This document shows, piece by piece, positions 1 through 34,415 of a DNA stretch of 34,415 nt. The stretch is from Candidatus Gastranaerophilales bacterium (GTDB taxonomy: Bacteria > Cyanobacteriota > Vampirovibrionia > Gastranaerophilales > Gastranaerophilaceae), in assembly GCA_944322865.1 (NCBI GenBank), contig CALUQJ010000013.1:1-34415 (forward strand). The letters are read 5' to 3'. How positions within the stretch are numbered: position 1 is the stretch's first letter; every line of letters starts with the position of its first letter. The position numbers were made by a program, and so were the translations under genes. The notes below the pieces were generated by a model, which worked only from the letters and a program-made list of their open reading frames with translations, was not told the DNA's origin and did no database searches.

Positions 1-348
1 ATAAAAGCATGCAAGTATGATCCAGATTATTGGGCAGGAGCAGTAAAAGCATGCGGCGGAGTACAGAATATGCCAACCCAAGCTCAGCTAGAACAATTAG
101 CGGCATACATATATCCTGATGCAGCTTCAATAAGCAGCTCAAGCACAACATACGCAAACTGGGATGCAGATCGAGCTTCCCTCTTCACAGCCCAATCACC
201 TGGCGGCACCTCCTACTTCTATGTTTGGTCCGGGCAGGAGTACAGCCAGACCCGCGCGTACTTCCGCTTCTTCTACCCTACCGCCACGGGCTGGGGCTAC
301 ACCGGCCGCAACGACAGCGACAAACTCGCGGTTTGCCTAGGTGATTAA
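1..348 (+). CDS. C-terminal part of a C-type-lectin-like (Fib_succ_major/DUF1566-like) protein, probable hypervariable target protein
   Basis: The reading frame is open from the first base of the window to the stop at 346-348, so the 5' end lies outside; the internal ATG at 70 is unlikely to be the true start. The visible 115 residues contain ACGGVQNMPTQAQLEQLA, followed by WSGQEYS, an aromatic-rich stretch, and a C-terminal RNDSDKLAVCLGD. This order (Cys, LPT-like motif, then YWSS.EYS...A and a final V.C) is the layout of FGE/C-type-lectin-like domains of the Fib_succ_major/DUF1566 kind. These often end exported or pilin-like proteins and are known targets of diversity-generating retroelements. 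From about codon 60 base composition changes sharply (about 62% GC for 181-340) and codons are mostly NNC. The ligand is unknown, and the N-terminal anchor cannot be seen. Confidence 0.6.
   Translation: MKACKYDPDYWAGAVKACGGVQNMPTQAQLEQLAAYIYPDAASISSSSTTYANWDADRASLFTAQSPGGTSYFYVWSGQEYSQTRAYFRFFYPTATGWGYTGRNDSDKLAVCLGD
181..345 (+). other. Candidate DGR variable region (VR) at the gene's 3' end
   Basis: By hand count 99 of 160 bases (181-340) are G or C, against roughly one third in most neighbouring genes. The codons here are largely of form NNC (TCC, TAC, TTC, CGC, AGC, ACC, GGC, GAC, AAC). That is what adenine-directed mutagenesis of AAC codons in a template repeat would leave. The segment sits at the extreme 3' end of a lectin-like gene, where variable regions lie. 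No template repeat or reverse transcriptase was seen elsewhere in the window, so the assignment is an inference from composition, position and fold. Confidence 0.5.
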
Positions 349-378
349 TTTTCCAATTCCTGATTCGCGCGATTTTTC

Positions 379-407
379 CCAGTAAGAGGCTTGATGGCTC
401 TTACTGG
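379..407 (+). other. 10-bp hairpin just downstream of the candidate variable region
   Basis: Bases 379-388 (CCAGTAAGAG) pair perfectly with 398-407 around a 9-base loop. No T-run follows, so it is not a standard intrinsic terminator. In characterised diversity-generating retroelements a short hairpin or cruciform just 3' of the variable region helps retrohoming; that role is possible here. A perfect 8-base palindrome (TCGCGCGA, 365-372) lies immediately before it, and short imperfect direct repeats (GGAATAAGG-like, 411-442) follow. Confidence 0.45.
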
Positions 408-457
408 AAGGGAATAAGGAAATAGGGAAATAAGGGAATAAGTTCTTTACAAAAATA

Positions 458-490
458 AGGCAATGCAAGATTTTAGCGTTGCCTGTTTTT
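458..490 (+). terminator. Intrinsic terminator of the lectin-like gene
   Basis: AGGCAATGC (458-466) pairs with GCGTTGCCT (476-484) as a 9-bp stem with one G-T wobble, then GTTTTT. An outer pairing of TTACAAAAA (447-455) with TTTTTGTAA (486-494) could extend it. It lies about 110 bases after the stop codon. Confidence 0.75.
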
Positions 491-524
491 GTAACTACTT
501 AGCGCCTTAGTAACTTGGCAACCT

Positions 525-554
525 CAAAAAGAGTGCTCGGATGCTTGGAGCACT
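525..554 (-). terminator. Intrinsic terminator of the DUF512 operon
   Basis: On the minus strand AGTGCTC (554-548) pairs with GAGCACT (538-532), followed by CTTTTTG. It begins 10 bases beyond the stop codon of the DUF512 gene and faces the plus-strand terminator at 458-490. Confidence 0.8.
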
Positions 555-563
555 GCTATGCTT

Positions 564-1823
564 TTACTTCAAATATTCTATCAATTCTTTCATTGAATAT
601 ATATTTTGTATTACAAAAAATTTCTTCCCCGTCTGCTCGCGAACATAATCCAAATTCTTGCCGTCCAGAAAATCCTCACTGTATGGTTTTAACATTACAG
701 AAGGTATTATAACAAAGTCAACATCAATATCTTTAACGGTTTTTATCAAATCATCTGTTGTAATAAGTCCTGCAACAGTTATATCTTCACCCCAGTAATC
801 TGATTTTACCGGACAAACAAGCGCTTCAAAGTTCTCTATTTTATTCAACTGCTCAGCGATCTTTAGAATAGCGTCTTTTGCCGCATAAGAGGTTGCAAAT
901 GCCGCTTTGCATGGAGCTTTGATTTTTTTCGGCAATTCAAGTGTCTTAAAATCATCAAGCAAATATCTTATGGCACCTACTCCGTCATCAAGCTGGGAAA
1001 AGTTCCCGTAGTATTCACAAGGTGGTATCTCTTCTCCTGTAAGCAAAAAGAATTCATCTGAGCAGCAGACTTTAGGATATTTCGCCGCTATTTGAATTGT
1101 TTCTGCCGCAACTTTTTTATCAACCTGTTTAAGTTCATCTTCGCGAAACTGTGTTATCCCGACCGGTACAATTGCCGCTGACAGCAAAATATCTCCAAGT
1201 GAGGTTAAATCCTGTAGTGTTCGCTCCAATTCCACTCCGTCATTCAGCCCCGGGCAAAGTACTATCTGTGCGTGAAAGGGAATTTCGTGATTTTTAAACC
1301 ATTGTAAATTCTCAAGCGCCTTACCTGCATTAGGATTTCTCAGCATTTTTACGCGTAAATCCGGATTTGTCGTGTGCACCGATACGTAAAACGGTCCAAG
1401 ATGCATTCTCGCTATTCTTTCTTTGTCTTTTTCCGTAAGGTTAGTTAGTGTTATATATGTGCCCTGTAGGTAAGAAAGCCGGTAGTCATCATCTTTTATG
1501 TAAAGCGTTTCTCTTAAACCTTTTGGCTGCTGGTCAACAAAACAGAATATACAGTGGTTCAGACATGGTTTTACCCGGTCAAATACCGCGCTTTCAAACA
1601 CAATTCCTAAATCTTCATCGTAATCTTTTTCCAGTTCTATTTCTTCTATTTCGCCGTTTGTTTTTTTTATTTCCAGTATAATACATTCTGATTTACAATA
1701 AAAATTGTAATCTATCATATCCTGCATTTTACAGCCGTCTATCGAAACAATTTCATCTCCCGGCTTTAAATCCAGTTCTTCTGCTATTGAGTTTTCTAAA
1801 ACTTTACTCACTATTGCGGGCAT
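564..1823 (-). CDS. PDZ/radical-SAM DUF512 protein (TIGR03279-like, cyanobacterial type)
   Basis: 419 residues. Residues 1-75 resemble a PDZ domain (SIAEELDLKPGDEIVSIDG). A CX3CX2C cluster follows (C87, C91, C94 in CLNHCIFCFVDQQPKG), as in radical-SAM enzymes; the rest matches the DUF512 family in length and in motifs such as VVPVGIT-like and the C-terminal domain. Family members are found across Cyanobacteria and Firmicutes; the substrate is unknown. The start overlaps the end of the PadR gene by 20 bases, implying translational coupling and an operon 3972 to 564. A [4Fe-4S] cluster and S-adenosylmethionine dependence are inferred from the motif. Confidence 0.9.
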   Translation of the reverse strand: MPAIVSKVLENSIAEELDLKPGDEIVSIDGCKMQDMIDYNFYCKSECIILEIKKTNGEIEEIELEKDYDEDLGIVFESAVFDRVKPCLNHCIFCFVDQQPKGLRETLYIKDDDYRLSYLQGTYITLTNLTEKDKERIARMHLGPFYVSVHTTNPDLRVKMLRNPNAGKALENLQWFKNHEIPFHAQIVLCPGLNDGVELERTLQDLTSLGDILLSAAIVPVGITQFREDELKQVDKKVAAETIQIAAKYPKVCCSDEFFLLTGEEIPPCEYYGNFSQLDDGVGAIRYLLDDFKTLELPKKIKAPCKAAFATSYAAKDAILKIAEQLNKIENFEALVCPVKSDYWGEDITVAGLITTDDLIKTVKDIDVDFVIIPSVMLKPYSEDFLDGKNLDYVREQTGKKFFVIQNIYSMKELIEYLK

Positions 1824-2337
1824 TATCTTTTTCCAGTCCTTCCACTATTGTTATAAAATTGGAATACTCGCATAAAACATTATCGAGTATTATTTTTTGG
1901 TAGAAATTCAGCGGGGTATATTCATTATTTAGTGTATTTTCTGCTGTATTTTTATGTTGAAGTGCACGGGATTTGAGAATAAAAAATAATTTTTTCCGTT
2001 CCTCTTTTGATAAATATTCAGAGCAAGCAAGTTTTATTCTTGCTTCTGAGAAAAATTGCAGTGGATTTTCGCCCGGGTTTACAAGCAAAAGCCTGCACAA
2101 TTCGTTTTTACCTTTTGAGGTAATTGTATAATATCCGGATAATTTGCCGCCGTCAGACATCATTTTGCGGCAAGTAAGGCACCCTTTTTCTTCAAGACGT
2201 GTCAGAGCAGGTTTTATTGCTCCAAAACTCGGATTTGTCAGTGATGCGTAGTAGTCTTTTATGTGTTTCTGTATTGCGTACATTGTGAAATCGCGTTTCA
2301 TCAATGCATCAAGGATAAGTATTTCTATCATAGCCAT
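1804..2337 (-). CDS. PadR-family transcriptional regulator
   Basis: 177 residues. The N-terminal half is a PadR-type winged helix: MIEILILDALMKRDFTMYAI, then PSFGAIKPALTRLEEKGCL, then the wing GGKLSGYYTITSKGK. The C-terminal half is helical and likely mediates dimerisation, as in Vir_act_alpha_C-type PadR proteins. No Shine-Dalgarno sequence precedes the ATG. It lies 34 bases after the MCE gene and overlaps the DUF512 gene, so it is probably co-transcribed with both and may regulate this operon or the envelope genes in it. The inducer cannot be deduced. Confidence 0.87.
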   Translation of the reverse strand: MAMIEILILDALMKRDFTMYAIQKHIKDYYASLTNPSFGAIKPALTRLEEKGCLTCRKMMSDGGKLSGYYTITSKGKNELCRLLLVNPGENPLQFFSEARIKLACSEYLSKEERKKLFFILKSRALQHKNTAENTLNNEYTPLNFYQKIILDNVLCEYSNFITIVEGLEKDNARNSE

Positions 2338-2371
2338 ATATTAGCATAAATTTTTATGTATTGGAATATGT

Positions 2372-3247
2372 CTATTTACAATCAATCGGTTTGCCGAAAA
2401 GAAGTTTAAATAATCCAAGGCGTTTTTTCATTGTTTGCGCAACACCTGAGGTTATAACATTTAAGTTGCAAGTGGTATTGTCAATGTTGTCAATGATTGA
2501 AGTCATTTGCGGCACAGTTGTTTTCAGCCCGCCGGTTATTTCTTCAATATTTTCTATTGTTTGATTTAGGCTTTTGGTTGAGCCGTTCAAATCTTCCCCG
2601 ACACCGTTAAGTCTTTCCTCATTAAATGAGGTATCTAAACTATAAGAAAGGTTATACAAATTTTTTGTTGTGTTGGATAAATTTTGAGAGGCAGCGACAA
2701 TGTTGGGTCTTGCTTCTTCAATAGTATCATGCAAGACAAGAAACAGGCTGTTTAATGTTTCAAGAGTAGCATTTGCGTTTTTTACAGTATCGTTCAAACT
2801 GTTTTTTAGCTGATCAAGATATCCCGAATCCGCCTGTGCTGCAAGAAAAGTATCCAAATCAACTACTGATGTACCACGGATCATATCTCCGTCTTTAAGA
2901 TAAGTCAGCGAGGGACTGTTTGGATAAATAATTTCTATAAAGTCGTGCATGCGCCAGCCTTTTTTCTCTTTATTAAGCCGTGCGGTTACATTTATCGGAA
3001 GTTTTATATTGGTTGGTTTTAGCACAACAGTAAGGAGTGTGGTTTTATAATCCTTACTCGGGCGCATGTACAATGTTCGCCCGATTCTGAAACCTTTGTA
3101 ATAAACTGACATTCTGTGCCTTATCGGTCTTGCTTCTTCAAACTGTATGGTAACATAAGTTTTAGGCGGAAGATTATCCGCAAAGCTCCACAGAACATAG
3201 CTCAATGCCAGTATATATAAAATGCTAAATATTATTTGTTTAAACAT
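2372..3247 (-). CDS. MCE/MlaD-family lipid-transport protein, membrane anchored
   Basis: 291 residues. One N-terminal membrane segment (about residues 5-22) is followed by an MCE domain (about 30-120, with the FEEARPIRHRMSVYYKGFRIGR core). A long Asn/Thr/Leu-rich helical region (about 145-270) resembles the coiled-coil or barrel extension of MlaD-like proteins. Such proteins carry phospholipids between inner and outer membranes with an MlaE permease and MlaF ATPase; neither partner gene is in the window. The neighbouring acyltransferase gene 56 bases upstream also suggests envelope work. Lipid specificity is unknown. Confidence 0.85.
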   Translation of the reverse strand: MFKQIIFSILYILALSYVLWSFADNLPPKTYVTIQFEEARPIRHRMSVYYKGFRIGRTLYMRPSKDYKTTLLTVVLKPTNIKLPINVTARLNKEKKGWRMHDFIEIIYPNSPSLTYLKDGDMIRGTSVVDLDTFLAAQADSGYLDQLKNSLNDTVKNANATLETLNSLFLVLHDTIEEARPNIVAASQNLSNTTKNLYNLSYSLDTSFNEERLNGVGEDLNGSTKSLNQTIENIEEITGGLKTTVPQMTSIIDNIDNTTCNLNVITSGVAQTMKKRLGLFKLLFGKPIDCK

Positions 3248-3303
3248 AAATCCTCAGGAATAAGTATATTTTTCTTTATGAAAAAATACATTCCCGAACA
3301 GGA

Positions 3304-3972
3304 TTAATCACATAGTTTTTCGCAATAGGTATAATAATCTGCTCTGTCCCACATAATGTTTTCTTTAACTTTTTTAGCGGGAACACCTGCAATAACAATA
3401 TTTTTTTCTTTGAATTTTTTATTAACCAGTGACATCGCGCCGACTATTGACCCTTCTGATATTTCAGCTCCTTTAATAATCATTGCGCGGGTACCTACCC
3501 AAACTTTATCTGCAATTTTTATGTTTTCAGGCGCATTAAGAATTTCTTTGGTTGTAGCGTCAAGAATAGTATGTCCGTCGTCATTTCTCACAATTATATC
3601 TCGTGCGAACATACATTCATCCCCTACATCAACTCTTTTTCCAGCTTTAGCCACGACATTCAAATTCCTGTAAACGGAAATTCCTCCGCCAAAAGTTATT
3701 ATTCCGCCGTTTTCCATGCCGAATGTGGTATGTCGTATAAATCTGTGGCGCGTTGCTTTTATTGAACAGTAGTTGTCATCACCGTTCATGACAATTGAGG
3801 TTCCGATAAACTTTGACGGCATTTCTATCACGATATGATTATTATTGCCTGATATCGTTATCGTCATACCTTTAATTTCGTAATAATCCTTTAATTCCCC
3901 TTTTTCAAGAATTTGGATTTTATTATTTTTTCCTTCTACTTTTACATTATTAATTGTTGAATAGTCACTCAT
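3304..3972 (-). CDS. Left-handed beta-helix (hexapeptide repeat) acyltransferase
   Basis: 222 residues. The N-terminal ~90 residues are beta-rich with repeated NN.I.I patterns. A hexapeptide-repeat acetyltransferase core follows (DVGDECMFARDI, KVWVGTRAMIIKGAEISEGS, IVGAMSLVNKKF), ending in AGVPAKKVKENIMW, the typical C-terminal signature of the LbH/CysE-NeuD-WbbJ group. These trimeric enzymes transfer acyl groups from CoA to sugars or amino sugars, often for capsule or O-antigen. The acceptor is unknown. It is first in the minus-strand operon and has its own good promoter. Confidence 0.85.
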   Translation of the reverse strand: MSDYSTINNVKVEGKNNKIQILEKGELKDYYEIKGMTITISGNNNHIVIEMPSKFIGTSIVMNGDDNYCSIKATRHRFIRHTTFGMENGGIITFGGGISVYRNLNVVAKAGKRVDVGDECMFARDIIVRNDDGHTILDATTKEILNAPENIKIADKVWVGTRAMIIKGAEISEGSIVGAMSLVNKKFKEKNIVIAGVPAKKVKENIMWDRADYYTYCEKLCD

Positions 3973-3989
3973 AATTTTCTCTCAATGTT

Positions 3990-4018
3990 ATTTTAGTTTT
4001 TTTTGTCTGTTATGTCAA
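3990..4018 (-). promoter_or_regulatory. Sigma-70-type promoter for the acyltransferase operon
   Basis: On the minus strand TTGACA (4018-4013), a 17-base spacer and TAAAAT (3995-3990) lie just ahead of the start at 3972, with a GAGAG ribosome site before the ATG. It reads away from the secreted protein gene at 4103. Confidence 0.75.
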
Positions 4019-4102
4019 GATTTGAATAATTCAAAATTATATACTTTCCGATAATTTATTATTACCTGCCGGATGTTAAATTGTAAACAAAAGGAGAAAT
4101 TT

Positions 4103-4681
4103 ATGATTACCGATTTAATAAAGTATTTTTCATTGTTTTTTATAATGGCAATTGTAATTGTATTTTGTGCGCATAAAACTTTTGCCGAAGAAATACATTT
4201 CAATAACACCAAATATATACTCAAATACAGTGTTCTAAGTCCATTAAGCAAAGGTTATATGAATGAATATTTTCCGGAAAAAGAAACACCATTAAACTGG
4301 ACACAAATGATAGGGATTTATTACTACGCAGATGAAAAGTCACCGATAAAATTTGCGCAGGAAATGGATAAAACCATTGAAGATGCCGAAAACAGCGTTT
4401 TGATAAAGTTTATCGAGAACCAAAAGCAGGAGAAGGCAGTAATCAGTTTTCTTGTGAATAATACACAGAACGGAAAGAATTATTTTGAATATAACATTTA
4501 TAAATACGAAAAACATCCGGATAAAGGGACAATGATGCTTAAATTTGCACAAAAATACTATTGTACAACTGACGGTGAGATAACAGCTGTCGGTAATAAA
4601 ATCAGGGAAGAAAACGACAAATATATGGAGCAGTTAATAGCATCCCCGATTCCTCCTATTGTAGAAAAAGAGATAAAATAA
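4103..4681 (+). CDS. Small secreted protein of unknown function
   Basis: 192 residues from the ATG at 4103, which has AAGGAGAAATTT directly upstream; an in-frame ATG at 4073 would put this ribosome site inside the gene and spoil the signal peptide. The N-terminus (TDLIKYFSLFFIMAIVIVF, then AHKTFA before EE) is a signal peptide with a likely TFA cleavage site. The mature part is beta-strand rich with many Lys and Glu, and has one Cys. It resembles small periplasmic or surface proteins seen in this lineage, but no family was recognised. It stands alone between a divergent promoter and the inverted-repeat element. Confidence 0.7.
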   Translation: MITDLIKYFSLFFIMAIVIVFCAHKTFAEEIHFNNTKYILKYSVLSPLSKGYMNEYFPEKETPLNWTQMIGIYYYADEKSPIKFAQEMDKTIEDAENSVLIKFIENQKQEKAVISFLVNNTQNGKNYFEYNIYKYEKHPDKGTMMLKFAQKYYCTTDGEITAVGNKIREENDKYMEQLIASPIPPIVEKEIK

Positions 4682-4707
4682 AAACACGTTTTTTATATAA
4701 AATGTAG

Positions 4708-4824
4708 TATTTTTAACATAGCTCAAATGCAGATACTGCCTGTATTTGAGCGTATCGGCGTAGACAGATCTGTGTACACAGATTTGTGTACACAGATCTG
4801 CTGACTTGCGGAGTGTTAAAAATA
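4708..4824. repeat. Nested inverted-repeat element (three stems)
   Basis: Outer arms of 11 bases (4708-4718 and 4814-4824, TATTTTTAACA and its exact complement) enclose two hairpins. The first has a 12-bp stem (4721-4732 with 4740-4751, one G-T). The second is a perfect 16-bp stem (4765-4780 with 4785-4800) around the loop GATT. Each arm of the second contains the self-complementary TGTGTACACA, so that decamer occurs twice in direct and inverted sense. No T-run follows. The right outer arm lies inside the promoter spacer of the next gene. It could be a miniature mobile element, a structured RNA or an operator array; the sequence does not decide. Confidence 0.75.
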
Positions 4825-4834
4825 TTGTTATAAT
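4806..4834 (+). promoter_or_regulatory. Promoter of the glycine-zipper protein gene
   Basis: TTGCGG (4806-4811), a 17-base spacer and a perfect TATAAT (4829-4834) precede the gene. GGAGG lies just before its ATG at 4891. The spacer contains the right arm of the nested inverted repeat and the -35 is 5 bases beyond the 16-bp palindrome, so a factor binding either repeat would affect this promoter. Confidence 0.65.
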
Positions 4835-4890
4835 ATTTAAATCTAAGAAAAATTTTGTAACCTGGTAGAAATTAAAAAAAGGAGGAATTT

Positions 4891-6318
4891 ATGGAACAAA
4901 ATTTAAAAGACACAATCGACTACATCTTAAAGGAAGACCGCATTAGTAAAGAAGATAAGGCGTTATTGATTGAAGTATTTTATGAATACAACAGAGCTCA
5001 GCTTGATACAGAACTGCGAGAATACCTGTGTGAGCAATATGCGGGAGTAATATTAGAGTTAAGCAGTGCCGTAATTCCCGTTGGCGGTCTGGGAAAAACC
5101 GGAGCTGTAGTAGGAGAACAATTATTAAAGAAACAATTGGGCAAAAAACTTTCGCAAGAAATTGGCACTGGAGTTGCCTCAGGGGCAGCAAGCGGCGCAA
5201 TATATGGATCTGGGCGCGGATTAATGGAAGATAAAAATCCGCTAGTAACAGCCGCTCAAGATGCAGTAGGAGGAGGAATAGCAGGTGGCGCACTAGGTGA
5301 TGAAGGCGGTGCTGTCGAAAAAGCTGTACGTGGACAAGAATTAGAAAAATTTAAAGATTCAAACTATATTAAAGAAATTGGCAAAAAAAATGTAGTAAAA
5401 GAATTAAAAAGGTATTACAGTGATTACATTCAAGGAATTATTAAATTTAGAGATGATATTGGAAAATATTACTATAATGGAGAAGGAATTAGAGAAACAA
5501 TAAGACAAAAATTCAATAAAGCCGTCGAAATTAGAGAGCTAGTTGATAATGTAAAAAAAGCAGAATATATCGGTCCAGAAGAGCTCAATCATCCACGTAA
5601 AAATGATTTAATAAAACGATTTCACAGGTTACGTTATAAGGATACGGATTATATATTTTCTGAGGACAAATATGGAAATATAAAATTTCATATAGCTAAA
5701 AATGCAGATTATAATATAAAACCGAAAGAGCCTAATGAACAGAATAACTCTTCCGGTGCGGATATTTCTATCCCTAAACCGGAAAGGCTGTCGCCTGTTC
5801 TGCGAGGCCAATCCGGTTCGGACAATATTGTCAATAATATTATAACAAATAATTCCAGCGTTGTCAATAGTAGTGTAAATAATTTTAACAATAATTCATA
5901 CGTGCAATTGTCACCAACTTTACTTGCAAGTGGTATTAGTAAAACAGAAGGGCATATTTTTACAAGAGAAGAAATAGGAGCAATGAGTCGCAAAGAGTTC
6001 GAAGCAAATGAAGCCGCAATAATGGAACAAATGCGTAACAGGCAAATTCATTCTGCCCCAAAAGATTATTCGGGGTTTATAAATCCACAAAGTGGTGATG
6101 ACAGAATTTTTACACGTGAAGATTTAAAAAATATGAAAAGAGAAGAATACGAAGCAAACGAAGCAGCTATAATGGCGCAGCTAAAAAGTATAGGTATTCC
6201 GACAAATGGAGAATTAGCGTCGGCAGAGTCACGTAATGGCGTTATATATGTGCGACCATACACGCGTGACGACGGCACAGAAGTAAGCGGATACTACAGA
6301 TCATTACCAAGGCGATAA
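4891..6318 (+). CDS. Large multi-domain glycine-zipper protein with repeated C-terminal motifs (phage- or toxin-like)
   Basis: 475 residues; function not recognised. Order: helical head (1-60); Gly/Ala-rich segment with glycine-zipper spacing (about 60-145), which could insert into membranes; a charged helical and beta domain (about 150-272); an Asn/Ser-rich linker (274-335) encoded by repeat copy 1; then two related 33-residue motifs (about 355-386 and 405-436, each with IFTRE followed by EANEAAIM). The C-terminus is VRPYTRDDGTEVSGYYRS. Similar FTREE...AIM and YTR.DGT..GYWR segments occur at the ends of phage structural and toxin-like proteins. The ribosome site is strong. The duplicated linker downstream suggests C-terminal exchange. 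Surface protein, phage remnant and polymorphic toxin are all possible. Confidence 0.75.
   Translation: MEQNLKDTIDYILKEDRISKEDKALLIEVFYEYNRAQLDTELREYLCEQYAGVILELSSAVIPVGGLGKTGAVVGEQLLKKQLGKKLSQEIGTGVASGAASGAIYGSGRGLMEDKNPLVTAAQDAVGGGIAGGALGDEGGAVEKAVRGQELEKFKDSNYIKEIGKKNVVKELKRYYSDYIQGIIKFRDDIGKYYYNGEGIRETIRQKFNKAVEIRELVDNVKKAEYIGPEELNHPRKNDLIKRFHRLRYKDTDYIFSEDKYGNIKFHIAKNADYNIKPKEPNEQNNSSGADISIPKPERLSPVLRGQSGSDNIVNNIITNNSSVVNSSVNNFNNNSYVQLSPTLLASGISKTEGHIFTREEIGAMSRKEFEANEAAIMEQMRNRQIHSAPKDYSGFINPQSGDDRIFTREDLKNMKREEYEANEAAIMAQLKSIGIPTNGELASAESRNGVIYVRPYTRDDGTEVSGYYRSLPRR
5711..5893 (+). repeat. Linker repeat copy 1 (inside the glycine-zipper gene)
   Basis: This 183-base segment encodes residues 274-335, the Asn-rich linker. 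It recurs almost unchanged at 6363-6546 and in decayed form at 6784-6838. The direct copies are 652 bases apart, so recombination between them would remove the C-terminal module of the gene. Confidence 0.9.
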
Positions 6319-6335
6319 TCGCCCTGGTAATGATT
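6299..6335 (+). terminator. Hairpin spanning the stop codon, probable terminator
   Basis: TCATTACCAAGGCGA (6301-6315) pairs with 6319-6333 with one mismatch, and the stop codon TAA is the 3-base loop. Pairing can extend two bases outward. The tail is T/A-rich (TTAATATATT) rather than a clean T-run, so efficiency is uncertain. Confidence 0.5.
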
Positions 6336-6362
6336 AATATATTATAAAAGCTATGTAAAAAT

Positions 6363-6546
6363 ATAATATAAGAACCGAAAGAGCCTAATGAACAGAATAA
6401 CTCTTCCGGTGCGGATATTTCTATCCCTAAACCGGACTGGCTAGCGCCTGTTCTGCGAGGCCAATCCGGTTCGGACAATATTGTCAATAATATTATAACA
6501 AATAATTCCAGCGTTGTCAATAGTAGTGTAAATAATTTTAACAATA
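6363..6546 (+). repeat. Linker repeat copy 2, silent
   Basis: 184 bases nearly identical to 5711-5893: one inserted base near the start and four clustered substitutions that change PERLSP to PDWLAP. It begins only 44 bases after the stop of the full gene. There is no start codon and a TAA lies at 6369-6371. Confidence 0.9.
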
Positions 6547-6560
6547 GATTAACACTATAG
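6372..6560 (+). pseudogene. Orphan linker fragment with an alternative C-terminal tail
   Basis: Open for 62 codons after a TAA, without a start. It encodes the Asn-rich linker and then ends NNRLTL before TAG, unlike the NNNSYVQLSP of the main gene. The copied codons stay open with only a clustered PERLS to PDWLA change, so the copy is either recent or kept by gene conversion. It could act as a donor or exchange partner for the full gene. Confidence 0.55.
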
Positions 6561-6880
6561 AGCAAAATAATACCGCTGCTCAAGGCGATCCTTCCCGAGA
6601 ACAAAGTACCAGCTCTGGTGATATATGCTTAATTAAAAAAATATAAAAATGTTGATTTAATCTTGTATATCCGGACCAAACCCAGATACACAAGATTGAA
6701 CCCGATAATATCAATAATGATATTATAAATACCAACAAATGTTTCTGTACGATGACCAGATACACCTATTAGTACCCGATTTTATTATAACAAATAATTG
6801 CGAATTAGTCAATTGTTCTGTAAGTATTTTTAACAATATTTTTACATATCTTGCAATGACTAAATAAACATCAAAGACTA
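6561..6880 (+). pseudogene. Decayed continuation of the linker-repeat region
   Basis: No intact gene is seen here. One frame carries IEQNNTAAQGDPSREQSTSS, reminiscent of the EQNNSSGADIS start of the linker. A third, degraded repeat copy lies at 6784-6838; 44 of 55 bases match copy 2 without gaps by hand alignment. An imperfect inverted repeat (about 6656-6670 with 6686-6700) lies between. It looks like a graveyard of older tail modules. Confidence 0.5.
6784..6838 (+). repeat. Linker repeat copy 3, decayed
   Basis: The first 16 bases (ATTATAACAAATAATT) are identical to the matching part of copies 1 and 2. The next 39 align without gaps at roughly 28 positions. Confidence 0.65.
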
Positions 6881-6910
6881 TTTACAACCAGGTGAGTTTT
6901 AATGTATAAT
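6881..6910 (+). promoter_or_regulatory. Promoter giving a probable leaderless mRNA
   Basis: TTTACA (6881-6886), an 18-base spacer and TATAAT (6905-6910). The ATG of the next gene starts 8 bases after the -10, so transcription should begin at or next to the start codon. The only Shine-Dalgarno-like sequence (AGGTGAG, about 6891-6897) lies too far upstream for that ATG and inside the promoter. Confidence 0.65.
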
Positions 6911-6917
6911 AATAAGC

Positions 6918-7844
6918 ATGAAGAAGAGATTTATTTTAGGTTTAATATTAACGGCATTACTTTTAGCGGGCACTATTCAGCCTTCTGAGGCAAGATTTTT
7001 TGATGAAACACGCGCCGCTATTGCTCAGGCTAAAGCAATAAATGCGGATTTGAAATCCATCCGTGAGGTTATAAAAAATCAGAATCTCTATTGCAACAAG
7101 CGTGAATATGACAAGCTGTTTGCGCTCTATAAGTCAGATTTTATTAACAATGACGGTTTCTCTAAAGAGGTCTATTTTAAGCTTATTAAAGATACCTGGG
7201 AAAATTATCCTGATATCTCTTACGTAACCGAAATTAAATCTATTAATCTGAAAAATAATTTTGCAACTGTTGAAACCAATGAAACAGCCATAGCAACAAC
7301 GACAGAAGATCTCGGCGAAGTAGAAATTGTCGGTGAACTTAAAGGAAACGGACATTCTGTTTATTATCTGGAAAAAATCGGCAAAAACTGGAGAATTGCC
7401 TCAGAAAATATTCTGGAAGAAACAACAACTCTTACCTATGGAGATGCAAGATTTTTGAATATTCATCTCGATGCGCCGGAACAAATCGGAGCTGGAAAAT
7501 CTTATACCGCAACATTATCCGTTGATGCCCCTTATGACAGTGTTGTTGTCGGATCAATCGGGCAGGAGAAAATTACCTATCCGCAGGGCAGATCTGAAGA
7601 TGTTTATCGTAAATTTTCTGACGACAACACTCTTGAGAGAATGTTTACAGCTAATACTGATAATATAAATGAATACAACATTGCTGCTGTCGGAATTACA
7701 CGCGCTGAATTTCCGGATGAAGATAATCCGAAAAATATCAGAATTTATATGAGCGGCATTGCTTTTGTTATTACACGCGTTAATGTCATACCGGAAAATA
7801 AGTTTGTTAAACTTGAGGATAATAATGGACAAAAAGATAAGTAA
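6918..7844 (+). CDS. Secreted protein with NTF2/SnoaL-like domain
   Basis: 308 residues. The N-terminus (MKKRFILGLILTALLLAGTI, then QPSEARFF) is a signal peptide with a likely SEA cleavage site. Residues about 50-160 look like an NTF2/SnoaL-type cone: a helical start, then strands with VTEIKSINLKNNFATVETNE and a final GKNWRIASEN. The C-terminal half is a beta-rich domain of unknown role. The protein should act outside the cytoplasmic membrane. It is the first gene of an operon with lspA, the pseudouridine synthase gene and a LapA-like gene, and overlaps lspA by 20 bases. Its function is not known. Confidence 0.75.
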   Translation: MKKRFILGLILTALLLAGTIQPSEARFFDETRAAIAQAKAINADLKSIREVIKNQNLYCNKREYDKLFALYKSDFINNDGFSKEVYFKLIKDTWENYPDISYVTEIKSINLKNNFATVETNETAIATTTEDLGEVEIVGELKGNGHSVYYLEKIGKNWRIASENILEETTTLTYGDARFLNIHLDAPEQIGAGKSYTATLSVDAPYDSVVVGSIGQEKITYPQGRSEDVYRKFSDDNTLERMFTANTDNINEYNIAAVGITRAEFPDEDNPKNIRIYMSGIAFVITRVNVIPENKFVKLEDNNGQKDK

Positions 7845-8292
7845 TTTTTTATACTTTATTATTTGCTATGTGTTTTTTATCTATTTAAATCTCTCATTAT
7901 CTAACTTTATTGTGTACAACATCCGGCATGGATACAGATTTACAAGTGAGATTATCTCTCTTCATTATGTAAAAAATACAGGTGCTGCATTCAGTATTTT
8001 GCAAGATTCAAGAGAAATTCTTATTATAGTTTCGGTTATCGCTCTTGTTTTGTTGTTTTTATACGCTTTAAAACATATAAAAAGCATTTCTATGAAAAGT
8101 CTTTTCTTCATTTCTCTTCTTTCAGCAGGCATTGCAGGTAATTTGCATGAAAGAATTTCACTCGGATATGTAAGAGATTTTTTTGAATTGAGTTTTCTGA
8201 ATAATTTCCCTGTTTTTAATGTTTCCGATATATTTATTAACATCGGCGTTATTGCTCTTATTATACTGATTTTGCTAAAAAAGACAAAGTGA
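7825..8292 (+). CDS. lspA: Lipoprotein signal peptidase (signal peptidase II)
   Basis: 155 residues from the ATG at 7825, with GAGGATAATA ahead; an in-frame start at 7759 would add a non-hydrophobic extension inside the previous gene. Four membrane segments are visible. Family motifs are present: VKNTGAAFS, then GNLHERISLGYVRDFF and FPVFNVSDIFINIG, whose two Asp residues (in VRD and NVSD) form the aspartyl protease pair. The usual NLIDR is NLHER here. The enzyme cleaves prolipoproteins after lipidation in the inner membrane. At least one lipoprotein (27267-28508) is encoded in this window. Confidence 0.92.
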   Translation: MDKKISNFLYFIICYVFFIYLNLSLSNFIVYNIRHGYRFTSEIISLHYVKNTGAAFSILQDSREILIIVSVIALVLLFLYALKHIKSISMKSLFFISLLSAGIAGNLHERISLGYVRDFFELSFLNNFPVFNVSDIFINIGVIALIILILLKKTK

Positions 8293-8298
8293 TAAAAG

Positions 8299-9210
8299 AT
8301 GATTATTTTTATAGATGAAAATGATGAAGGAAAGCGTCTGGATAATTTTTTAACAGAAATTACAGGCTGTTCGCGTTCCAAAATTCAGGCGGCTGTCAAA
8401 AATGGTCTTGCATTAGTTAATTCAATGCAAAAAAAATCTTCTTATAACTTAAAAGAAAATGACAGGGTGGAATTTGAACTGCCTGATGAAAAAGACTTAT
8501 GTATTGAACCTGAGAATATTCCGCTTGATATTGTGTATGAAGATGAAAACATGCTTGTGGTAAATAAACCTTCCGGAATGCTTACCCATCCGACTTCTCT
8601 GGAAAAAAAAGGTACTCTTGTTAATGCACTTTTGTTTAGGTATGGAGAAAATTTGTCGGACATAAATGGAGAATTTCGCCGCGGAATTTTGCATAGATTA
8701 GATAGAAATACATCAGGACTTTTGATGATAGCAAAAAACAATCGGGCGCATGAATTTTTAGCATCACAAATAAAACAGCATACGGTTGTAAAGAAATACC
8801 GCGCTATCGTAAAAGGAGCTTACAAAAAGGATGAGGACAAAATTGAACTTCCAATTGGTCGTAATCCCAAACAGCCGCAAAAAATGTGTGTAACGACTGA
8901 CGGAAAAGATAGCATTACACTGGTAAAAGTATTAGAACATTTCGGCAATGATGCAACCTATCTTGAGTTAACCCTTATCACCGGACGTACGCATCAAATC
9001 AGAGTTCATCTAAGTTATAAGGGGCATCCGGTTTATAATGATTCTCTATACGGTGCAGGGCAGGGAAAAGTTAAAACAGAGGAACAGGTTTTGCAGTCTT
9101 TTCATCTGGAGTTTACAAAACCGTTTTCTGATGAGATAATATGTTTGGAAATTGAACCGGATGAAAAATTTCAAAAAGTTTTGAATTACTACAGGAACAG
9201 GAGGACTTAA
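8299..9210 (+). CDS. RluA/RluD-family pseudouridine synthase
   Basis: 303 residues. An S4 RNA-binding domain (about 11-65, GKRLDNFLTE...SRSKIQ..VKNGLALVN) is followed by the catalytic domain with HRLDRNTSGLL, whose Asp135 is the nucleophile. RTHQIRVHL is the other family signature. It isomerises uridine in 23S rRNA or tRNA; RluD-type rRNA targets are most usual, but paralogues cannot be separated by eye. It lies 6 bases after lspA, a pairing common in bacteria, and its TAA overlaps the next ATG by one base. Confidence 0.92.
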   Translation: MIIFIDENDEGKRLDNFLTEITGCSRSKIQAAVKNGLALVNSMQKKSSYNLKENDRVEFELPDEKDLCIEPENIPLDIVYEDENMLVVNKPSGMLTHPTSLEKKGTLVNALLFRYGENLSDINGEFRRGILHRLDRNTSGLLMIAKNNRAHEFLASQIKQHTVVKKYRAIVKGAYKKDEDKIELPIGRNPKQPQKMCVTTDGKDSITLVKVLEHFGNDATYLELTLITGRTHQIRVHLSYKGHPVYNDSLYGAGQGKVKTEEQVLQSFHLEFTKPFSDEIICLEIEPDEKFQKVLNYYRNRRT

Positions 9211-9605
9211 TGAAAGGACTTTTTACTCTAATATCATATCTTTCTTGGATAGCAATAATATTACTTGCTGTTATGAATTTGCACGGAACAACCCAGCTTG
9301 ATTTAGTGAGCGCTCAGGCAGCGGCTTTTATGGCAGAAAAACTTCATTTAACCGTTGCTGCTTCTGCATTTAATATAAAAACACCGGTTTTGTATGTTGT
9401 ATTGTTTGCACTTGGGGAAGTTGCCGGTTTGTGTTATCTTATGCCGCTTTGTATGTCAATGCAGGAAAAAACAAAAGCGTACAGACGCGAATTGGAAAAA
9501 GGATCTGTAACTAACAGTACAAGTTCATCAAAAATTGAAGTTCTGGAAAACAAAATTCAGGTACTAGAAAAAGCACTGGATGATGCACTGAAAAAACAAA
9601 AATAA
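9210..9605 (+). CDS. LapA-like small membrane protein with C-terminal coiled coil
   Basis: 131 residues. Two membrane segments (about 4-22 and 58-80) are joined by a short amphipathic loop, and the C-terminus (about 108-131) is a charged heptad-like coiled coil. This is the plan of the LapA/DUF1049 family linked to lipopolysaccharide assembly in proteobacteria, though sequence similarity is weak. It starts within the stop codon of the pseudouridine synthase gene (TAATG) and is the last gene of the operon. Envelope assembly or scaffolding is a guess. Confidence 0.6.
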   Translation: MKGLFTLISYLSWIAIILLAVMNLHGTTQLDLVSAQAAAFMAEKLHLTVAASAFNIKTPVLYVVLFALGEVAGLCYLMPLCMSMQEKTKAYRRELEKGSVTNSTSSSKIEVLENKIQVLEKALDDALKKQK

Positions 9606-9615
9606 TTTTATTCAA

Positions 9616-9645
9616 GGCGGTAATTTTATGCCGCCGGATTTTTAT
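9616..9645. terminator. Intrinsic terminator at the end of the lspA operon
   Basis: GGCGG (9616-9620) pairs with CCGCC (9631-9635), followed by GGATTTTTA on the plus strand. It lies 10 bases after the LapA-like gene. On the minus strand it follows the small gene at 9642-9803 and may also stop that transcript. Confidence 0.65.
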
Positions 9646-9803
9646 AAATCAGTCTTTTGATAAGAAACACTTATTTTGTATTGGTAGTCAGTAACGTCAA
9701 CAATCGCCCAGCGTAAAGGAGTTTTGCCCTGAGCTATTAATTGCTGTTCTATTATTAGGTCATCTTTATTTTTTTCTATTTCAACGATTTCTGTAACTAT
9801 CAT
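9642..9803 (-). CDS. 53-residue hypothetical protein
   Basis: A complete minus-strand ORF with ATG at 9803 and TAA at 9642. The product is acidic: MIVTEIVEIEKNKDDL at the start, then IIEQQLIAQGKTPLRWAIVD in the middle and YKISVSYQKTDL at the end. The predicted helix followed by strands, with no Cys and no membrane segment, suggests a small cytoplasmic protein. A TATGAT sequence 11 bases before the ATG could be a -10 element; no ribosome site is visible. It fills the only gap between the lspA operon and argS. It is probably a real gene because it has one clean frame and ends at the terminator, but no family was recognised. Confidence 0.5.
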   Translation of the reverse strand: MIVTEIVEIEKNKDDLIIEQQLIAQGKTPLRWAIVDVTDYQYKISVSYQKTDL

Positions 9804-9864
9804 ACACAAATCTTATCATAAAAAGGCTTTTTTTGTGCTATTATACTTCTACAGGAGAGAAAAG

Positions 9865-11607
9865 ATGATAAAAGATTATTTTTTAAACGAGATAGAAACA
9901 GCATTGCAAAAAGCTGTTAACAATAAAAAAGTCGGAGCACTGGAAGAATATACTATAGGAACACTTGTTGTAGAACGCCCTAAAAATCCGGATTTTGGTG
10001 ATTATGCAGTGAATGTATCTTCACTTGCGAGATACGCAAAAATAGCCCCGCCGCAGATTGCTAATGCCATTGTTGAATATGTTAATAAAAATGATAATGA
10101 ATATTCTGTAATCGGCGGTTTTATAAACTTTAAAGCCGGGAAAACTCTTTTAACCAATCTTGTGGAAGAAGTTTTCAAAAAAAATAAAAATTTTGGCAAA
10201 CCGGAGAATGTTAAATGTGAAAAAATATTGCTGGAATATGTTTCAGCAAATCCTACAGGACCTTTCCATATCGGACACGGACGCTGGGCTGCTATGGGTA
10301 GTGCACTTGCTAACCTTTTGAAATTTTACGGGCATGAGGTTTATCAGGAATTTTATATCAACGATGCAGGCAGCCAGATACAAAAACTTGGAAATTCTCT
10401 GGCTATACGTATACGACAGCAGCTTGGCGAAGATATTGATTTCCCGACAGATGAAGTTGAACGTAAAAATTATTATCCGGGAGATTATTTGATTCCGGTT
10501 GCTAAAAAATTTATTGAAGATAATATAGAACTCTTAACAAGGGTTCATAACGATGTCAGCAAAATTGATCTTCAGCTTCTGTGTGATTTTGCAAAAGAAG
10601 AAATGGAAGACTTGCAGATGAAACTTCTGGAAAATTTCAGAGTGCATTTTGATAATTTTTATTCAGAATTAACTCTGCATAAATCAGGAAAAGTTGAAGA
10701 ATGCGTTAATAAATTAAAAGCCAGTGGCAAAATTTATAAAAAAGACGGTGCAGACTGGTTCAAATCCTCTGATTATGGCGATGATCAAGACAGAGTAATT
10801 AAAAAAGCAGACGGATCAAATACTTATTTGACAGCGGATATTGCATATCATATTGATAAACTTGACCGCGGCTATGACCGGCTTATTAATATCTGGGGAG
10901 CAGACCACCACGGTTATGTAGCCCGCGTTAAAGCATCTATTGAGGCATTAGGTTATGATCCTGATAAACTCGAAATACTTCTCGGTCAGCTTGTAAATTT
11001 GGTTATTAACGGTGAAGAAGTCAGAATGGGTAAACGTAAAAACATGGTTACTCTTGACGATTTGATAGAGGAAGTCGGCGTTGATGCAACACGTTTCTGG
11101 ATGCAGATGCGTAATATTGATACAACTCTGGATTTTGATATTGAGCTTGCGAAGACTAACACCGATGAAAACCCTGTTTTTTATGTTCAATATGCTCATG
11201 CCAGAGCATGTTCTATTTTGCGTAACGTTGTTAGTGAAAAATTAAACACCGAAACAGGTGAAAAAACACAGGCTCCGTTAAGTCAATCTGAATATGATGA
11301 ACTTCTGAACAATTTGTCAGCAGATATGGTGCTGCCTACGGTTGATACTGCAAGAAGATTGATTTTGAAACTGGAAGAATACAAAAATGTTATAAAGACT
11401 TCTGCCGAAACCCGTCAGGTATACACAATATGCAGATACGTTCAGGAATTGGCAGCAGAATTTCATTCATTCTATAATGCAAATCGTGTTATAACTGATG
11501 ATAAATCGCTGATGAAAGCACGTATTGCTCTGGTTTGGAGCGTAAAAACCGTATTACATAATGCGCTGGAAGATATTCTGGCAGTCAGCGCACCTGAAAG
11601 AATGTAA
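9865..11607 (+). CDS. argS: Arginyl-tRNA synthetase
   Basis: 580 residues from the ATG at 9865, preceded by AGGAGAG; an upstream in-frame GTG at 9835 lacks a ribosome site. Domains: Arg-specific N-terminal domain (1-110), class I catalytic domain with SANPTGPFHIGHGRW (HIGH at 135-138), the lysine loop VRMGKRKNMVTLDDL in place of KMSKS, and the C-terminal DALR anticodon-binding domain ending SAPERM. It charges tRNA-Arg in the cytoplasm. It is monocistronic between the small minus-strand gene and a strong bidirectional terminator. Confidence 0.97.
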   Translation: MIKDYFLNEIETALQKAVNNKKVGALEEYTIGTLVVERPKNPDFGDYAVNVSSLARYAKIAPPQIANAIVEYVNKNDNEYSVIGGFINFKAGKTLLTNLVEEVFKKNKNFGKPENVKCEKILLEYVSANPTGPFHIGHGRWAAMGSALANLLKFYGHEVYQEFYINDAGSQIQKLGNSLAIRIRQQLGEDIDFPTDEVERKNYYPGDYLIPVAKKFIEDNIELLTRVHNDVSKIDLQLLCDFAKEEMEDLQMKLLENFRVHFDNFYSELTLHKSGKVEECVNKLKASGKIYKKDGADWFKSSDYGDDQDRVIKKADGSNTYLTADIAYHIDKLDRGYDRLINIWGADHHGYVARVKASIEALGYDPDKLEILLGQLVNLVINGEEVRMGKRKNMVTLDDLIEEVGVDATRFWMQMRNIDTTLDFDIELAKTNTDENPVFYVQYAHARACSILRNVVSEKLNTETGEKTQAPLSQSEYDELLNNLSADMVLPTVDTARRLILKLEEYKNVIKTSAETRQVYTICRYVQELAAEFHSFYNANRVITDDKSLMKARIALVWSVKTVLHNALEDILAVSAPERM

Positions 11608-11624
11608 CCGGTCATAACAAATAT

Positions 11625-11660
11625 AAAAACGCGGCAGACGAAAAATCCGCCGCGTTTTTT
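11625..11660. terminator. Bidirectional intrinsic terminator between argS and hydG
   Basis: AAAAACGCGGC (11625-11635) pairs perfectly with 11649-11659, giving an 11-bp stem with a 13-base loop. It has T-tracts on both strands and sits midway between two convergent genes. Confidence 0.9.
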
Positions 11661-11674
11661 ATATTTTATTCGTT

Positions 11675-13093
11675 TTAAAATTTATAATCTCTGCCGCCGT
11701 GTTCGATTTTGTCAAGATCTTCTATTACGGTCTTTTTAATATTTTCGTCTTCGATTTGAGAAACTTCATTTTCAATAAGTTTTTCCCCTATTGCTTTAGT
11801 TTCAGGTGATGCATAATCAACCAGATATTCTTTCAAGGTTAAAATTGCATTCGGGTGGCAGAAATTATGAATTTGCTGCGATTTGCAAATTTCCATAAAT
11901 CTGTCGCCGGTTCTTCCGCTTCTGTAGCAGGCTGTACAGAAACTAGGCAGATACCCTAACTCCATAAGCCATTTTAAAACTTCATCCAGCGGACGTCTGT
12001 CAGATATATCAAATTGTGCGGAATTTTCATCTTCCGGCATCGGGTTAAAGTAGCCGCCGACACTTGTTTTAGAGCCGCCGCTTATTTGAGAAACACCGAG
12101 GTGGAGTAATCTTTTACGCACTTCTTCACTTTCACGTGTAGAAATTATCATGCCGGTATATGGTACTGCAATTCTTATGCAGGCAACGATTTTTGCAAAT
12201 GTATCATCATCAATTCCGTTGTCAAAAGCGGTCGGATCAATATCGTCAGCTTTACGGATACGCGGAACACTAATTGCGTGCGGTCCGACACCGTATGTAG
12301 CTTCAAGGTGTTCCGCATGCATCAAGAGTGCTGAAAATTCATATCTGTAGAGTTCAAGTCCGAATAAAACACCTAAACTTACATCATCAATACCTGCCTG
12401 CATAGCGCGATCCATTGCTTCTGTATGGTATTTATAATTATGCTTAGGTCCAGTCGGATGTAATCTTTCATAGGTTTCTTTGTTGTAGGTTTCCTGAAAT
12501 AATATATAGGTGCCTATACCAACATCATGCAATTTTTTGTAATTTTCAACCGTAGTTGCGGCTATGTTTACGTTAACACGGCGGATTGAGCCGTTTTTGT
12601 GTTTGACACTGTATATTGTTTTTATTGATTCAAGAATATATTCAATAGGATTATTTATCGGATCTTCACCGGATTCTATCGCAATACGTTTGTGTCCCAT
12701 ATCCTGTAATGCTTCAACTTCTCTTCTTATTTCTTCCTGAGTAAGTTTTCTGCGCGGAATATGTTTGTTCTTAGCATGGTAAGGACAGTATACACAACCG
12801 TTCACGCAGTAATTTGAAAGATACAATGGCGCAAATAAAACAATTCTGTTTCCGTAATAATCTTTTTTGATTTTTTCTGCAAGTGCAAAAATTTCTTTGT
12901 TTTTTTCTTCTATATCACAATCAAGCAGAACAGCGGCTTCGCGGTGGGTTAAACCTTTTCCGAGTTTTGCTTTTGCTAAGATTTTGTCTATAACTTCCAC
13001 ATTCTTTTTATTTTCTTCAGCGTATTTTAAAGAAGCCAACACTTCTTCGTGAGAAATAAATTCTTCAGCTTGTTTAGATTTTGGATTATACAT
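11675..13093 (-). CDS. hydG: [FeFe]-hydrogenase maturation radical-SAM enzyme HydG (tyrosine lyase)
   Basis: 472 residues from the ATG at 13093, which has AGAGGGGAA upstream; an in-frame ATG at 13120 has none. The radical-SAM site is CVNGCVYCPYH (CX3CX2C, C96, C100, C103) and the family's second cluster motif CX2CX22C is intact in CTACYRSGRTGD... ending NFC. HydG cleaves tyrosine to make the CO and CN ligands of the H-cluster. This points to a fermentative, hydrogen-metabolising host. The partner genes hydE and hydF and the hydrogenase itself are not in this window. ThiH is the nearest alternative, but it lacks the CX2CX22C tail. It is followed upstream by mnmA, 55 bases away. Confidence 0.95.
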   Translation of the reverse strand: MYNPKSKQAEEFISHEEVLASLKYAEENKKNVEVIDKILAKAKLGKGLTHREAAVLLDCDIEEKNKEIFALAEKIKKDYYGNRIVLFAPLYLSNYCVNGCVYCPYHAKNKHIPRRKLTQEEIRREVEALQDMGHKRIAIESGEDPINNPIEYILESIKTIYSVKHKNGSIRRVNVNIAATTVENYKKLHDVGIGTYILFQETYNKETYERLHPTGPKHNYKYHTEAMDRAMQAGIDDVSLGVLFGLELYRYEFSALLMHAEHLEATYGVGPHAISVPRIRKADDIDPTAFDNGIDDDTFAKIVACIRIAVPYTGMIISTRESEEVRKRLLHLGVSQISGGSKTSVGGYFNPMPEDENSAQFDISDRRPLDEVLKWLMELGYLPSFCTACYRSGRTGDRFMEICKSQQIHNFCHPNAILTLKEYLVDYASPETKAIGEKLIENEVSQIEDENIKKTVIEDLDKIEHGGRDYKF

Positions 13094-13148
13094 GATAAAT
13101 TCCCCTCTCTGTTCTTTCATGATAAATCCGTGAAAAATAAATGTAAAG

Positions 13149-14201
13149 TTATCTGCAAATCCAGCCGCCGCCGATTAAGTGCGCATCATTAATATCATAC
13201 ATAACGCATGCCTGCCCCATTGTTATTGAATTAACAGGTTCGTCAAATTCTATATCAAGACAATCACCACAAACGCAAATATGTGCTTTCTTAGGCTGCA
13301 TGTTGTAACGGATTTTTACCATTGCGTCAAATTCTTTATTGTTAAGCGGATATGTTAAATTCAAATCTTTTGCTTTCAAATTCTTTTTGTAATTATCTTC
13401 TTCACGTCCGAGATAAACAATATTTTTAGCAGCATCAATATCAATTACATAAAGCGGATAAGGGGCTGCTATTCCAATGCCTTTTCGCTGTCCTATTGTA
13501 TACTGGTAACAGCCTTTGTGCTCTCCCCATTTTTTGCCGGTTAGAATATCAATAAAATCTCCTTGTTTTTCACCTAGTTTGTCAATTAAATATTTTTTTG
13601 TTGTTAAGGGTTTATGTATAAAACAGATATCCTGACTTTCTTTTGAGGATTTAGGCGGAAGATCGTATTCATACGCTATTTTTCTTACCTCTTCTTTTTT
13701 GTATTCGGAAAGCGGGAACATTGTTCGGGCAAGTTGATATTGTTTTAATCTGTATAGAAAATATAACTGGTCTTTGTGTTCATCACTTGCAGGATAAAGT
13801 TTATAAATATTGTCAGCAAATTTAATTTTTGCATAATGACCGGTGGCATAAATATCTGCACCTAAATCTTTTATTGCATACTCAAAAATGTCACCCCATT
13901 TGATATACTGATTGCATTTTATACAAGGGTTAGGGGTTTTGCCTTCTTCATAGGATGTTTTAAAATAATTAATAACTTCTTTTTTGAATTTTTCGGTTAA
14001 ATCAAGAACAATATGCCGGATACCTAATTTATCCGCAACTTCTTTTGCGTTGCTACAGATAATATCAGCAAATTCCATATTAACCATTTTACCTGTGATG
14101 CCGATTACTTCATATCCCTGTTTTTGTAAAAGCAATGCTGCAACTGAGCTGTCAACTCCGCCGCTCAAGGCTACGGCTGCAATTTTCTTCTTACTTTCCA
14201 T
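13149..14201 (-). CDS. mnmA: tRNA-specific 2-thiouridylase
   Basis: 350 residues. PP-loop ATP site SGGVDSSVA near the N-terminus, TPNPCIKCNQYIKW with the catalytic Cys, SQDICFI with the second Cys, and the C-terminal MGQACVMYD and GGGWI motifs. It thiolates U34 of Lys, Glu and Gln tRNAs. No ribosome site is seen, and a promoter (14208-14236) ends 6 bases before the ATG, so translation may start from a leaderless mRNA. It may be co-transcribed with hydG downstream. Confidence 0.94.
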   Translation of the reverse strand: MESKKKIAAVALSGGVDSSVAALLLQKQGYEVIGITGKMVNMEFADIICSNAKEVADKLGIRHIVLDLTEKFKKEVINYFKTSYEEGKTPNPCIKCNQYIKWGDIFEYAIKDLGADIYATGHYAKIKFADNIYKLYPASDEHKDQLYFLYRLKQYQLARTMFPLSEYKKEEVRKIAYEYDLPPKSSKESQDICFIHKPLTTKKYLIDKLGEKQGDFIDILTGKKWGEHKGCYQYTIGQRKGIGIAAPYPLYVIDIDAAKNIVYLGREEDNYKKNLKAKDLNLTYPLNNKEFDAMVKIRYNMQPKKAHICVCGDCLDIEFDEPVNSITMGQACVMYDINDAHLIGGGWICR

Positions 14202-14207
14202 ATCAGT

Positions 14208-14236
14208 AGAATATCACAAAATATTCTTGTGGTAAA
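14208..14236 (-). promoter_or_regulatory. Promoter of mnmA, probably leaderless
   Basis: On the minus strand TTTACC (14236-14231), a 17-base spacer and TATTCT (14213-14208), then 6 bases to the ATG at 14201. The -35 overlaps TAAAAT on the plus strand (14233-14238), which may be the -10 of the divergent glmU gene. Confidence 0.5.
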
Positions 14237-14264
14237 ATAATTATTGGAAATTAAGGAGCCAATT

Positions 14265-15545
14265 ATGGAAATAAAATCAGTAATATTAGCAGCCGGCAAA
14301 GGCACAAGAATGAAATCAAATACCCCGAAAGTCCTGCATAAAATCATGGATAAACCGCTTTTGGGATATGTTTTGGATAATGTAAAAGGACTTGCTAATG
14401 AGGCTTACGTTATAGTAGGACATCAGGCAGAAGAAGTCAGCGAATACGTGATGAAAAATTACACTTGCGCAAAAACAGTTCTGCAAACGCCACAGCTCGG
14501 AACAGGTCATGCTGTTTCTATGGCTTGCCCTTATCTTGAAAACTTTGACGGACTTGTGTTGATACTTTACGGTGACACACCGCTTATTACTGAAGCTACT
14601 TTGAAGAAATTTGTGGAATACCATATCTCTTGCGGTTCTGATTTGACGGTAATGAGTGCAATATTTGATGATCCGACAAATTACGGGCGGATTATAAGAG
14701 AAAAGGACAACTCTTTAAAATGCATTGTAGAAGAGAAAGACGCAGATGCAGAACAAAAAGCCGTAAAAGAAATCAATGCCGGAATCTATTGTCTTGACTG
14801 GAAAAAAATCAAACCAGCTTTTTCTCAGCTTACAAGCAATAATGTACAGGGCGAATACTATTTAACAGATATAATCGCCTGGGGTAAAAATCAAAAACTT
14901 AATGTAAACGCATATATCTTGGAAAATAACGATGAAATTTACGGTATAAATTCGCGTCTTAACCTTGCACATGCTGCAAAACTTATGAATGAAAGAAAAC
15001 TCAACGCCTTAATGGAAAACGGTGTAACGATTGTGGATCCTCACTCTACCTGGATATCTGAAGATACAGAAATAGGTCAGGATACAATAATTTATCCTTC
15101 AACATACATTGAAGGTAAAAACAAAATCGGGCAGAATTGTAAAATCGGACCTTGCGCACATTTAAGGGGCGGGGTTGAAGTTGATGATAATTGCAAAATC
15201 GGTAATTTTGTAGAAGTTAAAAAATCAAAAATCGGTCACAATACAAATGCCGGTCATCTGAGTTATATCGGCGACAGTGAAGTCGGCTCTCACGTAAATA
15301 TAGGTGCCGGAACAATTACCGCGAATTTTAATCCGCTAAATAATCAGAAAAGCAAAACAATTCTTGAAGACAATGTCAAAATCGGCTCTAATTCCGTACT
15401 GGTTGCCCCTGTAGAAGTAAAAGAAGGAGCTAATATCGGCGCAGGAAGTGTGGTCACCAAAAATATTCAGGCATGGGCTTTGGGACTTACACGTGCTCCG
15501 TTGAGAGTTATTGAAAACTGGGTTAAAAAACAAATTCAAAAATAA
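14265..15545 (+). CDS. glmU: Bifunctional N-acetylglucosamine-1-phosphate uridyltransferase / glucosamine-1-phosphate acetyltransferase
   Basis: 426 residues from the ATG at 14265, with AAGGAGCC upstream; an in-frame TTG at 14244 precedes that ribosome site. The N-terminal half has the nucleotidyltransferase signature LAAGKGTRMKSNTPKVLHKI and YGDTPLI. The C-terminal half is a left-handed beta-helix with the acetyltransferase signatures GTITANFNPLNNQKSKT and IGAGSVVTKNI. It makes UDP-GlcNAc for peptidoglycan and lipopolysaccharide. It converges on cca with a one-base gap and no room for a terminator. Confidence 0.96.
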   Translation: MEIKSVILAAGKGTRMKSNTPKVLHKIMDKPLLGYVLDNVKGLANEAYVIVGHQAEEVSEYVMKNYTCAKTVLQTPQLGTGHAVSMACPYLENFDGLVLILYGDTPLITEATLKKFVEYHISCGSDLTVMSAIFDDPTNYGRIIREKDNSLKCIVEEKDADAEQKAVKEINAGIYCLDWKKIKPAFSQLTSNNVQGEYYLTDIIAWGKNQKLNVNAYILENNDEIYGINSRLNLAHAAKLMNERKLNALMENGVTIVDPHSTWISEDTEIGQDTIIYPSTYIEGKNKIGQNCKIGPCAHLRGGVEVDDNCKIGNFVEVKKSKIGHNTNAGHLSYIGDSEVGSHVNIGAGTITANFNPLNNQKSKTILEDNVKIGSNSVLVAPVEVKEGANIGAGSVVTKNIQAWALGLTRAPLRVIENWVKKQIQK

Positions 15546-15546
15546 T

Positions 15547-16950
15547 TTATCCGAATTGTTTGATATAACTTACAGCCTGTTCTTTGGTTGTAACATCACC
15601 GTTAATCTGGGCTTCATGCAACGCATCTAAGATTCTGCCAAGTTCAGGTGAAGGTTTAATATTCAATATTTCCATAACATCATTTCCGCTTAATAATTTT
15701 GGCAGCGGTTCTAACTTATCGCGTACACTTAAATAGAAATTAAGCAACCTGTCTAAATTAGAAATATTGTTCTGAACCATTTCATCAGACACAGCCTCGC
15801 CTCTTGCTGAAAGTCTGTCCGCTTGCGCAAGCAGTATATTATCTATTGAATTATCACCTGATTTGCGCACATAACGCATCATGATTTTGTCATTTATTTC
15901 AGGTGCAGACATAACCTGTGACGGGTAAATATGATTTTTAATCATAGAAGAAATATAATCTATCTGCTTATTGGAGAACGCTAATTTTTTTAAGATCCCG
16001 ATAACCATTTGCGCTCCGACTTCATCGTGTTTTATAAATCTATGCCGTCCTGTATCTTCTTCAATTGTCCAGGTAGAAAATTTTCCTATATCATGTAAAA
16101 AAGCTGCAAGTTTTAAATGCGCAATGCGGCTTGCCCCGCCAAAATCAACCCTGTTCATATGCTCTTTTACTTCCGGTGAAGAGTTTGCAAAAATACCTGA
16201 GAGCTGCTTTACTGTTTCTACTGAATGATGAAATAAATCCAGATGATGATGCGTGTTCGCAGGGACTTGTTTAAGCTCTTTTATTACAGGAAAAATCTTT
16301 TCAAGAAGCCAGGTTTTGTCCATATTCAGCAAAGCCTTGAACGTAAAAGCGCCGGCAAAAAGTCTTATCAATTCATAATTTATTCGCTCCACTGCCGGTT
16401 TTGATATTAAATCAGAATACCTGCAAACAGCATCAATTACAGCATGGCTGAGTTCAAATCCATACTGTGCCTGAAACCTGTAAACTCTTAAAATCCGCAA
16501 AGGATCATCAACAAAATTGTGTTCATTTATACAATTCAAAACTCCGTGCTGCAAATCGGTAATTCCGCCGCACAAATCAACAACTTCAAATGTTTTGAGA
16601 TTTACCGCAATGGAATTTATTGTTAAATCGCGCCGCATCAAATCTTTTTCCAGTGAATTTTCTATGGGATTAGTTACATCTATATAGTTAATTTTATCCG
16701 GAAGAACAAGTCTGTATATTTTATTTTCTTCATCCAGTGCCACAAAAGTTGCCTCAAAAAGTTCTGCAATTTTTCGGGCAAAAATTTTTGCATCTTCATC
16801 AAGCACAATTAAATCTCTGTCGTAAGTAAACTTGCCGAGTAAAAAATCGCGAACAGCACCGCCTACCAGATAAACTTCATTATCAAATGTCTGGCGGAGT
16901 TTTGTTAAAACTTCATCATTTTTAATTTTTTCCGTGATTTTGGTATTCAT
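15547..16950 (-). CDS. cca: CCA tRNA nucleotidyltransferase / poly(A) polymerase family, HD-domain type
   Basis: 467 residues. The nucleotidyltransferase head has LVGGAVRDFLLGKF followed by DRDLIVL (DxD-type catalytic residues) and RRDLTINSIA. The neck and body domain has DPLRILRVYRFQAQ. A C-terminal HD domain (H..HS and FLHDIGKFSTW) resembles the cyanobacterial and proteobacterial CCA enzymes with phosphohydrolase activity. It adds or repairs the tRNA 3' CCA; a poly(A) polymerase role cannot be excluded. It overlaps rsmE by 29 bases. Confidence 0.9.
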   Translation of the reverse strand: MNTKITEKIKNDEVLTKLRQTFDNEVYLVGGAVRDFLLGKFTYDRDLIVLDEDAKIFARKIAELFEATFVALDEENKIYRLVLPDKINYIDVTNPIENSLEKDLMRRDLTINSIAVNLKTFEVVDLCGGITDLQHGVLNCINEHNFVDDPLRILRVYRFQAQYGFELSHAVIDAVCRYSDLISKPAVERINYELIRLFAGAFTFKALLNMDKTWLLEKIFPVIKELKQVPANTHHHLDLFHHSVETVKQLSGIFANSSPEVKEHMNRVDFGGASRIAHLKLAAFLHDIGKFSTWTIEEDTGRHRFIKHDEVGAQMVIGILKKLAFSNKQIDYISSMIKNHIYPSQVMSAPEINDKIMMRYVRKSGDNSIDNILLAQADRLSARGEAVSDEMVQNNISNLDRLLNFYLSVRDKLEPLPKLLSGNDVMEILNIKPSPELGRILDALHEAQINGDVTTKEQAVSYIKQFG

Positions 16951-17668
16951 AAATTATATTTCCTAATGCAACCGTGACAGCAGTTTCTGCCTTCAAGATT
17001 AAATTGCCTAGCGTTAATTTCGGAATATTGTGACTGTCAAAAATTTCAAATTCCTTTTGTGAAAATCCACCCTCCGGACCAATTATCACAAGTAAACTTT
17101 CACCGGATTTGACAGGACTTTGTACAAAATAATCATGAAAAGTTAGTGTTGAATTTCTTTCGCAAAAAGCAACAACTTTATCAAAAGTTTTCGCCTTGAG
17201 AAGCTTTTCTAAACCGGTGACCTCAAAACATTTGGGAACAATTGCGCGTTCACACTGTTTAGATGCCTCATACATTATTTTTTGCCACTTCTCTGTTTTT
17301 TTATTGATTACAGCAGGGTTAAGTGCACAATTATCTGTCACAACCGGATACACACCTCTAATCCCGAGTTCTGTAGCCTTTTCTATTACAAAATTTTGTG
17401 CATCACTTCTCAAAGGACTTTGTGCAAGATACAAATTAAAATCTAAATCCCTTTCGGATTTGTAATTTTTTTCTATCCGAACTTCAATTTTTTGCTTGTC
17501 AATATCTGTAATAACAGTTTCATACTGTATCTGATTTTCGTCAATGAGCAAAAGATTTTCGCCTTTTTTTGCCCGCAATGAACGCGCTATATGGTTGTAA
17601 TTTTCTTTATCGGAAATTACAATTTTATTTTCAATTCTGTCTGAAGAATTAACAAAAAAATGCGGCAT
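16922..17668 (-). CDS. rsmE: 16S rRNA (uracil-1498-N3)-methyltransferase
   Basis: 248 residues, the usual size. The small N-terminal PUA-like domain (MPHFFV...NHIARSLRAKKGE) is followed by the knotted SPOUT methyltransferase domain with IGPEGGFSQKE and LGNLILKAETA, the SAM-binding trefoil signatures. It methylates U1498 of 16S rRNA. AAGGAG lies before the ATG. It is the first gene of a two-gene unit with cca. Confidence 0.93.
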   Translation of the reverse strand: MPHFFVNSSDRIENKIVISDKENYNHIARSLRAKKGENLLLIDENQIQYETVITDIDKQKIEVRIEKNYKSERDLDFNLYLAQSPLRSDAQNFVIEKATELGIRGVYPVVTDNCALNPAVINKKTEKWQKIMYEASKQCERAIVPKCFEVTGLEKLLKAKTFDKVVAFCERNSTLTFHDYFVQSPVKSGESLLVIIGPEGGFSQKEFEIFDSHNIPKLTLGNLILKAETAVTVALGNIIYEYQNHGKN

Positions 17669-17773
17669 CTTTACTCCTTTTAATTTTATTATAGCAAAGA
17701 CAAATAAAAATACACGGCGTAAAAATTTATTAATAAATTATGTTAAGCAGTGGTAAAAAAATATTTTTTGCAT

Positions 17774-17779
17774 TATAAT
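17774..17779 (+). promoter_or_regulatory. -10 element for the DUF2229 gene
   Basis: A perfect TATAAT about 38 bases before the ATG at 17817. No convincing -35 is seen at the right distance. AAGGAAC lies a little upstream of the ATG and may be the ribosome site. Confidence 0.45.
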
Positions 17780-17816
17780 TGTAGCAGAAAAATAACTCTA
17801 AGGAACAAATGGGATT

Positions 17817-18896
17817 ATGGAAAACAAAAATCAATCAAGCGAAAAAGTAATCGGTATACCGCGGGCAATGTCTTTTTACCACAATTATCCTTTTTATTAC
17901 GGATTTTTTACGGATTTAGGCATAAAGATAGTCCTGTCTGACGTTACAACAAAACAAACCATGTCAGCTGGCTCTGCGCTTGTTGTAACAGAAACCTGTC
18001 TGCCGATTAAAGTTTTTATCGGGCATGTTTTGAATCTTATTGACAAAGGCGTTGATAAAATTCTTGTTCCTTCTTTGCAATCAGTATCCCATAAAATTTA
18101 TAATTGTTCCAAAATAAGAGGATTACCGGATCTTGTCAGAAATGTTGTAAAAAAAGATTTTACGATTATAGAACCAACTCTTGATAAATCCGAAAAAAAT
18201 CAAGGTTTGTATGAATTTCTAAAAGAATGTGCAGCACCTTTCGGTATTACTGATGAAGCTTTAATTAAGCGTGCCTCTAAAGCCGGCTGGAGAACATATA
18301 ACAATTTCCACATTATGTCAAAATCCGGCATGAGTTACAAAAAAGCAATTAATTATGCACTGCAAGGCAAAGTATTCATAGAAAGCCAGACAAAAGAATC
18401 ACCTATATCAGTTGCTTTGATTTCTCACGGATACAATATTTACGACGAACGAACATCTATGAAGATTTTTGATAAACTCGAAAAAATGGATGTAAAAGTA
18501 TACACATCATTGCAATTGTCAAAGGAACAAATGGAGGACGGCATAAAATCACTCGGGCAGGAACTCTATTGGGCGAACGAATACGAAATGACAGGCGCTG
18601 CCGGTCACTATTTAAAAGACAATAAAATAGACGGCTTAATTACCCTGACTGCATTTGGCTGCGGTCCTGATTCATTGATGATAGAACGCATTACAAGAAA
18701 AGCAAAACGTTTTAATAAGCCGCTTTTGAATTTAACAATAGATGAACAAACAGGCGAAGCAGGTTTTATTACACGATTGGAAGCATTTGTGGATATGCTT
18801 TTCCGTAAAAAACGTGCGAATATAATTAACAATATCGAAATAAGCGAACGTAATTCTACCTACATTCCTAATACGAATTATATTGAAACAAAATAG
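17817..18896 (+). CDS. DUF2229 protein (C-terminal region of acyl-CoA dehydratase activases, stand-alone)
   Basis: 359 residues. The start (KVIGIPRAMSFYHNYPFYYGFF) and TETCLPIKVFIGHV, FGCGPDSL and NLTIDEQTGEAGFITRLEAF are signatures of DUF2229. In YjiL-type 2-hydroxyacyl-CoA dehydratase activators this is the large C-terminal region. The ATPase (actin-like) domain is absent, so this is the stand-alone form found in many anaerobes and clostridia. Conserved Cys residues (in TETCLP and FGCGP) suggest an Fe-S site. Its substrate is unknown. It is monocistronic with a terminator at 19034-19072. Confidence 0.82.
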   Translation: MENKNQSSEKVIGIPRAMSFYHNYPFYYGFFTDLGIKIVLSDVTTKQTMSAGSALVVTETCLPIKVFIGHVLNLIDKGVDKILVPSLQSVSHKIYNCSKIRGLPDLVRNVVKKDFTIIEPTLDKSEKNQGLYEFLKECAAPFGITDEALIKRASKAGWRTYNNFHIMSKSGMSYKKAINYALQGKVFIESQTKESPISVALISHGYNIYDERTSMKIFDKLEKMDVKVYTSLQLSKEQMEDGIKSLGQELYWANEYEMTGAAGHYLKDNKIDGLITLTAFGCGPDSLMIERITRKAKRFNKPLLNLTIDEQTGEAGFITRLEAFVDMLFRKKRANIINNIEISERNSTYIPNTNYIETK

Positions 18897-18915
18897 CGTA
18901 GATACAAGAATAGTT

Positions 18916-18936
18916 GTAATAAGGAAGCCTTATTAT
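18916..18936 (+). other. Short hairpin in the intergenic region
   Basis: TAATAAGG (18917-18924) pairs with CCTTATTA (18928-18935) around AAG, extendable by one wobble pair. No T-run follows. The rest of the 174-base gap to rseP shows no gene or tRNA fold. Confidence 0.5.
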
Positions 18937-19033
18937 AAGATGTTTGGACTATAGGACGGTTAAGTTCATTTCATAAATCAGGCTTAGCAAATTTCACCAA
19001 CAACCGCTTTATTTTAGCTCTTAACGTTTATTT

Positions 19034-19072
19034 AATCAGGCAACACATTAAGTCACGCATTGTCTGATTTTT
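19034..19072 (+). terminator. Intrinsic terminator of the DUF2229 gene
   Basis: AATCAGGCAA (19034-19043) pairs with TTGTCTGATT (19060-19069) with one G-T pair, then TTT. It abuts the convergent rseP stop codon at 19071. Confidence 0.7.
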
Positions 19073-20438
19073 ACAATTTCTGCATTATAAGTGCATAGAT
19101 GTCATTAAATACAACGATTATCATCAACACTATCAGAAACATAAAACCAGCTGTTCCGATTTTATTTACAGTTTCTTCATCCAACGGTCGTCCGCGCAGT
19201 TTTTCTATAATAAGGAACAAAACATGTCCACCGTCCAGAGCAGGTATCGGCAAAAAGTTAACTATTGCCAGATCCAGTGAAATTATTGCGGTTAGCAAGA
19301 GTCCGGAGAATATTCCGTTATTCTGTATAATATCTCCGCCGACTTTTGTGATTGCAACAATACCGTGAAGGTCTTTCAGCGGGATTTTACCGGAAAATAT
19401 TTGCCACAATCCGTATAATAGCAAATAAGTTTGTTCGTATAAATATTTGCAGCTTGCTATTACGGCAGATTTAGGAGATTTTGTCGGAATAACAATTTCA
19501 CGGGCTTCCATTTCTATGCCAATTACGCCGTTTTTATCAGGATATATTGGATTCAAGTCTATTGTTTTTCCGCTGCGCTCTACTGTTATTCTTACAGGTC
19601 TGAAATTATCAGAATAAGCGTATGCTATATCTTCAAGAGTAACATCACCATCGGAGGTGTAAGTTTTTTTACCGGTTAACTTATCTCGTAATGCGGCTTG
19701 TTTTTCTGAAATTGTAACCTGTTCGTCTTTGTATTTTTCCATTCCGATAAGCATTTTATCAGTAAGCGTAACTTCTTTTTCGTACTTTAATTCAGGCAGG
19801 CGTATTGTTAAATCTGCCGGAATTATTTCATCATGCTTGAATGCAACATTCAGCTTTCTTAAAGCTTCTATATTTTGTTCAACAAGTTCAATATTGACTT
19901 TGCCATCATAGGCTTTGCTTTGTCGTGCAAAAAGCGTAAGAGCGGCGGCGCTGTCTGCTTTTGAACCGTTAATTGAAAGTATTTTATCGCCTTTTTTAAG
20001 ACCTGACTGCCAAACTGATTGAGTTTTTTCGGCTACTATGTTTTTTACGTAAATATCATATTTCCCGGACGGCATATGTCCCCATAAAAATGCTGTTAAA
20101 AGCACTATTGCAAAGGCGCATACAATATTTGCAAAAACACCGGCAGAAACAACTATAAAACGCTGATATATAGGTCTATTGAGAAATCTGTCAGGAGAAT
20201 CTTCCGGCAGCGGATTACCTTTGTCGTCATCTGGAAAAGCAACATATCCGCCTAGTAAAAAGGCATGGATGAGTATTTTTGTATCGCCGCACTGTTTTTC
20301 CCATAGTGTCGGACCAATCGGCAAGCCAAACCCAAATTTATCAACCTTCATCCCGAACATTCTGGCAGCAAGATAGTGTCCTGCTTCGTGGACTAGAATT
20401 AAGATACTCAACAAAATCAACATTATGATAATTGACAT
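19071..20438 (-). CDS. rseP: RIP site-2 metalloprotease RseP
   Basis: 455 residues. The zinc-binding HEAGH is at 17-21 in the first membrane segment and the second metal site is in NFLPIPALDGGH near the C-terminus. A PDZ-like region (about 130-170, with SGLKKGDKILSINGSKA) sits between, followed by a long insertion (about 185-290) before the last domain. It cleaves anti-sigma factors or remnant signal peptides inside the membrane. AGGGAGAG precedes the ATG. It is monocistronic, separated from speE by a strong hairpin. Confidence 0.94.
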   Translation of the reverse strand: MSIIIMLILLSILILVHEAGHYLAARMFGMKVDKFGFGLPIGPTLWEKQCGDTKILIHAFLLGGYVAFPDDDKGNPLPEDSPDRFLNRPIYQRFIVVSAGVFANIVCAFAIVLLTAFLWGHMPSGKYDIYVKNIVAEKTQSVWQSGLKKGDKILSINGSKADSAAALTLFARQSKAYDGKVNIELVEQNIEALRKLNVAFKHDEIIPADLTIRLPELKYEKEVTLTDKMLIGMEKYKDEQVTISEKQAALRDKLTGKKTYTSDGDVTLEDIAYAYSDNFRPVRITVERSGKTIDLNPIYPDKNGVIGIEMEAREIVIPTKSPKSAVIASCKYLYEQTYLLLYGLWQIFSGKIPLKDLHGIVAITKVGGDIIQNNGIFSGLLLTAIISLDLAIVNFLPIPALDGGHVLFLIIEKLRGRPLDEETVNKIGTAGFMFLIVLMIIVVFNDIYALIMQKL

Positions 20439-20509
20439 AAACTCTCCCTAAGTTTTCTGGCTTATTGTTAAAGTATATCATAAAAATAAAATTTGTGCCG
20501 GTTATGAAG

Positions 20510-20543
20510 TGAGGCGGGCGGCAAAAAAATGCCGCCCGCCTCA
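20510..20543. other. GC-rich 13-bp hairpin between speE and rseP
   Basis: GAGGCGGGCGGC (20511-20522) pairs perfectly with 20531-20542, with one more pair outside. The loop is AAAAAAAT on the plus strand. It has no T-tail on either side, so although placed where a speE terminator should be, it does not have the normal form. It may block readthrough by structure alone. Confidence 0.7.
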
Positions 20544-20563
20544 AAATCCAAACATTTAAACAT

Positions 20564-21415
20564 TTACAAAATTTCTTTCAAATAATTCGGCAGAGCAAAG
20601 CGTGCAAGATGATATTCTTTGTTATACACTTTGCAGGTTTTAGTAATCTCTGCACAGCGTCTTTCATCAATATAAGAAAGCGGTTCAACGGTTTCTGAGC
20701 AAAAAGCCCATGCCCAGTATCCGCCCGGATATGTCGGAATATTTGAGGTATAAGTTGCACAAATAGGAAAAACTTTTTTCAGCAAGTTATACATCTTTTT
20801 GATTTCTTCTTTATTAACGACCGGTGATTCTGATTGTGCGGCAACAATACCGCCAGCTTTTAGAGAATTTTTAACATTCGTATAAAATTCTTCTGTAAAC
20901 AATCCTTCACCAGGTCCCATAGGGTCTGTTGAATCTATTAATACAATATCATATTCATTCTTTTTATCTTTAATAAATTCTATTGCATCTTCCACACGAA
21001 TTTCTACGCGCGGATCATCTAATTTCCCTGCTATAGTCGGTAAAAATTCTTTGCAGGCATCAATTACCATTCCGTCGATTTCACAAAGAACAACTTTTTC
21101 AACAGTATCGTGTTTCAAAACTTCACGTACTGTGCCGCCGTCACCGCCGCCTATTACAAGGACTGACTTTGGACATTTGTGGTTCATCATCGGAATGTGG
21201 GCGATCATTTCGTGATAGAAAAATTCATCGCCTTCGGTTGTCATCATAAGATCATCCAGAGTTAAAACTCTGCCAAGCCGGCTGTCTGTTTCAAAAATTT
21301 CTACCTTTTGAAAATCAGATTGTTTTGAAAAAAGCACTTTGCCTGCTTTAATCGCAACCCCGAAACCTGCCGGTGTTATTTCTTTATAAAATCCTTCTTT
21401 AACGCCATTTGTCAT
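20564..21415 (-). CDS. speE: Spermidine synthase (polyamine aminopropyltransferase)
   Basis: 283 residues, normal length. The family signatures are intact: VLVIGGGDGGTVREVLKH, CEIDGMVIDACKEFLP, the catalytic Asp in LIDSTDPMGPGEGLF, and the C-terminal PTYPGGYWAWAF. It transfers the aminopropyl group from decarboxylated SAM to putrescine. Decarboxylase genes are not nearby. It lies 3 bases after the HIT gene, suggesting co-transcription. Confidence 0.96.
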   Translation of the reverse strand: MTNGVKEGFYKEITPAGFGVAIKAGKVLFSKQSDFQKVEIFETDSRLGRVLTLDDLMMTTEGDEFFYHEMIAHIPMMNHKCPKSVLVIGGGDGGTVREVLKHDTVEKVVLCEIDGMVIDACKEFLPTIAGKLDDPRVEIRVEDAIEFIKDKKNEYDIVLIDSTDPMGPGEGLFTEEFYTNVKNSLKAGGIVAAQSESPVVNKEEIKKMYNLLKKVFPICATYTSNIPTYPGGYWAWAFCSETVEPLSYIDERRCAEITKTCKVYNKEYHLARFALPNYLKEIL

Positions 21416-21418
21416 TTA

Positions 21419-21739
21419 TTATTCTCCTTTACTACCCATTACATGTATATGCAGGTGAAAAACTTCCTGTCCTGCTTCTTTTCCTGTATTAATCAGTGTT
21501 TTATAAGCTTTTAACCCGCATTTTTGAGCAACTGTTTTAACTGCTGACAGCAGCTCACCCATAAGATTTTTGTCCTCAAGTTCGTTTAAAGATGCAATAT
21601 GCATTTTGGGAACAACGAGCACATGCACAGGGGCTTTTGGGTTGATATCGTTAAACGCTGCAACATAATCATTTTCGTAAACAAATTCTGTTCCGAACTC
21701 TCCGCGTAAAATCTTACAAAAAATACAATCTTCAGACAT
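21419..21739 (-). CDS. HIT-family (HinT-like) nucleotide-binding protein
   Basis: 106 residues. The HIT motif FHLHIHVMG with the catalytic His and the N-terminal CIFCKILRGE zinc-type Cys pair mark it as the HinT/PKCI branch, which hydrolyses nucleoside phosphoramidates. It is separated from larE by about 100 bases containing TATAAT on its own strand (21776-21771), so it probably begins a new transcript with speE. Confidence 0.92.
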   Translation of the reverse strand: MSEDCIFCKILRGEFGTEFVYENDYVAAFNDINPKAPVHVLVVPKMHIASLNELEDKNLMGELLSAVKTVAQKCGLKAYKTLINTGKEAGQEVFHLHIHVMGSKGE

Positions 21740-21837
21740 TTAAATACCTCTCTTTATACATTTAAATGCTATTATAAGATAAGATAAAAATCAATATATT
21801 TTGTAAATAGTAAAAATCAGGGTTTTGCTGTTTGTCG

Positions 21838-22623
21838 TTATTGTGAAATATCCATGCTGCCGCTTCTCAGCCCTTCCATATCAAGCGTTATATACATAAA
21901 TCCAAGAGGTTTTAATTTTTGTATAATATTTTCCCGCGCCTTTATAAAATCCGCAAAGTTATCTTGCGGTATCTCTATTCTTGCAATATCTTCGTGTATT
22001 CTAAGCCGACAGGAATCAAATCCTGCATCATGTAATATTTTTTCACCCTGTTCAACTATTAAAAGTTTTTGTTCTGACAATCGCGCACCATAAGGGAAGC
22101 GGGTTGCAAGGCATGGGGTTGAAGGTTTATCAAAAATATTTATTCCGCATTCTTTTGCATAATCTCTTATTTCTTTTTTGGTAATTTCGAATTTTGCAAA
22201 AGGTGAAATTATCCCGAGTTCTTTTAATGCTTTTATGCCGGGTCTGTAAACACTCAAATCATCATAATTTGTTCCGTCTATAATATTTCGTCCGTCTGCA
22301 TAATCCTTTAATTTTGAAAAAATTAGTTTCTTGCAATAGTAACATCTGCCCTTCGGATTATTTTTCAACAGGTTATCACTCAAAGGAAAATATTCTATAA
22401 TTTTTTGTTTTATACCGTAATTTTTGCATATTATGCGGGTTTGGGCAATTTCTTCTTCTGTCTGAAAAACTGAGTTAAAAGTCACGGCAGTAACATCTAG
22501 ATCTTTACAAAGCCAGAGCAAAAGAGTGCTGTCAATTCCGCCTGAAAAAGCAAGGTATAACCCCTGCTTTTTCAAATCGGATAAATAAATTTTTAATTGT
22601 TCAAATTTATTTTGCATTTTCAT
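21838..22623 (-). CDS. larE: ATP-dependent sacrificial sulfur transferase LarE
   Basis: 261 residues. PP-loop LAFSGGIDSTLLLW, then GRCYYCKKLIF (C94, C97), DGTNYDDLSVYRPG and KPSTPCLATRFPYG (C171). LarE turns the biscarboxylated nicotinic-acid dinucleotide into the dithiocarboxylate precursor of the nickel-pincer cofactor. Some LarE have one sacrificial Cys; forms with three conserved Cys, as here, are reported to use a [4Fe-4S] cluster instead. The gene overlaps cbiM by 17 bases and ends the long minus-strand run. Confidence 0.92.
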   Translation of the reverse strand: MKMQNKFEQLKIYLSDLKKQGLYLAFSGGIDSTLLLWLCKDLDVTAVTFNSVFQTEEEIAQTRIICKNYGIKQKIIEYFPLSDNLLKNNPKGRCYYCKKLIFSKLKDYADGRNIIDGTNYDDLSVYRPGIKALKELGIISPFAKFEITKKEIRDYAKECGINIFDKPSTPCLATRFPYGARLSEQKLLIVEQGEKILHDAGFDSCRLRIHEDIARIEIPQDNFADFIKARENIIQKLKPLGFMYITLDMEGLRSGSMDISQ

Positions 22624-23518
22624 CTACCAGATTTTTACTCAACCGAAGTCCAAACAGATATACAATTGCAGCTACAACCGCAAGTCCCGCTAAACTTCCT
22701 GATGTATATGGCATATTTGCAAAAATAGACATCTTAGCCTGCAACACTTCAGATATATTGTACAATACACCTTGTGTCTGCATAACAACAGAATCAGATA
22801 TATTTAACAAAGACCATTCCAGTCCGTCCGGCTTTTGTGAAGCGTATTGAGAAATTACACCGGCAAGAATAACCGAAATACCTGCAAAAGTATAAGATAA
22901 TTTTTTGCGGTCAACGACACTTGCAAGTGCGGCAATTATTCCTGTTACAACACCTTCAACAACTCCGATAGGGAAGTGTATAGCCTGCATTAAACCCGTA
23001 AAATTTAATACCGCGGAAGAGGCAACGGCACCTGAAAGTGCGCCTTCAATAACAACTGCTATAGAACCTAGTTGTAAAGCCGCAATTGAGGCAATAACAG
23101 CGCCTAAGAAAGTTTTATTTCTGTCAGCAAGCGGTTTAAACAATAGCGGATAAGCAACAAAACATGCTAAAAATCCCATATTGAAAATATTGCACCCGAG
23201 AGCCAAAAGTCCTCCGTCTGCAAAAAATACCGCCTGAACAAGCAATATTGCACACATAGCAAGAAATGCAGCATAAGGTCCCAGAAGTGCTGCAAGTAAA
23301 ATTCCGCCTACAATGTGACCGCTTGAACCTGTTGCAGGTATTGCAAAATTAATCATCTGTAGAGCAAATACAAGTCCTGTAATTGCAACAGTCGGCAAAA
23401 CCTTGTCTTTAGTAAAATCTGTTTTTGCTTTTTTATAAGCGTAATAAGCTGTTGCGCCTGCTATGGCAAGCATCGGCAATCCTGTTACAGGACAAATAAT
23501 ACCGTTTCCTAAATGCAT
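22607..23518 (-). CDS. CbiM/NikM-type Ni/Co energy-coupling factor transporter with C-terminal CbiN-like part
   Basis: 303 residues. The N-terminus MHLGNGIICPVTGLPM is the metal-binding start of CbiM/NikM/LarM S-components; multiple membrane segments follow. The C-terminal third contains PDGLEWSL, the signature of the CbiN/NikN/LarN subunit, so M and N are joined in one protein. The Lar neighbours make nickel the likely substrate. No ATPase or T-component gene (CbiO, CbiQ) is in the window. It follows larC by 11 bases with AAAGGAGG before the ATG. Confidence 0.9.
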   Translation of the reverse strand: MHLGNGIICPVTGLPMLAIAGATAYYAYKKAKTDFTKDKVLPTVAITGLVFALQMINFAIPATGSSGHIVGGILLAALLGPYAAFLAMCAILLVQAVFFADGGLLALGCNIFNMGFLACFVAYPLLFKPLADRNKTFLGAVIASIAALQLGSIAVVIEGALSGAVASSAVLNFTGLMQAIHFPIGVVEGVVTGIIAALASVVDRKKLSYTFAGISVILAGVISQYASQKPDGLEWSLLNISDSVVMQTQGVLYNISEVLQAKMSIFANMPYTSGSLAGLAVVAAIVYLFGLRLSKNLVDENAK

Positions 23519-23529
23519 AATATCCTCCT

Positions 23530-24339
23530 TTACTTTATACTCATAACTCTCAAAACAGGGCTTTCATAATGACGTTTTCCGGCGCCGTAACCTGTTTTTT
23601 CTATTACAAATTCATCAGGCAGTTTTTCGCCTGTATATAGTGCTGCGGCAATCGCGGCTCCTGTAGGAGTCACCATTTCGCCGTCATTATCAGATATCTT
23701 TAGCGGCAGTTTGTAAGCCGCTACAATTTCGCATACAGCAGGCACCGGTACAGGAATTTTGCCGTGCTGGCAGGTTACAAACCCTTGTCCGTCAGTTAGT
23801 GTTGAAAAATAGACTTTGTCAGGCGACAAATCATCGAACAAAACCGCAAAACTTACTATATCAGCGATTGAATCTATTGCTCCGACTTCATGAAAATGAA
23901 CATCCTTTATATCTTTTCCGTGCACTTTGCTTTCTGCTTCTGCTACTATTTTAAATATCTTTTTCGCAAGATTTTTCGCGTTTTCAGTAATGTCTGCTTT
24001 ATCAATAACCGCGTTAACATCATCAAGGTTTCTGTGTTCGTGTGGTGTATGTATGCCGTGAGATCCTGCATGGTGATGTTCATCTTCGCAATGACAGTGT
24101 TCACAAATTTCTCCCTGATGGCTATGATGTTCAGTGTGGTGTTCCGCTAAAATAACATCAAAATCAGTCGCCATAATTCCATTGACCGATTTTTTAGTGA
24201 TACAGTAGGAAAACTCATTATCAAGTTTCATAGATTTAAGTGCTTTTTCAAGTTTTTCTCTGTCAGCTCCTAGATCCAAAAGTGCAGCAACTGACATATC
24301 ACCAGAGATCCCTGATTTACATTCAAAGTATAAATTCAT
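23530..24339 (-). CDS. larC: LarC N-terminal domain (nickel insertase), short form without C-terminal domain
   Basis: 269 residues, against about 400-430 for full LarC. The start CKSGISGDMSVAALLDLG, the FHEVGAIDSIADIVSF region, PVPVPAVCEI, DGEMVTPTGAAIAAAL and KTGYGAGKRHYESPVLR are LarC signatures. Residues about 66-103 form a His-rich loop (HHTEHHSHQ..., CEHCHCEDEHHHAGSHG), a likely nickel store. It ends just after the domain corresponding to LarC1; in Lactobacillus a ribosomal frameshift adds LarC2, but here cbiM follows after 11 bases and no LarC2 is present. The ATG overlaps the larB stop (TAATG). Confidence 0.88.
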   Translation of the reverse strand: MNLYFECKSGISGDMSVAALLDLGADREKLEKALKSMKLDNEFSYCITKKSVNGIMATDFDVILAEHHTEHHSHQGEICEHCHCEDEHHHAGSHGIHTPHEHRNLDDVNAVIDKADITENAKNLAKKIFKIVAEAESKVHGKDIKDVHFHEVGAIDSIADIVSFAVLFDDLSPDKVYFSTLTDGQGFVTCQHGKIPVPVPAVCEIVAAYKLPLKISDNDGEMVTPTGAAIAAALYTGEKLPDEFVIEKTGYGAGKRHYESPVLRVMSIK

Positions 24340-25019
24340 TAGTTTTTTCCTCCTGATATAAGTCTATTAATTTGTGCCGCGCTATATCCGGCATTAAACC
24401 CGTTATCTATATTGACAACGGTCATCCCTTCAGCGCAGCTGTTTAGCATAGTTAAAAGAGCAGATACGCCTTTAAAAGACGCCCCGTATCCGACAGAAGT
24501 CGGAACAGCTATCACAGGAACATCAACAAGTCCGGTTAAAATTCCGCCGAGTGCTCCTTCCATGCCGGCAACCGCAATAATTACATTTGCCTTACGTATT
24601 TCATCAATTTTATCAAATAATCTGTGTATTCCGGCAACACCTATATCATAATATTTTTTGACATTACTCCCGTAAAATTCTGCAACTGCCGCAGCCTCTT
24701 CCGCAACCGGGATATCTCCTGTTCCGCCTGTACAAACAGCTATTTCGCCGACTTTCTTAATCTCATTTTGCAAAAGAGTAACAACCCTTGCTGCTTCATT
24801 GTAATTCATTGTCGGAAAATTTTCCTGCAAAGATTTAGCCTGTTCCGGTGTAACCCTTGTTCCTATAGCATTTTGTCCTTGTTCCTGAAATGTTCTAAAA
24901 ATCTTTATTAATTGTTCGGGCGTTTTGCATTCACAAAATACTGCCTCAGAACAGCCGCGGCGCTCTTGGCGTTCAATATCAAGTTTTGCAAAATCAAGTT
25001 CTACATACTTATCACTCAT
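24339..25019 (-). CDS. larB: Nickel-pincer cofactor biosynthesis carboxylase LarB
   Basis: 226 residues. LDIERQERRGCSEAVF at the start, then CTGGTGDIPVAEEA, AGMEGALGGILTG, VPTSVGYGASFKG and VNIDNGFNAGYSA are LarB signatures; the C-terminal half is PurE-like. LarB carboxylates and hydrolyses nicotinic acid adenine dinucleotide, the first step of the cofactor. Its start overlaps the end of tatC by 8 bases, so it is translationally linked to the Tat genes. A larA-like client enzyme is not in the window. Confidence 0.93.
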   Translation of the reverse strand: MSDKYVELDFAKLDIERQERRGCSEAVFCECKTPEQLIKIFRTFQEQGQNAIGTRVTPEQAKSLQENFPTMNYNEAARVVTLLQNEIKKVGEIAVCTGGTGDIPVAEEAAAVAEFYGSNVKKYYDIGVAGIHRLFDKIDEIRKANVIIAVAGMEGALGGILTGLVDVPVIAVPTSVGYGASFKGVSALLTMLNSCAEGMTVVNIDNGFNAGYSAAQINRLISGGKN

Positions 25020-25746
25020 TTTCCACCTTCATTTTTTTATTATTTATCCTTGCAAGCAAAAGTCCAAGTTCAAACAAAAGGTAAGTCGGAACTCCAAGCA
25101 TAAGCTGACTCACAACATCTGGAGGTGTAAAAATTGCCGCAAGAATTAGAATTATTACAATAACATAAGGGCGTTTGTCGCTTATTGTTTCATAAGATAT
25201 AACGCCTGAACGTATCAACGCTATAGTAACAAGCGGCATCTGAAACATTATCCCGAAAGCCATTGACATCATCAGAGTTAAATTCATTATATTTGAAATT
25301 CCAAACACAGGTTCAACATTTGCCGCAGCAAAGCTCAAACCGAATTTTATCACAAGCGGGAGTATAACCAGAATACAAAATGCCGCCCCGCATACAAACA
25401 GTAAAGTTGAGGAAAGCACAGCAGTCTTTATAAACTTTTTTTCATTATCATAAAGTGCCGGCAGAATAAAATCCCATACTTTCTTTGCCATATATGGAAA
25501 TGCGACAATTACAGCAAGCACTAGAGCTGTTTTTATTTGGATTAAAAACACTTCGGCAGGAGAAAAAAAGTTAAGTTTAACATTACTGTCCTGCAATATA
25601 GTCTTAATAAGCCAATCCAGAACAGCAGGAGCCGCCCACAATGTAAACGGCAATGCTGCGCACAGTGAAACAATACATTTAAGCAAGGTTTCACGCAACG
25701 CTTCCAAATGTGTTATTAAACTTTCTTCTCTGTCATCTGTCTGCAT
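25012..25746 (-). CDS. tatC: Sec-independent protein translocase TatC
   Basis: 244 residues with six membrane segments. The N-terminal SLITHLEALRETLLKCI is the signal-recognition region, with PAEVFLIQIKTALVLA and VIVIILILAAIFTPPDVVSQL as further family segments. With TatA it exports folded proteins with twin-arginine signals. It overlaps larB by 8 bases and follows tatA by 3 bases. Confidence 0.95.
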   Translation of the reverse strand: MQTDDREESLITHLEALRETLLKCIVSLCAALPFTLWAAPAVLDWLIKTILQDSNVKLNFFSPAEVFLIQIKTALVLAVIVAFPYMAKKVWDFILPALYDNEKKFIKTAVLSSTLLFVCGAAFCILVILPLVIKFGLSFAAANVEPVFGISNIMNLTLMMSMAFGIMFQMPLVTIALIRSGVISYETISDKRPYVIVIILILAAIFTPPDVVSQLMLGVPTYLLFELGLLLARINNKKMKVENE

Positions 25747-25749
25747 AGT

Positions 25750-25965
25750 TTACACATCTTTAGGCTGGTATTCTTCGGGTTTTTCAGCAGAATCCTCTAT
25801 TGCATCTTTAAGTCCCTGAGCTTCCTCTTTTAAAATATTCTTTGCTTTTTTATACTCATAAGACGCACGCCCTAAAGCTCTTGCTATCTCAGGTATTCTT
25901 TTACCGCCGAACAGAAGTAAAATCACAACCAGTATAAGTAAAATTTCTGTAATTCCTAATGACAT
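25750..25965 (-). CDS. tatA: Sec-independent protein translocase TatA/E
   Basis: 71 residues. One N-terminal membrane helix ([20 protein letters not shown]) leads through the FGGKRIPE hinge into an amphipathic helix ([18 protein letters not shown]) and an acidic tail. Only one TatA-type gene is here and no TatB, as in minimal TatAC systems. A ribosome site and 18 bases separate it from the upstream ferredoxin gene. Confidence 0.94.
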
Positions 25966-25983
25966 TTATTATTTCTCCTTTAA

Positions 25984-27267
25984 TTATAATGTTTTTTGTT
26001 CCCTTATCGGGAAAACTTCTATTGCGCCAAAGTGGCAGGCATGTTTGCAGGCACCACACCCGATACACTTTATTGCATTTAAGGCAGGTTTTTGCCCGTT
26101 TTCTTTGATTATAGCCTGTACAGGACACGCCTCAACACACAAACTGCACTCATTGCATTTATCAGAATTTATCATTGCCATTGCAATTCTGGTATGCTGT
26201 TTTTCTTCAATATCAATACGTTTGATAGCGCCTGACGGACAAATTTCAGAACATCTGTTACAGTCAAATTTACAAGGCGCTTTTGAGTAATTCAGATGTA
26301 CTGCGCCATATTCATTATCTGCTTTTTGAATAATCTTATTTGGACAATTTTCCACACAGAGGTTGCAGTTAAGGCATTTATTCAAAAACCTTTCTTTATC
26401 TCCGGCGCCCGGCGGCAAGATAACATCCTTGATTTTTTCGACAACTTTGTCCTTAATTTCAATACCCGCCTTAATCATTCCGCCAAATAATGCAAGTGCC
26501 GATGCTGCAATTATAAAATCGCGTCTTTTCGGATTAAATTTAACCTCACTTTTGGGTTTAATGCCATATTTTATACCGCTTTTCGGACAAACTTCAAGGC
26601 ATTTCAAACACTTAACGCACATTTCATTATCAACAGTTCTGTTTTTAGAATCAATGCAGCCGGAAGGACAATTTTTTTCACATTGCCCGCAGGAAACACA
26701 GACATCAGAAATATAAATTTTGTTGAGTGAAACTTTTGATATAAGCCCGAGTATCAAACCAACCGGACAAAAATTTGTACAAAAAACTCTGTCTTTAAGC
26801 ATTAGCGCAATTGCAATTATTATAACAGCAATAATTCCGATATTGTTGCCAGATACTAAAGCGCCGAAGAGTGTATAAGGGTCAACATACCTGAACGCCA
26901 GTACACCGCCGCCGAAAAGTATCCCCCAAGCTATTGCGCCGACAAAGTATTTGAAAGGCAAATTAACCTGCTTTTCGCAATGATTTTTATTCATTCTGAC
27001 TTTTAAAACAGCTCCGCAAAGTTCCTGGAATATTCCTAACGGACAGATTAATGAACAATACACCCGTCCGCACCAAAAAGTTATACCAACAAGTGCTATC
27101 AATATAACGAGCGCTGCAATCGAAAAATCAACAACTACGCGCTGAAAAACAGGCAGCAGTTGAAAATCAAAGAGTTTTATCGAATAAAAAACGCCGAACA
27201 TCCCGAGCACTGCCAGTATAAAAACAACTATAGAAATTAAAAGTCTTATTTTATATATATGCTTCAT
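25984..27267 (-). CDS. NapH-NapG-like fusion: membrane polyferredoxin with an internal twin-arginine segment
   Basis: 427 residues. Residues 1-160 hold four membrane segments and the first of two CX3CP motifs of NapH-type quinol oxidases (C71/C75 and C163/C167). Two [4Fe-4S] motifs follow (about 190-200 and 217-227). Then KRRDFIIAASALALFGGM (247-264) resembles a Tat signal or anchor, and a NapG-like part carries four more clusters (298-308, 332-343, 371-381, 401-411). In known Nap systems H and G are separate; here one chain would place two ferredoxin clusters inside and four outside. It likely moves electrons between quinol and the exported partners encoded next to it. Overlaps the reductase gene by one base. 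Confidence 0.82.
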   Translation of the reverse strand: MKHIYKIRLLISIVVFILAVLGMFGVFYSIKLFDFQLLPVFQRVVVDFSIAALVILIALVGITFWCGRVYCSLICPLGIFQELCGAVLKVRMNKNHCEKQVNLPFKYFVGAIAWGILFGGGVLAFRYVDPYTLFGALVSGNNIGIIAVIIIAIALMLKDRVFCTNFCPVGLILGLISKVSLNKIYISDVCVSCGQCEKNCPSGCIDSKNRTVDNEMCVKCLKCLEVCPKSGIKYGIKPKSEVKFNPKRRDFIIAASALALFGGMIKAGIEIKDKVVEKIKDVILPPGAGDKERFLNKCLNCNLCVENCPNKIIQKADNEYGAVHLNYSKAPCKFDCNRCSEICPSGAIKRIDIEEKQHTRIAMAMINSDKCNECSLCVEACPVQAIIKENGQKPALNAIKCIGCGACKHACHFGAIEVFPIREQKTL

Positions 27268-28508
27268 TATGACATACTCTTTTCAACTTCCTCAACTTTT
27301 TTCAAAACATCCGCAAGCAAATCCGGAATATTAAGCCCCTGAGGACAATTTTTATTGCAAAGCCCGCATTTAATACATTTGTCAGCGCGCTCTTCCTCTT
27401 TTAATGCATTATAATTTGTCACAAACATAAATTCAGCATTCGGTTGTGCACTTGCTTTATACAAATTATAAAGCCCGAAAATCGCCGGAATATTTATTCC
27501 GCGCGGACAAACTTCCATACAGTATTTGCAAGCTGTACAATTTATTGCGCCCTGAGATTGAATAATTTGTGCAATTTCGTGCGCGACTTTTTCTTCTTTT
27601 TCTGTAAAAGGTCTGTAATTAACAAAAGTATCAATATTTTCTTTTACCTGCTGCAAATTACTCATTCCGCTCAAAATCGTGAACACTAACGGTTTATTGG
27701 CAACCCAGCGGAGTCCGAAAGAGGCTTGAGTATCATCCGGACATTCAGCTTTGAGTTTTTCGGCAGCTTTAGCAGGAATATTGCACAAAGCTCCGCCTCT
27801 TAATGGCTCCATTACAATAACCGGAACATTTGCTTCTTCTGCAATTTCATATAACTGATCTCCATTTATAACTTCCCAATCAAGGTAATTCAACTGCAAC
27901 TGGCAAAAATCCCATTTATGTTCATTAATAACTTCTTTAAGCATTTTGGGATCCCCGTGGAAAGAAAATCCCAGATACTTAATCAACCCGTCATTTTTGA
28001 GTTTCAAAAGTTCGCCATACATATCATTATCACGATAATTGCTTATAGTACCTTTATTTATGTTATGAACCATATAATTATCAAAGTATTCAACCTGACA
28101 TTTTTTCAACTGTTCTTTAAATATTCTGTGAACATCAGCAGGTGAATTAACAAGATAAGAAGGGTTTTTATCTGTTAAAAAGAAACTATCGCGTTTATAT
28201 TGTTTTAAAATTTCTCCTATGGCATTTTCGGATTTACCTTCAACATACATATAAGCAGTGTCAAAGTAATTTGCACCGTGCTCCATGGCATAAGCGACCA
28301 TTTTGTCAAGTTCTGCCATATCAATTTTTCCATCGCGCATAGGCAAACGCATACACCCGAGCGAAATTAATGGCATTTCCAAATTATCAAACTTTCTTCT
28401 GACCACCTGATTCACTGATTTTTTAACCTCTTTTTTCCCGCAGCCGGCAAGCAAAGCTGCCCCGCCAACTGCAAGTGCTGAATTAATTATAAAATCCCGT
28501 CTTTTCAT
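27267..28508 (-). CDS. Tat-exported lipoprotein aldo/keto reductase with C-terminal ferredoxin clusters
   Basis: 413 residues. The N-terminus MKRRDFIINS...ALLAGC combines a twin-arginine motif (residues 3-4) with a lipobox (Cys23). The aldo/keto reductase barrel has the full tetrad: Asp83, Tyr88, Lys114 and His148. Two [4Fe-4S] motifs end the chain: CTACKYCMEVCPRG and CIKCGLCNKNCPQG. Cytoplasmic relatives use NADPH or ferredoxin; outside the membrane NADPH is not available, so electrons may come through the clusters from the NapH-NapG-like protein. The substrate is unknown. The upstream flavodoxin gene is 9 bases away. Confidence 0.87.
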   Translation of the reverse strand: MKRRDFIINSALAVGGAALLAGCGKKEVKKSVNQVVRRKFDNLEMPLISLGCMRLPMRDGKIDMAELDKMVAYAMEHGANYFDTAYMYVEGKSENAIGEILKQYKRDSFFLTDKNPSYLVNSPADVHRIFKEQLKKCQVEYFDNYMVHNINKGTISNYRDNDMYGELLKLKNDGLIKYLGFSFHGDPKMLKEVINEHKWDFCQLQLNYLDWEVINGDQLYEIAEEANVPVIVMEPLRGGALCNIPAKAAEKLKAECPDDTQASFGLRWVANKPLVFTILSGMSNLQQVKENIDTFVNYRPFTEKEEKVAHEIAQIIQSQGAINCTACKYCMEVCPRGINIPAIFGLYNLYKASAQPNAEFMFVTNYNALKEEERADKCIKCGLCNKNCPQGLNIPDLLADVLKKVEEVEKSMS

Positions 28509-28517
28509 ATTTGTCCT

Positions 28518-29087
28518 CTAAAATTTTAAACTGTTAATCCAATTTTTTACATCGTCAGTTTTAGCCGAATTTTCATAAGATGTAAAACCTTCTGTTACAA
28601 CTGCATTCGGGGCAAGTTTTTGCATATCCGTATAAGTTGAGGAAGCCCCGCCGCCTCCGTGTGTACAGAATGGCGCAATAGTCTTTCCGTCAAAATTGTT
28701 ATTCTTGATAAATGTTTTGACTGGTCCTGCCATTGTGTACCACCAAACCGGTGTTCCTAAAAATATTATATCATAATTCTCAACATTCCCGTTATCTGTA
28801 AGTTCAGGATATACATTGTTTTCTTTTTCCTGTCTGCCTATTTCAACAACTGCATTGTACTGCGCCGGATAAGGTTTAGCAGGTTTTATTTCAAATAAAT
28901 CCCCGCCTGTAACGCCTTGAATTTTTTCAGCAACTGCTCTTGTATTGCCCGAATGTGAAAAGTATGCAATAAGAATTTTTTTACCGTTCATATTAACCTC
29001 CTTGTTTTGATTTGCCAGAACTCTGTATACGCCTGTGGCGCATAATACTATAACTAAACCTAATATAATAAATATCCTTTTGTCCAT
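28518..29087 (-). CDS. Flavodoxin with N-terminal membrane anchor or signal, and an internal second start
   Basis: 189 residues. The first 26 residues (MDKRIFIILGLVIVLCATGV...) form a membrane anchor or signal peptide. The flavodoxin-like domain begins at Met33 with IAYFSHSGNTRAVAEKI (FMN phosphate loop); TPVWWYTMAGPVKTFI and FCTHGGGGAS contact flavin in the family. The ATG at 29087 has GGAGAAATT before it. A second in-frame ATG at 28991 (Met33) has a perfect AAGGAGG five bases upstream and would give a 157-residue cytoplasmic form starting exactly at the domain. It heads the redox/Tat/Lar operon. It is the electron-shuttle type often found next to aldo/keto reductases. Confidence 0.87.
   Translation of the reverse strand: MDKRIFIILGLVIVLCATGVYRVLANQNKEVNMNGKKILIAYFSHSGNTRAVAEKIQGVTGGDLFEIKPAKPYPAQYNAVVEIGRQEKENNVYPELTDNGNVENYDIIFLGTPVWWYTMAGPVKTFIKNNNFDGKTIAPFCTHGGGGASSTYTDMQKLAPNAVVTEGFTSYENSAKTDDVKNWINSLKF
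28989..29003 (-). promoter_or_regulatory. Internal Shine-Dalgarno and ATG in the flavodoxin gene
   Basis: On the minus strand AAGGAGG (29003-28997), five bases, then ATG (28991-28989). It is the strongest ribosome site in this operon by eye and would start translation at the first residue of the flavin domain. Confidence 0.6.
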
Positions 29088-29116
29088 AATTTCTCCGAAA
29101 TTATTTTTACTTAATT

Positions 29117-29147
29117 ATACTACAATCTGGAGTCTACTCTAAGTCAA
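29117..29147 (-). promoter_or_regulatory. Long-spacer (MerR-type) promoter of the redox/Tat/Lar operon
   Basis: On the minus strand TTGACT (29147-29142), a 19-base spacer and TAGTAT (29122-29117), with a symmetric TAGAGT-N2-ACTCCA centred in the spacer. Spacers of 19-20 bases with an operator inside are the hallmark of MerR-family activated promoters. A consensus TATAAT overlaps at 29119-29114 but would be 22 bases from the -35. No MerR gene is in the window. Confidence 0.5.
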
Positions 29148-29189
29148 GTGTTTTTTTACATTTATGTTAAATTTTTTGAATATGAAATC

Positions 29190-29218
29190 TTGACAATGTG
29201 TAGGAGATATGCTACAAT
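29190..29218 (+). promoter_or_regulatory. Promoter and likely operator of the toxin-antitoxin pair
   Basis: TTGACA (29190-29195), a 17-base spacer and TACAAT (29213-29218), with only 6 bases to the ATG at 29225, so the mRNA is likely leaderless. TGTAG (29199-29203) and CTACA (29212-29216) form an inverted repeat across the spacer, a good candidate site for the HTH antitoxin. Confidence 0.7.
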
Positions 29219-29224
29219 AAATAT

Positions 29225-29554
29225 ATGAAAGAAATCGAATACTACATAACACCAGATGGGAAATGTCCATATATAGAATGGCGTGACACTTTAAGTAATG
29301 CGTTTCAAGTACGCATTGCAAAACGTATAAACCGTATGCTTGACGGAAATTATGGAGATTGGAAACGATTACAAAACAGCCAATTGTCCGAAATACGGTT
29401 AGATTTTGGCAAAGGATATCGTATTTACTTTAAAGAACTTGATAATGTAATAATTCTTTTGCTTGCAGGTAGTGATAAATCTAATCAAAAAACTGTTATT
29501 AAACAAGCGGACAAATACTTAGAAGAATATTTAAGCAGGAGTATAACCGAATGA
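29225..29554 (+). CDS. HigB/RelE-type toxin (phage-derived Gp49-like, TIGR02683-like)
   Basis: 109 residues. A RelE-fold chain with YIEWRDTL near the start, then RIAKRINRMLDGNYGDWKRL, LSEIRLDFGKGYRIYF and IILLLAGSDKSNQ. These are typical of addiction-module killer proteins that cut mRNA at the ribosome. Its stop overlaps the antitoxin start by four bases (ATGA). The toxin-first order is usual for HigBA. No ribosome site is visible; the promoter abuts the ATG. Confidence 0.88.
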   Translation: MKEIEYYITPDGKCPYIEWRDTLSNAFQVRIAKRINRMLDGNYGDWKRLQNSQLSEIRLDFGKGYRIYFKELDNVIILLLAGSDKSNQKTVIKQADKYLEEYLSRSITE

Positions 29555-29862
29555 ATAGTATAAATTTTTTAGATGATTTAAACAGACAATTACAGAATCC
29601 TGAATTTCAGCGGGAATGGATAAGACAAACAATAATTGAATATGCTCAGGACGGTGATTACATTGAGTTTTTCAGAGCGCTGGAACAGGTTATCAAAGCA
29701 CGTACTACAGTAAGTAAATTTGCCGAAGATGTCGGTATGAACAGAGTACAGCTTGTTGATATACTGCACGGACGTACAAAAACACCGAGTCTTGTTACAA
29801 TAAATAAAATATTGGGCGGGCTTGGTTATACTATATCTATTGATGAATTAAAATCAGCTTAG
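29551..29862 (+). CDS. HigA-type antitoxin, XRE helix-turn-helix (TIGR02684-like)
   Basis: 103 residues. An N-terminal helical part (FLDDLNRQLQNPEFQREWI...) is followed by an XRE helix-turn-helix at about 53-90 (TTVSKFAEDVGMNRVQLVDI and LHGRTKTPSLVTINKILGGL). It should neutralise the toxin and repress the pair from the inverted repeat at 29199-29216. AGGAG lies about 9 bases before the ATG, within the toxin gene, which links their translation. Confidence 0.88.
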   Translation: MNSINFLDDLNRQLQNPEFQREWIRQTIIEYAQDGDYIEFFRALEQVIKARTTVSKFAEDVGMNRVQLVDILHGRTKTPSLVTINKILGGLGYTISIDELKSA

Positions 29863-29868
29863 GATATA

Positions 29869-30261
29869 TTATTTTCCAGACATATCATCAGGAGTCATAA
29901 ACCATAAGGAGATATTGCTATCTTCTGCAACTGTTTTGAGCCTGTTGATATATTTTGCATCTTTTGTGCCGTTTTCCACAATCAGTACAATTCCGGGTTG
30001 TTTATTTAACTTTTTACCGTAATACAAGGATTGTCCAATTGATTCAGCCCATTTTTGCGCAAAATCAAATTCAATAGCATGAGTTTCAGTAACACAATCT
30101 ACTCTGGCTTTGTCTGGCAGAACATATTCTGTCGTGCCGCCGGATGCAGAACACCATACGCGCTGGTAATCTTTCTCATAATATTTATGAGATTTGCAGG
30201 TCGCGGCATGTGCCATGCCTGTGAATAGGATTATTAAAGCGATTGAAATAAATTTTTGCAT
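29869..30261 (-). CDS. Secreted small protein with PD-(D/E)xK nuclease-like sequence
   Basis: 130 residues from the second of two adjacent ATGs; the first, at 30264, would be one base from AGGAG, the second has a workable spacing. Signal peptide with AHA cleavage (LIILFTGMAHA). The mature part holds RVDCVTETHAIEFDFAQKW and ESIGQSLYYGKKLNKQPGIV, with D-E-D-K-type residues spaced as in restriction-endonuclease folds. Such secreted proteins are scattered in Gram-negative bacteria and phages without known function. Convergent with, and 6 bases from, the antitoxin gene. Nuclease activity is a guess. Confidence 0.65.
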   Translation of the reverse strand: MQKFISIALIILFTGMAHAATCKSHKYYEKDYQRVWCSASGGTTEYVLPDKARVDCVTETHAIEFDFAQKWAESIGQSLYYGKKLNKQPGIVLIVENGTKDAKYINRLKTVAEDSNISLWFMTPDDMSGK

Positions 30262-30355
30262 CATACTCCTGTCATGATTATCTTATTATGACAAGAAATT
30301 TTGCAAAATGTAATTAGCCAATCGGATATATTTTTAATAAATTTTGCAATTTGTT

Positions 30356-31762
30356 TTAGTAAAATTTTTGAACAACTGGCAGCTCAATACCAGCTGCAAA
30401 TGAACGCTCTGTCAGACGTATTCCCAGGCAGCATTGTTTACGCTTAAATTGAAAGCGGTGTATCTTGCGTATTACTTCATCAACAGTTTCTTTGTTGTAT
30501 TTTTCATAAATTTCTTCTTGCGAAATATTTTGTTCAAGATACATTTCTATAATATCATCAAGAATAGCATACTCAGGCAGCCTGTCTGAATCTTTTTGTC
30601 CGGGGTGCAGCTCTGCTGATGGCGCTTTGTCTATAGTGTTTTGCGGAATTACTTCACCATTGCGGTTGATATAATTTGCAAGTTTATAAACATTTTTCTT
30701 TGTAAGATCGCAAATCAAATTCAATCCGCCTGATAAATCGCCGTATAGGGTTCCAAATCCCATTGCAGCTTCTGACTTGTTGCCGGTTGATAAAAGCAGC
30801 ATGTTTTCTCTGTTTGAATAAAACATTAAAATCAAAGCTCTTAGTCTTGCCTGCAAATTTTCTTCTGCTAAATCATTTTTTCTTTCACGACCGCTCATAA
30901 AAGCTTCAAAAAGATTTGTAATCGGTTCCTTTACTGTTTGAATGCCTAAATTAGCAGCTAATGCCTCAGCATCAGTTACGCTGCCTTCTGATGAAAACAT
31001 ACTCGGCATTAATACACCAAACACGTTTTCTGCTCCGATTGAATTAACTGCAAGAGCCGCTGTCAGTGCACTGTCAATACCGCCGGAAAGCCCGAGAATT
31101 ACCTTTTTAAATCCGGTATTTTCACAATATTCTTTCAGGGCAAATGTTATAACTTTAAATATCTCTTCCTCTTGAATAGTGTCAACTAACTCTACTGCTT
31201 GTGAAAAGTGTTGTTCAGTTATATCAACAACACACTGCGGAGCCTGATAAACAATTAGATTGTTGGCATTTTTGACAAAGCTTGCTCCGTCATAAATGTT
31301 GGCATCTGCCATTGCTACTGCATTTATATATACAAGATTTTTATTTGTATTAATACTTTCGACAAATTCGCGGTAAGTGTTCATTGCATAATATCTGTTA
31401 TGTGCAAGTATATATAAGTCGCATTCTACCTCTTCTTCAAATGTGTCGGAAACATATATTTTTTGTCCGTCAATTTCATAAAGTCCAAATTCGGACATAT
31501 CTATTTGTCCGCCATACAGGTGAATATCCCCGAGAAAAATATGTTTTTCCGGAAAGTCTGCTGCTATTTTTTCAAAAAAATTATTTTGTGCTATGCGTAT
31601 TTTTTCATCTAAAATAATATCGCGTCCTCCCAGGGCTTCTAAGTCAGCCATAGGAAGTACAACAATATTGCTTTGAGATTTAGCAACTGCATCAGCTATA
31701 CTTTTGTAATTAAAATCAAAATCACCTAATTTATATCTAACCTGTGCGAGTGTAATGTTCAT
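30356..31762 (-). CDS. nadE: NAD+ synthetase with degenerate glutaminase domain
   Basis: 468 residues, shorter than the usual ~540-680 for glutamine-dependent enzymes. The C-terminal synthetase domain is intact: LGLSGGIDSALTAAL (226-231 is SGGIDS), GNKSEAAMGFGTLYGD and KAPSAELHPGQKDSDRLPEY. The N-terminal nitrilase-like domain keeps its start (LAQVRYKLGDFDFN) and end (YINAVAMADANIYDGASFV). It lacks the catalytic triad: the PEL Glu is Met38, the ICED Cys position reads VSD (104-106), and the K..LPNYGVFDE loop is missing. Ammonia-dependent synthesis is expected. It follows ftsQ by 4 bases. Confidence 0.92.
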   Translation of the reverse strand: MNITLAQVRYKLGDFDFNYKSIADAVAKSQSNIVVLPMADLEALGGRDIILDEKIRIAQNNFFEKIAADFPEKHIFLGDIHLYGGQIDMSEFGLYEIDGQKIYVSDTFEEEVECDLYILAHNRYYAMNTYREFVESINTNKNLVYINAVAMADANIYDGASFVKNANNLIVYQAPQCVVDITEQHFSQAVELVDTIQEEEIFKVITFALKEYCENTGFKKVILGLSGGIDSALTAALAVNSIGAENVFGVLMPSMFSSEGSVTDAEALAANLGIQTVKEPITNLFEAFMSGRERKNDLAEENLQARLRALILMFYSNRENMLLLSTGNKSEAAMGFGTLYGDLSGGLNLICDLTKKNVYKLANYINRNGEVIPQNTIDKAPSAELHPGQKDSDRLPEYAILDDIIEMYLEQNISQEEIYEKYNKETVDEVIRKIHRFQFKRKQCCLGIRLTERSFAAGIELPVVQKFY

Positions 31763-31766
31763 AAAT

Positions 31767-32633
31767 TTACTCCAATTTCAAATAATTTACTTTTTCCCAG
31801 CTTAAATCAAGATATTTAATCTTGCTGTCCAGAAGTTTAACCTGCGGTAAAATAGACGGCAGACGTGCAATTCTGGTAAAGATTTGACCGTCAGGTTTTC
31901 CGACTCTTATATTAACAGTCTGAATTTTTACAAAAATATCATTCGGGTCGCGGCAGTCGATATATTCGACTTTTTCGTGCGAATAAGTTTCGATATAATT
32001 TGCTATTTTCAATAACTCATTAACTCTTGTTAAATCCCATTTCTGATAATCATCACCCTTGTTGCCGTAAGAAAGAACTAATAACGGTTTTATATTAACT
32101 TTTAACGGAAGATACTCACGCCCAACGAGTTTTCCGTCCTGTGTAAAATAAGCAACAGGCTGCGCTTTTACATCAGGAGCTATGATTATGACCGGAATAC
32201 GTTCTTTTATTATAATCTGCATTCTGGCAGGGAAAATATATCGCCTTACATAGACATCTTCAATCGGTGTAAGCTGTTTTATAGCTTTTTCCATATCATT
32301 TGTTTTGGCAAGAAATATAGGTTTGTCCGGTACTTTAACACTGTTCAAAACGGTTAATATTTTGAGTGTCGGAACTATATTGTTGTTCAGAATCTGCACC
32401 GCATCACTGTTCACAATGCTAAAAGCATTGTGCGGAAGCCGCATGCAAGGCATTTTGTAAACAAAATACATAACATACAAAGAGGCAAGTACAAAAACAA
32501 ACCGCAAAAATACCCGCAAACGTTCACGACGCATTCTGCCCTTGCGAACCTTGCGTTCACGGCGCTTAGTCTGGACAAAATGCTTGTCGCCTACTATTTC
32601 AGGATTTTGCGGATTTTTTTTGCCTTTATTCAT
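31767..32633 (-). CDS. ftsQ: Cell-division protein FtsQ
   Basis: 288 residues. A basic cytoplasmic tail (1-40, RRERKVRKGRMRRERLRV) and one membrane segment (about 42-60) are followed by a POTRA-like part (about 85-150, with IEDVYVRRYIFPARMQIII) and the FtsQ beta-domain (YIDCRDPNDIFVK and the C-terminal KIKYLDLSW). It links FtsA/FtsZ to the septal synthases. The place after ddl, with TAATG overlap, is the normal dcw order and supports the weak sequence match. Confidence 0.85.
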   Translation of the reverse strand: MNKGKKNPQNPEIVGDKHFVQTKRRERKVRKGRMRRERLRVFLRFVFVLASLYVMYFVYKMPCMRLPHNAFSIVNSDAVQILNNNIVPTLKILTVLNSVKVPDKPIFLAKTNDMEKAIKQLTPIEDVYVRRYIFPARMQIIIKERIPVIIIAPDVKAQPVAYFTQDGKLVGREYLPLKVNIKPLLVLSYGNKGDDYQKWDLTRVNELLKIANYIETYSHEKVEYIDCRDPNDIFVKIQTVNIRVGKPDGQIFTRIARLPSILPQVKLLDSKIKYLDLSWEKVNYLKLE

Positions 32634-33583
32634 TATTTATTCAGTCCTGCACTGTTTAAAATAAGTAATACCAGATTATCATAATCAATGCCCATTGCGG
32701 CAGATTGAGCCGGAAGATCACTTGTTTCTGTCATGCCAGGAGAAGTGTTTATCTCTAATACATAAGGGATATCGTTAACTATCAGAAAATCCACACGACA
32801 GACACCGCTGCATCCGGAAATTTCTGCGGCTTTAACTGCAAGTGATTTTACGCGCTTGGTCATTTCATCGCTCAGTTCAGCCGGCAGAATAAATTCTGTC
32901 ATTCCTTTTGTATACTTAGCCTCATAATCGTACCATTCGTTTTTCGGTCTGAGTTCAAGAATTTCAGTTGCAAAAGGTTCACCGTTACATTCCAGAACTC
33001 CTACTGTGCAGCCTGCCCCCACAAGATATTCTTCTATAAGAACATCATTGTTGAATTTAGCAGCTTCATTATATGCGGCAAGCAACTCATCTCTTGAATT
33101 AACTTTTGTCATCCCGAAACTTGAGCCTTCGCAAACCGGTTTTGTAATAAGCGGGTATTGTAAATCTTTTGTCAATTCCATTACATCATCGCCTTTGCGG
33201 ACAAAAACAGATTTGATAAGCGGAATATCTTTACAAGAAGATAATATGCGCTTTGTGTATTCTTTGTTCATACAAACAGCACTTGCCATAACTCCGCAGC
33301 CTGTATAAGGAATTTTTAATATTTCAAGTATCCCCTGAATACAACCGTCTTCACCGTATTTACCGTGTAGAGCATTGTATGCAAGCTCATATTTTCCTGC
33401 TTTAAGTTTTTCGGTTATATTTTTATCGACTTCAACCAGATCTACGTTTGTAAACCCCAGTCTTTTAAGTGCTTCATAGCAGCCTTTGCCTGATCTTCTT
33501 GAAATTTCTGCTTCTGATGACATACCGCCGTTTAGAACTGCTATTTTTACATCTTTACTAAATTTTGATACAATATTTTGCAT
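32633..33583 (-). CDS. ddl: D-alanine--D-alanine ligase
   Basis: 316 residues. GGMSSEAEISRRSGKGCYEAL at the start, HGKYGEDGCIQGILEI, EEYLVGAGCTVGVLE and EINTSPGMTETSDLPAQ are ATP-grasp Ddl signatures. It joins two D-alanines for peptidoglycan. AGAGGAAGATAT precedes the ATG, which lies 37 bases inside the end of murB. First base of ftsQ overlaps the stop (TAATG). Confidence 0.95.
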   Translation of the reverse strand: MQNIVSKFSKDVKIAVLNGGMSSEAEISRRSGKGCYEALKRLGFTNVDLVEVDKNITEKLKAGKYELAYNALHGKYGEDGCIQGILEILKIPYTGCGVMASAVCMNKEYTKRILSSCKDIPLIKSVFVRKGDDVMELTKDLQYPLITKPVCEGSSFGMTKVNSRDELLAAYNEAAKFNNDVLIEEYLVGAGCTVGVLECNGEPFATEILELRPKNEWYDYEAKYTKGMTEFILPAELSDEMTKRVKSLAVKAAEISGCSGVCRVDFLIVNDIPYVLEINTSPGMTETSDLPAQSAAMGIDYDNLVLLILNSAGLNK

Positions 33584-34415
33584 ATATCTTCCTCTTTCTT
33601 ATTTTTGTTTCCAAGGTACCTGACTTCAGGCATTAAAGAAATTCCAGAGTTTTCTTTAACTGCCTGTTGCATTTTCAGCATAAGCTCCAATATATCGGTT
33701 GAAGTTGCCGTGCTGTCATTTATTATAAAATTTGCGTGATTTTCCCATACCCTTGCACCGCCTGTTGTAAAACTTTTTGCGCCCGCCTCTTCCAGCAAGC
33801 GTCCGGCAGAATTGCCTTCTGGATTTCTGAACACACTGCCGCAGTTTGGTAATGCTAAAGAAGGCTGATGCGTATGCCGAAACTCCAGATTTTCTTTCAT
33901 CAGTGCCTTAATATCTTCTACGGGCTTTTCAGTGAGCTCAAAATCGGCACTTAGAACTGTCAAATTGTGTTTTTGGCAGATTGAAGTCCTGTATGAAAAT
34001 TCCATTTCTTCTTTATTTAGCGTTATAATTTTATTTTGTTCTCTGTCAAAAAATTTTCCGCTTACAAATGCATCCTTAATCATTTGTCCGTGAGCGCCTG
34101 CATTCATAAAAACTTCACCGCCTATAGTCCCAGGGAATGCGACCATAAATTCCAGTCCGCTCAAGCCTTTTTCAGCCACTGCCTGAGATAATTTAGGACC
34201 TTTAAGTCCGCATTCAGCCGTAACTTTCGTACCTTCAATTGAATAACCGGTCATCTTTGTTGTTAAAATCAAAACTCCGTCATACCCGTCTGTTGATACG
34301 AGAGTATTTGTCAGGTTGCCGCAAACAAAAGCGTCCGGATATTGTTGCAGGCATGTGGCAAATTCATCAAGATATTCAGGAAAAAATACTTTTTGAATTT
34401 TTCCGCCAACCTTGA
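33547..34415 (-). CDS. murB: UDP-N-acetylmuramate dehydrogenase (5' end outside the window)
   Basis: The frame stays open to the window edge on the minus strand; the TTG at 34272 is inside the gene, because upstream codons give KVGGKIQKVFFP and LVSTDGYDGVLIL, the FAD-domain segments of MurB. The rest has GLEFMVAFPGTIGGEVFMNAG, YRTSICQ, NCGSVFRNPEGNSAGRLLEE and PEVRYLG, including the catalytic Ser and Glu. The usual GGGSNLL before LVSD reads CGNLTNTL, a change in the FAD-contacting loop. It reduces UDP-GlcNAc-enolpyruvate with NADPH. Confidence 0.93.
   Translation of the reverse strand, partial: KVGGKIQKVFFPEYLDEFATCLQQYPDAFVCGNLTNTLVSTDGYDGVLILTTKMTGYSIEGTKVTAECGLKGPKLSQAVAEKGLSGLEFMVAFPGTIGGEVFMNAGAHGQMIKDAFVSGKFFDREQNKIITLNKEEMEFSYRTSICQKHNLTVLSADFELTEKPVEDIKALMKENLEFRHTHQPSLALPNCGSVFRNPEGNSAGRLLEEAGAKSFTTGGARVWENHANFIINDSTATSTDILELMLKMQQAVKENSGISLMPEVRYLGNKNKKEEDICKILYQNLVKM

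Follow-up and report, generated by a model that had tools for sequence, protein, structure and literature searches.

The window analysed here is a 34,415-nt stretch of DNA that constitutes contig C13 of the Candidatus Gastranaerophilales genome G000 (1.8 Mb, 103 contigs, 99.6 % complete). Its first 500 bases, read on the forward strand, contain the end of a target gene of a diversity-generating retroelement (DGR), followed by a series of further elements:

1–348, + strand: 3′ part of the DGR target gene; open frame of 115 codons plus the stop codon TAA (346–348)
217–341, + strand: variable region (VR); ungapped 125-bp match to the template repeat (TR) at G000:C23:1572-1696, in the same orientation as the template
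325–341, + strand: invariant 3′ end of the VR (CTCGCGGTTTGCCTAGG), the same as the TR here and in other copies of the window's 3′ class
379–407, + strand: hairpin/cruciform with a 10-bp stem and 9-nt loop (CCAGTAAGAG at 379–388, CTCTTACTGG at 398–407); most copies have one
410–441, + strand: short A/G-rich repeats (GGGAATAAGG-like; also AAATAGGG) between the hairpin and a terminator-like repeat
459–483, + strand: inverted repeat GGCAATGC-N9-GCGTTGCC, then TGTTTTTG, with the T-run within 459–490; found by inspection

The frame at 1–348 is truncated at its 5′ end by the contig start, where the N-terminal prepilin part is lost, and the VR occupies the 3′ end of the coding sequence, only a few bases before the stop codon. 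The original prediction, made from the letters of the window, had described a jump in GC content and a predominance of NNC codons at the gene end. Both were borne out, as GC content rises from 46 % at 1–180 to 61 % at 181–345 and 62 % at 217–341 (36.5 % in the whole window), and C is the last base in 63 % of the codons at 217–339. Outside the first 500 bases, no 125-base stretch of the window reaches the GC content of 217–341.

From these features the gene had been proposed to be a DGR target, with the reverse transcriptase (RT) and template lying either upstream of the window or elsewhere in the genome. The latter proved right, with TR, RT and Avd grouped on another contig of G000, at C23:1005-2891, next to a local target:

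C23:163–287: VR of the core target, beside Avd, TR and RT
C23:1005–1376: Avd gene, upstream of the TR (bAvd, E 8.7e-17)
C23:1572–1697: TR, downstream of Avd and directly upstream of the RT gene; near-repeat of the window VR
C23:1746–2891 (= L023:1746-2891): RT gene, 381 aa, adjoining the TR (RVT_1, E 2.5e-12)

TR, RT and Avd are all intact. A search of the genome for a DGR reverse transcriptase was thus positive, and the translation of this gene contains the DGR-type motif GLPIGNLTSQ (IGNLTSQ) as well as YVDD; among solved structures, 8ub7, the BPP-1 DGR RT, is closest to it (E 1.4e-40). Avd scored 64 bits with the NCBIfam model DivGenRetAVD, which is under the 80-bit cut-off. The ∼126-bp TR is the near-repeat that had been anticipated, differing from the window almost solely at template adenines; the span of 181–345 originally assigned to such a repeat includes the template-homologous part (217–341), but 181–216 is coding sequence outside the VR. 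Across the 125 aligned positions the window VR has 21 mismatches to the TR, 20 of which fall at a template A (hypergeometric p 1.2e-10). The TR, the DGR-type RT, Avd and these A-restricted mismatches together support the proposal that the gene is a DGR target. A few kilobases from the DGR, at L023:5370-6149, there is also a 259-aa ORF of degenerate repeats (YDxxTGKxxRxIxYD). G000 has a second, unrelated RT, a 1062-aa ORF at C24:∼21868-25056 (L025:4869-8057), which was considered and rejected as the DGR RT; it resembles the UG5-nitrilase antiphage class (RT_UG5-nitrilase, PADLOC E 7.8e-220).

The number of targets was derived from sequence searches of the G000 genome, where window 150–420 as the query returned many near-copies, most of them near contig ends; a large number of DGR targets would explain assembly breaks at these genes. 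In total, 23 VR-like sequences align to the single TR on C23, with 441 of 965 template-A positions changed compared with 56 of 1896 others (odds ratio 28, Fisher p 5e-177). For 19 of the 23 VRs there are ≤ 2 non-A mismatches (369/798 A versus 16/1570 non-A positions changed), whilst those on C8, C45, C54 and C27b have 7–15 and may be decaying or recombined. From one template, no fewer than 19 and probably all 23 of these dispersed genes have been rewritten, and the real count may be higher because the assembly is fragmented. Pairwise differences among the G000 copies are 0.543 at TR-A columns and 0.055 elsewhere, and identity between any two VRs does not go above ∼87 %. AAC codons of the TR vary in the VRs at their first and second bases, whereas template adenines in CAG, GAG, AGC and ACG codons scarcely vary, which fits with selection removing damaging variants. 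An ordinary paralogous family of lectin-like genes under diversifying selection, without retrohoming, might be suggested by the size of the target family (39–59 genes per genome in the genus mates G001–G005, not all of which need be DGR targets) and by its recombination. Selection would not, however, restrict changes to the adenines of one template beside an RT, and the TR/RT/Avd locus together with this A bias already refutes such an origin, leaving it with next to no probability. We therefore consider that the window opens in a target gene of a trans-acting DGR, whose single C23 template has rewritten dispersed prepilin-type genes (probability roughly 0.93).

The additional targets of the same template, and their prepilin N-terminus, go beyond what was originally predicted. 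The sole complete target copy in G000, on C54, encodes a 362-aa protein to which the window target is homologous, and its N-terminus matched N_methyl (PF07963) at 25.2 bits (cut-off 21.2) and TIGR02532 at 23.4 bits (cut-off 16.3). The targets are prepilin-type proteins with an N-terminal methylation motif and a variable C-terminal domain; homology suggests that the window copy, although itself truncated, is of this type too. Searches of IMG/VR returned no relative of the targets, and a phage origin was rejected. The genome additionally specifies a secretin (C4:34751) and four T2SSE-family (T2SS/pilus-type) ATPases, including one at C4:36152. As the targets encode prepilin-type proteins, a type IV pilus or pseudopilus would most likely display the variable domain, which might bind host glycans, phages or other cells as its variable partners. 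If the targets are indeed pilus components, they would amount to a natural antibody-like display on pili.

The N_methyl motif was also present in four of 10 scanned DGR targets from loci with a related RT (L056, L060, L061 and L062) and absent from the other six; scores were above the cut-off in L056 and L060 and slightly under it in L061 and L062. Like the window system, these four loci of public genomes have a related RT (55–76 %), a local TR/VR pair and an N_methyl target. L060 and L061 are titled Gastranaerophilales; as L062 is filed under 'Fusobacterium sp. CAG:439' and L056 under 'Bacterium', we infer the lineage placement of these two from their RTs. Relatives of the C23 RT likewise place the host of G000 in Gastranaerophilales. 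The targets of L061 and L062 keep a recognizable, if weak, Lcl_C (DUF1566) domain, unlike the window family, in which three of 53 relatives matched Lcl_C weakly (best E 0.015). The label of DUF1566/C-type lectin given originally to the window gene therefore stays at likely, because the profile link is strong solely via bridging sequences: the match to DUF1566 targets stood at 96.6 % with the bridging targets of L056 and L060 and at 24 % (E 8e-4) when these were left out. P0001 had no Pfam match. An AF2 model of the C-terminal domain (pLDDT 90.7) gave no PDB match at E < 1, and no known fold was matched significantly by a full-length target model (pLDDT 61.6).

With respect to mechanism, we propose that RNA of the sole C23 template would be reverse transcribed by an RT–Avd complex with errors at adenines, and that the cDNA would replace the 3′ ends of target genes that possess both the invariant CTCGCGGTTTGCCT end and, further 3′, a hairpin. 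As template adenines are mostly in AAC codons, the targets would receive NNC codons, which cannot be stops. Divergence between copies begins just 3′ of the invariant end at 325–341 and, by analogy with BPP-1 (PMC3240598), this end may be an IMH-like site, the start point of mutagenic homing. The 10-bp hairpin without a T-tail that had been noticed after the gene is located at 379–407. When its stem was compared across copies and sister species, in an alignment holding one row per distinct stem and with loops swapped for filler, four pairs had compensatory changes on both sides, and none of 500 shuffles reached the covariation score. Homing of BPP-1 needs a hairpin after the VR, for which stem formation rather than stem sequence matters, and an appropriate hairpin–VR distance (PMC3240598).

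This distance varies between the 3′ classes. G000 has two of them: in one, the hairpin starts ∼1 bp 3′ of the VR match, with the stop codon inside it, and in the other, the window class, it lies 34–37 bp after the VR. The core copies of C23 and G057 and one copy in G004 have another hairpin, GCGCGATTTT-TCCAG-AAAATCGCGC, at ∼25 bp. The window class resembles a fusion, at CCAG, of the 3′ flank of this last type with the other family of hairpins. Given that its hairpin is ∼37 bp from the VR, and that BPP-1 needs a suitable distance, some targets may home poorly. A role of the hairpin at 379–407 as a transcription terminator and nothing else, whilst in keeping with its position 3′ of the stop codon, is very improbable: it is without a T-tail, a distinct inverted repeat with a T-run is found further 3′ (459–490), the hairpin of the other 3′ class overlaps the stop codon immediately 3′ of the VR, and the stem covaries, although that of a terminator could do so too. 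The inverted repeat at 459–483, common to many copies, is probably the true terminator of the gene; a consensus terminator scan with a loop limit of 8 nt did not list it, its loop being N9. The A/G-rich repeats are kept 3′ of the hairpin in most copies with varying copy number, and are part of the common cassette.

The DGR mechanism itself is already known. The BPP-1 DGR (mtd/avd/TR/brt) has the same core order of target VR, avd, TR and RT, A-specific changes, Avd and a post-VR hairpin at which the stop codon lies, as also seen here; it serves one phage tail-fibre target, in contrast to 23 chromosomal prepilin-like loci in G000, and stem-loop sizes and distances differ. Cellular DGRs of cyanobacteria (Nostoc, Trichodesmium) resemble that of G000 in that a DGR acts on distant VRs located at the 3′ ends of genes: 76 remote targets were counted in a set of 21 genomes (PMC7517822), and Trichodesmium has 18 TR/VR loci for two DGRs (PMC8867640). 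Their targets are linked mainly to signalling and regulation, as opposed to 19–23 prepilins on one template. In Thiohalocapsa PB-PSB1 one TR likewise acts in trans on other loci and target domains are shuffled (PMC10907252), although there are nine DGR loci with NTPase/conflict-system rather than prepilin-type targets. Where DGR papers mention pilins, they refer to the homology that DUF1566/CLec domains have with pilin structures or the tips of pilins, and the largest of the metagenome surveys of DGRs consulted states that remote targets would escape its approach (PMC8144416). We found no paper joining DGRs with Gastranaerophilales, which is weak evidence with few subscription papers covered, nor any describing the L056, L060, L061 and L062 loci; for Melainabacteria and retroelements the sole match was an unrelated survey. 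Within the papers searched, there seems to be no report of the prepilin targets, of their number on one template (at least 19, probably 23, in a gut bacterium with a genome of 1.8 Mb) or of DGRs in the host lineage. Dozens of natural copies allow trans homing, hairpin–VR spacing and what becomes of targets once the RT is lost to be compared.

Paralogs of the family are recombinant mosaics: within the 300 bases 5′ of the VR, 1022 of 3003 site pairs are incompatible (PHI permutation p < 0.0005). Between species, L169 (G004) and L184 (G001) are 99.9 % identical over 1055 bp of gene body and VR and differ in their 3′ tails directly after the VR, which points to transfer or recombination of target cassettes. 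In C49 and L156 the 3′ part of the VR is common (98–100 %) and the gene bodies are mostly ∼75 % alike. A few such interspecies cases could be mimicked by cross-binning of draft genomes. G001 and G004 (18–20 copies each; L155–L192) show pairwise differences of 0.54 at TR-A columns and 0.08–0.12 elsewhere, and one G004 copy matches the G000 TR at 83/83 non-A positions. The 3′ flank of the matching VR in G004, L162, has neither a DGR nor synteny to C23. A related RT, searched for in G001–G005, was found in G003 only (56 %), with no TR/VR pair adjoining it. For G001 and G004, which have A-patterned arrays but yielded no related RT or TR, either the retroelement was lost once it had diversified the family or the draft genomes do not include the locus.

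These observations bear on whether the DGR of G000, real as it is, still acts, or whether its scattered copies are for the most part relics, with a repertoire kept by duplication, paralog recombination and horizontal transfer and little homing now. Such a history would suit the arrays lacking an RT, the mosaic paralogs and the cassette that diverges at the VR end in two species, and has a precedent in Treponema denticola, where, as here, dispersed surface proteins (outer-membrane lipoproteins instead of prepilins) are targets and some isolates hold target remnants without a complete DGR (PMC4891356). We nevertheless regard it as unlikely, given the intact TR, RT and Avd of G000, the 19 VRs with so few non-A mismatches and the limited identity between any two VRs; an RT missing from a draft may equally be an assembly or binning gap. 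Homing by the trans-acting DGR may be continuing today. Tentatively, and at somewhat less than even odds, gut Gastranaerophilales may possess a two-level, antigen-like pilus repertoire, in which one trans DGR template hypermutates the tips of ∼20 or more dispersed prepilin genes, paralog recombination and interspecies transfer shuffle modules, and the diversified set outlasts the retroelement in some sister species.

Full-length relatives of the RT occur in ∼25 of the 191 family genomes searched. In G057, of another genus of the family, an RT (76 %) with a TR beside it is accompanied by over 20 dispersed matches; the 11 VRs examined had changes at 187/479 A versus 24/825 non-A positions, and a prepilin motif was visible in nine of the 11 targets. 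The RT at G086:C65 (L202) is 79 % identical to that on C23, with no Avd or TR within ∼590 bases upstream of it; a short GIY-YIG-like-looking ORF and a repeated intergenic sequence are present at this locus.
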